NCBI GenBank assembly: GCA_013213785.1 | Contig: JABSPZ010000010.1 | Span: forward strand, 1-64,000 | Length of the DNA stretch: 64,000 nucleotides | Direction: 5' to 3' | Origin: Henriciella sp. | GTDB taxonomy: Bacteria > Pseudomonadota > Alphaproteobacteria > Caulobacterales > Hyphomonadaceae | Shown: piece after piece, positions 1-64,000 of the stretch | How the letters are laid out: each line of letters starts with the position of its first letter | How positions within the stretch are numbered: position 1 is the stretch's first letter | Translations under genes and position numbers: made by a program | The notes under the pieces: model-generated | What the model was told of the DNA's origin: nothing | The model's input: only the letters and a program-made list of their open reading frames with translations | Databases searched by the model: none

Positions 1-483
1 CTCGCTGCCCGCATCATTGGCGCCGAAATCATGGTCATCCCAAGACACCATCATTGGGACGGTTTGGCGGACCTTTTGGAAGTCTTCGCGCGCGCCGAGA
101 TCAGCAAATGATTCCTGCACCTCGTCCAAAAGCGGCTGGTTATTGACGTAGCCTCGGCCATCACGGTCACCATAGACATTATCGCCCACCATCAGGAAGA
201 GATCAGCCTCCTCCGCCGGCAAGCTCATTAAAGCTGCCGAAGGGCCTTTTTCCTCGTCGAGGCACGAGCCGAGGAGAATCTTTGTGAGCACGGCATCTGA
301 GGCGGGAAGCGACATGCCAGCAGGCGCTTTCGGTAACGCACTATCTGGGATCGTGTCGTAGTAAGAGTCTAGCGCATCTTCGACAGTTTCCGGCGCTGGC
401 GTAAACAAACTGATGCCCCCGCCCTGCGTCGTACATCCTGTTAAAGCCAGCAAAGCAGCGCCCGCCAAAAATACCTGCTTCAT
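1..483 (-). CDS. PhoD-like phosphatase / metallophosphatase lipoprotein (partial, truncated at window edge)
   Basis: Minus-strand reading from ATG at 483: MKQVFLAGAALLALTGCTTQGGG (lipobox LTGC) ... LLGSCLDE..., DLFLMVGDNVYGDRDGRGYV..., PMMVSWDDHDFGANDAGSE, typical of PhoD-like phosphatases. Absent from the ORF track because its stop lies outside the window. Confidence 0.85.
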   Translation of the reverse strand, partial: MKQVFLAGAALLALTGCTTQGGGISLFTPAPETVEDALDSYYDTIPDSALPKAPAGMSLPASDAVLTKILLGSCLDEEKGPSAALMSLPAEEADLFLMVGDNVYGDRDGRGYVNNQPLLDEVQESFADLGAREDFQKVRQTVPMMVSWDDHDFGANDAGSE

Positions 484-691
484 ACCCATCTCCTAAAAAG
501 AACCAGTTGTGCTTCCTTATGCAGGAACCACGACAGGAATGTAACAGGATTCTGTGCTTCCGTTACCGAACACGACGATGACGCCTGTCTGCTCTTTATC
601 GATTGATATCTATGGCACTTTTTAACCTGCGCTTGACGGTTTGCACCTACTCCAAAGCGTTCGGGGACCAACATTAAATTGAGGGTGCCCC

Positions 692-1951
692 ATGGATACT
701 TCCCCTAAACAGTCCCAGCTGAAAACGATTCTGGCTGGGTTTATCGGCAATGTCGCCGAATGGTACGATTTCGCGGTCTACGGATATTTCGCGGCCGTCA
801 TTGGTCCGCTTTTCTTTCCGTCAGACAATCCTGCTTTGTCCCTTATCGCCGCCTTTGGCGCGTTCGCGGCTGGATTTATTGTACGTCCGATGGGCGCAAT
901 CGTCTTCGGCTATATCGGAGACAAGCTCGGACGCGCCAAAGCGCTGTTTCTCTCGCTGGCCGCTATGGCCGTTCCGACGATCGCGATTGGCCTGCTGCCG
1001 ACCTATGAAGCGATCGGCATCGCCGCCCCAATTTTGCTCGTCCTGCTAAGGATGGTGCAAGGCCTCTCAGTCGGCGGTGAGTATACGAGCTCTATCGTCT
1101 ATCTGGTTGAACAAGCCCCCGTAAACCGGCGCGCTTTTATCGGAAGCTGGAGCAAAGTCGGCGCGACGACGGGTGTCCTCGTCGGATCAGCCGTCGGAGC
1201 CATTTTCACCTATTTCCTGGACGATGCGCAGATTTCAAGTTGGGGGTGGCGCGTTCCGTTTCTCTTAGGGTTCGTGGTTGCCCTGGCTGGTATACTATTC
1301 CGCCGCGCAATGGCGGCTGAACCAAAGAAAGAGATCTTGAAGAACCCCGTTAAAACGGCCTTCGCCAATTATTGGCGGCTGATTTTCAAAGTGACCGCAA
1401 TGAAGATCACCTTGGGCGTCGGCTTCTATGGGATTTTTGTCTATGCCGTGACCTATATTCGCGAGATTGATGGCTTCTCTGCCACCAGCGCTTTTCAGCT
1501 CAATCTAGCGGCAATGTTGGCCCTCGTGACCCTCCTGCCTCTTGCGTCTATTCTCTCCGATCGGATTGGACGTAAGCCATTGCTTCTCGCGGGCAGTGGT
1601 ACACTCGCCTTTGGTGGCATTCCGCTCTTCTTTTTGATCCACTCGACCTCACCCATGACCGTTTTGATGGGAGAAGTTGGGTTTGCCATCGGGATCGCCA
1701 TGTTCTCGGCGGGCGCGACGGCAACCGTCGTTGAGCTTGTGCCGTCTGAAACGCGATGCACGGTTGTTGCGATCGCTCACAACACGGCGATGGCTTTGTT
1801 TGGAGGAACGACGCCCTTGATCGCAGCGTGGCTTCTGACCTCGACTGGCGACCCGATCGCGCCCGGATATTGGATCGCGGGCGCAAGCCTGTTCAGCTTT
1901 TTTGCGATCCTCACGACCATCCCGGAAACCAGGGGACGCACGCTCGCCTAA
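692..1951 (+). CDS. MFS transporter, metabolite:H+ symporter (MHS/ProP-like) family
   Basis: 12-TM pattern; GNVAEWYDFAVYGYFA, RPMGAIVFGYIGDKLGRAKAL, LLRMVQGLSVGGEYTSSIVYLVEQAP motifs. Confidence 0.9.
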   Translation: MDTSPKQSQLKTILAGFIGNVAEWYDFAVYGYFAAVIGPLFFPSDNPALSLIAAFGAFAAGFIVRPMGAIVFGYIGDKLGRAKALFLSLAAMAVPTIAIGLLPTYEAIGIAAPILLVLLRMVQGLSVGGEYTSSIVYLVEQAPVNRRAFIGSWSKVGATTGVLVGSAVGAIFTYFLDDAQISSWGWRVPFLLGFVVALAGILFRRAMAAEPKKEILKNPVKTAFANYWRLIFKVTAMKITLGVGFYGIFVYAVTYIREIDGFSATSAFQLNLAAMLALVTLLPLASILSDRIGRKPLLLAGSGTLAFGGIPLFFLIHSTSPMTVLMGEVGFAIGIAMFSAGATATVVELVPSETRCTVVAIAHNTAMALFGGTTPLIAAWLLTSTGDPIAPGYWIAGASLFSFFAILTTIPETRGRTLA

Positions 1952-1962
1952 AAACGTACGAC

Positions 1963-1999
1963 GGAGGCTCGAACTGAAATCAGTTCAGTTTGGGCCTCC
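1963..1999. terminator. Composite dyad / probable bidirectional terminator between convergent genes
   Basis: GGAGGC-TC-GAACTGA-AA-TCAGTTC-...-GCCTCC in the 85-bp gap between convergent genes; no clear T-tract. Confidence 0.5.
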
Positions 2000-2036
2000 T
2001 ATCCGAAGGTCGTAGCCGCGGTTCGGGTCGTTTCGA

Positions 2037-2591
2037 TCAAACCCCGACAAATAGGTTCCACATCAATCGGCCCGGCAGGAAGGTGAACAGCCCTGCAATC
2101 GCCATCCCGCCAAGGAACATGCCCGTCATGGTTTGGCGGTGTTTCTTGACATCCCGGCGTCGGATCGCCGCGACACCAAATGGCAGTCCGATCAGTGTCC
2201 AAGCCGACAAAGCGTGGATGGGGCTGTGGGCATTCTGGAAGATCCCAGTGATGAAGAAGGATGAAACGGCCGTCACTGACATCGCCGCAATCCAGGTCCA
2301 GCCGAGTGTTTTGTGAAACCGAAACCCTTTGGGGGCCGCCAGCAGTACAAGTCCGATAAAGAAAGCACTCAAAGCGCCAGCAACATGGATTTGAATTTGA
2401 ACCGGCGCCTGAAGTAGCGGCGTCAAATCAATTCGAAAATGCGGATTGAGATCCGGCTGGGCGGCCAGGATGAAATAGCTCACGACGAGGTAGATCGCGA
2501 ACGCAACTCCCAGCTGCCACGCCCACCAAGGCGTGGCTTTCACAAGAGCGCGAGGAGAGAGTGTTGGAGGAAACGCTGTTCTTATAGTCAT
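2037..2591 (-). CDS. DUF2306 family membrane protein
   Basis: MTIRTAFPPTL... multi-TM with FRFHKTLGWTW and KHRQTMTGMFLGGMAIAGLFTFLPGRLMW. Start set at internal ATG 2591 with upstream purine-rich SD rather than 2660. Confidence 0.7.
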   Translation of the reverse strand: MTIRTAFPPTLSPRALVKATPWWAWQLGVAFAIYLVVSYFILAAQPDLNPHFRIDLTPLLQAPVQIQIHVAGALSAFFIGLVLLAAPKGFRFHKTLGWTWIAAMSVTAVSSFFITGIFQNAHSPIHALSAWTLIGLPFGVAAIRRRDVKKHRQTMTGMFLGGMAIAGLFTFLPGRLMWNLFVGV

Positions 2592-2602
2592 TATCCCTCT
2601 CC

Positions 2603-4081
2603 TCACGCCCAAGTTCCGTGGAAGCCTAGCGGCCAGGCATAGTCGGCCTGCCAGATACAAACCGGACCATCGCTGACATTTGCGGCATCAAAGACGCAGA
2701 TCTCTCTGACACCTGACTTGATATTCAAAACCGGCCCCACCAACCAAGAGTCGAGATCTGATTGACCGCCCGCTTTGGGCACGAAAAGGAACTCTTCAAC
2801 CATGCGGTTATCGCCGAACATGAAGGACTGGCTTTCGCCACTGGTCCAATTGTGAACCGCAAGCGCTGTGCTGCCGGGGCGGTTCGCGGAGGCGCCGCTC
2901 GCGAGTGCAACCAGGTTGCGATGCTTGCCGCGGAAGCGCGGGTCGACCTGCGGAAACTCGCCAATCACACCTGTTTCGATCAGTTTGGCATCGCCCTGCG
3001 GCGGGATCTCAACCAGTGTCAGTATCCCTTCTTCAGACGCATATTCGCCGATCCATTCGCCGCGAATTTCGGCGGTACCGCCGTCTACACCCAGCACAGG
3101 TTCTTTATAGAAAGCCGCATCGAACTTGATCGTTCCGTCGCTTTCCTCCCAGGCAGATCCCGTATGATAGAACATGCGCGGAGGGGCCTGGACCCAGCGC
3201 TGATTGGAGAAATCATCCTTATCAACGATGAGCATTTGCAATCCGTGCTGAGGCTGCCACTCAAAACCAGCAACGACAGGCGGGATGAAGGTCTCATTGA
3301 TCCAGGGCTGCACAAGGATGATCAGGTGGCGCTCGCTCATCGTCCAATCGTGGATGTACGCCGCACGGCCAATATCCACCATGCCGAAATCTTCCAGCGC
3401 GCCATTTGCGCCGATCCGATAGATACCGACCCTTGAGCCGCCGACCGCGAGATTCCAAACCCGGCCATCTGGCTCGACTTTAGGGTGGGCCAGGAACGGC
3501 ATCCCCTTCAAATCATCGCGCCAGGTTTTGAGCCCTTTGGTTTCGAGCGTTTCAGCATCCATAGAGAAAGCAGATCCAGCTTCCCATAGGGCCAAAAGCT
3601 CACCATTGACCACCAAAACCGACGTGTTCGCGGCATTCGTATCGTCAGCGCTTTGAACTGAATAGCTCTCATCGCCAATTGTTCCGAAACCAGGCGCGAG
3701 GAAGGCTTGAGCGGCTTGCTCCTCTTGGCGCTTACGAGTTTCGACGAAGCGCGCTTGGTGCACAGCCTGTCCATCCTCGATCGCGATCCGGTGGATCAGA
3801 CCGTCTCCATCAAACCAGTGGCTGGCATGTTGATCGCCATAGCTGAGCTGCGCAGGGCCGTTTCGATACAGGCTCCCCTTCAGATCAGACGGAGCTTTGC
3901 CAAACACCAGTTTCATCTGAGACGGCTCATATCCATTGACCGGGGCATTTTGGTAGCCGAGGTGCCACGCTGGCATCTTATTGGTTTCCGCTGAGGCGTT
4001 AAGACCAAAGCTCGCACCTACTGCCCCAGCAAATCCGGCACCAAGGCCCGCTTCCATAAAGTGACGACGTGACAGGTTCAT
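2603..4081 (-). CDS. Carotenoid oxygenase (RPE65/CCO family) with Tat signal
   Basis: MNLSRRHFMEAGLGAGFAGAVGA Tat-type leader; SLYRNGPAQLSYG, HWFDGDGLIHRIAIEDG, NTSVLVVNGELLALWEAG, AHPKVEPDG, YIHDWTMSERHLII motifs. Confidence 0.9.
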   Translation of the reverse strand: MNLSRRHFMEAGLGAGFAGAVGASFGLNASAETNKMPAWHLGYQNAPVNGYEPSQMKLVFGKAPSDLKGSLYRNGPAQLSYGDQHASHWFDGDGLIHRIAIEDGQAVHQARFVETRKRQEEQAAQAFLAPGFGTIGDESYSVQSADDTNAANTSVLVVNGELLALWEAGSAFSMDAETLETKGLKTWRDDLKGMPFLAHPKVEPDGRVWNLAVGGSRVGIYRIGANGALEDFGMVDIGRAAYIHDWTMSERHLIILVQPWINETFIPPVVAGFEWQPQHGLQMLIVDKDDFSNQRWVQAPPRMFYHTGSAWEESDGTIKFDAAFYKEPVLGVDGGTAEIRGEWIGEYASEEGILTLVEIPPQGDAKLIETGVIGEFPQVDPRFRGKHRNLVALASGASANRPGSTALAVHNWTSGESQSFMFGDNRMVEEFLFVPKAGGQSDLDSWLVGPVLNIKSGVREICVFDAANVSDGPVCIWQADYAWPLGFHGTWA

Positions 4082-4110
4082 AATATCTTCCTCCAGCTCG
4101 GGGTGTACGA

Positions 4111-4533
4111 TTAGTTCAGCTTGATCGTGTGAACTGTGCCGTCAGCATCAACCGTGAATTTGGCGGCTTTCCATTTGGCTGGCCCAAACCGACCTTTTGC
4201 GTCATTTGAAAAGGCGAATGGCTCAGTCGGCATCCCAAACGGATTCGTGTTCATTTCGCCATCATCATTGACGTCATGATAGAGTTTCACGGCATATTCA
4301 CCGGGCTCCAGCCCTTCAAAAGTGACCGTGACGTCATTGCCTTCGACTTTCAGGTTTGCCCCGTCCACGGCACCGTCACCATTATAAGTCGCCTCGTCAA
4401 AGAGACCGAGGACGATCGTACCTTGTGTCCGCGCAATGCTTTCAACATTGACTGTGAGGTCTGAAGCAAGAGCGATTGGGGTTGCGATCATGCTTGCGGC
4501 GATCAAAGCGGCGAAAGAAGCGGTGCGGGTCAT
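4111..4533 (-). CDS. DUF2141 family periplasmic protein
   Basis: Signal peptide MTRTASFAALIAASMIATPIALA; GTIVLGLFDEATYNGDGAV...YAVKLYHDVNDDGEMNTNPFGMPTEPFAFSNDA typical of DUF2141. Confidence 0.85.
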   Translation of the reverse strand: MTRTASFAALIAASMIATPIALASDLTVNVESIARTQGTIVLGLFDEATYNGDGAVDGANLKVEGNDVTVTFEGLEPGEYAVKLYHDVNDDGEMNTNPFGMPTEPFAFSNDAKGRFGPAKWKAAKFTVDADGTVHTIKLN

Positions 4534-4642
4534 ATTGTGTCTCCAGTTTGAATAGGTTCGAGCAGATTTGCCTGCTGTGAGAAGAGACATGACAGGGATT
4601 GAGAGGCGCCGCATCGCGTTCTACGTCTGAGGACTAGAATCC

Positions 4643-4674
4643 TTCGCGAAATGCAGCCATTGTCGTTCGCGAAA
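4643..4674. promoter_or_regulatory. Direct repeat TTCGCGAAA x2, candidate LytTR-regulator operator
   Basis: TTCGCGAAA at 4643-4651 and 4666-4674 (23-bp period) in the divergent promoter region of a LytTR gene. Confidence 0.5.
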
Positions 4675-4697
4675 CGTGAATAAAGAGGCTCTGCAGT

Positions 4698-5432
4698 TTG
4701 CGTATCGCGAGTGACATCGGTCGGTTTTGCGCCATCGTTATTGGGCTTGGGCTGATTTTCGCCTGGCTCGGCGTCTATAATACCGGACGGCTCCCCTTCT
4801 ATCAGGGATTCATCTTCTGGACGTCGACCATGGCGGTTGGCGCTGGAACTTCGGTTCTGATCGGACCCCTTGTTTGGGGTCCACGGTTCGAAGAGATGCC
4901 CGCCATTTTCAAAATTGGCATAGCGGCGGCGATCATCTCCATCCCGGTGACGCTGACACTCATGATATTCTTCAGCCTCGATCCTTGGTCGCTCTTCAGG
5001 TTCTTCATTCAGTATGCCTACGTGTTGGTCATCTCCGTGATCGTCACGACCGGGGCTTATGTGCGAGAGTCCATGATCTCAAAAGCGGCGGCGCCTGAAA
5101 CAGATGACAATCCGGTTGCGACCTTTCTGGAGCGCCTTCCGCTTAAGTTTCGCGCCGCTGAATTGCACGCCATCTCTTCCGAAGATCATTATCTCCGGGT
5201 TCATACCAGCCTCGGTGAGGAAATGATTTTAATGCGTCTGGCCGATGCTGTGCGCGAACTGAACGGCGCGGATGGCCTGCAAGTTCATCGCTCATGGTGG
5301 GTGGCGAAATCTGGCGTCACGGATGAGAAGCGCGTGGATGGACGAAGCCTTCTCATTCTACCATCTGGCACCGAGGTTCCCGTCTCGCGCAGTTATCGTG
5401 GAAGAGCGAAAGACGCCGGTCTGATCCGTTAG
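4698..5432 (+). CDS. Membrane-anchored LytTR-domain transcriptional regulator
   Basis: N-terminal TM helices, then FLERLPLKFRAAELHAISSEDHYLRVHTSLGEEMILMRLADAVREL...VHRSWWVAKSGV (LytTR). TTG start. Confidence 0.85.
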   Translation: MRIASDIGRFCAIVIGLGLIFAWLGVYNTGRLPFYQGFIFWTSTMAVGAGTSVLIGPLVWGPRFEEMPAIFKIGIAAAIISIPVTLTLMIFFSLDPWSLFRFFIQYAYVLVISVIVTTGAYVRESMISKAAAPETDDNPVATFLERLPLKFRAAELHAISSEDHYLRVHTSLGEEMILMRLADAVRELNGADGLQVHRSWWVAKSGVTDEKRVDGRSLLILPSGTEVPVSRSYRGRAKDAGLIR

Positions 5433-5572
5433 CGAACGCGACCCTCAAATCGCCCTATTCAAAACACGCATAGCCCCTATTCGGTATACACAGTGTTCAT
5501 CAAGGACGTTCGTCCCCATCTAGCCGTCAACGAAAGATAACGGCGAGATCGCCAGAAGACGAAAGCAAGACG

Positions 5573-5686
5573 ATGAGCAACAATCACATTTTCACCCGCA
5601 GCCTGACCCTCCTATTCACCGGCGTAACCGCCGTCACTCTGTTCCTGGTCGCCTTTGCGCCGAGTGCCCCCCTGTTTGCGGGCTAA
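5573..5686 (+). CDS. Small single-TM protein (37 aa)
   Basis: MSNNHIFTRSLTLLFTGVTAVTLFLVAFAPSAPLFAG*; below the ORF-track length cut-off; hydrophobic helix; weak upstream purine-rich SD. Confidence 0.5.
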   Translation: MSNNHIFTRSLTLLFTGVTAVTLFLVAFAPSAPLFAG

Positions 5687-5775
5687 GCAGATTCTAAACC
5701 TAAATTTGGTCGCACTTTAAGAATTTAACCTGGTTCAATAACGCGATCTAAAAACAAACTTGCGATTATGACGCC

Positions 5776-6672
5776 TTGAAAAAGATTGGGGATTTCATGG
5801 CGCGGTACAGTTCTACGAATTCATCTGGCAACCTGTTTGCCGTCCTCGTTGCACTTCTGGCGATTGGTCTGTTTACAGCCATCGTCATGTGGCCGAGCGG
5901 AAATTCGACGAAAATCGTCAGCAACGGTCTTCCCGACACGCTCCTGACGCAAACGCTAGATGACCCAGAAACGCATGAATATCTCACCGCGCTTCACCGT
6001 GTGAAACCGGACATCGCAAATCGACTGAATGAACGTGCCGACGCCGCGATTTCCGATGGCGCAAGCAATGAAGAGCTTGCAGCCCTCATCCTCGAAACTT
6101 ACAGCACCGGCGTCGAAGAGGATGTGAAACATCTGATCCGAGCGGATGTGAAACACTTCGAGAAAATCCTGCAGATGTCTCAGCGTGGGCTGTCCACGCT
6201 CTCGAGCAAAGCGCCGAAATATTGCCGCCCCGCGAGCTATGTTCGTTTCACCGACATGGAACCCGAGGAAATTGCCAATGAGATGTCTGGCCTCTTTGGC
6301 TATGGCACTGAAGGCTATGACTGGATACTTCGGTTCAATGTGGTGACCCTGGAAGCTATCGAAAGCGGCCGCGACAACCCGCAAAAGTATGGGCGCCTCA
6401 CAGCCAGCGATCAAATGGCGCTTCAAAACACAATGATGAAAATGATGACCAACCCTCAGGTCTCGCGTCTAATGCAACTGCAGGGCCGCTCTGAAGCGGA
6501 GCAGAAGCGTGCTGCGATGACGATGAATTTCTGCGGCCTGGGATCAGATGTTCTGACGGCGATCAACAACCTTCCAGCTGAGACGAAGACACGTCTCTTG
6601 GGAGAGCTTCAGCATCAAGCCAAGAGCGGTGATTTCGGGCGTTTGCTTAGAACGGTTCAAAGCGGCATTTAG
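5776..6672 (+). CDS. Hypothetical signal-anchored protein
   Basis: 298-aa ORF with N-terminal TM (GNLFAVLVALLAIGLFTAIVMWP) and alpha-helical remainder; no family recognised. Confidence 0.75.
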   Translation: MKKIGDFMARYSSTNSSGNLFAVLVALLAIGLFTAIVMWPSGNSTKIVSNGLPDTLLTQTLDDPETHEYLTALHRVKPDIANRLNERADAAISDGASNEELAALILETYSTGVEEDVKHLIRADVKHFEKILQMSQRGLSTLSSKAPKYCRPASYVRFTDMEPEEIANEMSGLFGYGTEGYDWILRFNVVTLEAIESGRDNPQKYGRLTASDQMALQNTMMKMMTNPQVSRLMQLQGRSEAEQKRAAMTMNFCGLGSDVLTAINNLPAETKTRLLGELQHQAKSGDFGRLLRTVQSGI

Positions 6673-6681
6673 CCAGCATTT

Positions 6682-7164
6682 CTAAGCGTTCGGGCCGCCC
6701 GGCATGATCGGGCGGTCGCGCCAAGCTCCCATGCTGCGCACACGGTCATACATGACCAGCGCACCTGCCAGACTGACATTGATGCAAAACTTGGTCGGGA
6801 TCTTCACGATTTGATCGCACCGGGCGACCATTTCGTCTGAAAGATTACCGCGCTCAGGCCCGAGCACATAAGCGGCCATGCGCGGATGTTTAAACTCCGG
6901 CAGTTCGACCGCATCGTCCGTGAGTTCGATTCCAACCAGCTGGCAGCCTTTTGGGAACACCATTTCGTCCATTGAGTCCCAGGCGTAGTAAGGCACATTC
7001 TTGAACGTCCGAGATGTGTCCGCGAGATTGGCAATCTTGGTTCGGTCTGCAGCTTCAACGGAAAAGACAAAACTCGCGCCAAATGCATTAGCGGTGCGCA
7101 TCAACGCGCCCAAATTCATTGGCTTTGAGATACCCTCAGCCCCGATCGCGAAATAGCCCTTCAT
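6682..7164 (-). CDS. TrmH/SpoU family RNA methyltransferase
   Basis: NLGALMRTANAFGASFVF, YVLGPERGNLSDEMVARCDQIVKIPTKFCINVSLAGALVMYDR SPOUT motifs. Confidence 0.9.
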   Translation of the reverse strand: MKGYFAIGAEGISKPMNLGALMRTANAFGASFVFSVEAADRTKIANLADTSRTFKNVPYYAWDSMDEMVFPKGCQLVGIELTDDAVELPEFKHPRMAAYVLGPERGNLSDEMVARCDQIVKIPTKFCINVSLAGALVMYDRVRSMGAWRDRPIMPGGPNA

Positions 7165-7520
7165 CAGATCACTCCTAAAACAAATCTGCCCATAACGAGG
7201 AGGGCGAAAAGCAAGACGGGCGTGACCACGCTATAGCGCCGTGCTGTCCGCAAATGGGATAATGGGTTGGGATAGGTCGTTCGCAAATGCTCGATCGCGT
7301 CAGATAGTTCAGATGGCGCGCTATCCGGAATAGGCGCTTCACTCGCCGCGGCTACGACCGCTTCATTCGCTTTAACACGGTCCTCAAATTCCGGGCGCCA
7401 AGCTTTGAGCGCTCGGCGCAAAACCAAAGCGATCATCATCCGCATTTGCACAGCCAAAGCGAAGGCAAAGCCGACGCTGCCGAGCAGGATCCAGAAAATC
7501 ACGATTTTCGCCAAGCGCAC
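7164..7520 (-). CDS. Hypothetical membrane protein
   Basis: 118 aa, N- and C-terminal TM helices, start/stop-coupled to the downstream methyltransferase at 7164. Confidence 0.6.
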   Translation of the reverse strand: MRLAKIVIFWILLGSVGFAFALAVQMRMMIALVLRRALKAWRPEFEDRVKANEAVVAAASEAPIPDSAPSELSDAIEHLRTTYPNPLSHLRTARRYSVVTPVLLFALLVMGRFVLGVI

Positions 7521-7602
7521 ATCTCCGCTACGTCAGACCTTCACAGCGCCGGTTGCCATGGCTACGAAGCTGACGTCAACGAAAGAGATGAGGAAACCCA
7601 AG

Positions 7603-8595
7603 ATGAAAGCCCTGCTCTCGAAAGCCCCAGGCGGCACAGATACTTTGGTTCTGGAAGAGATTGAAAGCCCAACCCCAGGCAAAGGCGAGGTGGTTATCCA
7701 AGTCAAAGCCATCGGCGTGAACTTTCCGGATACCCTGATCATTCAGGACCTATATCAGTTTAAGCCAGAGCGCCCGTTCAGTCCTGGCGGTGAGGTTTCT
7801 GGCGTTGTGTCTGCGGTCGGTGAAGGCGTCTCTCACCTGCAAGTTGGTCAGCGCGTCATCGGCTCCTGCGGCTGGGGCGGCATGCGCGAAGAAATGACGC
7901 TCGAGGCCGGACGCTGCATCCCGATCCCGGACACCGTCCCGTTTGATGAGGCGGCAGCCTTCGTCATGACTTACGGCACGTCTTACTATGCCTTGAAAGA
8001 TCGCGCGAATCCGAAGCCGGGTGAAAAACTCCTGGTGCTCGGCGCAGCAGGCGGCGTCGGCATCGCGGCGGTCGAGCTTGGCAAAGCCATGGGCTTGGAA
8101 GTGATCGCAGCGTGTTCAACGCAAGAGAAAGTCGACTTCTGCCTTTCCAAAGGCGCTGACAAAGGCCTCGTCTATGAAAAAGGCGAGCTGGATCGCGCGC
8201 AGCAAAAAGAGTTCTCAAACCAAATCAAAGAAGTCAGCGGCGGCGGCGTCGACATCATTTATGATGCTGTCGGCGGCAACTATGCTGAGCCATCTGTGCG
8301 CGCGATGAATTGGGAAGGACGCTACCTCGTCATCGGTTTCCCAGCTGGTATTCCAAAGATTCCGCTGAACCTCACCCTGCTCAAGTCTTGCGACATTCGC
8401 GGTGTATTCTGGGGCGCCGCAGTGGCGCGCGATCCGGCAGCAAATCAGCAAAATCTCGCTGAAATGTTCGCCATGTACCAAGAAGGTAAGATCAAACCAC
8501 ACGTCTCTGAAACCTTCCCGCTTGAGCGCGGTGGTGAGGCGATCCAATATCTGATCGACCGCAAAGCGCTCGGTAAGGTCGTCGTGACCGTCTAG
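7603..8595 (+). CDS. NADPH:quinone oxidoreductase family protein (MDR superfamily)
   Basis: MKALLSKAPGG..., GVNFPDTLIIQDLYQFKPERPFSPGGEVSGVV, VLGAAGGVGIAAVELGKAMG. Start at ATG 7603 preferred to 7405. Confidence 0.9.
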   Translation: MKALLSKAPGGTDTLVLEEIESPTPGKGEVVIQVKAIGVNFPDTLIIQDLYQFKPERPFSPGGEVSGVVSAVGEGVSHLQVGQRVIGSCGWGGMREEMTLEAGRCIPIPDTVPFDEAAAFVMTYGTSYYALKDRANPKPGEKLLVLGAAGGVGIAAVELGKAMGLEVIAACSTQEKVDFCLSKGADKGLVYEKGELDRAQQKEFSNQIKEVSGGGVDIIYDAVGGNYAEPSVRAMNWEGRYLVIGFPAGIPKIPLNLTLLKSCDIRGVFWGAAVARDPAANQQNLAEMFAMYQEGKIKPHVSETFPLERGGEAIQYLIDRKALGKVVVTV

Positions 8596-8605
8596 GCATT
8601 TTGAG

Positions 8606-8636
8606 GGGCTTGGCGACACTTGCTGTCACCAAGCCC
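8606..8636. terminator. Strong hairpin (13-bp stem, one mismatch), no T-tract
   Basis: GGGCTTGGCGACA-cttgc-TGTCACCAAGCCC between 8595 and 8674. Confidence 0.4.
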
Positions 8637-8673
8637 GCTTGCCCCACCCATGAAAGCCGCCTAACTCGTCGGC

Positions 8674-9519
8674 ATGCCTGAATTACCCGAAGTCGAAACC
8701 GTACGACGTGGTCTTTCCCCTGCAATGGAAGGGAAGATCATTGAACGTTTGGACGTGAACCGTCCGAACCTAAGGTTCCCGTTTCCGGAAGGCTTCAAGG
8801 CCCGCGTTGAAGGCGCCACCATCACGCGTATGGGCCGACGCGCGAAATTTCTGGTCACTGAACTGTCGACAGGCGAAGCGCTGATCATGCATCTCGGCAT
8901 GTCTGGGCGCTATACCGTGAACGACCAAACCACGGCTGAGTTCCATCATGATCCGGGCACGAACCCTGCGCACGATCATGTTGTTTTCCATATGCAAGGC
9001 GGCGCCACCGTAACGTATAATGATCCGCGCCGGTTCGGGTTTATGGAGCTTTGGCCGACCGATGATCTCGCTAATTACCCCCGGATAAAAGACCTTGGGC
9101 CGGAGCCGCTCTCCAATCGCTTCAATGCCGCTTATTTAGATGACGTCCTCCGAGGCAAAGCCGCACCGATCAAGGCTGCCCTGCTCGATCAGGCGGTGAT
9201 CGCGGGTCTCGGTAATATTTATGTCTGTGAAGCTCTGTTTCGCTCCGGCATAAGTCCTCGGCGCAAGGCGGCGACCATTGTCGGCAAACGAAGCGAACGC
9301 CTCGCGCCCGCCATAAATGAAGTTATTGCGGAAGCCATCGCTGCTGGCGGCTCTTCGATCTCAGACTTTGCAAATGCGAGCGGCGAGCTCGGCTATTTTC
9401 AAAAGCAGTTTTACGTCTATGACCGCGAAAATGAGCCCTGTTTGACGTGCGGCGCACCGGTTAAGCGGATCGTGCAGTCTGGGCGATCAAGCTTCTATTG
9501 CGGAAAGTGCCAGAATTAG
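8674..9519 (+). CDS. mutM: Formamidopyrimidine-DNA glycosylase
   Basis: MPELPEVETVRRGL N-terminus, LIMHLGMSGRY, GLGNIYVCEALFRSGI, C-terminal zinc finger CLTCGAPVKRIVQSGRSSFYCGKCQ. Confidence 0.97.
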   Translation: MPELPEVETVRRGLSPAMEGKIIERLDVNRPNLRFPFPEGFKARVEGATITRMGRRAKFLVTELSTGEALIMHLGMSGRYTVNDQTTAEFHHDPGTNPAHDHVVFHMQGGATVTYNDPRRFGFMELWPTDDLANYPRIKDLGPEPLSNRFNAAYLDDVLRGKAAPIKAALLDQAVIAGLGNIYVCEALFRSGISPRRKAATIVGKRSERLAPAINEVIAEAIAAGGSSISDFANASGELGYFQKQFYVYDRENEPCLTCGAPVKRIVQSGRSSFYCGKCQN

Positions 9520-9764
9520 GCGCCGCGACGCCGACAGAAACGGTTGGCTTTCCGCCCTTTCATCGCGCGTTTCACGCAATTCATGTTTCGTCGCTTTTTT
9601 CGTCCCACGCGGTTCACCGCACCCACGAGGACAACGCCAATAAGTCCCGCGATCAAACCATACTCGACAGCCGCTGCGCCATCCTCTGAATAACGCAAAT
9701 CAAGAGCGTCCTCGCCCGAACTTGGGCGCGGCGCTCCAAACAGAAGTGCGCGGCGTGTCAGCAA
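9516..9764 (-). CDS. Flp/TadE-type IVb pilin-like small protein (possibly remnant)
   Basis: EDGAAAVEYGLIAGLIGVVLVGAVN matches Flp pilin processing site and helix; basic Cys-containing tail is atypical; TTG start. Confidence 0.5.
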   Translation of the reverse strand: MLTRRALLFGAPRPSSGEDALDLRYSEDGAAAVEYGLIAGLIGVVLVGAVNRVGRKKRRNMNCVKRAMKGRKANRFCRRRGA

Positions 9765-9869
9765 TCTAACGTTCCCTTTGCAGTCTTCTGTACAATAAAG
9801 GACTTACGAAAGAGCTACTATTCTACGGAAACACCGCGCATTTTCTAAATTTTATCGAACAATACCGGA

Positions 9870-11273
9870 CTAATTGCCCCAAAGGCGCTGCCACCATTTG
9901 CGTTTCGGCTTCGGCTCGGTCACGCCAACCGCAGCCGCTGAAAACCCGCCATCGGCCATTTTCTGTTTGATCTCATCCAGTTCCCAACCGGTGAGTTTGG
10001 CCAAGCTATCAGCTTCCGTGTCCCATCGCTCCACAAGTGTCTGAGCATACTCGCCCGCGGCTTCACACTGTCCATAATCGCCCCGCCAAGGGTGGCGCAG
10101 GACATAACGGCCCTGATAATTTTCACGGTCACCCGTGACTTGGAAATTGAGGTCTTCCGGGAAGGTCTGGCCGTCATAGCGCACATGCAGGCGTGTCACG
10201 AACGCGTCGACAGGCTGCGGGCCGCCAAACCCTGGGCGTGGGCGCGGCATTGGGCGAATCTCGTCTTGAGGGCCTTCATCGAGCCACATGACACCAAGCT
10301 CGCGGAGCTCTGACGCGGAGAGCGGATTGGCCGCGCACGGATCGCACCAGGACATATCCCAGGCATATTCCATGAACACCGCCTTACCGTTTTCTTTCTC
10401 TGTCTGGTGCTCAAACATAGCTTTGTAAAACTCGCCAAACTCGTCTTTGACGAAGATTGGAACATCCATGTTGGAGGGCAGTTTCACCGTCTTATAATTG
10501 GTCGTTTCGACACGCCCTTCGCGCGTAATCGCAAACACAAAGAGTTCCTGTTTGCCCTCCGCATTCACTGTGCCGAGGCGGATGGGCAACATGAAATTCT
10601 CGTCTTCATAGGCAACTTGGATCGGGCGCAGCACGGATGAGCCGCTATGGCGTTCTAGATTCACTTTCGCCACGAAGAACTTCATCCCGCGCTTGAGATA
10701 CGCCCCGACGACCTCTTCGGCACCGTCTGGAATGCGGTAATTCTCTTGGTTGAGCCAAGTGATCAGGCCGTCGCTTTCCTCGGCTGAGAGGATCAGGATG
10801 TCATATTCGCCGACTTCGTATTCCGCTTCGATCGTCACGCCGAGATCTTCGGCCTCCATCGGCGCCGATTCCATGACCATTTCTGGAATCCCGGCCGAAG
10901 TGACCGTTATGCTCTTGTTTCGGCGCGCCAGCATGCACGGGTTCTCATCATAGTACTCTACCAGGCGCGGGGCCGTGTACTCATCCAAATGATCGACCAA
11001 GCCGGGATTGGCCACATTGATCTGCTCGCGCTCGGGCACGTCGACAACCGGTACGACCATCGCAAACTCGCTCGCCTCGCCGCGATAGTCAGACGCCATC
11101 GTGATCACTGTGCGCTCATCATCGCGGACGAGCACCACTTTTGACGCGTCATTAAAGAGATCCGTATCCGCTTTCGCGACATAGAACCCGCAAAAGGCGG
11201 CTGCCATTGGCGCACTAAGCGCGAACGATGTGAGGCCGAGGACGCACGCCCCCGCGAGGTGTTTGAGCTTCAT
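9870..11273 (-). CDS. DUF2330 family secreted protein
   Basis: MKLKHLAGACVLGLTSFALSAPMAAAFCGFYVAKADTDLFNDASKVVLVRDDERTVITMASDYRGEASEFAMVVPVV. Start at ATG 11273. Confidence 0.85.
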   Translation of the reverse strand: MKLKHLAGACVLGLTSFALSAPMAAAFCGFYVAKADTDLFNDASKVVLVRDDERTVITMASDYRGEASEFAMVVPVVDVPEREQINVANPGLVDHLDEYTAPRLVEYYDENPCMLARRNKSITVTSAGIPEMVMESAPMEAEDLGVTIEAEYEVGEYDILILSAEESDGLITWLNQENYRIPDGAEEVVGAYLKRGMKFFVAKVNLERHSGSSVLRPIQVAYEDENFMLPIRLGTVNAEGKQELFVFAITREGRVETTNYKTVKLPSNMDVPIFVKDEFGEFYKAMFEHQTEKENGKAVFMEYAWDMSWCDPCAANPLSASELRELGVMWLDEGPQDEIRPMPRPRPGFGGPQPVDAFVTRLHVRYDGQTFPEDLNFQVTGDRENYQGRYVLRHPWRGDYGQCEAAGEYAQTLVERWDTEADSLAKLTGWELDEIKQKMADGGFSAAAVGVTEPKPKRKWWQRLWGN

Positions 11274-12249
11274 TTTGAGGTCCCTTTGTAGATGTCCATT
11301 CAAACCGCCGGGCCGGTAGCAGGCGGTCCAGAATGGGTGAAAGAAGTGCAAGGCTGGCGAGCGCGTAGAGCATGGCGCCGCGAATATGGTATTCCCAGCT
11401 GAGCCACGCCGCGAAGGCCGCCACGGCGAACGCAAAGATCAGGCGGGCAATTCGTGAGTCCGGGGTTGAGCGCGGGTCTGTGATCATAAAGAAGGCAAAG
11501 ACCAGGAGCGCGCCAGATTGCAATTGATGGACTGGGATCGTCATCGGATCGCCGAGGTAAAGCGCCCGCCCGAACAGCATCGCCGCAAAGCCTGCTAAAA
11601 AGCCGAGGGCGATATCGAGCCGCTTGGCACTAGAAAGCACCAGAGCGGCAAACCCGATCGCAAATGCCGCGAATATCGGCGCCTGCCCCCACTGACCGGG
11701 CGACACCCAAGCGGCGCTGCCACCGAGTAAGCTAACGACGACAATCCCGATACAGGCCGGGTTGAAGAGATGCTTCCCGCGATAGCGAACGAGAAACTTG
11801 GCCGACACGCCAATAAACCCGGCCGCTAGCCAAAACCAAATCGAGTTCGCGCGCAGGAGAATGGATAGAGACAGAGACGTAATCAGCGCTGATTTCCATT
11901 GAAATCCCGCAAACCAACCAACAACACCCGCGACGAGGCTCGACCCCCGCCAATAAGAGCCAGACCTAGCGCAACGGGTTTCTTTTCGGGCATTCACCCA
12001 AACCGTTCCAACCGCCTGCGCGAACATTGCGCCGGTGATCGCCGCCAACAAAGCGAGGGGCTGCGCGCCGAAATCACTTGTGGTGAGGGAAATCGAAAAT
12101 AGGCCAGAGAGCGCCAGGATCTGCCAATGCCTGGCATCCTTGTTCACGGCCTTAAATAGGCCTGTCACCTGCGTCCTCGCTCCCATACGCTCAAAGAAAC
12201 ACACCAAATGCGGGCGAAATAGGGCGCGGTCTTTACAAATCCGCGACAC
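11215..12249 (-). CDS. RnfD/NqrB-like membrane protein
   Basis: Multi-TM with NSIWFWLAAGFIGVSAKFLVRYRGKHLFNPACIGIV and ALLVFAFFMITDPRSTPDSRIAR typical of RnfD/NqrB family. Confidence 0.8.
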   Translation of the reverse strand: MSRICKDRALFRPHLVCFFERMGARTQVTGLFKAVNKDARHWQILALSGLFSISLTTSDFGAQPLALLAAITGAMFAQAVGTVWVNARKETRCARSGSYWRGSSLVAGVVGWFAGFQWKSALITSLSLSILLRANSIWFWLAAGFIGVSAKFLVRYRGKHLFNPACIGIVVVSLLGGSAAWVSPGQWGQAPIFAAFAIGFAALVLSSAKRLDIALGFLAGFAAMLFGRALYLGDPMTIPVHQLQSGALLVFAFFMITDPRSTPDSRIARLIFAFAVAAFAAWLSWEYHIRGAMLYALASLALLSPILDRLLPARRFEWTSTKGPQNEAQTPRGGVRPRPHIVRA

Positions 12250-12293
12250 ACACGCCCATAGCCCTTTAACGCTTCTCGGCTTAGATGGGCATT

Positions 12294-13070
12294 ATGAGTG
12301 AGCAAGATACTGTTTCTTTTGGGTTTGAGAGCGTCACGCCGGACGAGAAGGTCGACCGGGTTAAGGGCGTGTTTCGGTCCGTTGCGTCGAAGTATGACGT
12401 GATGAATGATTTCATGTCGGTGGGCATTCACCGGCTCTGGAAGCATGACACGATGAACCGCGTGAACCCGCAGCCGGGCGAGGCGCATCTAGACGTCGCT
12501 GGCGGTACGGGCGAGCTGGCGCGCGCCTTTCTCACGCTGGCAGACGCCGCCGGAAAGCGCCGCGGCGACATGCGCAAAGCCACCGCCATTGTCTGCGATA
12601 TCAATGACGCCATGCTGGAAGCGGGCAAAGCGCGGCCTGATAATGCCGAATGGGGCGACCGATTGAACTGGGTTTGCGCCGATGGCACCGCCCTGCCCTA
12701 TCCTGATCGCAGTTTTGATGCGGTGACGATCAGCTTTGGTATCCGCAATTTTGCCGACCGCGTCGCCGGACTGAAAGAGTTTCGCCGCGTGCTAAAGCCA
12801 GGCGGGCGAGTCGCCGTGCTGGAATTCAGCCAAATGACGGCGCCAATGCTGCAACAAGCTTATGATACATACAGCTTCAATGTGATCCCGGCGGTTGGTA
12901 ATCTCGTCACTGGCGACCGCGATAGCTATCAATATCTGGTCGAAAGCATTCGCCAGTTCCCCGATCAAGACACGTTCAAAGCTGAGGTGGAGTCGGCAGG
13001 CTTTTCAAACGTCTCGGTGACCAATTTCTCAGGCGGTATCGCAGCCCTGCACTTCGGATGGGCAGTCTAA
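12294..13070 (+). CDS. ubiE: Bifunctional demethylmenaquinone/ubiquinone biosynthesis methyltransferase
   Basis: KYDVMNDFMSVGIHRLWKHDTM, LDVAGGTGELA, FGIRNFADR, RVLKPGGRVAVLEFS. Confidence 0.97.
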   Translation: MSEQDTVSFGFESVTPDEKVDRVKGVFRSVASKYDVMNDFMSVGIHRLWKHDTMNRVNPQPGEAHLDVAGGTGELARAFLTLADAAGKRRGDMRKATAIVCDINDAMLEAGKARPDNAEWGDRLNWVCADGTALPYPDRSFDAVTISFGIRNFADRVAGLKEFRRVLKPGGRVAVLEFSQMTAPMLQQAYDTYSFNVIPAVGNLVTGDRDSYQYLVESIRQFPDQDTFKAEVESAGFSNVSVTNFSGGIAALHFGWAV

Positions 13071-13073
13071 AAG

Positions 13074-14597
13074 ATGTTCAAGGCGATCGCAGACTACGCT
13101 CGGCTTTTGCGTGCAGGCACTGCGCTGGCGCGGCATGATGTTATCCTTCCAGGCGAGTATCATTCGCGCCTTCCTTTCCCGGCCAAGCTTGCAGGGAAAA
13201 CGCTGCGCATCTTTGGCGGCGGCGCAAAAGGGCGTTCCGGCGTGCGCCTCGCCACCGCGCTCGAAAAGCTGGGGCCTGCCTATATAAAACTTGGACAGTT
13301 CCTCGCGACCCGGCCCGATGTGTTTGGTGTGGAGACGACGAACGACCTCTCGCGCCTTAAGGACAAGCTGCCGCCCTTCTCGATGAAGGCCGCTCACAAA
13401 GCGCTGGCGGAGGAGTTTGGCGAGGACGAAGCTGCGCAGCTCTTCCCGGAATTGTCGGACCCAGTTGCAGCCGCCTCACTCGCCCAGGTGCATCGCTTGC
13501 AAACGGCGGATGGCGCCAAGGCCGTCAAAATTCTTCGCCCCGGTGCCGAAAAACTCATCAATCGAGAGCTCCGCGCGATGAAACGCGCCGCGCGAACGGT
13601 TGAACGCGTGAACGAAGAAAGCCGGCGGCTCAAACCGGTTGCGTTCACCGAGACAGTCGCTGCCTCCATGGAGAAAGAGCTCGATTTGCGTCTGGAAGCG
13701 GGCGGCGGGGATGAGATGCGTGAGCTCTCCTTCAAGGCTGGCTATTACTACGTTCCAGAGGTGGACTGGGAACGCTCCGGCAAACGCGTTCTGACCACGG
13801 AGTGGATTGACGGTAAGCCGCTTACCGATCCTGATGCGATTAAGACACCTGGTATCGAGCCCGAAACGCTCGCCAACACCGTCACGCGTGGCTTTCTGGA
13901 CCATGCCATCCATCACGGCGTGTTCCATGCCGACATGCATGAAGGCAATATGATCGTCACCCCGGATGGTCGCCTGACCTTGGTCGATTTCGGGATTATC
14001 GGCCGTATTGGTTTGAACGAGCGCCGCTTCCTCGCAGAAATCCTTTGGGGCTTCCTGCGCCGTGACTATCACCGCATCGCCGAGGTGCATTTCGAAGCTG
14101 GATATGTGCCCGCAGACAAGTCCGTTGGAGATTTTGCGCAGGCCTTGCGCAGCGTGGGCGAGCCAATCCACGGCAAATCCGCCAGCGACGTCTCGATGGG
14201 CCGCCTCTTGCTGCAACTCTTAGACTTCACGCATACATTCGGCATGCAGCTGCGCCCGGAATTGGTGCTGTTACAAAAGACCATGGTCCAGGTCGAAGGT
14301 GTCGCAAGAGCGATTGACCCTAATCACGATATTTGGGCCGCCGCTGAGCCAATCGTCAAAGACTGGATTACGCAAAACCTGGGTCCAGCAGGGGCTGCAA
14401 AACTCGTCGCGCAAAACGTCAAAGAGGTTGCAGATCGCCTCAAGCGCCTGCCTGAAGTGATGGATGAGATTGAAGCTAAGCTGACCGCCCCGGACCCTCA
14501 GCCGCTCCCGCGCGAGCGGTTTGCCCCATGGTGGGGTTGGCTTGGCTTTTTCTTGGCATTAGCAGCGGCTGTGGTCGCGGTCGTTTACGCGCCTTGA
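13074..14597 (+). CDS. ubiB: UbiB-type ABC1/ADCK atypical kinase, ubiquinone biosynthesis
   Basis: LGPAYIKLGQFLATRPDVFG, AAASLAQVHRLQTADGAKAVKILRPGAE, FHADMHEGNMIVTPDGRLTLVDFGIIGRI. Confidence 0.97.
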   Translation: MFKAIADYARLLRAGTALARHDVILPGEYHSRLPFPAKLAGKTLRIFGGGAKGRSGVRLATALEKLGPAYIKLGQFLATRPDVFGVETTNDLSRLKDKLPPFSMKAAHKALAEEFGEDEAAQLFPELSDPVAAASLAQVHRLQTADGAKAVKILRPGAEKLINRELRAMKRAARTVERVNEESRRLKPVAFTETVAASMEKELDLRLEAGGGDEMRELSFKAGYYYVPEVDWERSGKRVLTTEWIDGKPLTDPDAIKTPGIEPETLANTVTRGFLDHAIHHGVFHADMHEGNMIVTPDGRLTLVDFGIIGRIGLNERRFLAEILWGFLRRDYHRIAEVHFEAGYVPADKSVGDFAQALRSVGEPIHGKSASDVSMGRLLLQLLDFTHTFGMQLRPELVLLQKTMVQVEGVARAIDPNHDIWAAAEPIVKDWITQNLGPAGAAKLVAQNVKEVADRLKRLPEVMDEIEAKLTAPDPQPLPRERFAPWWGWLGFFLALAAAVVAVVYAP

Positions 14598-15994
14598 TCG
14601 CCTGTTGGCAGGAAAATCACAAACCGGCTGCCGCTATCGCTGGTTTCCCCAAGCTCTAAGTCACCGCCCATCGCCCGTGCCAAGTCCCGCGACAGTGCCA
14701 AACCGAGCCCCGTCCCATCGCGCCGGGTTGAACCTGCAAAGGGTTTAAAGAGATTGGTTTTGGCTTGATCAGGAAGCCCTGGACCCGTGTCGAGTACGCT
14801 GAGGGCGGCACCGTCAAATCCGACTGAGATGTCGCCTTTGCCTTCCATAGCCTCTGCCGCATTGCGGATTAGGTTGGCGCAAATCCGGTGAAGATGATCA
14901 GGGTCTGCCTGTGCATTGGCGTCTTCTACGACCGCATTTGTGAACGCCACATCGCCAAACGCAGCAAGCGCTTCGGCTGACGCTTCTTCGACAATATCGT
15001 AAAGCCGTACGGATTGGATTTTGGTATCGGGTGTTGAGGAGCGGCCATATTTCAACGTATCGCTCGCCAGATTAATCGCGCGCTCCAGCGCACGCTCGAG
15101 TCGCGGCAGGCTTTTCGCCACTCGGGGATCATCTGACCGAGACAGCGTGTCTGAAACAAGCTGCGCCGTCGCCAGCGAGTTGCGCAAATCATGATTGATC
15201 TTCGCCACCGCTTCGCCGAGCTGCGCCAAACGCTCTTGTTGGCGGAAGGCATTCGAGACCGCCTCTTCCATATCCGACAAGGCATTTTGCGCGCGGCCAA
15301 TCTCATCTGTCCGAACCGTCGGAGCGAGGCGGCGGCGCCAACTGCCTGGATCTTCTTTAATCTGAACCACCGACCGCGTAACGCGCCGGATGGGACGCAC
15401 CACGGTGAGCAGGAGCATTAAGTAAATCAGGCCACCTGTCACAATCGAAATGATCAAAGATAGGACAAGAATGTTTCGCCCATATTGAGCGAGCCCTTTT
15501 CGGAGCGCCGTTTCATCCGCCACGATCTCAATAACACGGCCGGGCTGCGATCCTGCAGCGCGGATAATCAGAAAGCGGTCGTTCGGCGCAAAGAATGTCG
15601 CGAGCGTGTCGCCAACTTCCGACATGTCCGGGCTTTCATCGAACAGCACGATCTTGCTGGTGCAGCAGATTTCCTCGCCAGGATTGAGGATCATATCCCG
15701 GCGCTCATCATAAAGCTCTGCAACCGCCAAGACCATTGCACTGGCGAGTAGGTCTTGCTCCAGCTCTTCAGACACCATGCGCGATGGAGCTGCCTCCAAA
15801 GCCAGGGCAGCAAGTCGTCCTGCCTCGATCTGATCTTTCAACCAAGTGTTTCGGTAATTCGTCGCGCTGGGCACAAAGATCAAAGCCTCAACGATCAAGA
15901 CCGTTGAAATCGCAATTAGAAACAGCCTGAAGGACAGGCTGTCTCGCCAACGCAAGCCAGATCCACTGGCAACCGGAGATTGTGGTTCGCTCAC
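14585..15994 (-). CDS. Sensor histidine kinase (HAMP, HATPase_c), orphan
   Basis: Two TM segments, HAMP RPIRRVTRSVVQIK, H-box KINHDLRNSLA, ATP-lid DTGPGLP...GTGLGLALSRDLARAMGGDLEL. Confidence 0.9.
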   Translation of the reverse strand: MSEPQSPVASGSGLRWRDSLSFRLFLIAISTVLIVEALIFVPSATNYRNTWLKDQIEAGRLAALALEAAPSRMVSEELEQDLLASAMVLAVAELYDERRDMILNPGEEICCTSKIVLFDESPDMSEVGDTLATFFAPNDRFLIIRAAGSQPGRVIEIVADETALRKGLAQYGRNILVLSLIISIVTGGLIYLMLLLTVVRPIRRVTRSVVQIKEDPGSWRRRLAPTVRTDEIGRAQNALSDMEEAVSNAFRQQERLAQLGEAVAKINHDLRNSLATAQLVSDTLSRSDDPRVAKSLPRLERALERAINLASDTLKYGRSSTPDTKIQSVRLYDIVEEASAEALAAFGDVAFTNAVVEDANAQADPDHLHRICANLIRNAAEAMEGKGDISVGFDGAALSVLDTGPGLPDQAKTNLFKPFAGSTRRDGTGLGLALSRDLARAMGGDLELGETSDSGSRFVIFLPTGDQGA

Positions 15995-16008
15995 GCGATG
16001 CTCGTACT

Positions 16009-17529
16009 CTATGGAATGCGTTGCAGCAACCCAACGAGGGTCCGAGAGGCCTTACCAAAGACAGCTGGAGTGAAGTGCGCACTGGCCGCCCGCTTCACAA
16101 CTTCCGCCCGTGTTGGGTATGGCGAGATGAAGTTCGTCAGAGACTGAACGCCGAGCTTGTTCGACATGCCATATCCAACGATCTGAATAATATCGCCGGC
16201 ACCATCACCGACGACGGACGCGCCGAGGATTTTGCCCTTACGGATAACCAGCTTCGCTTCACCGAGCGTTTTGCCCTCTGCGATTGCCCGATCATTTTCG
16301 TGGAATGGGAAAGACGAGGTGGTAACGCTGTCGCCGTATTGCTCACGGGCTTCGGCCTCGGTTAGACCGACTTGCGCCACTTCTGGCGCGACATAGGTCA
16401 CCGCTGGCAGCGGAAGGTCGCTGGCCTTGCTACCCTGTTTGAAGAAAGCTCGGCGTGTAAACACGCTCGCGTGCCATCCGGCCAAGTGCGTAAACTGACC
16501 TTGTCCTGCAATGTCACCCAGCGCCCAGACGCGCGGATTAGAAACAGAGCGTAACTTGTCACCAACTTGGATGCCGCGGCGATCGAATGTCACTTTACCG
16601 GCCTCGAGATTGAGACCATCGAGCATCGCACGGCGGCCAACTGCCACCAGGATATGTGATCCGGTGATTGTCTTGGTGCCATCATCGCTTTCCGTATCGA
16701 CAGAAATCGATCCGGTTGTCCCAGTGACTTTAACAGCCTTGTGGCCCTCGAGAATCGTGACGCCTTCTTCGCGCACTGCATCAACAGCGATCTTTGCGTG
16801 ATCAGCATCTGCGCGGGCCATGGCACGGCCCATCTCAATAACGGTGACCTCCGATCCGAGGCGGTTAAAGGCTTGCGCCATTTCCATACCGATCGGTCCA
16901 CCGCCGAGCACGATCAGGTGCTTCGGCTGCTCCGGCAGAGAGAAGACGGTTTCATTGGTAATGAAAGGCGTGTCTTCCAATCCCGGGATGGGTGGAATGA
17001 AGGCTGTTGATCCGGTCGAGACGATAATCCGACGCGCGGTTGCCTCAGTTGTCGCTGAGACGACGGTCTTTGGGTTTGCAAAGCTTGCATGCTCGCGGAT
17101 CACGGTGACGCCAAGGCCTTCGAAGCGTTCCTGGCTATCAACCGGAGCAATCGTATCGATGGCTTTTTGAACGTGGGCTTTGACAGCTTCCCAATCGACG
17201 GTCGGCGCAGACACCGACACGCCATACTTGGCGCCTTCGCGAGCGGTTTGAGCGTATTTGGCCGTGGTAAGGAGCGCCTTTGAGGGAACGCAGCCATAGT
17301 TCAAGCAATCGCCGCCCATTTCGGCTTTTTCGTAAAGGATCACGTTGAGGCCGAGCATCGCGGCGCCGGCTGCCGCTGAGAGGCCTCCAGAGCCGCCACC
17401 AATTACGATGAGATCGGCTTTGAGTTTGCGTTTCGCGCCCGTTTCAGTTGGAGCTGTTGTCATTGTTTTTGTCTCCAAAGGCTCAGTTTGCGCCTCTCGG
17501 GCGACAGGTGTTGCAATCGTATCTGACAT
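16009..17529 (-). CDS. FAD-dependent pyridine nucleotide-disulfide oxidoreductase (mercuric reductase/Lpd-like)
   Basis: DLIVIGGGSGGLSAAAGAAMLG, GGDCLNYGCVPSKALL (redox CxxxxC), GGGPIGMEMAQAFNRLG, WALGDIAG. Confidence 0.92.
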   Translation of the reverse strand: MSDTIATPVAREAQTEPLETKTMTTAPTETGAKRKLKADLIVIGGGSGGLSAAAGAAMLGLNVILYEKAEMGGDCLNYGCVPSKALLTTAKYAQTAREGAKYGVSVSAPTVDWEAVKAHVQKAIDTIAPVDSQERFEGLGVTVIREHASFANPKTVVSATTEATARRIIVSTGSTAFIPPIPGLEDTPFITNETVFSLPEQPKHLIVLGGGPIGMEMAQAFNRLGSEVTVIEMGRAMARADADHAKIAVDAVREEGVTILEGHKAVKVTGTTGSISVDTESDDGTKTITGSHILVAVGRRAMLDGLNLEAGKVTFDRRGIQVGDKLRSVSNPRVWALGDIAGQGQFTHLAGWHASVFTRRAFFKQGSKASDLPLPAVTYVAPEVAQVGLTEAEAREQYGDSVTTSSFPFHENDRAIAEGKTLGEAKLVIRKGKILGASVVGDGAGDIIQIVGYGMSNKLGVQSLTNFISPYPTRAEVVKRAASAHFTPAVFGKASRTLVGLLQRIP

Positions 17530-17530
17530 T

Positions 17531-18265
17531 CTAGGCCTCCGCAGGCTCGCTGTTGCGACCCGTGATTTTTTTGTAGGCGACCGGGATCAGGGAAACCACA
17601 CCCAGAGCGATGAAGGCGGGCAGGAAATTGGCGGCCAAGCTGCCAATGTCGACTTCGCCGCCTTCAAGCAGGGTCCCTTTGATGGCCGCGCCGATCCAAG
17701 TGTAGGCGAGCGTCCCTGGAATAATTCCGAAAAACGTTGTGATGAGATAATCGCGGTATTTTGCTCCCAATAGACCAGGCGCAATGTTCACAACCGCAAA
17801 TGGGAAAAGTGGGATCAGTCTGAGCGCGAACATATAGGAGAGCGCATTCTCATTGAATCCACTTTCCATACGCTCCAGGAAGGGCCCTGCGATTTGGCGC
17901 AAGACACTGCCTATCGACGTCTTAGCCGCAAAGAACAAGATCGATGCGCCGACCGTAGCGGCGATGATGGTCGCTGGCGTCCCAATATAGAGACCAAACA
18001 AAAACCCGCCTGCGATCGTCAGCACGCCGCCTGGGATAATAAATGTGGTCGCTGCCGCATATACCAGGATATAGCCCGCTAGGACCAAGACGAGGTTATT
18101 TCTGACCAACTCGTCGAGCCATACGGCGTTTTCAGACAAGCTCTCTAGCGTCAGATATTGGTGCCAACCTTGAGACACTGCCAACGCTAGTCCCGCAGCA
18201 ATCACGTAGACCGGCCAAAGCTTTATCCAGATTGGGCTTTCTTTCTTTTCGACAGTGTCCGTCAT
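17531..18265 (-). CDS. TVP38/TMEM64 (DedA-like) family membrane protein
   Basis: IPGGVLTIAGGFLFGLYIGTPATIIAATVGASILFFAAKTSIG, LRLIPLFPFAVVNIAPGLLGAKYRDYLITTFFGIIPGTLAYTWIGA. Confidence 0.92.
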   Translation of the reverse strand: MTDTVEKKESPIWIKLWPVYVIAAGLALAVSQGWHQYLTLESLSENAVWLDELVRNNLVLVLAGYILVYAAATTFIIPGGVLTIAGGFLFGLYIGTPATIIAATVGASILFFAAKTSIGSVLRQIAGPFLERMESGFNENALSYMFALRLIPLFPFAVVNIAPGLLGAKYRDYLITTFFGIIPGTLAYTWIGAAIKGTLLEGGEVDIGSLAANFLPAFIALGVVSLIPVAYKKITGRNSEPAEA

Positions 18266-18296
18266 CGGTGTCTTCCTTCTTGCTGCCTCTACGCGC

Positions 18297-19061
18297 CTAT
18301 TCGACGTCGTTTAGAGACCAGTCATATTCGTGTTTTGTGATTCTTCGTTTCGCTTGAATTTTTTCTGCGAGCTCCGGCTCGGCATGTTCAAGCAAATGAT
18401 CGATCACGCCCTCATTTGATCCGCCAAAATCCTCTCGGAACCATTTATAAATGGTCGATACTTGCAGCGTGCCGTTCCGGCGAACGGTCACGCCGCGCGG
18501 ATTGTTGATATAGTCGCGGGCGGCATCGTCGAGCTCTTCATCAAGGGTCGCGCCGAACCAAGCGTCGGTGCGCAAGTTAGGGCAACCGAATGAGGCGCAG
18601 TTTACAGCATAGTGGACACGTGGGTCGCTGAACTGAACGCGAAGAATCCCATGCTCGAGATCATCGAGACTAACTTTTTCGCCGTCCACCGTTGTGAAAA
18701 CACGTTTCCAAGGCCCCACAATATAGCCAGACTGGATCGACTTTGTTGGATAGCGGCCGACAATGTGCTGGATGGTCAATGCATTGTAGATGTTTGAGTA
18801 AGCAGCGAATTGCTCGTCATCGCTGAGAGTGTCAAAGTCCAAATCCGCAAAACTCTCAAGATAGGCGTCCAGCTTAGCAGAGTCTTCGGCATTGGCCTGA
18901 AGACCGCCATAGTCAAAGCGGTTCACGCCATCATCGCTTTCAACCACATAAGTGCCTAGGATATCGTCCCAGGGCTGATGCAGCTCTGTATCGTCTGCCG
19001 AAGCAGATCCCGCAGCAATCGTCATGGCAATAGCTCCAACCGTCAGCATTTTGCGTAGCAT
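18297..19061 (-). CDS. DUF547 family secreted protein
   Basis: Signal peptide MLRKMLTVGAIAMTIAAGSASA; FAAYSNIYNALTIQHIVGRYP, VHYAVNCASFGCPNLRTDAW. Confidence 0.9.
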   Translation of the reverse strand: MLRKMLTVGAIAMTIAAGSASADDTELHQPWDDILGTYVVESDDGVNRFDYGGLQANAEDSAKLDAYLESFADLDFDTLSDDEQFAAYSNIYNALTIQHIVGRYPTKSIQSGYIVGPWKRVFTTVDGEKVSLDDLEHGILRVQFSDPRVHYAVNCASFGCPNLRTDAWFGATLDEELDDAARDYINNPRGVTVRRNGTLQVSTIYKWFREDFGGSNEGVIDHLLEHAEPELAEKIQAKRRITKHEYDWSLNDVE

Positions 19062-19211
19062 AGATTTCGTGTCCCTTTTAGAAACTTTGTTCGAGCCGGA
19101 TATATGCAGATGGCCAAAAAGATGCACGTAACGGTATAGTCCCGAACCATCACCGATGCGTGAGCGGGGTGTGACGGCTGTATTTGACGCGGAAAACCTG
19201 CGGGATTTCTC

Positions 19212-19240
19212 TTGACCTCACCGGCTCGCAGCCGTAATAG
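19212..19240 (+). promoter_or_regulatory. Candidate sigma-70-type promoter of rpmH-rnpA operon
   Basis: TTGACC-(17 nt)-TAATAG, 45 nt upstream of rpmH ATG. Confidence 0.6.
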
Positions 19241-19284
19241 CCCCGCTTTCGAGTTCAACTAATTTCTATTGAGGCGAGACGCCC

Positions 19285-19419
19285 ATGAAACGCACATTCC
19301 AGCCAAGCCGCCTGAAGCGCGCCCGTACACACGGTTTCCGCTCTCGCATGGCAACCAAGAATGGCCGTAAGGTTTTGGCCCGCCGCCGCGCGAAAGGCCG
19401 CAAGGTCCTGTCTGCTTAA
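19285..19419 (+). CDS. rpmH: 50S ribosomal protein L34
   Basis: [44 protein letters not shown]; missed by ORF track (44 aa). Confidence 0.99.
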
Positions 19420-19444
19420 GACAGGCCTGCCGGGGACTGGTCCC

Positions 19445-19825
19445 ATGGCAAAATCTGAAGCTTCCGAATCTGGGGTCGTCCGTCTTAAGACACGGCCCCA
19501 GTTTCTTTTTGTACGAGCGGGCAAGTCCGAGCGCCGAAAGGCGCTGGTTGTTCAGGCGCGCACACGTACCGGTTCTCCAACCATTGGCGCTGGGTTTACG
19601 GCTACGAAGAAGATCGGAAACGCGGTTATCCGCAATCGCGCAAAGCGCCGCCTAAAAGAAGCGTCCAGACAACTTCTACCCCTTCACGGCGTGACCGGCG
19701 CTGACTATGTGTTCATTGCCCGAATGGATACTGCGACGATTGGCTGGCAGCGGCTGCTTGACGATATGGAAAGCGCACTGATAAGCCTCGCCAAAGATTT
19801 TTCAGCGGGGACAGGTCCGGCCTGA
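19445..19825 (+). CDS. rnpA: Ribonuclease P protein component
   Basis: LKTRPQFLFVRAGKSERRKALVVQARTR...GFTATKKIGNAVIRNRAKRRLKEA. ATG 19445 preferred to upstream 19361. Confidence 0.95.
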   Translation: MAKSEASESGVVRLKTRPQFLFVRAGKSERRKALVVQARTRTGSPTIGAGFTATKKIGNAVIRNRAKRRLKEASRQLLPLHGVTGADYVFIARMDTATIGWQRLLDDMESALISLAKDFSAGTGPA

Positions 19826-19857
19826 CCCCTCTTTTTATATCAGGATACGCATCGCCT

Positions 19858-21696
19858 ATGCTGCCCAATCAACAAAACGGTATGGACCCTCAGGACCAAC
19901 GCAATTTCATCATCGCGATGGCGCTGATGATTGTCTTTGTATTTGCCTATCAGTTCTTCGTCCTTGAGCCACAAGCCAAGCGCGCCAATGAAGCGCGCGA
20001 AGCGGCGCAAGCAGAAGCCGGCCTCGAAACGCCGGTTGAGGCAGCCACGCCCGCGCCTTTGGAAGATGTGATCAAGTCGGTCGACGAGGCATTGGTCGAA
20101 ACGTCACGTGTTGGATTTGACGCCGATCGCGTCGATGGCTCGATCAACCTTAGCGGCGCCGTGATCGATGATCTCAATCTGAAAGACCATTATCGAACCG
20201 TTGAACGCACCGAAGAGCTTCGCCTCCTGCGCCCCGCAAACGCACCGAGCGGCTATACGGTCGGATGGAATTGGTTCGATGGCCGCACCCCGGTCGCTGG
20301 CTATCGCGACAATTGGACGGCGTCAGAAGAAGCGTTCGGCGACGACAATTCGACCACGCTCACCCTTGAAAAAGACGGTCTACGCTTTGAGCGGACCATC
20401 AGCGTGGACGACAATTACATGTTCACGTTCGAAGACTCCGTCACCAATCTCGGCGCTGAACCACGCACACTCATCCCGATCGGCACAGTTCGTCGCTATG
20501 GCGCATGGAAAGAGTTCTTGGATGTCACTGACCCAGGTTCTTCGCGCAAAACGGGTTTTGCGCACCAGGGCCTGATGGGCAGCTTCGATAGCGCGCTGAC
20601 ATGGCGCAATTATAACAACCTATTCAAAGGCCGCGGGATCAAGAAGTCAGAAGACGGGATCCGTGTTGCCGAAACCGGCGGCTGGCTCGGCCTCACAGAC
20701 ATGTATTGGATGGCGGCCTTGGTCCCAGAACAAGGTGAAGGGTTCCGGGCGCGTGTTCGTAATCTCGAAAACCACTTAGAGGTTCTGGTTCAGGGCGCTT
20801 CCGTTGAGCTCGCACCGGGCGCAACCGAAACCGTCGCCAACCAGATCTTTGCAGGCGCCAAAGAGTATGACGTCGTCAACGCTTACCAAGAAGCGGGCAT
20901 TCCGCGCTTCGGTGATGCGATCGATTGGGGCAATATTCTCTACTACCTCACCAAAGGTCTCTTCTTCGTTCTGAACTGGCTGCAAGGCATCGTTGGATCC
21001 TTCGGCTGGGCGATTATCGCGCTTGTGGTCTTGGTCAAACTGCCGCTCGTGCCGCTCTATAATCAGAGCTACAAGTCCATGGCGAAGATGAAAAAGCTAG
21101 CCGAGCCGATGAAAGAAATTTCAGAGCGCTTCAAAGCCGACCCACAGCGTCGCCAACAAGAAGTCATGAAGCTCTATCAGCGCGAAAAGGCCAATCCGCT
21201 TGCTGGGTGTGTGCCGATCCTGCTGACCATTCCGATCTTTATCGCGCTCTATAAGACGCTCTATGTGACAATCGAAATGCGCCACACGCCGTTTGGGTTC
21301 ATCAGTGACCTGTCGGCGCCAGACCCAACCGCGATCGGGAACCTGTTTGGGCTCCTGCCATGGGCGGCCGCTGACGTGAAAGCGATTCCAATCCTTGGTT
21401 TCGTAATCGGGATCGGGATCCTGCCAATCCTCTATGGTGTAACCATGGCGGGGATTCAGGCCCTCTCACCACCGCCGCCGGATCCAACCCAGCGGACGAT
21501 CATGATGGCCTTGCCGTTCGTGTTTATGTTCGTGTTTGGCGGATTTGCCGCGGGCCTCGTGCTGTACTGGGTCTGGTCGAATATTCTCTCGCTTGGGCAG
21601 CAATATTTCATTATGCGCCGCAACGGGGTCGAAACGCAGCTCGACAAATTGATCAAACGATTACTCGGGCGGGGCTCTTCCACCCCGGCTGAATAG
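19858..21696 (+). CDS. yidC: Membrane protein insertase YidC
   Basis: MDPQDQRNFIIAMALMIVFVFAYQFF; periplasmic domain; SMAKMKKLAEPMKEISERFKADPQRRQQEVMKLYQREKANPLAGCVPILLTIPIFIALYKTLYVTIEMRH. Confidence 0.98.
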   Translation: MLPNQQNGMDPQDQRNFIIAMALMIVFVFAYQFFVLEPQAKRANEAREAAQAEAGLETPVEAATPAPLEDVIKSVDEALVETSRVGFDADRVDGSINLSGAVIDDLNLKDHYRTVERTEELRLLRPANAPSGYTVGWNWFDGRTPVAGYRDNWTASEEAFGDDNSTTLTLEKDGLRFERTISVDDNYMFTFEDSVTNLGAEPRTLIPIGTVRRYGAWKEFLDVTDPGSSRKTGFAHQGLMGSFDSALTWRNYNNLFKGRGIKKSEDGIRVAETGGWLGLTDMYWMAALVPEQGEGFRARVRNLENHLEVLVQGASVELAPGATETVANQIFAGAKEYDVVNAYQEAGIPRFGDAIDWGNILYYLTKGLFFVLNWLQGIVGSFGWAIIALVVLVKLPLVPLYNQSYKSMAKMKKLAEPMKEISERFKADPQRRQQEVMKLYQREKANPLAGCVPILLTIPIFIALYKTLYVTIEMRHTPFGFISDLSAPDPTAIGNLFGLLPWAAADVKAIPILGFVIGIGILPILYGVTMAGIQALSPPPPDPTQRTIMMALPFVFMFVFGGFAAGLVLYWVWSNILSLGQQYFIMRRNGVETQLDKLIKRLLGRGSSTPAE

Positions 21697-22344
21697 ATGA
21701 GCGATCTACCAGCCTTCTCCGAAGAGGCGCTGGAGGCCGGCCGCAAGCTCTGTATGGGGCCTGTCGAGTTTGTACTTGGCGCTGCGAGCCTCAGCCAATT
21801 GCCAGATGGCAATCGGCCGGAGATTGCGTTTGCGGGTCGCTCAAACGTCGGCAAATCGTCCTTGATCAATGCGGTGCTCAACCGGAAGAACATGGCGCGC
21901 TCGTCGGCTGAACCCGGGAAAACCCGCGAGCTCAACTATTTTGATATTGGCGATGGCAAACTCTGGCTCGTTGACCTGCCGGGCTTTGGCTACGCGAAAG
22001 TTTCCCGCGAGCAGCAGGCGAAATGGGTTCAGGTGACCAAACGCTATCTGCGTGGCCGCGCCAATTTGCGCCGGGTCTTCTTGCTCGTGGATAGTCGCCG
22101 CGGCCTGATGGATACAGATCTTGAAACCATGGCCATGCTGAACACAGCGGCTGTGACCTATCAAATCGTCCTGACCAAGGCCGATAAGATCAAAAAGTCA
22201 GCGCTCGATGCTGAAACAGCAAAAATTCAGACCACGTTGAAAAAAAATCCGGCGGCGCACCCGATCGTTCGCGTGACATCGTCCGAAAAAGGCTTTGGGA
22301 TTCCCGAACTACGAGCAGAGATCGGTCAAATCACGGAGGTTTAA
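21697..22344 (+). CDS. engB: Ribosome biogenesis GTPase YihA/YsxC/EngB
   Basis: EIAFAGRSNVGKSSLINAVLNRKNMARSSAEPGKTRELNYF, DLPGFGYAKVS, LTKADKI. Confidence 0.96.
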   Translation: MSDLPAFSEEALEAGRKLCMGPVEFVLGAASLSQLPDGNRPEIAFAGRSNVGKSSLINAVLNRKNMARSSAEPGKTRELNYFDIGDGKLWLVDLPGFGYAKVSREQQAKWVQVTKRYLRGRANLRRVFLLVDSRRGLMDTDLETMAMLNTAAVTYQIVLTKADKIKKSALDAETAKIQTTLKKNPAAHPIVRVTSSEKGFGIPELRAEIGQITEV

Positions 22345-22818
22345 ATGGCGGTTCAAATCATAAGCGCCAATCTCGACATCCCGGAGTTTGCGGCCTTAAT
22401 CGACACCCATGCCGAACTGATGCTCAGCCTCTCACCGCCAGGAAGCTGCCATTTCCTACCGATGGAAGGCCTGCGCGACCCTGCGGTCACCGTGTGGGAA
22501 ATGCGTGATGGTGACGAGCTTGTCGGTTGCGGCGGCCTGAAAGAGCTCTCAGCCACGCATGGTGAGATCAAATCCATGCACACACTCTCAGCGAAACGCG
22601 GCGCTGGGCTTGGCCGGAAGATGCTCGATCACGTCGTAAATCAAGCCAAAGCGCGCGGGTACCAACGCCTCAGCCTCGAAACCGGCAGCACGGACGGCTT
22701 TTTACCCTCCCGAACGCTCTATCAGAGCTGCGGCTTTGAAATCTGCGGCCCGTTTAGCGACTATGTTGAAGACCCCCATAGCGTATTTATGACGTTAGAA
22801 ATGTCCGCACACGAATAA
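22345..22818 (+). CDS. GNAT family N-acetyltransferase
   Basis: ELVGCGGLKEL..GEIKSMHTLSAKRGAGLGRKMLDHVVNQAKARGYQRLSLETGS...ALYQSCGF-like pattern. Confidence 0.9.
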   Translation: MAVQIISANLDIPEFAALIDTHAELMLSLSPPGSCHFLPMEGLRDPAVTVWEMRDGDELVGCGGLKELSATHGEIKSMHTLSAKRGAGLGRKMLDHVVNQAKARGYQRLSLETGSTDGFLPSRTLYQSCGFEICGPFSDYVEDPHSVFMTLEMSAHE

Positions 22819-22910
22819 ACCGTCGTAAGACCGACAAAAAAACGTCGCTCCACTGTAATAGAGTGGATTTACGCGGCTCCAAAACCAAGAAAAAGCGTTT
22901 GGAGCCTCCC

Positions 22911-25196
22911 ATGAAAAACTCACTACTCACCACAGCATCCGTGGTCCTTATGTCAGCTCTCCTTCCGCCTGCCTTTGCGCAAGATGCGGGAACAGATGAG
23001 GGCGAACTTCGCCAGAACACAGTGACAGTAACCGTCCAGAAGCGCGAACAAATTCTGCGCGACGTTCCTGTCGCCGTCAGCGCCGTCGATGCCGAGGCGC
23101 TTGATGATCTCGGTCTGGCCGAGTTCGATCAGCTTGCGCGCTTCGTACCAGGCTTCGAAGTTCAAGAGCAAAGCCCAAACAATCCTGGCTTTGTCATTCG
23201 CGGAATTACGTCCGATAGCGGGGAATCCAATATCGAACCTCGGATCGCCGTGTTCCAAGACGGGATCTCAATTTCACGTTCACGCGGCTCAGTTGTGGAG
23301 CTCTTTGATCTGGAGCGGGTCGAGGTCGCGAAGGGTCCGCAGCCAACCCTGTTCGGACGCGGTGCTTTGATCGGCGGCGTCAATGTGATCCAAGCCAAAC
23401 CGCAATTTGACTTTGGCGCCGCAGCAACTGTCGGTGTCGGCAATTTCAATGAACTGTTCGCAGAAGGCCACATCACCAATGCCATCGTGCAAGACCAATT
23501 GGCCTTCCGCTTGTCCGGACGCCTACGCCAGCGGGATGGTTATGTCGAAAGCCTCAATCCGAACGAAGACGACTTTAACAGCCAAGACATGATCGCCATT
23601 CGTGGCGGCCTCACATGGACACCAAGTGCTGATCTAAGCTTTGACCTGATCGCCAATTACCAAGAAGACAGCCCAAGCGGGACCAGTTTTAAATCTGGCG
23701 CTTTTGAACCCCTACCAGGCGCTTCAACGGATGCATGGGATCCCGCCAATCTGAACAGTTTCGGGAACTTCCTCGGCGGCAAAGATCTGGGACTCGAGCG
23801 CGATGTTTTTGGTCTGACTTTGCTGACCACATATGATTTTTCTGACAGCCTCAGCTTAACCTCGATCACCGGTTATCGTGAGTTTGAGAGTCTGGAAGTG
23901 TTTGATCCAGACGGCTTCGGCCTGCCTCTCTTTATCTTTGCTGAAGATGCGGAAGGCGAACAGTTCAGCCAAGAATTACGCCTGAACTTTGATGTGAACG
24001 AGCGCATGCGCGGCTTTGTTGGGGTCAATTATTTCGACGAAGATGGCAGCCAGCGCGTCCCGCTGACGTATGATGAGCGGGCGGTTCAGGCCTTCCTAGG
24101 CGGTATCGTGACACCGCCAAATGCGCCGGATGTCTCGGCTCTTCCAGACTTCAACCTGACTGTGTCTGGTCTAAACGGAACGATCGTGCCACTTAAGCCG
24201 ATTCACAATGAGGTCTTCACCAATTTCGGCGAAACCACGAGTTATGAGATATTCGGCGATGTCTCCTATGACGTGACGGACCGCCTCGAGCTCACCGGCG
24301 GTGTCCGGTACACATCAGACGAAAAGACGAGCGGCTTGCTGGTCGAATTCCCGCAAGCCCCCAGCAATGTCACCTTCGCCGGATTATTCGTCCAAGACAC
24401 TGGCGGCCTGATCGAGGCAAGCGACGAGTTCGATGATGTGACTTGGCGGGTGGCCGCAAAGTATGAGGTCACCGACGACGTAAACGTCTATGCGAACGCC
24501 GCACGGGGCCGCCGCCCAGAGGTCATTACCGCATCAGCGGGCAGCCCATCAGCGGGCTTTACGACCCTGGAATCTGAACTGGTGGATGCCTTAGAAGCCG
24601 GGATCAAAAGCAGCTTGATCGACAATCAACTGATCTTAAATGCATCCGTTTTCTATTATGATTACAGCAACTTCCAAACCACCGAAGTGAATGATCAGGG
24701 ACTTCTCGAGCCGATCAATGCGGGCGATGCGACGGCCGAAGGCGCAGAAATCGAGATGAGCTTTGAGCCGACCGATTATTTCACGCTCACCGCGTCATAC
24801 GGATATAACAAAGCCCGGTTTGACGATGAGGTAGGTGCGCCATTTTCAGGTAATAAACTTCGCCTCTCGCCAGATCAGACAGCTTCGATCGCTGCGAAGT
24901 TTATCCTGGATACGCCTGCGGGAGAGTTGTCTCTGGTGCCAAGCGCAACCTGGCAATCTGAGGTTTTCTTCGACAACACAGAGCGCGACGCGATCAGCCA
25001 GGATGGCTATGCCCTCATCAATTTCAATGCTCAGCTTGATCTAACCGATACCCTCTTTGTTAGCGCGTATGTGACCAACCTGCTCGATGAAGAGTATCTG
25101 ATCGATGCAGGAAATACGGGCGATGCGTTCGGTATTCCGACCTTCATCGCCGGGACACCGCAATTCTACGGCATTCGGTTCGGCGCCAAATACTAG
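22911..25196 (+). CDS. TonB-dependent receptor
   Basis: Signal peptide; TVTVQKREQILRDVPVAVSAVDAEAL plug; RGITSDSG..., VEVAKGPQPTLFGRGALIGGVNVI; beta-barrel C-terminus ending in aromatic residue (GAKY). Confidence 0.92.
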   Translation: MKNSLLTTASVVLMSALLPPAFAQDAGTDEGELRQNTVTVTVQKREQILRDVPVAVSAVDAEALDDLGLAEFDQLARFVPGFEVQEQSPNNPGFVIRGITSDSGESNIEPRIAVFQDGISISRSRGSVVELFDLERVEVAKGPQPTLFGRGALIGGVNVIQAKPQFDFGAAATVGVGNFNELFAEGHITNAIVQDQLAFRLSGRLRQRDGYVESLNPNEDDFNSQDMIAIRGGLTWTPSADLSFDLIANYQEDSPSGTSFKSGAFEPLPGASTDAWDPANLNSFGNFLGGKDLGLERDVFGLTLLTTYDFSDSLSLTSITGYREFESLEVFDPDGFGLPLFIFAEDAEGEQFSQELRLNFDVNERMRGFVGVNYFDEDGSQRVPLTYDERAVQAFLGGIVTPPNAPDVSALPDFNLTVSGLNGTIVPLKPIHNEVFTNFGETTSYEIFGDVSYDVTDRLELTGGVRYTSDEKTSGLLVEFPQAPSNVTFAGLFVQDTGGLIEASDEFDDVTWRVAAKYEVTDDVNVYANAARGRRPEVITASAGSPSAGFTTLESELVDALEAGIKSSLIDNQLILNASVFYYDYSNFQTTEVNDQGLLEPINAGDATAEGAEIEMSFEPTDYFTLTASYGYNKARFDDEVGAPFSGNKLRLSPDQTASIAAKFILDTPAGELSLVPSATWQSEVFFDNTERDAISQDGYALINFNAQLDLTDTLFVSAYVTNLLDEEYLIDAGNTGDAFGIPTFIAGTPQFYGIRFGAKY

Positions 25197-25218
25197 ACAG
25201 CAATACCTCTAAATCGGA

Positions 25219-25248
25219 AACACCTCCGCAGATTGCGGGGGTGTTTTG
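25219..25248 (+). terminator. Rho-independent terminator after TonB receptor
   Basis: AACACCTCCGCA-gat-TGCGGGGGTGTT then TT. Confidence 0.8.
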
Positions 25249-25286
25249 CTTTGCGCCGCGGCCAAATCCGGCTAAGAGCCAGCGCC

Positions 25287-26186
25287 ATGACTGAGACGCC
25301 TCTGCCACCCGCCCAATTGACCGCTGAAACCTTGTCAGAGGCCCTGCCTTATATTCAGCGCTATGCTGGGCGTACGATCGTGATCAAGTTTGGCGGTCAT
25401 GCCATGGTCGATGAGGCGCTCTCTGACGCGTTTGCGCGCGATGTGGTCCTGTTGAAGCACCTTGGCGCAAACCCAGTCGTTGTGCATGGTGGCGGGCCGC
25501 AAATCGCCAAACTGCTGGAACGGCTCGGGATTCAATCAGAGTTTCGAGATGGCCTTCGCGTTACCGACGATGCGACCATGGAAGCGGTTGAGATGGTGCT
25601 CTCCGGCCCGATCAACAAATCCATCGTTCGCGCGATTAACGCAGCTGGCGGTAAAGCCGTGGGTCTATCTGGCTCCGATGGCGACTTGATGCGGGTCACC
25701 AAGGCGACGCGCACCAAGCGCGACGATAGCAGCGAGATCGAGAAAGTCGTCGATCTCGGCTATGTGGGCGAACCTGACAAAATTGACATCTCGGTTTTGA
25801 AAGCGCTGATGCAGAGCGAAAAAGCGATCATTCCTGTGATCGCACCAGTTGGGGTCGGCGAGGATGATCGGCGTTACAATGTGAATGCAGATACGGCTGC
25901 GGGCGCGGTGGCTGCTGCGCTTCAGGCAAAACGATTATTGCTTCTCACCGATGTTGCTGGCGTCCTCGACAAACAGGGGAGCCTAATGCGCGAGATCCGC
26001 CGCGATCAAGTCGATGGCCTTATGCAAGATGGGACGATTAGCGGCGGGATGATTCCAAAGCTTGAAACTGCAGCGAAAGCCGTCAACATGGGCGTTGGTG
26101 GGGCAGTTATACTGGACGGGCGCGAACGTCACGCGCTGCTAATGGAGCTCTTCACCGAACATGGCGCAGGTACCTTTGTCTATTAA
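25287..26186 (+). CDS. argB: Acetylglutamate kinase
   Basis: [77 protein letters not shown]. Confidence 0.97.
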
Positions 26187-27207
26187 ACTCATCCTCGGAA
26201 TTTTCGCGTTTGCATTTACCTTGGCTTTACCCGGGAAAGCTGCGGCGCAGGGCAACTCGAACGGCTGGGATGTCTGTAACGAGACCAGTTATATCATCGA
26301 AGCCGCGACCGGCCGCTATGAGGGCCAAGGCGTTGTCGTCGAAGGATGGACGCGGCTACGTCCCGGCGCCTGTTCAAAAGTCATTGAAGGAACGCTGCGA
26401 CCTGGCATCCATTATCTCTTTGGCCGATCGTCCACAGCACATCGCGGCGGACGCAAAATTTGGGGCGGTAAAAGTAAGCTCTGTATCGACCCAACCGGCA
26501 GTTTTGCGGTTGAGAACATCCCAGATTGCGCCGTCATGGGTCTTGAGGAACGCGAGTTCCGGCCCGTCTTGATCGAAGATGATAAACGCTGGCGCACCAG
26601 CTTTACCGAGACCGAGAAACGAAATCTCGAACAATCCAGCGCCGCAGGAGTCCAGCGCCTGCTTGACAATGCGGGCGTCTATTCGGGTCAGATTGATGGC
26701 TATCTCGGCCGCAAAACGCGCGCCGCAATTGGGGATTTCCTCAAGTCGAAAGGCCTCAACGCTGATACATCCGATGCAGATCTGATGGACATTCTTGAGC
26801 AGACCGCGATTGAGCGCGCTCGAAACGTCGGACTAACCTTCTGTAATCGCACGAATAATCGAATTTGGAGCGCGATGGCACGCCGGCGCGGTGAAGGCTG
26901 GGAGAGTCGCGGTTGGTGGCTGCTTGAAGCGGGCGGCTGCGCGCGCGTGATCGACGAGCCTCTGCTCCAAGCGGGCCTGTTCGCCTATGCCGAAATGGAA
27001 ACCGGCGACGGCGACATCCGCACCCTGACCCGCGGCAGCGACGAATTTTGCGTTTCGAAATCCAAGTTTGCCATTTCTGGAAACGAGGCTTGCGAAGAAG
27101 CCGCTTATCGGACGGGTCGCTTTGTGGCGACCCCAGCGCCGGTCAATCGCCGCCTCGTCTTCGAATTTTTTGATCGTGACTTTGGAGAGCCTGTCGATGC
27201 CAGCTGA
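26161..27207 (+). CDS. DUF1036 protein with two DUF1036-like repeats flanking a peptidoglycan-binding domain
   Basis: Repeats [32 protein letters not shown] and [32 protein letters not shown]; between them [31 protein letters not shown] (PG_binding_1). Confidence 0.85.
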
Positions 27208-27910
27208 CACTGAGAGTGGCGGACCGGACCTGCATGACCGCCGCAACTGGGTCTTCGACTTAGACAATACGCTCTATCCTGCTGAATGTGATCTGTTTGC
27301 AGAAATCGATCAGCGCATGACAGATTTTGTTGCGCGCTTCTTGCGGCTTCCGCGTGACGAAGCGCGGGCAACCCAGAAGAAATACTATGCCGAGCATGGC
27401 ACGACCCTCAACGGATTGATGAGCATGCATGGCATGTCGCCGGACGAGTTTTTGGCGCACGTGCACGATATTGATCTGTCACCCCTGCCCAAAACACCCG
27501 ACCTGGCTGACGCTATTCGCGCGCTTCCAGGCCGGAAGTTTGTTTATACGAATGGCTCAGGCGGGCATGCGAAACGCGTGACGGATTATATGGGCCTTGG
27601 CGATGTGTTCGATGGACAATTCGCGATCGAAGACAGCGCATTTATCCCAAAACCGAACCAAGCCTCCTACGACGCCTTTCTGAAGGCTTTCGATGTGGAT
27701 CCGCAAACATCTGTTTTCTTTGAAGATCTTGCACGAAACCTGACTCCAGCGAAGGAAATGGGGTTTGCGACGGTCTTGGTTCAGTCTGAAAAAGTCTGGA
27801 GCCATGAGCCTGCGGCAGCCCGCCCTGCTGGAATAGGGGATGACCTCCCCCTACATATCGACTATGTGACGCGCGACCTGACGGCGTTCGTCCGTTCGAT
27901 AGTGCAATAA
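27197..27910 (+). CDS. HAD-family pyrimidine 5'-nucleotidase
   Basis: NWVFDLDNTLYPAECDLFAEIDQRM; FVYTNGSGGHAKRV; VFFEDLARNLTPAKEMGFATVLV. Confidence 0.92.
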   Translation: MPADTESGGPDLHDRRNWVFDLDNTLYPAECDLFAEIDQRMTDFVARFLRLPRDEARATQKKYYAEHGTTLNGLMSMHGMSPDEFLAHVHDIDLSPLPKTPDLADAIRALPGRKFVYTNGSGGHAKRVTDYMGLGDVFDGQFAIEDSAFIPKPNQASYDAFLKAFDVDPQTSVFFEDLARNLTPAKEMGFATVLVQSEKVWSHEPAAARPAGIGDDLPLHIDYVTRDLTAFVRSIVQ

Positions 27911-27934
27911 ATACAGCAGAAAGACAGTAAGAAG

Positions 27935-28765
27935 ATGCCTGATCGCTTAGCCGCCTTGATCAACGCTGCCTGGGAAGACCGCGCCGACTTGAACACTGAT
28001 ACGACGGGCGAAATTCGCGAAGCCGTCGATGCGTCTCTGTCTTTGCTAGATAGCGGCGAAGTTCGCGTCGCTGCGCCAGACGGAAACGGTGGCTGGACGG
28101 TCAATGAATGGCTGAAAAAGGCGGTCCTTTTATCTTTCCGCCTCAACGCAAACGTCATCATGGATGGCGGTCCGGGTCATCGCGGTACCTGGTGGGACAA
28201 AGTCCCGAGCAAATTTGAAGGCTGGGGCGCATCCGAGTTCGAAGCCGCTGGCTTCCGCGCCGTTCCTCCAGCCGCGGTTCGCCGCGGGTCTTATATCGCC
28301 CCGGGCGCGGTTTTGATGCCGTCCTTCGTAAACATTGGGGCTTATGTCGACAGTGGCACTATGGTCGATACTTGGGCGACGGTTGGGTCGTGTGCGCAGA
28401 TCGGCAAGAACGTCCACATTTCCGGCGGTGCAGGGATTGGCGGCGTGCTCGAACCTCTTCAGGCAAGCCCTGTGATCATTGAAGACAATTGCTTTATTGG
28501 CGCCCGCGCCGAAGTCGCAGAAGGCGTGATCGTGAGAGAAGGATCCGTCCTTGCCATGGGCGTGTTCTTGTCTCAGTCCACGAAGATCGTCGACCGTCAA
28601 ACGGGCGAGATCCGCTACGGTGAGGTCCCGCCTTATTCTGTTGTGGTACCGGGCAGCCTGCCTGGCCAGAATGGCGGTCCGGCTTTGGCCGCAGCCATTA
28701 TCATTAAGACGGTGGATGAGCGCACACGCTCAAAAACCGGAATCAACGAGCTTTTGCGCGATTAA
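27935..28765 (+). CDS. dapD: 2,3,4,5-tetrahydropyridine-2,6-dicarboxylate N-succinyltransferase
   Basis: [80 protein letters not shown] hexapeptide repeats. Confidence 0.97.
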
Positions 28766-28860
28766 TCGCGCCCGGATGACAGAGACGTCATCGGAATCAG
28801 ACTTGCATTCAACGGTTTATCCACCCTTTTATTGAGGATGGGGCTCGATTTGCGAGAAAT

Positions 28861-28876
28861 GCCCGCTATAGTGGGC
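28861..28876 (+). promoter_or_regulatory. Dyad GCCCGCTATAGTGGGC overlapping a possible -10 (TATAGT) upstream of hpf
   Basis: Near-palindrome 22 nt upstream of the hpf GTG start. Confidence 0.35.
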
Positions 28877-28897
28877 GCATAACAGACGGAGTTCTCT

Positions 28898-29476
28898 GTG
28901 ACGATTAAAATTGCAGGCAGACATATGGATGTTGGAGATACGCTCAGCGAGCGGATTTCTGATGGTCTAGAAGCCGCTGTCACCAAATATTTCGATAGAA
29001 GTTTTGATGCCAGTGTAACCGTGGAAAAACGCGGGCACGAGGTTATCACCGATTGCAATGTCCACCTCCCATCCGGAATTGTTTTGCAATCAACAGGAGC
29101 TGCAGCTGATCCATACGCCTCTTTGGAGGAGTCGCTGGAGAAGATGGAAAAGCGCGTTCGCCGTTACCATCGTCGTCTAAAGGATCATCACAAACGGGCA
29201 CCACTTCCGAGTGAACCTGCAAATGCCTTTATTCTTAAAGGCGGGGATGATGGTGAAGCCCCCGAGGACAAGGGCGAAGCGCCCTTGATCGTCGCGGAGT
29301 CAGCGTCCGATGTGAAAACAATGTCTGTCTCAGAAGCTGTTATGCAGCTGGAGCTGTCAGACACCCCTGCCGTTTTGTTCCGAAATGTGAAACACAGCGG
29401 CCTGAACATGGTGTATCGGCGAGAAGACGGCAATATTGGGTGGGTTGACCCGGCTGGACATTCCTCCACCGCTTGA
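28898..29476 (+). CDS. hpf: Ribosome hibernation promoting factor, long form
   Basis: TIKIAGRHMDVGDTLSERISDGLEAAVTKYFDRSFDASVTVEKRGHE...; C-terminal dimerisation domain ALLFRNVKHSGLNMVYRREDGNIGWVDP-like. GTG start. Confidence 0.93.
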   Translation: MTIKIAGRHMDVGDTLSERISDGLEAAVTKYFDRSFDASVTVEKRGHEVITDCNVHLPSGIVLQSTGAAADPYASLEESLEKMEKRVRRYHRRLKDHHKRAPLPSEPANAFILKGGDDGEAPEDKGEAPLIVAESASDVKTMSVSEAVMQLELSDTPAVLFRNVKHSGLNMVYRREDGNIGWVDPAGHSSTA

Positions 29477-29495
29477 ACCGACAGGTCTGAGTAAA

Positions 29496-29969
29496 ATGGC
29501 AAATGATCTTACAAGCCTCCTTGCGGAGGGGGTTATTCTTGGTCCGCAATCGAGCGAGAGTCGCAAACAGATTCTGAGCACACTTGCGGACGCTATCGGT
29601 GCGAAACATGGCATCGATGGGCGCGATATTTTCGACGCCGTGATTGAGCGCGAAAACCTCGGTTCAACCAGTGTTGGAGAGGGCGTCGCAATTCCGCATG
29701 CGCGCATTCCCCAGTTGAGCGCGCCTGTCGGAGCCTTTGTGCGTCTCCACGAGGGTGTCGATTTCGACGCGATTGACGGTCGTCCATGCGACCTGATCTT
29801 CATGCTCCTCGCCCCAAATGCTGCCGGCGCAGACCATTTGCGGGCTTTGGCTCAGGTGAGCCGCGCCTTCCGTAATGCTGATCTTCGGACCGCACTTCGT
29901 GCGGCGACAGACCAAGATGACTTGCTGGCGCTCCTATGCCCGCAAGCCATGGCCGAGAGCGCAGCCTAA
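29496..29969 (+). CDS. ptsN: PTS IIA-like nitrogen regulatory protein
   Basis: VIERENLGSTSVGEGVAIPHARIPQLSAPVGAFVRLHEGVDFDAIDGRPCDLIFMLLAP. Confidence 0.95.
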   Translation: MANDLTSLLAEGVILGPQSSESRKQILSTLADAIGAKHGIDGRDIFDAVIERENLGSTSVGEGVAIPHARIPQLSAPVGAFVRLHEGVDFDAIDGRPCDLIFMLLAPNAAGADHLRALAQVSRAFRNADLRTALRAATDQDDLLALLCPQAMAESAA

Positions 29970-30007
29970 CCGGATCGTGATTGGCGAATCTCGCCTCTGA
30001 CCATATA

Positions 30008-30027
30008 TCTCCTCGCACTTGAGGAGA
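30008..30027 (+). promoter_or_regulatory. Hairpin sequestering the Shine-Dalgarno sequence
   Basis: TCTCCTC-gcactt-GAGGAGA; GAGGAG is the SD 8-13 nt upstream of ATG 30035. Confidence 0.5.
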
Positions 30028-30034
30028 CACAATC

Positions 30035-30970
30035 ATGAAAACTTTAGCGAGCCTGACCGCCGTCGGGCTGATTCTGAGTCCTGTGGCATTCGCACATGGA
30101 CCTCACGTACCACTCGCACAGCAAGCTCAACCCACGCCGGTAACAACCACCGATCTCGGTGATGGCCTGTACATGCTGCAAGGCCGCGGCGGGAATATTG
30201 GCGTGCTCGCGGGCGAAGACGGCGTCTTCGTGATCGACAGCCAGTATGCAGACATGGCGCCCGGTATTTTGAGCGCGATTGACGAGATTGCCGGCGAAAC
30301 GCCGCGCTATCTGGTGAACACGCACTGGCACGGTGATCACGCTGGGGGGAACGCGATTATCGGCGATACAGGCGCCACCATTATTGCGCATGAGGGCGTC
30401 CGCGAGCGCGTCACTGTCGATATCACGCGCGATTTTTTCGGCCAAGAATCAACCACGCCAGCGCTGCCAGCCTCGGCCTGGCCTGTGATCACGTTCAATG
30501 ATGAGATGACGCTCTATTTGAACGGCCAAACCGTTCGGCTGATCCACGCCCCGGATGCGCATACAGATGGCGACACGTTCATCTATTTCGAAGAAGCCGA
30601 TGTGTTGCACACAGGCGACCTGATGTTCAGCGGCATGTTCCCCTTCGTTGATATCACATCGGGCGGAAGTTTTGCGGGCTTCACGGCAGCATCTCAAGCG
30701 ATGGCAGATATGATTTCAGATGACACCCGCATCATCCCTGGCCATGGACCGCTCTCCAGCAAATCGGACATCACGGCGATCGTTGATATGCTTCAACGCA
30801 CAACCGCCGCGGTTCAGGCCGAGATTGACGCTGGCAGAGATATCGAGGCCGTTCTGGATGCCGCCCCTCTGACGCCATGGGTCGAAGACTGGGCTTGGGG
30901 CTTTATCAATGAGGCCCGTTTCACGCGTCTCATCTTTGCGGATTTAAGCGCGGTCAGCGAAACCGAATAG
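30035..30970 (+). CDS. Secreted MBL-fold metallo-hydrolase
   Basis: Signal peptide; NTHWHGDHAGGNAIIGDTG (HxHxDH), ADVLHTGDLMF, IIPGHGPLS. Confidence 0.93.
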   Translation: MKTLASLTAVGLILSPVAFAHGPHVPLAQQAQPTPVTTTDLGDGLYMLQGRGGNIGVLAGEDGVFVIDSQYADMAPGILSAIDEIAGETPRYLVNTHWHGDHAGGNAIIGDTGATIIAHEGVRERVTVDITRDFFGQESTTPALPASAWPVITFNDEMTLYLNGQTVRLIHAPDAHTDGDTFIYFEEADVLHTGDLMFSGMFPFVDITSGGSFAGFTAASQAMADMISDDTRIIPGHGPLSSKSDITAIVDMLQRTTAAVQAEIDAGRDIEAVLDAAPLTPWVEDWAWGFINEARFTRLIFADLSAVSETE

Positions 30971-30985
30971 AACCGGGTCTATTCG
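30964..30985. terminator. Perfect dyad spanning both stop codons of a convergent pair
   Basis: CGAATAGA-accggg-TCTATTCG; each arm contains the TAG stop of one gene. Confidence 0.5.
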
Positions 30986-31998
30986 TTCGTTTCGGTTAAA
31001 CGCGGATCACCTGCGGGGATAATGACCTCATCCTCGACGGTGCTCCACTCAACATCCATCATGAAAGCGCGGACGTCGGCAATTGACTGTTCCGCGTTTT
31101 CTTCTTGCGGCAAGTGACCGATGTTCTCGTAGACCGCCAAGGTCGCGTTCGGGATCGCATCGGCGAACTTCTGAGCGCCGGATACAGGAACTAGATTGTC
31201 CTCTGTCCCCCACATCACCAAAGTGGGAACCGAGATAGCAGAGAGTTTGTCTGCGGAGGCCTTTACCCGGTCGCCCGACATAATCGCCAGCAAGGTTTCC
31301 CGGTGTCCTGGCGCACGCGACAAAGATACATAACGTTCCACCAAAGAGTCAGTCACAAAAGAGGGATCCGCATAAGAATCCTCAAGACCGGAGCGTGTGA
31401 GCGAGGTCATGTCCAAGTCTTTGATCAATGACCGCGCGACTGGGTTCGATAGAAGCGTGAAAATAAAGGGAGACCCGTCACCCTCGCCTTCTTCTTCCGG
31501 CCACCCTGATGCTGCGACAAGAATAAGGCCGTCTAGCGTTTCTGGATAAGCAAGTGCGTAAGACCAAGCGGTGTTGCCGCCCATGGAATTCCCGGCAAGC
31601 GTGAACCGTTCCACGCCGAGATCCTGCGTGACTTCGTGCACGACATCCGCAAAGCGTTCAATTTTAGCTTGGCTCGGATTTTCGGCACGGGTCAAACCAT
31701 GCCCTGGTAGATCAAGCGTGATCACGCGGTAATCCAGCTCCAGCGATGTTTTCCAGGCCTCCCATGTGTGGAGAGACGCTGAAAATCCATGCACGAGCAC
31801 CAGCGCGGCCCGGTCTTGCGGACCGGTATCTGTGTAATGGACTTTCAGCCCATCATCTAATGTCATGAATTGCGTATCGGGGACCGAATAAGCGGTCTCC
31901 AATGTGTCATAAGGAATGTCCGCTCTTCTGAGCGCCAACCACCCTGCGGCAAGCACGGCGATTATTGTAAGGCTGACGGCAAGCGTTCTGCGCATCAA
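30979..31998 (-). CDS. Alpha/beta hydrolase
   Basis: LVLVHGFSASLHTWEAW, LAGNSMGGNTAWSYAL nucleophile elbow, MWGTEDNLVP, NIGHLPQEE. Confidence 0.93.
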   Translation of the reverse strand: MMRRTLAVSLTIIAVLAAGWLALRRADIPYDTLETAYSVPDTQFMTLDDGLKVHYTDTGPQDRAALVLVHGFSASLHTWEAWKTSLELDYRVITLDLPGHGLTRAENPSQAKIERFADVVHEVTQDLGVERFTLAGNSMGGNTAWSYALAYPETLDGLILVAASGWPEEEGEGDGSPFIFTLLSNPVARSLIKDLDMTSLTRSGLEDSYADPSFVTDSLVERYVSLSRAPGHRETLLAIMSGDRVKASADKLSAISVPTLVMWGTEDNLVPVSGAQKFADAIPNATLAVYENIGHLPQEENAEQSIADVRAFMMDVEWSTVEDEVIIPAGDPRLTETNE

Positions 31999-32063
31999 AC
32001 TGGTACTCCACGAATGCCCACTGTCGTAAAACCGTCAAAAATTAACGATGTCAAAGAAAAGAT

Positions 32064-32804
32064 TCATCGCGAACAGACCGAACAATCCGGGTTCGGACGA
32101 AGTTTCAGCACCCGGCTTTCACCCGATAGCCCATCAATAATAAGCAATCGCCCGATAAGTGTTTTTCCCGCACCGGTCACAAGTTTTATCGTCTCGAGCG
32201 CCATCCGGGTGCCAACCATGCCGGTCAGCGCACCAATGACGCCCACATCATCGCAGGCTTCAGCCGCTGGCGGCAGCTCTGGTACAAAGCAGGCGTAGCA
32301 CGGCGCTTCAGCATCCACGCCCGACGCATAGACTGAGATTTGCCCTGTCCATCGGCTCGCGGCGCCTGACACCAAAACACGGCCCGTTTGATGCGCGAGC
32401 TCGTTCAGCGCAAACCGGGTTTCGAAATTATCCGTCGCATCGATCAGGATAGACCCAAGCAATTCACTGCCCGACGCGAAGCGTTTCCGCTGTACGGTGA
32501 CGGATATGTCCGGATTGAGCGCGAGTAGCCGGTCCCGCAGAATGTCTGCTTTAGCGCGGTCGATATCGGCATCGGCGAATTGGACCTGCCGCTGCAAATT
32601 CGATCGATCCACGAGATCATCGTCCCAGATCTCAATCTCGCCGATCCCTGCCGCCGCCAGATAGAGCGCACATGGTCCGCCGAGCGCACCCGCCCCCACA
32701 ATCGATACTTTCGCGCCGCGCAGTTTCTGCACGCCGGGGCCGCCAATCTCCTTCAGGAGAATGTGGCGTTTGTGCCGTTCAAGCTGATCTGCGGTGAAAG
32801 CCAT
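32064..32804 (-). CDS. HesA/MoeB/ThiF family adenylyltransferase
   Basis: RHILLKEIGGPGVQKLRGAKVSIVGAGALGGPCALYLAAAGIGEIEIWDDDLVDRSNLQRQ; DATDNFETR. Confidence 0.93.
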   Translation of the reverse strand: MAFTADQLERHKRHILLKEIGGPGVQKLRGAKVSIVGAGALGGPCALYLAAAGIGEIEIWDDDLVDRSNLQRQVQFADADIDRAKADILRDRLLALNPDISVTVQRKRFASGSELLGSILIDATDNFETRFALNELAHQTGRVLVSGAASRWTGQISVYASGVDAEAPCYACFVPELPPAAEACDDVGVIGALTGMVGTRMALETIKLVTGAGKTLIGRLLIIDGLSGESRVLKLRPNPDCSVCSR

Positions 32805-32917
32805 ACGCTCTTATTATAGACCAGAACAAAGTGTGGCGAGAGAGAACACCACCCGCCAGATATCGCCACTCCGCTGTCATAATTCATCATTTTTCATCAA
32901 ATGCCTGCCACAAGTCC

Positions 32918-32932
32918 TTACTAAAAGGTTAA
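32918..32932 (+). promoter_or_regulatory. Near-consensus CtrA box
   Basis: TTAC-N7-TTAA (consensus TTAA-N7-TTAA) 35 nt upstream of start 32967. Confidence 0.3.
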
Positions 32933-32966
32933 CAGATGAGTAGGGTTGCCCTTGGGAGGATGGCTG

Positions 32967-34148
32967 ATGAGTGACCAAACGCCGAATATGGCGGGTACGC
33001 TGACACGAGAGGACATCGTCGATCTGACGAAACGTCCGAGCGATGCCTATAACCAAGTTATCCTGCAAGCCGACTATACGACGCGCGCCGCGCTGAGCTT
33101 TTATCGGTTTCGCCAATTAGGTGGGGACTATCACCTTCCCGCCAAGCGCCTCAAAAAACAGCCCGAAACCGGCGCGCCTGAGCCGAATACGGAACAGAAC
33201 CCGCGCCACGCTAAGCTCAAGCTCGGGCAAAACACAGGCCGCGGCGTCCATTATATCTCGAGCCACCCAAAAGTACCGATGCTGCAAATGTCGATCATCG
33301 CCTTGATGATCATTTTTGAGAGTGCCGCGAACGCTTACTTCTTTGCCAAAGAAAGCGAGTTCGGTCTTGCCGGTGGTATTTTCCAGGCCGCCGCGGTATC
33401 CCTCGCCAACGTTGCCACAGCCTTCTTTATTGTAGGCTATTGGGGCATGCGCCACATCTCGATGCCGTTTGATATCGACAATATTTTCAGCCGCCGGAAT
33501 CTCTATGTTGTGATGGGATTAGTGGCGATTATCGTCGGCCTGTCTTTGGTCTTCTTGGTCAACCTCTCTGCCGCGCACTATCGAAACATACTTGATATGC
33601 AGGCTTTAGGGCAGGAATTGCCCGCCGACTTGCCGACAAAGGTACTCCCGCACTTTATCGTCGACCCTGCGGTCTGTGAGAAGATCCTCAGCTCTCCGCT
33701 TGGTGAAACAATTGGCAGCGCCGCCACCAATGCGATGTGCCGCCCGTTTGCGCTACACTCGTTAGATGCGATGGTCCTGTTCGCGCTGGGATTGGCGATT
33801 GCCGCCTTCGCAGCGTTCGAAGGCCGCCGTCTCGACTCGCCCTTCCCTGGCTTCTCAGACGCCGCACGCGGCCTTGAGCGGGCCCGTTCAGACCTGCAAG
33901 ACGCCTTGTACGATTTCGAAGACAGCTATGAAGACATCAAAGAGCTGGTGCTGGAAGTGAAATACGGCCCTGAAGAGATGGAAGACGAAGACCTCAACGC
34001 GCAGGAAAAAATGATCATCCATCGCACCATGCAAGAGATGGTTGCACCGTATCAAAAGCTGCTCCGAACGACCGATGATGGCTTGTCAGACGAATTTGGC
34101 CTTGAACACGCGATTATTGATCAGTTCCGAGTGAAGGCGGACGACTAA
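32967..34148 (+). CDS. Uncharacterised polytopic membrane protein
   Basis: 393 aa; 4 predicted TM segments with IIFESAANAYFFAKESEFGLAGGIFQAAAVSLANVATAFF; C-terminal acidic helical domain. Confidence 0.8.
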   Translation: MSDQTPNMAGTLTREDIVDLTKRPSDAYNQVILQADYTTRAALSFYRFRQLGGDYHLPAKRLKKQPETGAPEPNTEQNPRHAKLKLGQNTGRGVHYISSHPKVPMLQMSIIALMIIFESAANAYFFAKESEFGLAGGIFQAAAVSLANVATAFFIVGYWGMRHISMPFDIDNIFSRRNLYVVMGLVAIIVGLSLVFLVNLSAAHYRNILDMQALGQELPADLPTKVLPHFIVDPAVCEKILSSPLGETIGSAATNAMCRPFALHSLDAMVLFALGLAIAAFAAFEGRRLDSPFPGFSDAARGLERARSDLQDALYDFEDSYEDIKELVLEVKYGPEEMEDEDLNAQEKMIIHRTMQEMVAPYQKLLRTTDDGLSDEFGLEHAIIDQFRVKADD

Positions 34149-34960
34149 TGGCGCGGCGTCGGCGAACCAGACAGAAGAAACAACGCAATCAGGCGATCTT
34201 GAACTTTGTTCTCGCGGGCCTCGCCGTTGCAGTAATCGGCTTTTCTTTCTTCGCGCTGCAACCCGAACCCTATGATGAAATGACCTTGTGTGAGCTGTCG
34301 GACGAGTTGCCGGCGCACACTGCGATCATCATCGACAAGACGGACGAATATAGCGAGCAGCAAGCCGGACTGATTGCGGCGGTCATTCGCCGTTCTCGCG
34401 ATCGTTTGGACGTTGGCGAGCGGTTTACGCTGTTCGAACTGGATCAGTTCGGGCAATTCGATCCGCGCGGAGAGTTTTCGCTCTGTAATCCGGGACGCGG
34501 CGACCAAGTGAACGCGCTGTTCCGAAACCCGGAGCGCATCGAAGAACGCTTCAACGAGAAATTCGACCGGCCGCTTCAAACCGTTCTTGAGGATCTGGTT
34601 GTCCCAAAAGAGGCGCCAAATAGCCCTGTTCTCGAAGCGATGGCCCGCCTGGGTCAGACCGAAGCCTTTTCCGATCGCGCGCCGCAACGCCGGATCGTTA
34701 TCATCTCAGACATGTTGCAAAACTCCGATGCTTTCACTGCCTATGGCGGCGGAGGATCAATGCCCGCAAATATGCCGGATGCCATTACAGTCGCTGACAC
34801 CACCATGCGCCGCTTTGGAAACAGCCTCGATGGCGTGTCTCTGGAAGTTCGGCTGATCCCGAGACAGCGCTATGTCGACATGCAGCGTGGTGCTCTGAAA
34901 GAATACTGGAATGACGTGTTCGCTGAGCTTGGCGTGGATGTGACCTGGCGCGACCTCTAG
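34148..34960 (+). CDS. Uncharacterised signal-anchored protein, degenerate vWA/Rossmann-like
   Basis: Basic N-terminus plus TM; TAIIIDKTDEYSEQQAGLIAAVIRRSRDRLDVGERFTLFELDQFG and RRIVIISDMLQNSDAF; TAATG-coupled to the upstream gene. Confidence 0.75.
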   Translation: MARRRRTRQKKQRNQAILNFVLAGLAVAVIGFSFFALQPEPYDEMTLCELSDELPAHTAIIIDKTDEYSEQQAGLIAAVIRRSRDRLDVGERFTLFELDQFGQFDPRGEFSLCNPGRGDQVNALFRNPERIEERFNEKFDRPLQTVLEDLVVPKEAPNSPVLEAMARLGQTEAFSDRAPQRRIVIISDMLQNSDAFTAYGGGGSMPANMPDAITVADTTMRRFGNSLDGVSLEVRLIPRQRYVDMQRGALKEYWNDVFAELGVDVTWRDL

Positions 34961-35616
34961 CGGACGCGAAAGATCGCCATTCCATCATAGCCTTTAGCGC
35001 CAACAGTTTGCAGAGCGGTCATATCCAGGCCGTCGAGCGTCGCCGCATAAGCCATCATGGCGCGGACGCCTTTAACGCTATTCTCTTGGCCATCTACATC
35101 GATCACCGCGCCGCCTCGAACGATATTATCGGCCACGATCACAGCGCCAGAGCCCGTGAGCTTTAAAGCGCGCTCAAGATAGTTCTTATGATTGACCTTG
35201 TCGGCATCGATAAAGACGAAATCGAAGTGCCCACCGCTGGCGATTTCAGCATCGAGAACATCCACCGCGGGGCCTGTGCGCAAATCGATCCGGTCGCCAA
35301 ATCCTGAGGTATCGATGTTTTGCTGAGCAATTGCGGCCGTCCGCGTATCAATCTCTGTGGTGATCAGCTGCCCACCTTCGGGCAGCGCCCGCGCCATAGC
35401 GACGGCGGAGTATCCACCAAGGCACCCGATCTCCAGGACGCGTTTTGAGCCGTTCAATTTGATCAAGATCGCCAAAAACGCGGCTTGGAGCGGCGTCACA
35501 GCATGTGGAACCAAGCCCGCCGCTTCGCTTTTGCGGGCAATTTCATCCAGAACTCTGTCTGATTTGAGCAAGTTCTCACCCAAATATGCGTCTACGGCGG
35601 CATGAATATCAGTCAT
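34957..35616 (-). CDS. Class I SAM-dependent O-methyltransferase (CCoAOMT-like)
   Basis: KRVLEIGCLGGYSAVAMARALPEGGQLITTEID, FDFVFIDADKVNHKNYLE, GAVIVADNIVRGG. Confidence 0.93.
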   Translation of the reverse strand: MTDIHAAVDAYLGENLLKSDRVLDEIARKSEAAGLVPHAVTPLQAAFLAILIKLNGSKRVLEIGCLGGYSAVAMARALPEGGQLITTEIDTRTAAIAQQNIDTSGFGDRIDLRTGPAVDVLDAEIASGGHFDFVFIDADKVNHKNYLERALKLTGSGAVIVADNIVRGGAVIDVDGQENSVKGVRAMMAYAATLDGLDMTALQTVGAKGYDGMAIFRVR

Positions 35617-35717
35617 ACTGAAGGTTAACTTCCCTTAACAGCGCTTGGGCCTTGAGCCCCACAACAATCAAGCCTACCACTTATGCGGGAGTGTAGAGTT
35701 TCACAACAAAGGTCGCC

Positions 35718-36530
35718 ATGCTGGGAGCCCAATTGCGTCATTTTGCGCTCGTTTGCGTCGTTCTGCCGTTAAGTGCAGTCGCGCAGGAAAGCACCAGCGC
35801 GCAGTTCGCATTCCCAAGCAATGCCGGTCAGCTCTACGAAGCCAGCCAAAGCGATGTCACCGTACCTGTCGCATCTTATGATGTTGAAAATGGCGCGAAT
35901 GCCCCAGCCGTGATGATTCCTGTCGAAAACCTCGCAACCCCGATGCGTTGTATGACGGCTTGGTCTTATCTGGCGGGCCGCGCAATTGAAGACTCTGAAA
36001 CCATGAGCAATTTGCACTCGGATTTCACAGAAGCCACGGCCAGCGCGCATTGGCAGCACTGGCTCAAAGTCGATCTAGAGTCCCATCAAGGCGTGTTTAG
36101 CGCCGACTTCCACCAGCGCAGACTCGCGGCAGAGCGGGCTTTCAGTATTGCGCTCGCGCGCGGGGAAGAAGCCTATGCCTTCCAAACGCTCGGCACTTGT
36201 TATGTTGAACCGCGGCTGCGCGAACTCGGAGACCCGACACAGCTCCTGAGAAACTTCATGATTGCGCATCAAGGCCTACCAGAATCCTATGCGGTTCCTG
36301 TTCTCCAACGCCAATTGCGGGCCTTTCCAATCTCTCTAGCAGACGATGTCGAGGACGATGCTGGATGTGACGACGACGCCCAGGAGACAGCCGCAATCGT
36401 AAGTGAACGGGTAAAGCTGCAATGTTTTGATCGTGGGGGCATTCTCGCCTCCAATGTCAAAGTTTCGGCGGAGACTTTGGACAGCGTTTGCCGTGTTACC
36501 GCTGCTGTTCAGTGTGAGAATGTTCCCTAG
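35718..36530 (+). CDS. Hypothetical secreted protein
   Basis: Signal peptide LRHFALVCVVLPLSAVAQ; no family recognised. Confidence 0.6.
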   Translation: MLGAQLRHFALVCVVLPLSAVAQESTSAQFAFPSNAGQLYEASQSDVTVPVASYDVENGANAPAVMIPVENLATPMRCMTAWSYLAGRAIEDSETMSNLHSDFTEATASAHWQHWLKVDLESHQGVFSADFHQRRLAAERAFSIALARGEEAYAFQTLGTCYVEPRLRELGDPTQLLRNFMIAHQGLPESYAVPVLQRQLRAFPISLADDVEDDAGCDDDAQETAAIVSERVKLQCFDRGGILASNVKVSAETLDSVCRVTAAVQCENVP

Positions 36531-36551
36531 CTCAGCAAAGCTCGCTATGGC

Positions 36552-37919
36552 TTGGCGCTTATGACTGATTTGCCTGTTCCTGCTGGCGCAACTGTGCCTG
36601 ATACAATCTATGCGAAACCAGCAACTTGGGTTGCTAGTGGCGCTGGAGCGCAGGGTAATCTGTTCCTGACAGGCCGGGCTGGCACCGGCAAAACCACCCT
36701 GCTCCGCAAATTCATGGCCGAAGCGGGCGAAAGCGCGATTGTGCTCGCCCCAACCGGTGTGGCTGCGATGAATGCAGGCGGCCAGACACTTCATTCGTTT
36801 TTCAAGTTCCCACCCCGCCTCATCGAACCTCAAGATGTGAAACGCCTTCGCACTGCGCGCCTGATGAAAGCGGCTGAGACGATTATCATTGACGAAATCT
36901 CGATGGTGCGCGCCGACATGCTGGACGCGATCGATCGCAGCCTGAAGCTCAATCGCGGCTCCAAGCGCCCGTTTGGCGGCGTGCGGATGATACTCGCCGG
37001 TGATCTGCACCAACTACCGCCCGTCGTGCGCGGCGACGAAGATCCTATTCTGAAAGAGCGTTATGGCGGCCACTATTTCTTCAACGCGCCCGCGTTCAAG
37101 GAGGCTGAATTTGCGCTGCTCGCCCTCAAGCACGTGTTTCGCCAAGAGGACCCGCGCTTTCTCGCGCTGCTGGGCGCGATGCGTCAGGGGCGATTGACCC
37201 CCGCGGATCAGAGCGTGCTGCAAAGTGTTGTCTCCGACAGAGACGCCGTGGAAGCCAGCGAAACGCATATCGTCCTCACACCCAACAATGCCAACGCCTA
37301 TCGGATCAATCAGGCGCGGTTGGAAGATTTACCAGGCCCAGAGAAAGTCTTCGAAGCGCGCGTCCAAGGTGATTTCGACGAGAAGACCTACCCCACCGAA
37401 GCCGACCTGGAGCTGAAAGAAGGCGCCCGGGTGATGCTGATCAAGAATGACCCGGAAGGTCGATGGGTGAACGGTTCGCTCGCCACCGTCGCGGGTTGGT
37501 CAGGTCGCAACGTTGTGGTTGAGCTTGGCGGGCTCGAATATGAGATCGAACCTGCGGCCTGGGAAAAATACAAATACTCGCTTGATCCTGAGACCAAAAA
37601 GGTTTCCCGCGAAGTGGTTGGGACGTTTAAACAGGTCCCAGTTCGGCTCGCCTATGCTGTGACCATTCATAAGGCGCAGGGCCTCACACTCGATAAGGTC
37701 TATATCGACTTGGACCGAGGCATGTTCGCTCACGGCCAGGCCTATGTGGCCTTTTCCAGAGCACGAAACCTAGAGGGCCTCGAGATCTCCCGCGCGCTGC
37801 GCCCGAGAGATCTTGTTATGGATCGCAATGCCTTCGCGTTTGGAAAACTGGATCCGATTGAAGACAATGATGCCTATCTCCTCGCCAAATTCGCGCGCGA
37901 GGATGATGCTTTGATTTAA
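36552..37919 (+). CDS. PIF1-like/RecD-like superfamily 1B DNA helicase
   Basis: GNLFLTGRAGTGKTTLLRKF (Walker A), IIIDEISMVRADMLDAID, GDLHQLPPV, AYAVTIHKAQGLTLDKVYIDL, AYVAFSRARNLEGL. Confidence 0.93.
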   Translation: MALMTDLPVPAGATVPDTIYAKPATWVASGAGAQGNLFLTGRAGTGKTTLLRKFMAEAGESAIVLAPTGVAAMNAGGQTLHSFFKFPPRLIEPQDVKRLRTARLMKAAETIIIDEISMVRADMLDAIDRSLKLNRGSKRPFGGVRMILAGDLHQLPPVVRGDEDPILKERYGGHYFFNAPAFKEAEFALLALKHVFRQEDPRFLALLGAMRQGRLTPADQSVLQSVVSDRDAVEASETHIVLTPNNANAYRINQARLEDLPGPEKVFEARVQGDFDEKTYPTEADLELKEGARVMLIKNDPEGRWVNGSLATVAGWSGRNVVVELGGLEYEIEPAAWEKYKYSLDPETKKVSREVVGTFKQVPVRLAYAVTIHKAQGLTLDKVYIDLDRGMFAHGQAYVAFSRARNLEGLEISRALRPRDLVMDRNAFAFGKLDPIEDNDAYLLAKFAREDDALI

Positions 37920-38260
37920 GCAGCGGCGCGGCGTTCTCCGATTAAAAGCGCCTTCAGATCACCATTCACTCTAAAGCTCATGATCAAGAGATAGATGGTT
38001 AGAAACAACCCTCCGCCTGTTAGCGCGAGCGGGGTTAGAACCCACCCAATGAGACTATATTCATGGCGCCAGCCGACCCAGAGAGCTGACAAGATCAAGA
38101 AGCCCATAAAGTCTAGATTGAACTGCCCCGGCCAGGCCATGGCGGCCATATCATTGAAGAAGATTGGAACCAGGCCCATGCCGTGATTAGCGATCACAAT
38201 CAGGGTGTAGACGGTTAAAACGATCAGAAAAACGACAGGGTATAGGCGTAACAAGGTCAT
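37916..38260 (-). CDS. Hypothetical small membrane protein (114 aa)
   Basis: Three or four hydrophobic segments; good SD (aggaggcc). Confidence 0.65.
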   Translation of the reverse strand: MTLLRLYPVVFLIVLTVYTLIVIANHGMGLVPIFFNDMAAMAWPGQFNLDFMGFLILSALWVGWRHEYSLIGWVLTPLALTGGGLFLTIYLLIMSFRVNGDLKALLIGERRAAA

Positions 38261-38292
38261 GAGAGGGCCTCCTTTGTGCAGCCCTCTTCATA

Positions 38293-38310
38293 TTGTAGCG
38301 ATCGCTACAA
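38293..38310. promoter_or_regulatory. 18-bp perfect palindrome, TetR-type operator candidate
   Basis: TTGTAGCGATCGCTACAA; overlaps a minus-strand TACAAT -10-like element upstream of the 38260 gene. Confidence 0.6.
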
Positions 38311-38311
38311 A

Positions 38312-38947
38312 TCAACACTCTTCTGGCTTCTGTCCAACCATAAACAGGACCATACCGCCGCCGGGTTGCCAGTAATGCACGGTCTTGAAGCCGATCGCTT
38401 CAATATCATTTTGCAGTTGTTTCGCTGTCATACGCCGCACGCGCGGCCACTGACCAAGCGCATTCATGATCGGAAATATAGGCTCCAGCAGGCGCAGATA
38501 CCATTTCTCACGAATGCATACCGTGCTTGAGATGAAGTGCCCGCCGGGTTTCAGGGCCTCATAAACCCGGCCCATCGCCGCCATGCGATTGTCGAGCAGG
38601 TGAAGAATGTTGAGACCAAGCGCTGCGTCATAGGTTCCTGGTTTGGCTTGGAAACTGTCCATATCAGCGACAGAGAATTGTACATTATCGATGCCCGCAG
38701 GTGCCTTTTTACCTCTGGCAATGCGGATCATTTCTGGGGATACATCCATGGCATCTATGTTCTTCACATAGGGCGCATGCAGGATAGCTGTTGAGCCGGT
38801 CCCACAGCCAAACTCCAAAACATTCGAGTCCGGGGTAAAATACTCCCGGGTGAGGTCCAGTTTAATCTCGTACGCCTTCTGATTTGCGATGGGCTGTTTC
38901 GAATACTTCTCAGCAATCTTGTCCCAAAATTTTGCTTTATCCGGCAT
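38312..38947 (-). CDS. Class I SAM-dependent methyltransferase
   Basis: NVLEFGCGTGSTAILHAPYVKNIDAMDVSPEMI, AALGLNILHLL, LKPGGHFISSTVC. Start at ATG 38947. Confidence 0.9.
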   Translation of the reverse strand: MPDKAKFWDKIAEKYSKQPIANQKAYEIKLDLTREYFTPDSNVLEFGCGTGSTAILHAPYVKNIDAMDVSPEMIRIARGKKAPAGIDNVQFSVADMDSFQAKPGTYDAALGLNILHLLDNRMAAMGRVYEALKPGGHFISSTVCIREKWYLRLLEPIFPIMNALGQWPRVRRMTAKQLQNDIEAIGFKTVHYWQPGGGMVLFMVGQKPEEC

Positions 38948-39013
38948 CTCTGCCTCCTTCTGAAGTCCCGCGCGGCGCGGGATACATGTATGATCAAATT
39001 GCATGCACGCTAC

Positions 39014-39036
39014 CTATCTATTCAAAGATCAGATAG
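39014..39036. promoter_or_regulatory. LysR-type (T-N11-A) operator candidate
   Basis: CTATCT-attcaaagatc-AGATAG between divergent methyltransferase and lysR genes. Confidence 0.6.
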
Positions 39037-39074
39037 AAATTGCCGAAACTTCAAAGGGACCTATACAAAAACCA

Positions 39075-39974
39075 ATGAATTGGCAGGCAATATCCTTCGA
39101 TTGGAACCAAGTCCGTGCGTTTCTAGCGACGGCGGAAGAAGGCTCACTTTCTGCGGCGGCGCGCGCGCTTGGCCAGACGCAGCCCACGCTCAGCCGGCAG
39201 GTCGCTGCGCTTGAGGAAGAGCTCGGCGTTACGCTGTTTGAGCGCGCCGGACGGGCCATGGCGCTCACCTCAGCGGGCGCTGACTTGCTGGATCACGTGC
39301 GGGTGATGGCGGATGCCGCCAATCGAATTTCGCTCTCAGCCTCAGGTCAATCTCAAACCATCGCAGGAAAAGCCGTGATCACCGCGACCGGGAACGTTGC
39401 GACGCGGCAATTGCCCCCAATCCTCAAGAAAATTCATGCCGTTGCCCCGGATCTCGAGATCGACATTCTGCCATCGAATGAAGTGCAAGATCTGACGCGC
39501 CGCGAGGCGGATATTTCCATTCGCCATGCCCGCCCGGAACAGCCTGATCTGATCGCGAAACTACTGATGGAGACCAAAGCCCACCTCTATGCGTCGCGCG
39601 AATATCTGGAAAAGATTGGGCCGGTCACCGAGTTGAAAATGCTCGAACAAGCGACCTTCATCGGGCTTGATCGGACGGATGAGATGATCCTCGCGATGAA
39701 AGAGTACGATCTCAATCTCACCCGCAGCCAGTTCCAGTTTAACTCTCCAAGCGGTCACGTCCTTTATGAATTGGTACGCCAAGGCCTCGGCGTGAGCATC
39801 CTGACCAGGGACATTGAGACGTACAGCCCAAACATAGAGCCCATCCTGCCGGAGAAATTCTTCATTCCCGTGCCGGTTTGGCTCGTTACACATCGCGAGC
39901 TGCACACCAGCAAACGGATCCGCGTTGTGTACGATATCCTTGCTGAAGAGCTTCCAAAATCAGCCAACATTTGA
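39075..39974 (+). CDS. LysR family transcriptional regulator
   Basis: MNWQAISFDWNQVRAFLATAEEGSLSAAARALGQTQPTLSRQVAALEEELGVTLFERAGRAMALTSAG HTH. Confidence 0.95.
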   Translation: MNWQAISFDWNQVRAFLATAEEGSLSAAARALGQTQPTLSRQVAALEEELGVTLFERAGRAMALTSAGADLLDHVRVMADAANRISLSASGQSQTIAGKAVITATGNVATRQLPPILKKIHAVAPDLEIDILPSNEVQDLTRREADISIRHARPEQPDLIAKLLMETKAHLYASREYLEKIGPVTELKMLEQATFIGLDRTDEMILAMKEYDLNLTRSQFQFNSPSGHVLYELVRQGLGVSILTRDIETYSPNIEPILPEKFFIPVPVWLVTHRELHTSKRIRVVYDILAEELPKSANI

Positions 39975-40030
39975 CCCAGAGCAAGCAAGGTGCGAGCGTC
40001 AAAAAAGCCCCCAATCTTCAGGAGCCATGA

Positions 40031-40276
40031 ATGATCAGTCTCGCCCTAAAATGGATGGCGCGTGCCATGTTCGCGCTAGCAGTCTTCTCTGCGCTCACGG
40101 CAATCTACATGTATTATACACTGAACTTTGGCAGCTGCGTCGAGGGTGGACCGAGCTGTAACACGAATGTTGCGACGCTATATGCTGCCGGCCTCGGCAT
40201 TGTCGGCTTCGCGGTGACGGGATACGCCGCACACGTAATTAGCAAAGGGTTTTCGGAACCGCAGGATGGCGATTAA
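40031..40276 (+). CDS. Hypothetical two-TM protein (81 aa)
   Basis: MISLALKWMARAMFALAVFSALTAIYMYYTLNFGSCVEGGPSCNTN...; two hydrophobic helices. Confidence 0.5.
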   Translation: MISLALKWMARAMFALAVFSALTAIYMYYTLNFGSCVEGGPSCNTNVATLYAAGLGIVGFAVTGYAAHVISKGFSEPQDGD

Positions 40277-40512
40277 GCCAGGCGAGAAATCTCTTCGCTG
40301 AGGCGCTTGTCGCCATCGGTCGTGATCTTCTCCAGGACCTTCACACGATCACGCAAACTGAGCACTTCGCGCTCTAAGTCTTCCATGCGAAGCTTTGTTT
40401 CTTCATCCATTTCGGAGTTCTCGCGGGTTTCCATCCAGGTCTTTAAGACCCCCGCGCCGACCGCGATTAAAACGATCAGCACAACCATGGTGAAAGGGCT
40501 GTCGATTTCCAT
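40273..40512 (-). CDS. PspB-like small membrane coiled-coil protein
   Basis: N-terminal TM MVVLIVLIAVGAGVLKTW, then MEDLEREVLSLRDRVKVLEKI coiled coil resembling PspB. Confidence 0.55.
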   Translation of the reverse strand: MEIDSPFTMVVLIVLIAVGAGVLKTWMETRENSEMDEETKLRMEDLEREVLSLRDRVKVLEKITTDGDKRLSEEISRLA

Positions 40513-40576
40513 AACTTGCTATCCTAACTTTTATCGTTATTCGATATATAGCACGTTAGGCGTTTGACGCAAGGAT

Positions 40577-41032
40577 TTATCTGCCCGTCGATCCAAATCC
40601 GCCAGCTCCGCGATCAGTCTCATCGAGGGTTTCAACTTGCTGCCAGACTAACCTTGTGACCGGCGCGAGCAGCATTTGCCCAATCCGTTCACCGCGGGCA
40701 ATCGTGAAAGCCTCCGGGCCGTGATTGATGAGGATGACTTTCAGTTCGCCGCGATAATCGCTGTCAATCGTACCGGGTGAGTTGAGACACGTGATGCCAT
40801 GCTTTGCAGCCAGGCCGGACCGCGGCCGCATCTGAATTTCATAGCCTTGCGGGATGGCAACACTGAGCCCTGTCGGGACCATGGTTTTCTCGCCGGGATT
40901 TAAAACCAGCGGGTCATCTTTCGCGACAGCCGCACGGACATCCATACCGGCGGCGCCAAGCGTTTCATAAGCGGGCAATTCAAGCCCTTCGAAATGCGGT
41001 AAAGGCCGCACAGCAACAGTAATCTCAGTCAT
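40577..41032 (-). CDS. dut: dUTP diphosphatase
   Basis: [63 protein letters not shown] (five dUTPase motifs). Confidence 0.97.
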
Positions 41033-41085
41033 GGAGATGCAAAGCGCCGGAGTCGGGGCCATGAGTCAAGCGTCAGATGCTTGGC

Positions 41086-42336
41086 TTATTGCGCGGCGAT
41101 CTTATCCGCTTCGTCGCCAAACTCTTCGGTGATGCGCGCGACCAAGCGCGTGGCCACATCTTGTTTGGTCATCCGGGGCCAGCGCACCTCGATACCCTCT
41201 CGGGTGACGAGCGCCACTTCGTTCATTTCGCCGCCCATGACATCGCCGCTCACATCATTCGAGACGATCCAATCACAACGCTTGCGCTTCAGTTTGGCAA
41301 TGGCCAGCGCATCAACGTCGTGCGTCTCCGCAGCAAATCCGATCACCAGGTCCGGGCGGTTCTTCTTTTTGCGCGATAGTGTGGCCAGGATGTCTGGGTT
41401 TTCTGACAGTTCTAGCGTTGGATGCGGATCACCACCGCCTTCTTTGAGCTTCATCTTCTTCGCGGCCGCGCGGCTTGGGCGCCAATCAGCAACTGCCGCC
41501 ACAGAGATAAACACATCCGATGGTAGCGCGTCTTGGCAGGCGTCGAGCATCTCGCGGGCGGTCTCAACCGGCACATGATCTACGCCGTCTGGGACTTGCA
41601 ACGCGACCGGCCCAGAGACCAATGTCACGCGCGCTCCGGCTTTGGCGAGGGCGCCAGCAATCGCATAGCCCTGCTTGCCGCTGGAATGGTTCGACAGAAA
41701 ACGAACCGGGTCGAGCGGCTCGCGCGTCGGTCCAGCGGTCACCAAAGCGTGGCGCCCGGCGAGTGGTTTTGGGTCTAGGCCGTAGAGAACGGGTCCATCG
41801 CTCAGCAAAGCTTCGATACGACCGGCAATTTCGAGCGGTTCCGGCAGGCGTCCAGGTCCAAACTCGCCGCAAGCCATAGCGCCTTCGTCAGGGTCCATGA
41901 CGGTCACGCCATCATTACGCAGGGTCTCGACGTTGCGCTGTGTCGCGGCGTGTTCCCACATGCGAACATTCATCGCCGGAACCATCAGCACAGGCTTATC
42001 CGTCGCGAGCAGCGTGGTTGATGCGAGATCATTGGCCAAGCCATTCGCAGCTTTTGCCATCAAATCTGCCGTCGCCGGGCAGACCACAACCAGGTCTGCG
42101 GACCGCGACAGCTGAATGTGGCCCATATCGGCCTCATCATCCAAGTCGAAAAGTTCGGTGAAGACTTTCTCGCCAGAGAGCGCTGAAACAGACAGCGGGG
42201 TCACGAATTCCTGTCCGCCTTTTGTGACAATGCAACGGCTCGCGATGCCGCGCCGCGCCAGCTCTCGGATCAGCTCGAGAGATTTATAGGCGGCGATCCC
42301 GCCACCAATGACCAGAAGAATACGCTTACCTGACAT
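41086..42336 (-). CDS. coaBC: Bifunctional phosphopantothenoylcysteine decarboxylase/synthase
   Basis: KRILLVIGGGIAAYKSLELIRELARRG, PAMNVRMWEHAATQRN, VTAGPTREPLDPVRFLSNHSSGKQGYAIA. Confidence 0.97.
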   Translation of the reverse strand: MSGKRILLVIGGGIAAYKSLELIRELARRGIASRCIVTKGGQEFVTPLSVSALSGEKVFTELFDLDDEADMGHIQLSRSADLVVVCPATADLMAKAANGLANDLASTTLLATDKPVLMVPAMNVRMWEHAATQRNVETLRNDGVTVMDPDEGAMACGEFGPGRLPEPLEIAGRIEALLSDGPVLYGLDPKPLAGRHALVTAGPTREPLDPVRFLSNHSSGKQGYAIAGALAKAGARVTLVSGPVALQVPDGVDHVPVETAREMLDACQDALPSDVFISVAAVADWRPSRAAAKKMKLKEGGGDPHPTLELSENPDILATLSRKKKNRPDLVIGFAAETHDVDALAIAKLKRKRCDWIVSNDVSGDVMGGEMNEVALVTREGIEVRWPRMTKQDVATRLVARITEEFGDEADKIAAQ

Positions 42337-42465
42337 GCCACACACTTATGCCACTTCCGGGCCATGTGACACAAAACAAATGAAAAAACGACCACACAGA
42401 TGCGTGAGTTTTACGTTTTTGGTTAACAGATTGAGCTTTGGGCAGTCTCGATAGGGTATTCTTCG

Positions 42466-42623
42466 CCATCTTGATTGCTTAACCACCGCACATCTTTCTA
42501 CGCCGGAAGCCCCGCAGTGAGGTGCGAGACTTCCCCCCAACCGAGCGGGGTTTTCCGATCCAGTTCTCTCAGATGTGCGTTCAGGGAGAGAGAAATCGAA
42601 CTGGAACAGAATTCTGTTTTTTT
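42466..42623 (+). ncRNA. Candidate structured small RNA, unidentified family
   Basis: GGAAGCCCCGC/GCGGGGTTTTCC 11-bp helix (two G-U on + strand); CGCACATCT(42487)/AGATGTGCG(42571) 9-bp long-range helix; CCAGTTC...GAACTGG hairpin whose loop contains AGATGTGCG; AACAG-AATT-CTGTT then 7 T. 5' end is estimated from a weak TTGAGC-N17-GGGTAT promoter. Confidence 0.5.
42605..42623 (+). terminator. Short hairpin plus T-tract ending the candidate RNA
   Basis: AACAGAATTCTGTT palindrome overlapping/followed by TTTTTTT. Confidence 0.5.
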
Positions 42624-42627
42624 GCCT

Positions 42628-42810
42628 CTATTCGGGCGCGATGAAATTGATCACCAATCCTTTGTCCAGCGAGGCTTTGAGGGTCATTTCAACCCCGCCT
42701 GTTTGAAGCTGGACCCCGTCGCCTTCGACGCTTGCGAAGGCTGCGAGTGATAGGGCAGCAGCGACGAGCAGTCCGGTTCGGATCCCGCTTCTGATGGCCT
42801 TGCGTGTCAT
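42628..42810 (-). CDS. Small secreted protein (60 aa) at 3' end of psp cluster
   Basis: MTRKAIRSGIRTGLLVAAALSLAAFASVEGDGVQLQTGGVEMTLKASLDKGLVINFIAPE; signal-peptide-like N-terminus. Confidence 0.5.
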   Translation of the reverse strand: MTRKAIRSGIRTGLLVAAALSLAAFASVEGDGVQLQTGGVEMTLKASLDKGLVINFIAPE

Positions 42811-42870
42811 GGGAATTCCCCTCTCTATCCTAATCTTGCCTGATCCCAGGTTACATGTGTAACCTATTCC

Positions 42871-43335
42871 TTAGTTTTGTTCTAGATCTTTGAACGCCTT
42901 TTTTAGGCGCCACTCTTCGCTGGTGACATTGCGCTCGATATTCCGCAGCCGCTCTTCAAGATCCATAAATGTGTACTTGAGACCGGAGGCGGTGACCCGA
43001 GGTCGGTCTGACACATTGCGCCAGAACTGCTCTTCCTCTGGGGCCAAATTACGACGGCCCTTTGGTTCTTGCGGCGTAATCATCGCAGCGATGATGTATG
43101 CAAAAATCGAGAACGGCCCCGCCATAAAGAAAATACTCAATACGAACAGGATTCTAACGAGTGTTGGTTCCCATCCGAAGCGCTCCGCGATCCCACCACA
43201 CACGCCAAGCCAAACACGGTCAGTCCGTGAGCGGAAAAAACGTTTTGGGTTTGGGGAACGGAACATTGGGTCTTCTTCTCTGCTTGTATAATAATCGTCT
43301 CTTAGCGGACGGCGATGTCTTCTTCTGTGTGTCAT
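42871..43335 (-). CDS. pspC: PspC-domain protein
   Basis: RSRTDRVWLGVCGGIAERFGWEPTLVRILFVLSIFFMAGPFSIFAYIIAAMITPQEP. Confidence 0.92.
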   Translation of the reverse strand: MTHRRRHRRPLRDDYYTSREEDPMFRSPNPKRFFRSRTDRVWLGVCGGIAERFGWEPTLVRILFVLSIFFMAGPFSIFAYIIAAMITPQEPKGRRNLAPEEEQFWRNVSDRPRVTASGLKYTFMDLEERLRNIERNVTSEEWRLKKAFKDLEQN

Positions 43336-43338
43336 GGT

Positions 43339-43593
43339 CTAATCCTCGAACCTGCGGGGCGAGAGCGGACGGCGGCTTTTGGGCTCTTCTTGAGCATCCA
43401 TAAGCTCTTCGATGGTCTCAATGCGGCGCTCGATTGAGCGAGCTGAGCGCCAAAGATCTTCCAGCATCCGCTCATCGTCCGGCATCAGGGTCTTCTGTTT
43501 CCGCCACAGTGTGATGTAGTGAAACACCATGCCGGGGAAGACGACAAATATCGCGACAATGGCTACGGTTGCGATGATGAATTCCTCTCCCAT
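43339..43593 (-). CDS. pspB: Phage shock protein B
   Basis: MGEEFIIATVAIVAIFVVFPGMVFHYITLWRKQKTLMPDDERMLEDLWRSARSIERRIETIEELMD. Confidence 0.88.
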   Translation of the reverse strand: MGEEFIIATVAIVAIFVVFPGMVFHYITLWRKQKTLMPDDERMLEDLWRSARSIERRIETIEELMDAQEEPKSRRPLSPRRFED

Positions 43594-43595
43594 AG

Positions 43596-43709
43596 TTAGT
43601 CAGCAACCTCGGTTTTTGCCTTACGGCGATCTTCTAGGTGGAGGGCGATAAGGCCCGGCGCGGTGATTGCGGTCATAAAGCCAGCAAGAATTACGAACGG
43701 CACTAACAT
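43596..43709 (-). CDS. Small single-TM psp-operon protein (37 aa)
   Basis: MLVPFVILAGFMTAITAPGLIALHLEDRRKAKTEVAD*; fits exactly between pspA and pspB; below ORF-track cut-off. Confidence 0.65.
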   Translation of the reverse strand: MLVPFVILAGFMTAITAPGLIALHLEDRRKAKTEVAD

Positions 43710-43712
43710 GGA

Positions 43713-44411
43713 TTAGGCCTCCTTCTTATCAGCTGGCTTTGCAGCTTTGGGAGTTGATTTGGTGCGCGCCTTTTTCAGAGCCTTCAGCTCTTCTTCGATC
43801 GCATCATTGCGCTCGAGGGCAGCAAACTCTTGCTCAAGTGTTGGCTCGACGCCGCGAATGGTCTCAGCGTAAGCTTCGAGCTCATCCACTTTGCGCTCAA
43901 CTTGTGAGTAGCGTGCCAGGGCATCATCAACGCGGGTGTCGTAAGTCTGCTCACGGACACGGATGCGTTGCTCCGCGGCGTCGCGGCGCATCATCAGAGC
44001 GCGGTGCTTCGCTTTGGCTTCGTCGAGTTTCGCTTGCAGGCGGGTCAGATCATCCTGACGCTTGTGAAACGCCTCTTCAGCCAAATCCATCGCTTCTTTG
44101 CGGCGTGTGATTTCCTGCTCGGCTTTCTTTTTCGCGATCAGCGCGCCGCGAGCGAGATCTTCGCGGCCTTTATCGATCGCGAGGCCAGCTTTGGTTTCCC
44201 AGTCGGCGCGGATTTCAGAATAGTGCGCAATCTCGCGCTCCATTTCTTTCTTATCGGCCATGGCACGCGCCGCTGCGGTGCGGACTTCTACAAGCGTGTC
44301 TTCCATTTCTTGGATCATAAGACGCGCGATCTTTTCTGGGTTTTCGGCATTGTCCAGCATCGCGTTGATGTTGGAATTAATGATGTCGCCGAGGCGTGAG
44401 AACATTCCCAT
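43713..44411 (-). CDS. pspA: Phage shock protein A (PspA/IM30/Vipp1)
   Basis: MGMFSRLGDIINSNINAMLDNAENPEKIARLMIQEMEDTLVEVRTAAARAMADKK; long coiled coil. Confidence 0.97.
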   Translation of the reverse strand: MGMFSRLGDIINSNINAMLDNAENPEKIARLMIQEMEDTLVEVRTAAARAMADKKEMEREIAHYSEIRADWETKAGLAIDKGREDLARGALIAKKKAEQEITRRKEAMDLAEEAFHKRQDDLTRLQAKLDEAKAKHRALMMRRDAAEQRIRVREQTYDTRVDDALARYSQVERKVDELEAYAETIRGVEPTLEQEFAALERNDAIEEELKALKKARTKSTPKAAKPADKKEA

Positions 44412-44488
44412 GATATTTTTTCCTTGTATCTTTTGGGGTTCAAAGGGGAGAGGGAGGAAACGCGGTTTCTTTTGGCTGTTTTCAGCTC

Positions 44489-44641
44489 TTAGAAGAAGAA
44501 GCCGCCGAGGAAGACACCAGCGACAAAGAACATCCATGTCTCTGGTGAGCGAGTGGAGAGGTAGCGGCCAAAGCGGCCACTCTCACGGCGGGCTTGGTCG
44601 TAACGGTCGCCATAGCCATTTTCGTAAGAGCGCTCAGTCAT
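44489..44641 (-). CDS. Small C-tail membrane protein, first gene of psp operon
   Basis: MTERSYENGYGDRYDQARRESGRFGRYLSTRSPETWMFFVAGVFLGGFFF*; hydrophobic C-tail. Confidence 0.65.
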   Translation of the reverse strand: MTERSYENGYGDRYDQARRESGRFGRYLSTRSPETWMFFVAGVFLGGFFF

Positions 44642-44694
44642 TGTTTTTCTATCCTTCTTGCGAGCGACCCCACTGGCCGCCATGCCAGATTGAT

Positions 44695-44710
44695 TTCAAG
44701 GACCGTGCCA
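44695..44710 (-). promoter_or_regulatory. Sigma-54 (-24/-12) promoter of psp operon
   Basis: Minus strand TGGCAC-GGTCC-TTGAA versus consensus TGGCAC-N5-TTGCA. Confidence 0.8.
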
Positions 44711-44758
44711 GTTTTGAATTAAATTCATAATGTATTGTTTTTACGAACTATTTTTCTT

Positions 44759-44824
44759 ATTTGGCGATTTCCGCTTAAGCCAAATTAGCCAATTACACTT
44801 ATACTATTGGTTGTTTTCACCAAT
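44759..44824. promoter_or_regulatory. Clustered inverted half-sites, candidate PspF upstream activating sequences
   Basis: ATTTGGC(44759), GCCAAAT(44779), AGCCAAT(44787), ATTGGTT(44806), ACCAAT(44819). Confidence 0.6.
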
Positions 44825-44845
44825 TTATTTTGCTAAATAGACCTC

Positions 44846-45925
44846 ATGATCGGAAACCAAAGCCCCCAATTGATCGGCGAGGATCCAAGCTGGCTGGAAG
44901 CGCAGGAACACGTCTCTCGTTTGGCCCCGCTCGACCGCCCTTGCCTGATCATTGGCGAACGCGGCACCGGTAAGGAACTGATCGGGGAGCGGATGCACTT
45001 CCTCTCGCGTCGCTGGGAAGGCCCGTTTGTGAAAGTGAATTGCGCCGCCCTCTCGGAGCAACTCTTAGACAGTGAGCTATTCGGTCATGAGCGCGGCGCT
45101 TTTACCGGCGCGACCGAACGGCGGCTTGGCCGATTTGAGCTCGCGAATGGCGGCACGCTCTTTCTCGATGAAATCGCCACCGCCTCAATGCAGGTCCAGG
45201 AAAAGCTGCTTCGCGTCGTTGAATATGGCGAGTTTCAGCGTCTTGGCGGTGAAAAGGTTCTGACCACAAATGTGCGCGTGGTCGCTGCGACCAATGTCGA
45301 CCTTCCCAGCAAAGCCGCCAGCGGAGACTTCCGCGCCGACTTGCTGGATCGCCTAGCCTTCGATGTGGTCACACTTCCGCCCCTGCGAGCAAGGCCAGCC
45401 GACATTTCCCTGCTCGCGGATTTCTTCGCGCGGCGCATGGCGCGCGAAATGGCCGAGGATTTTCCAGGCTTCGCCCCATCCGCTATCGCGGCCATGGAAG
45501 CCCATAGCTGGCCGGGCAATGTGCGCGAGCTGCGCAATTTCGCGCAGCGCATTACTTATCGCGCAATCGCCGAGCATTCAGTGGACCCCGTTCAGTTTGA
45601 TCCTGGCGCGCTTGATCCATTCGCCTCTCCCTGGCGACCCGCCGCGGTTCTGAAAGCCCCCACCCCCAACCAAGCCCCGCAAACAGAAGCGCCCACCGCG
45701 CCACCGCCGCCTGTGCTCGATATCCCCTTCGAAGACCAGATCCGCTTGTTCGAAACGAGCCTGATCGATACTGCCCTGTCCGCGCATGAAGGCCATCAAG
45801 GCAAAGCCGCCAAAACACTCGGCCTCAGCTACCATCAGTTCCGCGGCCTTCTTAAGAAGTATGGCTACGGCAAAGGGGCTGGAAAACCAGTCGCCGAAAT
45901 CGAGGGTCCGATCCGGAGCATGTGA
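44846..45925 (+). CDS. pspF: Sigma-54-dependent activator PspF
   Basis: GERGTGKELIGERMHFLS (Walker A), GHERGAFTGATERRLGRFELANGGTLFLDEIA, SWPGNVRELRNF, C-terminal HTH KAAKTLGLSYHQFRGLLKKYG; divergent from pspA. Confidence 0.95.
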   Translation: MIGNQSPQLIGEDPSWLEAQEHVSRLAPLDRPCLIIGERGTGKELIGERMHFLSRRWEGPFVKVNCAALSEQLLDSELFGHERGAFTGATERRLGRFELANGGTLFLDEIATASMQVQEKLLRVVEYGEFQRLGGEKVLTTNVRVVAATNVDLPSKAASGDFRADLLDRLAFDVVTLPPLRARPADISLLADFFARRMAREMAEDFPGFAPSAIAAMEAHSWPGNVRELRNFAQRITYRAIAEHSVDPVQFDPGALDPFASPWRPAAVLKAPTPNQAPQTEAPTAPPPPVLDIPFEDQIRLFETSLIDTALSAHEGHQGKAAKTLGLSYHQFRGLLKKYGYGKGAGKPVAEIEGPIRSM

Positions 45926-46028
45926 TGCGATCTCATACGCTTGATAGAGGCAGAGGACGATTATAAGGCTGCTTGTGGGGATTCCATAAAACAACGCTCG
46001 AACTGCGTCGGGCTGGCTGAGGCCACAA

Positions 46029-47267
46029 ATGACTGACGCATCTCGGGCGGCTGCGCCCACCTCTTCGACTGAACGCTACCAAATTCTAGACGTGCTGCGC
46101 GGCTTTGCCCTGCTTGGGGTTTTAATCGCCAATCTGGACGAGCTTGGCGGGGAAGGCATGACTGCCACCGCTGAACAACTGGCCATGCTCTCCACCGCTG
46201 GCTTTGACCAAGCCGTCAAACGGGCGCTTGAGCTCTTTGTCTATGGCAAGGCCAATACGCCGTTTGCCATCCTCTTTGGCATTGGGTTTTGGATCCAGAT
46301 GGAGCGGTTGACCGCAAGGGGCGTAGCTTTTGGCAGCATCTATTTACGTCGGATCACGATTCTTGCCGTGTTTGGCACGATCCACATGCTCGGCTGGTTC
46401 TCCTGGGATATCCTTCATCTCTACGGCCTGCTCGCTTTCGCCCTTTATTTCAGTCGGTCTCTGTCTGATCGAGCTCTGTTATGGATCGGCGGCGCCCTCC
46501 TCGTCTTAGGAAAGCCTGTTCTCACTTGGGCAGGGGCTGAACTTGGATGGACGCAGGCTGGACTCGACGCCGCTTATACTGAGACCGAAGTCATGGCACG
46601 CTATGCCGCCGCGCAATCGGGCGATTTCATCGCCTATGTCGGGGCGATGAATAAACATATTTGGCTCGACTGGGTGCTTGGCGGAACACTCATCGCATGG
46701 TTCGCGTATGGCCTCGGGCGATTTTACATCGGTGCATGGATCGCCCGAAAAGGCTGGATCCAGAATGCTGAGACGCACCTGCCTATGGTCAAAAAACTGA
46801 CCCTTCCGCTCCTATTGAGCGGCCTCGGCCTCCAGATTTTCACACAAGAGATGTCGAGCTATCCGGCGATCGCAGCTCTTGCGGCACCTCCGCTCTGGCT
46901 GGAGATCCTCCACAATATCGCAACGCCGCTCATCGCCGCCGGCTATGTCTGCGCCCTGATCTGGCTGTTCTTTAGCGCTTCTTGGAAATGGCTCGCACGC
47001 CCGTTTGCCCCGGTAGGGCAGATGGCCCTCACCAATTACCTGATCCAAAGTCCATTTATTCTCTTGCTCCTAACAAATGCTGGTCCTGGCCTAGGTTTGG
47101 CGGGACATGCAGGCAGCGCTCCTTTCCTCATGCTGTCTCTAGGCTTCTTCGCCGTGCAAGTGATCGCGAGCCGTTTTTGGATGAAAGTCTTTGCTTATGG
47201 CCCCGCCGAGTGGGTCTGGCGCGGCCTTACCTATCGAAGCTTCCCGAAAATCCGACGCGAACGATAA
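46029..47267 (+). CDS. DUF418 family membrane protein
   Basis: ILDVLRGFALLGVLIANL; multi-TM; PVGQMALTNYLIQSPFILLLL. Confidence 0.9.
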   Translation: MTDASRAAAPTSSTERYQILDVLRGFALLGVLIANLDELGGEGMTATAEQLAMLSTAGFDQAVKRALELFVYGKANTPFAILFGIGFWIQMERLTARGVAFGSIYLRRITILAVFGTIHMLGWFSWDILHLYGLLAFALYFSRSLSDRALLWIGGALLVLGKPVLTWAGAELGWTQAGLDAAYTETEVMARYAAAQSGDFIAYVGAMNKHIWLDWVLGGTLIAWFAYGLGRFYIGAWIARKGWIQNAETHLPMVKKLTLPLLLSGLGLQIFTQEMSSYPAIAALAAPPLWLEILHNIATPLIAAGYVCALIWLFFSASWKWLARPFAPVGQMALTNYLIQSPFILLLLTNAGPGLGLAGHAGSAPFLMLSLGFFAVQVIASRFWMKVFAYGPAEWVWRGLTYRSFPKIRRER

Positions 47268-47358
47268 GATCACAGCGGTTTGCCAAGCTTCTCGCCACGA
47301 CACCCTTGGAAATTGGCCTCACGCGGGTTACCTTTAACGTGAACGTCAGGAGTGTCCC

Positions 47359-48540
47359 ATGTTCCTCAACTTCTTTAACGAACTTCGCGCCGCCAAAGTC
47401 CCCGTGACTTTGAAAGAGTATCTGGCGCTTATGGAAGCGATGGATAAGGGCGTCATCGATCGCGACGTTGAGGACTTCTATTACCTGGCCCGCGCCGCTT
47501 TAGTGAAGGACGAGCGCAATATCGACAAGTTCGATAAAGTGTTCGGCCATGTCTTTAAAGGCTTGGACAGCCTCGGCGATGCGGTCGAAGCGCAAGACCT
47601 TCCAGAGGAATGGCTGCGCAAGATGACAGAGAAATTCCTGTCCCCTGAAGAGATGGCTGAGATCGAGTCTATGGGCGGCTTTGAAAAGCTCATGGAAACC
47701 TTGAAGAAGCGTCTGGAAGAGCAAAAGAAGCGCCACGAGGGCGGCAATAAATGGATCGGCACAGGCGGCACATCGCCATTTGGCGCGAATGGCTACAATC
47801 CCGAAGGCATCAGGATTGGCCAAGACAAGTCTCGCCACCGCCGCGCAACCAAAGTTTGGGATAAACGCGAGTTCAAAAACTATGATGATAGTGTCGAGCT
47901 CGGCACGCGGAACATCAAAGTTGCACTGAAGCGCCTGCGCAAATGGGCCCGCAATGGCGCTCCAGACGAGCTGGACCTCGATGCCACGATCAAGAATACG
48001 GCACGCCAAGGCTATCTCGACATCGAGATGCGTCCGGAGCGCCGTAACACAGTCTCCGTGCTGCTGCTGATGGATGTTGGCGGCTCAATGGATCCGCATG
48101 TGAAAGTTATGGAAGAGCTGTTCTCAGCGGCCCGAGCCGAGATCAAAAATCTCGAATACTACTATTTCCACAACTGCCCGTATGAGGGCCTTTGGAAGGA
48201 TAATCGCCGCCGCCGCAATGACGTGATCCCGACCTGGGACGTGCTGCATAAATATCCAAGCGAGTATAAAGTTATCGTTGTGGGCGACGCGACGATGAGC
48301 CCGTATGAGATCACGTATGCAGGCGGGTCTGTCGAACATTGGAACGAAGAACCCGGCGGTCTCTGGATTCAAAGATTTGTCGCGCAGTTCCCGAATTTTG
48401 CTTGGCTCAACCCAGTGAAATCCGGCGCTTGGGAATATACCGGATCCATCCAACTGATCCGCGAACTCATCGGCCCTGACCGGATGTTCGAAATGACGCT
48501 TGAAGGTCTGGACGGCGCCATGAAAGAGCTTGGACGCTAA
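47359..48540 (+). CDS. CoxE-like vWA domain protein
   Basis: MFLNFFNELRAAKVPVTLKEYLALMEAM...; VLLLMDVGGSMDPHVKVMEELFSAARAEIKNLEYYYFHNCPYE. Confidence 0.9.
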   Translation: MFLNFFNELRAAKVPVTLKEYLALMEAMDKGVIDRDVEDFYYLARAALVKDERNIDKFDKVFGHVFKGLDSLGDAVEAQDLPEEWLRKMTEKFLSPEEMAEIESMGGFEKLMETLKKRLEEQKKRHEGGNKWIGTGGTSPFGANGYNPEGIRIGQDKSRHRRATKVWDKREFKNYDDSVELGTRNIKVALKRLRKWARNGAPDELDLDATIKNTARQGYLDIEMRPERRNTVSVLLLMDVGGSMDPHVKVMEELFSAARAEIKNLEYYYFHNCPYEGLWKDNRRRRNDVIPTWDVLHKYPSEYKVIVVGDATMSPYEITYAGGSVEHWNEEPGGLWIQRFVAQFPNFAWLNPVKSGAWEYTGSIQLIRELIGPDRMFEMTLEGLDGAMKELGR

Positions 48541-48577
48541 TCGACGCTCACCTCGAATTTTGCAAATTGCAACATTA

Positions 48578-48620
48578 AAAAGCCCGCCAGCACACAAAGG
48601 GGAATGGCTGACGGGCTGAA
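48578..48620 (-). terminator. Rho-independent terminator on minus strand
   Basis: Minus strand AGCCCGTCAG...CTGGCGGGCTTTTT; no coding gene precedes it on that strand. Confidence 0.65.
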
Positions 48621-48656
48621 GACATCTACGCTGTGTGGGTGCGTGGAATGTCGTTT

Positions 48657-48685
48657 TGACGTATTCGTCAGAAAAATACGTATTC
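48657..48685. promoter_or_regulatory. Two adjacent dyads / direct repeat ACGTATTC x2
   Basis: TGACG-tatt-CGTCA (48657-48670) and AATACGTATT (48675-48684); ACGTATTC repeated with 19-bp period. Confidence 0.4.
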
Positions 48686-48806
48686 CGATGGCCCGCTGAG
48701 ACAAATAGTCAAAATTTAGTACAAATTTCTGCGCATCGTTGCTCTTGCAACAGTTTCCTACTTGTCGTTGAGTGATCGAGATCGACCCAGGGCGGCATGA
48801 TTCAGA

Positions 48807-50432
48807 GTGGCGGACCAGCAAGAACACGCTGAAATAATTGAAAGATCCCGGGCAGAAGCGGCCCTCGCTCTGCTCCGTTCCTTGGCGCGCGCCGGCGAAG
48901 ACCCCGAAAAATTTGCACAGGCTTGCCGCGATTGGGCCAACCTCTCCGATGATGTCGAAAGCCTACCGGAGTTTCAGTCCGTTCTGTCTATGCTGACGGC
49001 GGAACCAAATGACATAGAAACACCAAACATAAGATGGCCGAGCGAACCAGCCGCAGCAACCGACACGTTTATGCTGGATGCGAAAGGCAAGATCTCAAGC
49101 CTTCCAAAAGAACTCGCGACACAATTCGATTTGAAAGTCGGCGACGTCTTACATCCTTCGCTTCAATCGAAAAATGCTCCGGATACTTCCCCATCTGGGA
49201 TGCTCATCGAGCTCGCGGATCGGTCGGGCGTTTCACGCCAGATAAAGATCTACCCCAAGCTGACCGAGGGAATGCTGTCAGGTTTTACGGGGCAGGTTTT
49301 TCTGTATCGCCTATCCGGCGCTGTTCGCACACATCTGACAAACCATTTCGGCGTAACCAGCAGCGAACTCGAAATTTTGGAACTTGTTCTCAGGCGGCAC
49401 CGCTTAGAACAGGTTGCTGAACTCCGCGGCATCAAATTGAATACGGTTCGAACGCACGTTGCGAGGCTGAATAATAAGCTTTGCTGCAAGAGCTTAACCG
49501 AAACGATTGCGATGACTGTGGAACTTTCGCAAGCGCTTAGCCTCCGCGCGGAGCCGCCACACGTTCTCGTCACCGAAGATGAAAATGCGTCCCGCCGGAT
49601 TGCACTGCGAAATGACAATCAATGCGTGGAGTATCGCCGGTTCGGCGCAGCACACGGTCGCCCAGTCATCATTTTACATTCATTGGAATATGGCTACCTC
49701 CCGTCCAAAGAGATGATCAACGCGGCCCGCAAAGACGGCATCAATTTGATTTTCCCACTGCGTCCGGGATTCGGTGAGACAACGCCGACGGGTTCGATCG
49801 GAGACGCAGCCAAAATGCTGGTCGAATTCATCCGCGTTCTAGGTCTCAGAGACATCATTCTTGTTGGACAATCCACATCGGCGCCCCTTGCATTAGAAAT
49901 TCAAACCCTAAGCCCGCGCATCGCGAAGACGGTATTGATCAATTATGGGCTCGATGTGAGCGACAAACTCTCAGCGATCCAACCAAATTGGCTGAATGGA
50001 TTGCTTCGCATGGGCCTCAGCTCTCGCGCAGGATTTGCGTTCGGGGCCCGCTCGCTTCGCACAATTAGTGAGACCTTTGGCGGCATGCGTTTCTATCGCA
50101 TGATGTACCGAAATCAGGATAGCGATTTGGCGTATTTGGAAGCCAATCTTGGACACTTCCAGCTCGCATCTGACTATCTCTATGGCGCCGATCTGAAGCA
50201 CACGCGTTTAGATCTGGAATCAGCCTTCCTGGATAATCCTCGCGCTGTGGATCTGCTGTCTGAAGTCTCACCTCTCATTGTCCTGAACAGCATGGACCAG
50301 CAAGGCGTTGGCCCGGAAGCTTCCAGAGAAGCCGCGGAACGTTTGGGGCTTGATTTTAGACCAATCGAGCATCCAGGTCGGAACTGGATGTTCCAGCACC
50401 CAGAAACGCTCTTCAAAGAGATCATGGATTAA
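48807..50432 (+). CDS. LuxR-type HTH regulator fused to C-terminal alpha/beta hydrolase fold
   Basis: HFGVTSSELEILELVLRRHRLEQVAELRGIKLNTVRTHVARLNNKLCCKSLTE (LuxR HTH) followed by RRFGAAHGRPVIILHSLEYGY...DIILVGQSTSAPLALEIQTL (alpha/beta hydrolase). Confidence 0.85.
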   Translation: MADQQEHAEIIERSRAEAALALLRSLARAGEDPEKFAQACRDWANLSDDVESLPEFQSVLSMLTAEPNDIETPNIRWPSEPAAATDTFMLDAKGKISSLPKELATQFDLKVGDVLHPSLQSKNAPDTSPSGMLIELADRSGVSRQIKIYPKLTEGMLSGFTGQVFLYRLSGAVRTHLTNHFGVTSSELEILELVLRRHRLEQVAELRGIKLNTVRTHVARLNNKLCCKSLTETIAMTVELSQALSLRAEPPHVLVTEDENASRRIALRNDNQCVEYRRFGAAHGRPVIILHSLEYGYLPSKEMINAARKDGINLIFPLRPGFGETTPTGSIGDAAKMLVEFIRVLGLRDIILVGQSTSAPLALEIQTLSPRIAKTVLINYGLDVSDKLSAIQPNWLNGLLRMGLSSRAGFAFGARSLRTISETFGGMRFYRMMYRNQDSDLAYLEANLGHFQLASDYLYGADLKHTRLDLESAFLDNPRAVDLLSEVSPLIVLNSMDQQGVGPEASREAAERLGLDFRPIEHPGRNWMFQHPETLFKEIMD

Positions 50433-50521
50433 AGAGGGTCATCAGTCGGACGGCGCCAGTTCGTCCTGCTCCCGCATGGGAACCCCTTCTCAGACGGCGC
50501 AGGCGCGATACACTCCGAAAC

Positions 50522-51712
50522 ATGGACCTTTCATCGAATCCCGCCCTTGAGCCGTTTCGCGCCGACGTGCGCAAATTCTTCGAAACCGAGTATCCGCAAG
50601 ACATCCGCGCGAAAGTCGCGACGGGCGCCAGCCTAACAACGGCTGAAGTCCGCAAGTCAGAAATGGCGCTTGGCGCGAAGGGGTGGCTCGCGAGCGCCTG
50701 GCCAAAAGAGTATGGCGGTCCGGGCTGGAGCCTCGAAGAGCAATATATTTTCGATGAAGAGCTGGAACGTGCCGGCGTTCCAACCGTGACGCCGATGGGC
50801 GTGATCTATGTTGGGCCGATCCTGTATACGTTTGGGTCGCAGGCGCAGAAGGATAAATGGCTCCCTGGCACCCGGGATGGATCACTTGGCTGGGCACAGG
50901 GCTATAGCGAACCTGACAGCGGGTCTGATCTCGCCTCACTGCAATTCTCTGCGAAGCGCGACGGCGATGAGTATGTGCTGAGCGGGACCAAGATCTGGAC
51001 CAGCGCCGCGCAGCATGCCGATTGGGTCTTCCTGCTGGCGCGGACCTCGAAAGAAGAGAAAAAACAGCTCGGCATTAGTTTTATCTGCTGCGAGATGGAG
51101 CGCCCTGGCGTGACCTTGAAGCCGATCATCACAATCGACGGCAAGCATGTCTTGAACATGGTGATCTTCGAAGATGTGCGGGTACCAGCGGACTATCTGA
51201 TCGGCGAAGAGGGCAAAGGCTGGACCTATTCGCAATATCTGCTTGGGTTTGAACGCACGTCTTATGCGCGCATCGGCGGCAAGCGAAAGCAATTGAGCCA
51301 TATCAGAGCGCTGGCAACGGCTGAGCCAACCGGCGGCAACACGAAATTGATCGATGATGAGGCGTTTGCGCGGCAATTGACCGATGCAGACATGGCCGTG
51401 GACGGTTTGGAAATGACCGTGCTGCGCGTCCTCTCCGCAGTGAAAGATGGCGGTAGCCCAGGAAAAGAAGCCTCAATCATCAAAATTCTGGCAACTGAAA
51501 CTGCGCAGCAAATTACGACGCTTTATTTGAACGTCGCTGCCGCACACGGACAACGCAAATTTGAAGATAGTGTCAGCCCCGAGTGGACGGGACATACTGA
51601 CTATGCCGCTTCTGGCGTCTCCACCTATTTCGGCGCCCGTGCTCAGAGCATCTATGGCGGCACAAATGAGATCCAAAAGAACATCATCGCCAAGCGGGTT
51701 CTAGGATTATAA
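50522..51712 (+). CDS. Acyl-CoA dehydrogenase family protein
   Basis: GWAQGYSEPDSGSDLASLQFSAKRDGDEYVLSGTKIWTSAAQHADW, LLGFERTSYARIGG, YGGTNEIQKNIIAKRVLGL. Confidence 0.95.
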   Translation: MDLSSNPALEPFRADVRKFFETEYPQDIRAKVATGASLTTAEVRKSEMALGAKGWLASAWPKEYGGPGWSLEEQYIFDEELERAGVPTVTPMGVIYVGPILYTFGSQAQKDKWLPGTRDGSLGWAQGYSEPDSGSDLASLQFSAKRDGDEYVLSGTKIWTSAAQHADWVFLLARTSKEEKKQLGISFICCEMERPGVTLKPIITIDGKHVLNMVIFEDVRVPADYLIGEEGKGWTYSQYLLGFERTSYARIGGKRKQLSHIRALATAEPTGGNTKLIDDEAFARQLTDADMAVDGLEMTVLRVLSAVKDGGSPGKEASIIKILATETAQQITTLYLNVAAAHGQRKFEDSVSPEWTGHTDYAASGVSTYFGARAQSIYGGTNEIQKNIIAKRVLGL

Positions 51713-51977
51713 AACTCCGTTAATGAAACAATATTTCATTTCGGGGCGATAATTCACCCTTCAAAAGGATATATTCTCTCCTGTCGCCACGGCAGGGGGA
51801 AGGAATAACCTGTTCTATTTTTGCAACTACACGGCACTGAAATCAGCGAAATCAGTCCGAATCTGGATGTATTGCATTTAAATTAATTGACACCAAAGGC
51901 GTTCGTTCGAATTTGACTTCCGTCTCCTGCAGCAAGGTTACGCGAGACATTAAGAAAACAAAAAACAAGGAAAAAGC

Positions 51978-54704
51978 ATGGGCAACGTTAGAACGCGCAA
52001 CAAAATCATGTGTAGCGCGGCACTAAGTTGGGCTTTGGTGGCATTCGCGCCAACAGCTCTCGCACAAGATGCAAATTCTTCGGAGGACGCGGCAAGCGAA
52101 GACCTGGAGCTAGACACAATCGTATCAATTGGTTCGCGGGTTCCATCTCGCTCTGCCCTGGATACACCAGCTCCCGTAGATGTTCTGCCGGGTGATGAGT
52201 TTGTAAACCAAGGCACCAACGATATCTCAGATATCCTGCGGACTGCGGTACCGTCTTATAACGTCAACACACAGCCGATCTCTGATGCTGCGACCATTAT
52301 TCGCCCAGCTAACGTTCGCGGCCTTTCGCCAGATAACACTCTGGTCCTTTTGAACGGCAAGCGTCGTCACCGCGGCTCAGTCATTTCCTTCCTAGGTGGC
52401 GGTATCGCTGACGGTGCGCAAGGCGCGGACGTGAGCACGATCCCATCTTTGGCGCTTAGCCGTGTTGAAATCCTACGTGACGGTGCATCGTCTCAGTACG
52501 GATCTGACGCGATCGCCGGTGTGATCAACTTCCAGCTCCGCGAAGACAGCAGCGGCGGCACAGTCGAAGCCGTTTACGGCTCTACCTATGACGGCGACGG
52601 CGACAACTATCGCATCGCTGGTAACATTGGTCTTCCGCTCACCGAGCGCGGCTTCATCAACATCACAGGTGAATATTCTGACACTGACGGCACCGTCCGT
52701 TCAGTCGTTCGCGGTGACGTTGAAGCCCTGATCGCAGCCGGAAACACCGCTGTTGCAGATTTCCGCACCATCAACACCTACACTGATGAAGTTCCTCAGT
52801 ACTGGGGTCAGCCTGACGTCAAAGACAATTTCAAGCTGTTCATCAATTCGGGCATTGAAGTTGGCGAAAACACTGAGATCTATGCTTTCGGTAACTATGC
52901 CGAGCGGACAGCTGAAGGTGGCTTCTTCTATCGTAACCCAACCAATCGCGGCGGCGTCTATCGCGGCCCAACTGTTGATCCAGTAACAGGTCTTGCAGAC
53001 CCAGACGGCGTTGCCTCTATCCTCGTCGGTGACTTGGACGGCGTTGGAACTGGCGGCTCTTGCCCGGCGGGTATCCCACTGACAGAAGGCGGCGGTCTGA
53101 TCGCAGACCCAACTGTCCTGGCTCAGGTTACCGCTGATCCAAACTGTTTCTCATTCGTAGAGACAATCCCAAGCGGCTTTGTTCCACGCTTTGGTGGTGA
53201 CAATACTGATTACTCTATCGCTGGTGGCGTTCGCGGCGTCTTCGATCTCGGCTCTGGTCTGAACTATGATTTCAGCATTGTGCACGGCTCAAGCGAAACT
53301 GAGTTCTTCATCCGCAACACAATCAACGCGTCTCTCGGGCCAAACACGCCACGTGACTTTATCCCGGGTGCGTATCAGCAGACTGAAACCGTCTATGACG
53401 CCGATTTCAGCTATGCGCTGCCAGTTGATGGTCTCGCGTCTGATCTGAACGTCGCGTTTGGTGCTCAGTACCGCGAAGAAGAGTTCGAAATCACGCAAGG
53501 TGATGCGGCTTCATTCGCGCTCGGACCACTTGCTGACCAAGGCTTCTCTTCAAGCTCGAACGGCTTCGGTGGCTTCACAGCATCAAGCACGAACTCGCAA
53601 GAAAGCTATGCGTTCTATGTCGACTTGGAAGCCGACATTACGGATCGCTTCACCATGCAAGGCGCTGTGCGTTTCGAAGACTATGACGCCTTCGGCAGCA
53701 CAACTGACTATAAAGTCGGCGCTCTGTTCCGCGTCACGGATACGTTCCGTCTTCGTGGTACAGTTTCAACCGGGTTCCACGCCCCAACAGCGGGTCAAGC
53801 GAACGTTACTAACGTGACCACGCAGAACGTTGGCGGTGTCTTGGTTGACCAAGGTACTCTGCCGCTATCGTCTGCAGCAGGTCAGCTCGCCGCTGACTTC
53901 GTTGAAGCACGTGACGGTGGACGTCCAACACTGGGTACAGAATCTGCTCAGAACTTCACGTTCGGTGCAGCCTTCGACGCTGGCCCAATGACTTGGACGG
54001 TCGACTATTTCAACATCGCTGTTGAAGACCGTATCGCCCTGTCAGCTAACGTGAACTTCCTGGAAGCTCTCGACTTTGTCGGCGCGCAAAACGGTCTTAC
54101 AGCTTTCGCAAGCGTAAGCGACGGTCTGACTCAGCTCGGAAACGCCGGGATCATCGATCGTAATGCGTTCGTTGGCTTTGAAGACCTGAACCAGTTCCGT
54201 TACTTCTCAAACAGCTTTGACACCACCACACAGGGTGTTGAAGTTGTCGGTACACTGCCGCTTGAGCTGACCGAAACTGGCGACTCTGATCTGTCACTGT
54301 CGTTCGCATACATCGACACAGAAGTTGATGACCGCGGCACGATCAACCCAATCAGCGAAGGCCGCGTTGCGGCGCTGGAAGAGTCTCTGCCAGAGCTGAA
54401 AGGCTCTCTGACTTTCTCACACACCGAGAACAAGTGGCGTGCGCTCGCACGGGCTAACTACTTCGGTGAGTGGGAAGACACAGGCAACGGTACGGGCACA
54501 CAAGGTGCTGAGATCAATATCGATGCAGAGGTAGGTTACCAGCTGACCGACCAAGTCGAGCTGATCGTCGGCGCGAACAATGTGTTCGACAACTTCCCAG
54601 ACGAGAACCCGAATGCAAGATCTCTTGGTCAGCTCTACCCAGAGTCTGCGCCAAGCGGCTTCACAGGTGGGTCTTACTATCTGAAAGCACGTTACATCTG
54701 GTAA
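51978..54704 (+). CDS. TonB-dependent receptor (908 aa)
   Basis: Signal peptide ...FAPTALA; TPAPVDVLPGDEFVNQGTNDISDILR plug, RGLSPDNTLVLLNGKRRH, VEILRDGASSQYGSDAIAGVINF; C-terminal YYLKARYIW. Confidence 0.95.
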   Translation: MGNVRTRNKIMCSAALSWALVAFAPTALAQDANSSEDAASEDLELDTIVSIGSRVPSRSALDTPAPVDVLPGDEFVNQGTNDISDILRTAVPSYNVNTQPISDAATIIRPANVRGLSPDNTLVLLNGKRRHRGSVISFLGGGIADGAQGADVSTIPSLALSRVEILRDGASSQYGSDAIAGVINFQLREDSSGGTVEAVYGSTYDGDGDNYRIAGNIGLPLTERGFINITGEYSDTDGTVRSVVRGDVEALIAAGNTAVADFRTINTYTDEVPQYWGQPDVKDNFKLFINSGIEVGENTEIYAFGNYAERTAEGGFFYRNPTNRGGVYRGPTVDPVTGLADPDGVASILVGDLDGVGTGGSCPAGIPLTEGGGLIADPTVLAQVTADPNCFSFVETIPSGFVPRFGGDNTDYSIAGGVRGVFDLGSGLNYDFSIVHGSSETEFFIRNTINASLGPNTPRDFIPGAYQQTETVYDADFSYALPVDGLASDLNVAFGAQYREEEFEITQGDAASFALGPLADQGFSSSSNGFGGFTASSTNSQESYAFYVDLEADITDRFTMQGAVRFEDYDAFGSTTDYKVGALFRVTDTFRLRGTVSTGFHAPTAGQANVTNVTTQNVGGVLVDQGTLPLSSAAGQLAADFVEARDGGRPTLGTESAQNFTFGAAFDAGPMTWTVDYFNIAVEDRIALSANVNFLEALDFVGAQNGLTAFASVSDGLTQLGNAGIIDRNAFVGFEDLNQFRYFSNSFDTTTQGVEVVGTLPLELTETGDSDLSLSFAYIDTEVDDRGTINPISEGRVAALEESLPELKGSLTFSHTENKWRALARANYFGEWEDTGNGTGTQGAEINIDAEVGYQLTDQVELIVGANNVFDNFPDENPNARSLGQLYPESAPSGFTGGSYYLKARYIW

Positions 54705-54727
54705 CCTGCTTTACCCTCCAAACACGC

Positions 54728-54758
54728 AAGCCGCTCCATTCGGGGCGGCTTGTTTTTT
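54728..54758 (+). terminator. Rho-independent terminator after TonB receptor
   Basis: AAGCCGCTCC-attc-GGGGCGGCTT-G-TTTTTT. Confidence 0.9.
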
Positions 54759-54912
54759 ATCATTTCAGTGTCCGAATATTGCGTTCGCTGCACTCAAATG
54801 ATTTTCGTCCCAGATTTATTCAGAAACCGTCGCTTTTACGCTTGCCCGGTCTACCGACTCCCCGCTATAGGGCAGCCGTTTGCCTAAGCCGCAAAACAGG
54901 AAGGACACTCAG

Positions 54913-58176
<3,264 letters not shown>

Positions 58177-58281
58177 CTTGCGAAACCGAGTATTTTAGAC
58201 TACTTGACCCGCCTGCTTTTTGATTGAACCATCCTGTTTCAAAAGCAAGATGGCGTCAGAACCCAAGAACGGTACTTATTC

Positions 58282-58755
58282 ATGCAACGCACACCTATGA
58301 CTGCCGGGGGCTATGAGGCCCTCGACGAAGAATTGAAAAATCTGAAGTCTGTTGAGCGCCCGGCCATTATCCAGGCGATCGCAGAAGCTCGTGAGCATGG
58401 CGACCTGTCTGAGAACGCTGAGTATCATGCGGCGAAGGAAAAACAGTCTTTCATTGAAGGCCGTATCGTTGAGCTTGAGGACAAGCTCTCTCGCGCTGAC
58501 GTGATCGATCTGTCTAAGGTGAAGGGCGATAAAATCGTCTTCGGTGCGACTGTCACAATCATCGACGTCGATACTGAGGATGAGTCTACTTACCAAATCG
58601 TAGGTGAAGACGAGGCGGATATCGCGCAAGGCAAGGTTTCCAACACGTCTCCAATCGCGCGCGCCCTGATCGGCAAAGGCGAAGGTGACGAGGCCGAAGT
58701 CGCGGCCCCTGGCGGCGCTCGCGTCTACGAAATCGCCGACGTGAAATACATCTAA
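58282..58755 (+). CDS. greA: Transcription elongation factor GreA
   Basis: [57 protein letters not shown]. Confidence 0.97.
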
Positions 58756-58800
58756 AAGATAGCTCTTCAACTTAAAGGCGAATAATGGCATGGCCAATAT

Positions 58801-59883
58801 ATGAGTTCGCCTGACTCCTCTTTAGGGCCCTCAATTTGGGCCGTGAGCGACGGCCGCGCTGGCAATGCTGCACAAGTCCGCGCGATCATCTCGGCGCTCG
58901 CTGAGACACAGCGCTGGCTTCAGATTGGCCATATCTATGGATTGGGGCATCGTTCTGACCCGGTGATGCTGTCCCCGCGCGCGCCGTGGACATGGCTTCC
59001 AGGCGCCAATTGGCCAGCGCCGCGCCTCGCTCTACCGAAAGCGCAACGCAATCAGCTGAAGGCGCCATGGCCGTCTCTCTGGCTCGCAGCCGGGCGAAGA
59101 AGCGCGCCCTACACGGCGAGCGTTCGCGGCTGGAGCGGTGGCCAGACCTTTACGGTTCAAATTCTTGATCCAAAATCCGACCCTGAGCAGTTCGATTTGG
59201 TCGTCGTTCCCGAGCATGACTCGCTGGAAGGACCGAACGTGATCCGAACCACCGGATCTCCCACACACTTCTCCGAAGAAGCCATCGAAGAAGCGGGACA
59301 GGCTTTCGCCGACCTCGCCGACGAAAATGGGAAATCCGCAATTGTGGTTTTGGGTGGAAACTCGAAGGCCCACACCTTCACACGCGCCCGAGCGGATGAG
59401 CTGATGAATGAGTTGGAGACGCTCGCCCGCAAAGGATGGCGCCTGCGGATCACCTGCTCTCGCCGCACGCCAGTCAGTATCGTGACACAAATGCGTGGTT
59501 TCGCCGATCGTATCGGCGCTCGGTTCTGGGCCAATGAGCAAGACGGACCAAACCCCTATTTGGCCTGGTTGATTTACTCCGACGCCGCCATCGTGACCGA
59601 AGATAGCGCAAACATGCTCTCAGACGCGGCCTGGCATAGATTGCCCGTCCATATTGCCAAACTCAAAGGCAATGCGCCGAAATTTGATCGATTGCATGCC
59701 AGCTTGATCGAGCGTGGCTGCGCCCGTTGGTTCGAAGGCTCGATTGAGCTTTGGGACTATGAACCACTCCGCGAAGCCGCACGCGTGGCCGATCAAATCA
59801 TTGAAAAGCTGCTAGAACGGCATCCACAACCAGAGCTTCGCCAAGCCGACGTTACCAAAACAGCGGCGCCAGACTGGTTTTAG
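58801..59883 (+). CDS. ELM1/GtrOC1 family putative nucleoside-diphosphate-sugar epimerase/glycosyltransferase-like protein
   Basis: IWAVSDGRAGNAAQVRAI, DLVVVPEHDSLEGPNVIRTTGSPTHFS, RITCSRRTPVSIVTQM, DAAIVTEDSANMLSDAA. Confidence 0.85.
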   Translation: MSSPDSSLGPSIWAVSDGRAGNAAQVRAIISALAETQRWLQIGHIYGLGHRSDPVMLSPRAPWTWLPGANWPAPRLALPKAQRNQLKAPWPSLWLAAGRRSAPYTASVRGWSGGQTFTVQILDPKSDPEQFDLVVVPEHDSLEGPNVIRTTGSPTHFSEEAIEEAGQAFADLADENGKSAIVVLGGNSKAHTFTRARADELMNELETLARKGWRLRITCSRRTPVSIVTQMRGFADRIGARFWANEQDGPNPYLAWLIYSDAAIVTEDSANMLSDAAWHRLPVHIAKLKGNAPKFDRLHASLIERGCARWFEGSIELWDYEPLREAARVADQIIEKLLERHPQPELRQADVTKTAAPDWF

Positions 59884-60893
59884 GCGGTTAAGCTTTCGCG
59901 TGCGGAAATGCTTTCGAGCTCTTCTGCATCGGTTTCCAAGCACCACGTTTCGGGCTGCTCGAGAAGCGCACGAACGAGCTTATTGTTCATCGCATGTCCG
60001 GGCTGCCGAGCTTCATAGAGACCAGCGATAGACGCACCTGCCAGCATAAGATCACCAACCGCGTCAAGCAGTTTGTGACGGATAAACTCATCGTCACTGC
60101 GCAGGCCTTCTGGATTGACGATCTCATCGCCATCAATCACCACGGCATTGTCCAGCGAGCCACCGCGCGCGAGGCCCATAGCTTTCAGGGTCTCAACGTC
60201 TCTCGCAAATCCAAAGGTTCGAGCAAAGGCGATATCGCGCGCAAACAGGCCGGGCACCAGACGCATCGCCATTTGCTGCGTGCCGATCGCTTTGGTCTCA
60301 AACTCAATTTTCGCTTTCAGGGTTAGGACCTTGTCCTTAGACGGGCTGAGTCGTGCCCATTTCACGCCGTCACGAACTTCGACCGTATCAAGAATGCGGA
60401 TCCGGCGGCGCAAAGTGGTTTGTTGTTTGAGGCCGGCATCATGGAACAGCTCACAAAACACGGCTGAAGAGCCATCCATGATCGGGACTTCTGGTCCATC
60501 GATCTCAACCAAAAGATTGTCCAGGCCCATGCCAGCGCAAGCCGCTAGGAAATGTTCTACGGTCGCAACGCTCTCACCATCTTCATTGGTCAAGGTCGTG
60601 CCAAGCTGAACTTCGGTGACGTGATCACCGCGTGCCAGAATATCGGTTTGGGCGTCGAGGTCCGTGCGCCGGAAGCGAATACCTGTGTTCGCCTCAGCCG
60701 GTTTGATCACCATGCGCGCACGTGCACCAGAGTGTACGCCAATTCCCGCGCAAATGACTGGGGTGTTCAGTGTGGTTTGATACTCTACTCGGCCCAAGTC
60801 TACTCTCCCTGTAGCGCGAGCATAAACACCCGTGATCGCGGCAATCTCAACACAAGCATTATTGCGTTTTGTTGCAGTCTTCCGGAAAAGCAA
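59880..60893 (-). CDS. lpxC: UDP-3-O-acyl-N-acetylglucosamine deacetylase
   Basis: VEYQTTLNTPVICAGIGVHSGARARMVIKPA, TVEHFLAACAGMGLDNLLVEIDGPEVPIMDGSSAVF, FIRHKLLDAVGDLMLAG. Start uncertain; a TTG near 60797 gives a more typical length. Confidence 0.95.
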   Translation of the reverse strand: MLFRKTATKRNNACVEIAAITGVYARATGRVDLGRVEYQTTLNTPVICAGIGVHSGARARMVIKPAEANTGIRFRRTDLDAQTDILARGDHVTEVQLGTTLTNEDGESVATVEHFLAACAGMGLDNLLVEIDGPEVPIMDGSSAVFCELFHDAGLKQQTTLRRRIRILDTVEVRDGVKWARLSPSKDKVLTLKAKIEFETKAIGTQQMAMRLVPGLFARDIAFARTFGFARDVETLKAMGLARGGSLDNAVVIDGDEIVNPEGLRSDDEFIRHKLLDAVGDLMLAGASIAGLYEARQPGHAMNNKLVRALLEQPETWCLETDAEELESISARESLTA

Positions 60894-60914
60894 AGCCGCC
60901 CGGAGTCGGGCGGC
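60887..60914 (-). terminator. Rho-independent terminator between ftsZ and lpxC
   Basis: Minus strand GCCGCCCG-actc-CGGGCGGC-TTTGCTTTT. Confidence 0.8.
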
Positions 60915-60937
60915 TCAACGTGACAGAGATTTAAGGT

Positions 60938-62299
60938 TTAAGTGTTCGCTGAGCGGCGCAAAAACGCTGGAATTTCTAGGTCTTCATCATCAAACGGAGT
61001 CGCTTTTGGATGATCCTCTGGACTCGAAACGATCTTTGGCTGGTCCTCGCCAGTATCATTGTCGCCGACCGTGTCTTCGCGGCGCCATCCGAAGAGGTTT
61101 GAGAAGCCAGCCGGGCTATCAGAAACAGGCTTCGTAAAGGCTGCATCCGCACTCACAGTGTCTGTGCCCTGCTTGCCTTCAACATGGGCCGCGGGCAACG
61201 CGCGACCGCTAAAGTCTGGGCGTTGGTCTAGCTCTCGCTCCGCCGAAGCAACTGGCGGCTGGCTGACGACAACTGGTGCTTCTGTAGGAGCTTCTACGGT
61301 AGGCGCCGAGGCCGGAGCCGGTGCGGCTACGGCAGGTGGAACAGCAACAGCTCCCGCCTCGGCAGAGATGCCCGCCGCAACGACCGACACGCGAATGCGC
61401 CCTTCAAGCTCTGGATCGAACGTCGACCCAAGAATGATGTTCGCATCTTCATCAACTTCGCGGCGAATTTCGTTCGCAGCCTCGTCCAGCTCGAACAAAG
61501 TCATGTCATAGCCGCCAGTGATGTTGATCAGTACGCCACGTGCGCCGCGCATCGAAACATCATCGAGCAGCGGATTATCAATGGCTGAGCGCGCAGCTTC
61601 AAGCGCCCGGCCTTCGCCCTCGCCTTCGCCCATGCCCATCATCGCCGTGCCCATACCCTTCATGATCGTGCGCACATCGGCAAAATCCAAGTTGATAAGG
61701 CCAGGCATAATCATCAAGTCGGTAATCCCGCGAACGCCAGAATAAAGCACATCGTCCGCCATCCGGAAGGCTTCGGCAAACGTGGTGCGCTCATTCGCAA
61801 TGCGGAAAAGGTTCTGGTTCGGAACAACAATCAGCGTATCGACAGTTTCCTGCATCTTCGTCAGGCCGCCTTCGGCGGTTGTCATACGGTGCGTACCCTC
61901 AAACCCGAATGGTTTGGTGACGACACCGATTGTCAGAATCCCTTTGTCGTGGGCCGCTTTGGCAATTACCGGCGCCGCACCGGTTCCAGTACCGCCGCCC
62001 ATGCCGGCCGCGACGAACACCATGTGAGCATCTTCGAGCGCTTCCAGAATTTCTGGCATAGATTCTTCGGCTGATGCCTCACCAACCTCTGGCCGAGCGC
62101 CTGCTCCAAGGCCTGATGTTGTCTCTAGGCCGAGCTGAATTCGGTTTTCTGTCTTGGATCGACGCATCGCTTGAGCGTCTGTATTGGCGACATAAAACTC
62201 TACACCTTGCAGATTTGCTTCGATCATATTGTCGACAGCGTTTCCGCCAGCACCACCAACGCCAATAACGACAATTCGTGGTTTGAGTTCCTTAGTCAT
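60938..62299 (-). CDS. ftsZ: Cell division protein FtsZ
   Basis: [54 protein letters not shown]-terminal tail [15 protein letters not shown]. Confidence 0.99.
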
Positions 62300-62397
62300 G
62301 CCCTGTTCCCGTCCATTTTTAATCTACGCGCCAAAAGATGTCTGGGGGTAGAATGAACGGCTTGGCCTAAAAGACTCTTAAATGACTGTCATCTCGC

Positions 62398-63693
62398 TCA
62401 AAAATTTTCGCGGATCCAGATTAAGACCTTGGCAAACACTCCACGCCCGGATTCTCCTCCGGCTAGCGCCGCCGCATGCCCAGCCCGTGATGCGTCGGCA
62501 AATCCCTTGAGTTCATAGCTTATCAGACCTGCAGCTGTGGAAAAGGCAGGATTCCCATAATTCTCGCCGAGAATGTCAGCATCAATCGGCCGTCCCATCC
62601 TAACAGGTTGTTTTAGAACGGTAGTCGCGAGCTCGCGCACACCTGCTAATTGACTGGATCCGCCTGTGAGAACGGTTCGTCTCGGCAAAATTGGGCGCAA
62701 AGGGCTCGCCGTGAGGTGAGCTTGCACCATTTCGAACAGCTCTTCGATTCGCGGCGCAATGATTGAGGCCAGCTGGCCGCGCGTCATTCGCCCCGCTTTT
62801 AGCCGCCCATCATCCCCCAGCCGCGGGGCTTCAATTCGTTCTGCCATGCCAGGACCGGCTGTATCAGCTGTCCCATGCAGTGTTTTCAGGCGCTCAGCCG
62901 CTGCAAAAGTGGTACCGATCCCTTGCGCGATATCGCCAGTCACGCGGGAGCCGCCGACTTTTACCAGGTCCAGCCAAGCAGGCGCGCCATTCATAAAGAC
63001 GGAGACGGAGGTCACACCGCCGCCAAAATCAATACAGATCGCACCATTGTCGATTTCGTCTTCGATCAGCGTTCCAGAGCCACTTGCCAGAGCCGATGGA
63101 ACGATCCGTTCAACGCCAAGATGAGCACGCTGCACACATTCTTTCAGATTATTGACGAGCGACTTCGGCGCCGTGACAACATTCAGCAGGACGCGCAACC
63201 GCTCGCCGATCATGCCAACCGCGTCGCGAATATCATCCTGATCGTCGACGCCGTACATAACGGGATAGGCACCCAACAGTTCGCGATCTTTCGGAACCGT
63301 TTGCCCAAGCGCTTTTGCCCAGACCTTTTGGACGTCTTTGCCGCTAATTTCGCGCTGTCCAAGCTCAATTTCTGCTTCAGCGAGCTGGCTATCGACTTTC
63401 GGGCCTGTGATCCCAAGGATAACGCGGTCAATTCGTTCGCCTGCTTCGCGTTCGGCATCTTCAACGGCGAGCCTGATAGAGCGTTCGAGCGCTTCAATGT
63501 CAGAGATAGAACCGCCATTGAAACCGCGGCTTTGTTGGCGTCCACCGCCCATAAAGGCAAACCCGGCTCGGCTACCAGGATCCACACGGCCAATCAAACA
63601 AGCAATTTTTGAACAGCCGATATCTAGAGCCGCAACAACGGTGCCCGCTTTGCCAACTTGTCTCGGTTTCAGTCTTTGCTCATTCGTTGCCAT
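62398..63693 (-). CDS. ftsA: Cell division protein FtsA
   Basis: VVAALDIGCSKIACLIGRVD, RVILGITGPKVDS, ICIDFGGGVTSVSVF, RTVLTGGSSQLAGVRELA, C-terminal amphipathic VLIWIRENF. Confidence 0.97.
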   Translation of the reverse strand: MATNEQRLKPRQVGKAGTVVAALDIGCSKIACLIGRVDPGSRAGFAFMGGGRQQSRGFNGGSISDIEALERSIRLAVEDAEREAGERIDRVILGITGPKVDSQLAEAEIELGQREISGKDVQKVWAKALGQTVPKDRELLGAYPVMYGVDDQDDIRDAVGMIGERLRVLLNVVTAPKSLVNNLKECVQRAHLGVERIVPSALASGSGTLIEDEIDNGAICIDFGGGVTSVSVFMNGAPAWLDLVKVGGSRVTGDIAQGIGTTFAAAERLKTLHGTADTAGPGMAERIEAPRLGDDGRLKAGRMTRGQLASIIAPRIEELFEMVQAHLTASPLRPILPRRTVLTGGSSQLAGVRELATTVLKQPVRMGRPIDADILGENYGNPAFSTAAGLISYELKGFADASRAGHAAALAGGESGRGVFAKVLIWIRENF

Positions 63694-64000
63694 TAAGCAG
63701 CGCCTCCTGACGGTTGCCTGGCAGGGGTCAGATAAACATGCCCTGCAATTCTAAGATCGATCACGCTCAAAGGCCGCGCGGCCAGCTCTGATTTTGCATG
63801 CGTCGCTGCAAAACTTGTTAGACTGGGCACCAAACTCTCATCGGTCGGTAGTTTTACGATCGCGCCTGATTTCAATACGAGGTCCCAGCGCCGACCGGCA
63901 ACGCGGCGCGCATGATCGGTATGCGCGCGAAGGTTGGGTGCGAGCAGAAACGCTTTTTCCAGCGCAGGGACTGCTTCAGGTCCGCCAACGCCCACGGCTT
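63693..64000 (-). CDS. ftsQ: Cell division protein FtsQ, C-terminal part (truncated by window)
   Basis: GRRWDLVLKSGAIVKLPTDE..., RPLSVIDLRIAGHVYLTP; immediately upstream of and overlapping ftsA. Confidence 0.85.
   Translation of the reverse strand, partial: AVGVGGPEAVPALEKAFLLAPNLRAHTDHARRVAGRRWDLVLKSGAIVKLPTDESLVPSLTSFAATHAKSELAARPLSVIDLRIAGHVYLTPARQPSGGAA

Follow-up and report, generated by a model that had tools for sequence, protein, structure and literature searches.

A structured RNA element at the 3' end of the phage-shock operon in one group of marine Henriciella

The window analysed here, a 64,000-nt stretch of Henriciella sp. DNA (contig JABSPZ010000010.1), has between coaBC and the phage-shock (psp) operon a gap that raises a simple question: does it encode a structured RNA, and if so, on which strand and as part of which neighbouring gene? 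An earlier note had read the gap as a plus-strand, possibly pseudoknotted RNA of ~160 nt, served by a promoter and a T-tract terminator of its own. Our results demonstrate that the structured RNA is real and covarying, but that it lies on the opposite strand and is anchored to psp rather than being a free-standing gene. It is almost certainly a new, clade-restricted structured RNA of the minus strand; in a single marine group of Henriciella it makes up the conserved tail of the phage-shock (membrane stress) operon.

Strand and fold of the element

The element spans 119 nt (42498..42616, minus strand) at the 3' tail of the psp operon and contains three hairpins, H1 to H3. The block is conserved in 10 homologues, and in two more with a different terminator. 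On the minus strand this core folds with z = -2.73, a value reached by 1 of 200 shuffles, versus z = -1.12 and 27 of 200 on the plus strand. The plus-strand region 42430-42624, whose nested complementarity had been described as better than expected for a spacer, folds no better than chance (z = -1.04; 34/200 shuffles as good). G-U cells outnumber A-C cells by 41 to 7 overall and by 30 to 2 in H3, and the element is therefore assigned to the minus strand; the counts and the folding both speak against the plus strand. A small protein instead of an RNA was rejected, as the length changes in stems and loops are not multiples of three.

H1 (42553..42611, minus), a long hairpin, is the heart of the element. 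It is defined by a covariance model, R1, and by covariation, and has an outer stem (42611-42599/42565-42553), an inner stem (42594-42590/42570-42566) and an apical loop whose core, UCCCUGAACGCAC (42575..42587, minus), is near-invariant in the alignments. The proposed seed is the C-rich loop segment UCUCCCUGAACG (42589-42578, minus). Among 12 sequences, 93.1% of the H1 cells are paired and 11 of the 13 outer-stem pairs show two-sided changes, amounting to 28 cells versus 8.9 +/- 2.4 in shuffles and 0-6 in slid controls, figures that are biased towards structure because the alignment was fitted to the covariance model. A MAFFT alignment of 10 sequences gave 10 two-sided H1 pairs versus 4.1 +/- 1.4 in shuffles. 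H1 thus consists of an unpaired conserved loop on a variable, covarying scaffold, in which the stem sequence is free to change and the loop is not. Covariation among homologues, the check that the earlier note had proposed, is accordingly strong in H1, but on the minus strand. Likewise, the second hairpin of that note is real and forms part of H1, but it fits the minus strand better than the plus strand (62/69 versus 55/69 cells).

H2 (42535..42550, minus; stem 42550-42546/42539-42535) is a short CCCC/GGGG hairpin; it is invariant, so that covariation neither supports nor opposes it. H3 (42505..42534, minus; stem 42534-42523/42516-42505) is a 12-bp hairpin with U-G pairs and is presumably the terminator. 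Its cells are kept in 113 of 120 cases on the minus strand versus 94 of 120 on the plus strand (10 homologues). In most species the U run behind the strong H3 hairpin is short (CUUUCC) and does not resemble that of a strong terminator or an Hfq-binding tail. The genome G012, by reading of its sequence, has a canonical T-tailed terminator hairpin at the H3 position.

The plus-strand model starts from complementary words that are all present in the sequence, each in its place. Its 11-bp helix keeps 86 of 107 cells in the 10 homologues, versus 113/120 for the competing H3. Most homologues retain the 5-pair core of this helix, a CCCCR/YGGGG pairing (42510-42514/42546-42550), in which one column shows compensation; the pairing would be a rival of H2 and H3 and is a possible alternative fold. 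The 9-bp pairing between loop and upstream sequence, proposed as a pseudoknot, is not part of the conserved block and is disrupted in G026, the closest relative, where CGCACATCT is replaced by CGCCCTGTT. Neither the TTGAGC/GGGTAT promoter nor the palindrome followed by seven T's is conserved, and a consensus scan of 42200-43000, covering sigma-70-type promoters, found no such promoter on either strand and no plus-strand terminator. With the strand evidence opposed to it, and its promoter, T-tract and pseudoknot partner not conserved, a plus-strand RNA of ~160 nt is scarcely credible.

Linkage to the psp operon and distribution

When the coaBC-psp gap was compared by DNA search of 101 genomes, it split into two blocks: block A (42346-42426), which accompanies coaBC, and block B (from 42497), which accompanies orf60, the last gene of the psp operon. 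In six genomes (G002, G028, G015, G012, G014 and G010) ~1-2 kb lies between the two blocks, and those of the intervening genes that were read code for a TPR protein, GT87 glycosyltransferases and a PI-PLC-like protein. G022 has psp and coaBC on separate contigs, with another gene downstream of the element. Because the blocks separate and the downstream genes differ, block B belongs to psp and not to coaBC. The minus strand of the gap is upstream of coaBC, as would be expected of a leader or riboswitch for the downstream gene (coaBC in the window). However, the gene downstream varies from genome to genome (coaBC, TPR protein, GT87, PI-PLC-like protein, or the other gene in G022), and the conserved block upstream of coaBC parts from the element in relatives. 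A leader is thus contradicted by synteny and highly improbable.

Block A, the 81 bases at 42346-42426 upstream of coaBC, is 90-98% conserved in close relatives and stays with coaBC; it is probably the coaBC promoter region.

The psp operon is laid out with pspF divergent, followed by orf64-pspA-pspB-pspC-orf60. pspF (44846..45925, plus) encodes a sigma-54 activator (TIGR02974, Pfam Sigma54_activat). Upstream of the operon lies a sigma-54-type promoter motif, TGGCACGGTCCTTGAA (44695..44710, minus), which is conserved in eight species and one base off in one, the preceding sequence being variable. The motif fits the sigma-54 promoter consensus, except that the usual GC near -12 is GA. Between the promoter and pspA is orf64 (44489..44683, minus), a conserved 64-aa ORF with no Pfam or NCBIfam match. 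The pspA ORF (43713..44537, minus; TIGR02977) probably has its true start near 44411, because the family match begins at residue 43. It is followed by pspB (43339..43593, minus; Pfam PspB), pspC (42871..43335, minus; Pfam PspC) and orf60 (42628..42810, minus), which encodes a 60-aa small protein. No confident family match was found for orf60, and counterparts follow pspC across the family, including in genomes that lack the RNA. Because of the sigma-54-type promoter and the adjoining pspF, we infer from the sequence that the psp tail should be induced by inner-membrane stress.

The G-U/A-C counts, folding and synteny place the element on the same strand as the psp mRNA, in its 3'UTR and evolutionarily linked to orf60. 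In all RNA-bearing genomes with readable context, orf60 precedes the RNA, and the element is directly 3' of the orf60 stop codon. In the readable RNA-negative Henriciella genomes, a small ORF follows pspC with no motif beyond it.

Many sRNAs near mRNA 3' ends have internal promoters, and the element could be a free-standing minus-strand sRNA gene driven by a promoter that sits at the end of orf60, independent of psp induction and acting in trans in the same way as proposed below. The consensus promoter scan was limited to sigma-70, which leaves room for such a gene. However, that scan found no promoter-like minus-strand site in 42200-43000, and orf60 and H1 are set apart by a short spacer that shows no conservation in the homologue alignment. 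We therefore regard a promoter of its own as improbable and read the element as part of the psp transcript.

Using R1 as a model of H1, we found exactly one copy per genome in 12 of 29 Henriciella genomes, whereas the 76 other genomes of a 105-genome family set had none; with R1 trained on one clade and stricter filters applied in the large search, more distant relatives may have escaped it. With one match per genome, a mobile repeat is ruled out. In a pspC tree the RNA-positive genomes group together, with G027 as the single apparent loss, several supports being modest and G027 sitting on a long branch. Probably the element arose once, in a small clade, and was lost once. A scan of GTDB for the loop motif returned nine hits in Hyphomonadaceae and four scattered ones, with an estimated chance number of roughly 4. 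The named records are Henriciella sp., Hyphomonas sp. and Hyphomonadaceae MAGs, and none of the four scattered matches folds like H1. The loop motif was absent from the viral contigs searched for phages.

Complementarity of the H1 loop to ribosome-binding sites

We searched the 12 RNA-positive genomes for sites complementary to the loop core and grouped these by similarity. One cluster is prominent and coincides with the Shine-Dalgarno (SD) sequence of a gene for an M13-family zinc metallopeptidase lipoprotein (Pfam Peptidase_M13_N), which in the window's genome (G000) lies outside the window, at contig C9:40105. The loop complement GTTCAGGGAGA is perfect at this SD in seven RNA-bearing genomes (G002, G014, G028, G015, G007, G010 and G024), incomplete in the remaining five and absent from 15 orthologues in RNA-lacking genomes; the target was picked after a genome-wide search and the RNA-bearing genomes form one clade, so these counts are not independent. 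Among the five partial sites, G000 and G026 have CGTTCcGGGAGAGA (13/14 nt), G022 and G005 keep GGAGAGAG and GGGAGAGAG, and the G012 site consists of AGGGAGA plus GGGUGUGUG, the latter a match to that genome's variant loop CACACACCC; the duplex energy with this own loop is -31.3.

Duplex energies between the consensus loop and the M13 site range from -19.4 to -23.8 in 11 RNA-positive genomes versus -4.0 to -15.3 in the 15 RNA-negative ones. Pairing of the site with the genome's own loop is weaker in G007 (-16.3) and G022 (-15.5). No comparable split between RNA-positive and RNA-negative genomes is seen for pspB, pspC or orf60, taken as controls. In the seven genomes with a perfect match the site is invariant, whereas identity over the flank from -50 to -20 is 41%. 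Conservation of an SD is expected in any case, but the site also contains the bases GTTC, which go beyond what an SD needs.

At ribosome-binding sites (RBS), the loop complement has 48 matches versus 13 and 24 for two control words, an enrichment that is confounded and no proof, because the control words contain TA/CTAG, which is rare in bacteria. The single conserved control-word cluster was rejected as an RBS because its ORF stops after five codons and its flanks are conserved too. The word TCAGGGAG is found at the RBS of SPFH/Band-7 and small membrane protein genes (L241-L264 and L265-L285) in many RNA-positive genomes and not in RNA-negative ones; the scanned part of the small membrane protein had no Pfam match. 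Within the psp genes, no loop complement of at least 8 nt was found on the psp mRNA that would make it a self-target. The M13 peptidase mRNA is thus the best-supported predicted target, and SPFH/Band-7 and the small membrane protein are weaker candidates.

One possible explanation for the element is that it serves the psp mRNA only in cis, with H3 terminating transcription and H1 and H2 protecting the message from 3' exonucleases or binding a protein, and nothing acting in trans. The position directly behind the last psp gene is what such a 3' end would have, as are the terminator-like H3 and the canonical terminator at the same place in G012. However, neither termination nor protection calls for a 13-nt loop that hardly varies on a stem that changes freely, and the matching, conserved M13 sites would be left unexplained. 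We consider a purely cis-acting 3' end unlikely, although it deserves to be weighed.

A model for the element in the Psp response and its relation to known RNAs

We then propose, as the rather probable explanation, that the element is a stress-induced, base-pairing, trans-acting sRNA derived from the psp 3'UTR. Upon inner-membrane stress, PspF would be freed and would drive the sigma-54-type promoter, and the operon mRNA would extend over pspABC-orf60 and on into the H1-H2-H3 tail. A cut close to the stop codon of orf60 may then yield an RNA of roughly 110-120 nt ending at H3, in which H1 would display the C-rich loop for pairing with ribosome-binding sites, so that translation would be blocked. 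Transcription of the tail, its processing, any involvement of Hfq or ProQ, and repression are what we infer in this model. It is tempting to speculate that the element is an RNA arm of the Psp response in one Henriciella clade, through which activation by PspF and sigma-54 would at once produce the Psp proteins and turn off translation of an envelope metallopeptidase, and perhaps of SPFH; we hold the chances of this wider reading to be about even.

The Psp response is usually described as a protein system; a tail processed into an sRNA would add a post-transcriptional arm to it. In a literature search of open-licence papers, we found no described example of an RNA arm of the Psp response, no psp-derived sRNA and no paper on Henriciella sRNAs; in papers on Salmonella and Zymomonas, psp figures as a predicted target of sRNAs or as a protein system. 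The element also has value as a test case, as its stem covaries, its loop is near-invariant and its predicted target site is specific, all within a small clade.

The closest parallels in putative mode of action come from known 3'UTR-derived sRNAs, and the comparison is one of analogy. CpxQ of E. coli (PMC4817254) is an sRNA from the cpxP 3'UTR that lowers synthesis of the envelope protein Skp and so combats inner-membrane stress. Like CpxQ, the putative psp sRNA would come from the 3'UTR of an mRNA induced by envelope stress. However, the host gene of CpxQ is cpxP and not psp, it belongs to another bacterial class, and CpxQ has been tested experimentally. If the model is correct, the psp sRNA would parallel CpxQ of the Cpx response and would apparently have evolved separately. 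Similarly, Rhodobacter has UTR-derived sRNAs such as UdsC (PMC8625941, PMC9779115), which is derived from a 3'UTR and interacts with a 5'UTR. These are, as the psp element would be, 3'UTR-derived sRNAs of Alphaproteobacteria. The host gene of UdsC is RSP_7527, encoding a hypothetical protein, so that the psp element is set apart by its host gene as well as by its lack of an Rfam match.

Rfam 15 gave no match at or near the gathering score in the window, the element or 11 homologous loci, and three sub-threshold matches lie away from the element, in keeping with the earlier note's view of a candidate novel RNA. Its likeness to 6S RNA (RF00013), drawn in that note, is limited to a loose stem-bubble outline, and the family model does not hit the element even with the cut-off relaxed to E = 5. 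The view that the element is not 6S also holds in that the genome has a separate 6S-like locus. This locus (C2:41024-41179, L027) scores 39.6 bits versus an Rfam cut-off of 46.4 and is a divergent 6S.

Follow-up and report, generated by a model that had tools for sequence, protein, structure and literature searches.

The best-known receptors derived from hydrolase folds are those of plants, namely GID1, D14 and KAI2. GID1 does not bind DNA; its lid recruits DELLA proteins, and it is related to the hormone-sensitive lipases, a hydrolase subfamily different from that of the protein described here. RsbQ, D14 and KAI2 keep the full Ser-His-Asp triad. The triad is also complete in DAD2, whereas in GID1 the His of the hydrolase ancestors has been lost and gibberellin is bound through Ser and Asp (PMC3531792). 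A bacterial system of a different kind is VqmA-VqmR of Vibrio, in which the PAS-HTH protein VqmA activates the small RNA gene vqmR (PMC7387800). The vqmR gene adjoins vqmA (PMC10426928), and VqmR represses aphA by pairing of its terminator loop with the ribosome-binding site (PMC6451090).

Here we compare with these systems a locus of the marine bacterium Henriciella sp. (assembly GCA_013213785.1), in which a regulator gene is accompanied by a divergent candidate small RNA. The window, that is, the whole stretch of DNA analysed, covers 64,000 nucleotides (contig JABSPZ010000010.1, positions 1 to 64,000).

Domain architecture of the regulator

The regulator gene and the parts of its product are placed as follows.

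48807-50432, plus strand: regulator gene, PAS - LuxR-type HTH - alpha/beta (pseudo)hydrolase, 541 residues
49065-49300, plus strand: PAS-like sensor domain, approximately residues 87-165, from the strand and helix order of the AlphaFold2 model
49356-49514, plus strand: LuxR/GerE helix-turn-helix, residues 184-236, with Arg215-Thr216-His217 invariant in nine aligned sequences
49599-50429, plus strand: alpha/beta-hydrolase-fold domain, residues 265-541, with Ser356 kept and the catalytic His replaced by Arg525
49866-49883, plus strand: altered nucleophile elbow GQSTSA, residues 354-359, with Ser356-Thr357 invariant in the nine-sequence alignment

The ORF begins with GTG and has no internal stops. 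An initial annotation of this DNA had described it as a single ORF coding for a LuxR-type HTH in mid-protein and an alpha/beta hydrolase at the C-terminus, a description borne out by Pfam, AlphaFold2 and Foldseek; the N-terminal region, then called sensor-like, models as a PAS domain. The full-length AlphaFold2 model, made from a nine-row alignment with a mean pLDDT of 73 (92-94 in the elbow region), starts with helices at the N-terminus and continues through a PAS-like sheet and an HTH to a complete alpha/beta-hydrolase fold. Pfam matches GerE at residues 184-236 (E 4.5e-5, 23.4 bits, marginally short of the 23.5 cut-off), a separate model of residues 1-248 has HTH helices, as expected of a four-helix GerE-like domain, and GerE is matched by 14 of 15 members of the wider fusion family. 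The match to Abhydrolase_6 at residues 293-536 is above the cut-off (36.2 bits against 26.3), and Foldseek of the C-terminal half finds aryl esterases and haloperoxidases at E ~1e-11, in keeping with the alpha/beta-hydrolase core fold and its nucleophile elbow. The model of residues 1-248 comes closest, among solved PAS-HTH structures, to EL222 and VqmA, with FixL and other PAS domains matched more weakly; this assignment comes from a moderate model (pLDDT ~75-89) and weak Foldseek scores (E ~1e-5). Pfam gave no PAS match for the regulator (one other family member matches PAS_8) and none to the autoinducer-binding domain of LuxR-type AHL receptors. Taken together, the Pfam, AlphaFold2 and Foldseek matches therefore give the layout PAS - LuxR-type HTH - hydrolase fold.

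The HTH of LuxR/GerE regulators is usually, if not obligatorily, C-terminal; here the hydrolase domain comes after it. The initial annotation had stressed this placement, which is less unusual than was stated: a PAS domain leading into a LuxR-type HTH is a familiar combination, here extended by a hydrolase domain. EL222 (LOV-HTH) likewise carries a PAS-class sensor directly before its LuxR-type HTH, and differs in being a flavin-based light sensor with no hydrolase domain.

Orthologues and the wider fusion family

Orthologues of the regulator were found in nine other genomes (G1042, G002, G007, G010, G014, G015, G024, G470 and G032), of which the named ones are MAGs labelled Henriciella, Hyphomonas or Hyphomonadaceae, with a distant orthologue in Marinicaulis (G032). 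Every one is a single ORF, which excludes the frameshift merger of two genes that the initial annotation had considered. Identity to the regulator is 83% for one orthologue, 46-51% for the rest of the genus and 29% for Marinicaulis. Where the regulator lies at its conserved site between the VWA_CoxE and acyl-CoA dehydrogenase genes, genomes that share only 50% identity in the regulator share 93-99% in the flanking proteins. Against G002 the regulator has the ninth lowest identity of 107 reciprocal best hits (50.7%, median 84.8%), and six of the pairs below it, at 25-36%, look like non-orthologues. Judged by these identities, the regulator evolves fast at a fixed genomic place. An acyl-CoA dehydrogenase gene and a TonB receptor gene lie downstream; they adjoin the regulator in one clade and not in the other, and were therefore not used to infer function. 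Two genes upstream of the regulator, at 46029-47267 in the window, a DUF418 protein shows 52% identity between genomes, which is nearly the regulator's divergence; it is missing from the same place in locus L036.

A profile of the fusion family matched in 68 of the 299 genomes searched in the order, in 33 of the 399 in the phylum and, at a looser cut-off, in 18 of the 395 in the class. The 68 full-length fusions reduce to 55 distinct representatives, all from Pseudomonadota; by these profile matches the HTH-hydrolase order is not unique to the window and is common in the order. Public plasmid records also hold such fusions, among them WP_011536845.1 of Ruegeria sp. TM1040 ('alpha/beta fold hydrolase') and WP_260519347.1 of Aliiroseovarius sp. 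M344 ('LuxR C-terminal-related transcriptional regulator'). Both resemble the regulator in overall layout and length, and a sister protein from the fusion family aligns with them over 98-99% of its length. Their nucleophile/His pairs are D/H and G/Q, respectively, against S/R in the regulator. Searches of open-licence papers found no characterised LuxR-hydrolase fusion. Such fusions are already in databases under generic names; what appears to be new is their reading as receptors and the RNA partner.

A tandem pair of different HTH-hydrolase fusions is present at G166:C16:229921-233592 (L084 and L102), with nucleophile/His residues V/Q and A/F. The Henriciella genome itself carries a second fusion of 567 residues (G000:C8:90787-92466, L004/L083), which has Ala in place of the nucleophile and Gln in place of the His and lies on a very long tree branch.

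The catalytic site of the hydrolase domain

The elbow GQSTSA, Asp497, His522 and His531 are all where the initial annotation had placed them, and one of the two late His residues had been expected to complete a triad with Ser356 and Asp497. Pairwise matching to the solved esterase MGS-MChE2 instead puts Arg525 on the His of the late GH motif, and Ser356 on the elbow Ser (GNSLGG). Across nine aligned sequences the Ser356 column reads SSSSSSSSS and the Asp497 column DDEDDDDDH (an acid in eight of nine), the Arg525 column, at the canonical position of the catalytic His, reads RRRRRRRRR, and the Asn526 column is invariant (NNNNNNNNN). His522 (HHHHYYYYA) and His531 (HHHHHHNHR) are both variable, and completion of the triad by either was ruled out, as neither is conserved. 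The nucleophile-acid-His triad is accordingly absent: Ser356 and, for the most part, Asp497 are present, and the His is Arg in all nine. The residues that should line the former active site (His291, Ser292, Ser356, Thr357, Arg525 and Asn526) are invariant in the same alignment.

In the fusion family as a whole, a Ser, Asp or Cys nucleophile together with the His is kept in eight of 55 representatives and the pair is broken in 47. The commonest nucleophile/His pairs are Ala/Gln (11), Ser/Arg (8, the regulator's clade) and Gly/Gln (5), and the remaining broken representatives have Gln with various partners or other pairs. On an unrooted tree at least two changes between broken and intact states are needed, and most simply four. 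Where the elbow can be aligned, the ordinary hydrolases of this genome have Ser or Asp at the nucleophile and, by eye, nearly all retain the C-terminal His. Because the pair is broken in 47 of 55 representatives, the hydrolase domain most likely serves as a non-catalytic receptor that binds a ligand, and not as an enzyme. Family members that keep the full nucleophile and His may be capable of catalysis.

Several individual proteins illustrate the range of states. L089-L092, L140 and the Ruegeria sp. TM1040 protein (L189) combine an Asp nucleophile with an intact His, in the manner of haloalkane dehalogenases or epoxide hydrolases, and are possibly active. Three stand-alone paralogues in the Henriciella genome, L002 (G000:C3:56844-57638), L003 (G000:C13:19082-19849) and L005 (G000:C6:91627-92232), have no HTH and are close in sequence to the C-terminal domain of the regulator. 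With Gly at the nucleophile (GMGSAN, GLGTTN and AMGSSN) they are likely a second group of dead hydrolases; L005 carries a stop in the assembly.

These residue patterns bear on two other accounts of the C-terminal domain. It might still be an active sensor-enzyme that hydrolyses or covalently captures its signal through Ser356 and a non-canonical base, and the invariant Ser356-Thr357, the acid retained at 497 and the S/H or D/H pairs of some relatives would suit such a role. We regard it as improbable, given Arg in place of the canonical His in every aligned sequence, the variation of His522 and His531, and the replacement of the nucleophile by Ala, Gln, Val or Gly in other fusion clades. Of the initial annotation's suggestion that the fold senses or destroys the signal, the one-component regulator and the sensing part stand as the likely reading; a Ser-Asp-His triad that destroys the signal does not, and an enzyme is probably the wrong reading of these sequences. 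Alternatively, the domain may be a ligand-free dimerisation scaffold with the PAS domain alone sensing, since in EL222 and VqmA a PAS domain and an HTH suffice for a regulator and catalysis has been lost in most of the fusion family. A scaffold would hardly require the old active-site lining to be invariant in a protein only 46-51% identical to most of its genus orthologues, and stand-alone relatives with the same LHS/LNS...PPS motif exist; this account therefore seems unlikely to us, if not so far-fetched as an enzyme.

A divergent small RNA candidate

The region between the upstream VWA gene and the regulator contains these features.

48574-48656, minus strand: candidate divergent small RNA of approximately 85 nt, two hairpins with C-rich loops
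48581-48617, minus strand: hairpin 2, resembling a terminator, loop AUUCCCCUUUGU, with a U run after it in this genome; all 13 pairs preserved in eight sequences
48621-48652, minus strand: hairpin 1, loop CACCCACAC here and GACCUUCUUUGU in the other clade; five pairs changed on both sides
48657-48670, no strand assigned: palindrome TGACG-N4-CGTCA on the 5' side of the RNA, a candidate operator or small 5' hairpin, conserved in eight loci
48703-48728, no strand assigned: conserved AAATAGTCAAAATTTAGTACAAATTT AT-rich block between the divergent units, a candidate promoter or operator

The stretch from the VWA stop (48540) to the regulator GTG (48807) is conserved in eight loci, despite the far-side gene being VWA_CoxE in one clade and DUF3291 or others in the second; the regulator side is constant. 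In the minus-strand direction, 48656 to 48574, the candidate folds with z -5.8 against shuffles, compared with z -2.9 for the plus strand. All 104 cells of hairpin 2 are paired, with both-side changes in seven of its 13 pairs, whereas controls in which the pairing was slid reach 32-42%. Its minus-strand reading has 11 G-U cells and no A-C cells, and the RNA is therefore placed on the minus strand. Hairpin 1 is weaker than hairpin 2: 74% of its cells are paired, and the slid controls give 21-50%. Only at some loci does a clear U-tail follow hairpin 2, which leaves the 3' end of the RNA uncertain. No Rfam family reached its gathering threshold (weak scores were RybB, 19.9 of 40 bits, and anti-hemB, 15.1 of 49.5 bits).

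Among 29 genomes of the genus the same nine carry both the regulator and the RNA candidate, and 20 carry neither. If the two were independent, full agreement would be expected by chance approximately once in 10 million (1 over 29-choose-9), a figure that ignores relatedness, which is real. A covariance model of the RNA finds a single match in each of the nine genomes; most of these trained the model, so that presence there is by construction, and the new information from the search is that the RNA is single-copy, that it is absent from the other 20 genomes, and that it occurs in G470. This genome, outside the training set, has the RNA candidate approximately 130 bases upstream of its own regulator, in divergent orientation; as a hold-out it is mild, its RNA being 97% identical to training sequences. 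No RNA candidate was recognisable near the distant Marinicaulis orthologue. Nor was one found near other fusion clades, either in alignments of two of them or by the model in genomes that carry such clades.

Few parts of the RNA candidate are as conserved as loop 2 (AUUCCCCUUU or AAUCCCCUUU). Complements of the hairpin-2 loop, AAAGGG and AAGGGG, occur just upstream of five and four of 285 ORFs, respectively, with none in a control stretch; these counts are suggestive only as a sign of mRNA targets. The same prediction with the complement of this clade's hairpin-1 loop gave nothing.

The hairpins could also be explained without a small RNA, as the upstream gene's bidirectional terminator or as the 5' leader of the regulator mRNA. 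Hairpin 2 starts only 41 bases past the VWA stop in this genome, the plus strand folds too, and a consensus scan for a sigma-70-type promoter found none. For a plus-strand leader the wobble pairs of hairpin 2 are on the wrong strand, and that form was disfavoured on this asymmetry; as for a terminator, the upstream gene is different or oppositely oriented in the second clade, and a terminator has no need of so conserved a loop. On balance we think an explanation of this kind has a minor chance of being right, and prefer a minus-strand small RNA.

As to regulatory sites, the initial annotation had proposed an operator at 48657-48685. The palindrome at 48657-48670 upholds the first part of this proposal, and the second ACGTATTC copy is not conserved. 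In the Ala/Gln clade a common ATCATCAA-NN-TTGATGA-like palindrome lies upstream of the fusions in L016, L026, L027 and L111 (weaker in L020); it resembles the ATCATCAAAATT block upstream of the present clade and is possibly a shared autoregulation operator.

A proposed mode of action

The reading we favour, at a probability of roughly 0.55, is that of a one-component regulator with a dead-hydrolase receptor, whose most likely direct target would be the intergenic region that it shares with the divergent small RNA, in an arrangement resembling VqmA-VqmR. The ligand pocket would have Ser356 at the old nucleophile, the acid at 497 and the invariant Arg525-Asn526 where the catalytic machinery stood. 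A ligand bound there, and perhaps in the PAS domain as well, would alter DNA binding by the HTH, most probably at the intergenic region common to the regulator and the RNA, where the palindrome and the AT-rich block are the candidate control sites. The regulator would thereby switch the expression of the RNA, made in the opposite direction to its own gene, and the C-rich loops may pair with Shine-Dalgarno-type AAAGGGG sequences of target mRNAs and block them.

The likeness to VqmA-VqmR lies in the PAS domain followed by a LuxR-type HTH (VqmA being, with EL222, in the best Foldseek group), in the regulator gene adjoining a small RNA gene, here a predicted one, and in a terminator loop with the potential to pair with ribosome-binding sites. 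It is a likeness of arrangement and not demonstrated orthology: the Henriciella regulator has an added C-terminal pseudohydrolase, its RNA gene is divergent, and nothing points to the same ligand (DPO).

For the hydrolase domain, the initial annotation had drawn its analogy from RsbQ and D14. These, and KAI2, share the use of an alpha/beta-hydrolase fold in signalling and differ in their intact triad; GID1 is the better analogy because it has lost the His. Like GID1, the regulator has an alpha/beta-hydrolase fold in which the catalytic His is gone and Ser and Asp are kept. The comparison is one of working and not of family, with ligand binding by the regulator presumed from it, and it sets a plant receptor that does not bind DNA beside a DNA-binding regulator.

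More tentatively, PAS-HTH-pseudohydrolase proteins might form a new class of one-component receptors in bacteria, in which a dead hydrolase would act as a hormone-like receptor and the output would be a dedicated divergent small RNA whose loops are anti-Shine-Dalgarno; such a system would be the alphaproteobacterial equivalent of VqmA-VqmR, equipped with a GID1-like sensor. The linked RNA is what makes the locus more interesting than the initial annotation had stated. Its strict pairing with the regulator offers a ready readout, the RNA level, for finding the ligand. More widely, a large bacterial family joins a hydrolase-fold domain directly to a DNA-binding domain, and shows repeated changes at both catalytic positions beside a few possibly active members; the step from enzyme to receptor can therefore be studied inside one family.
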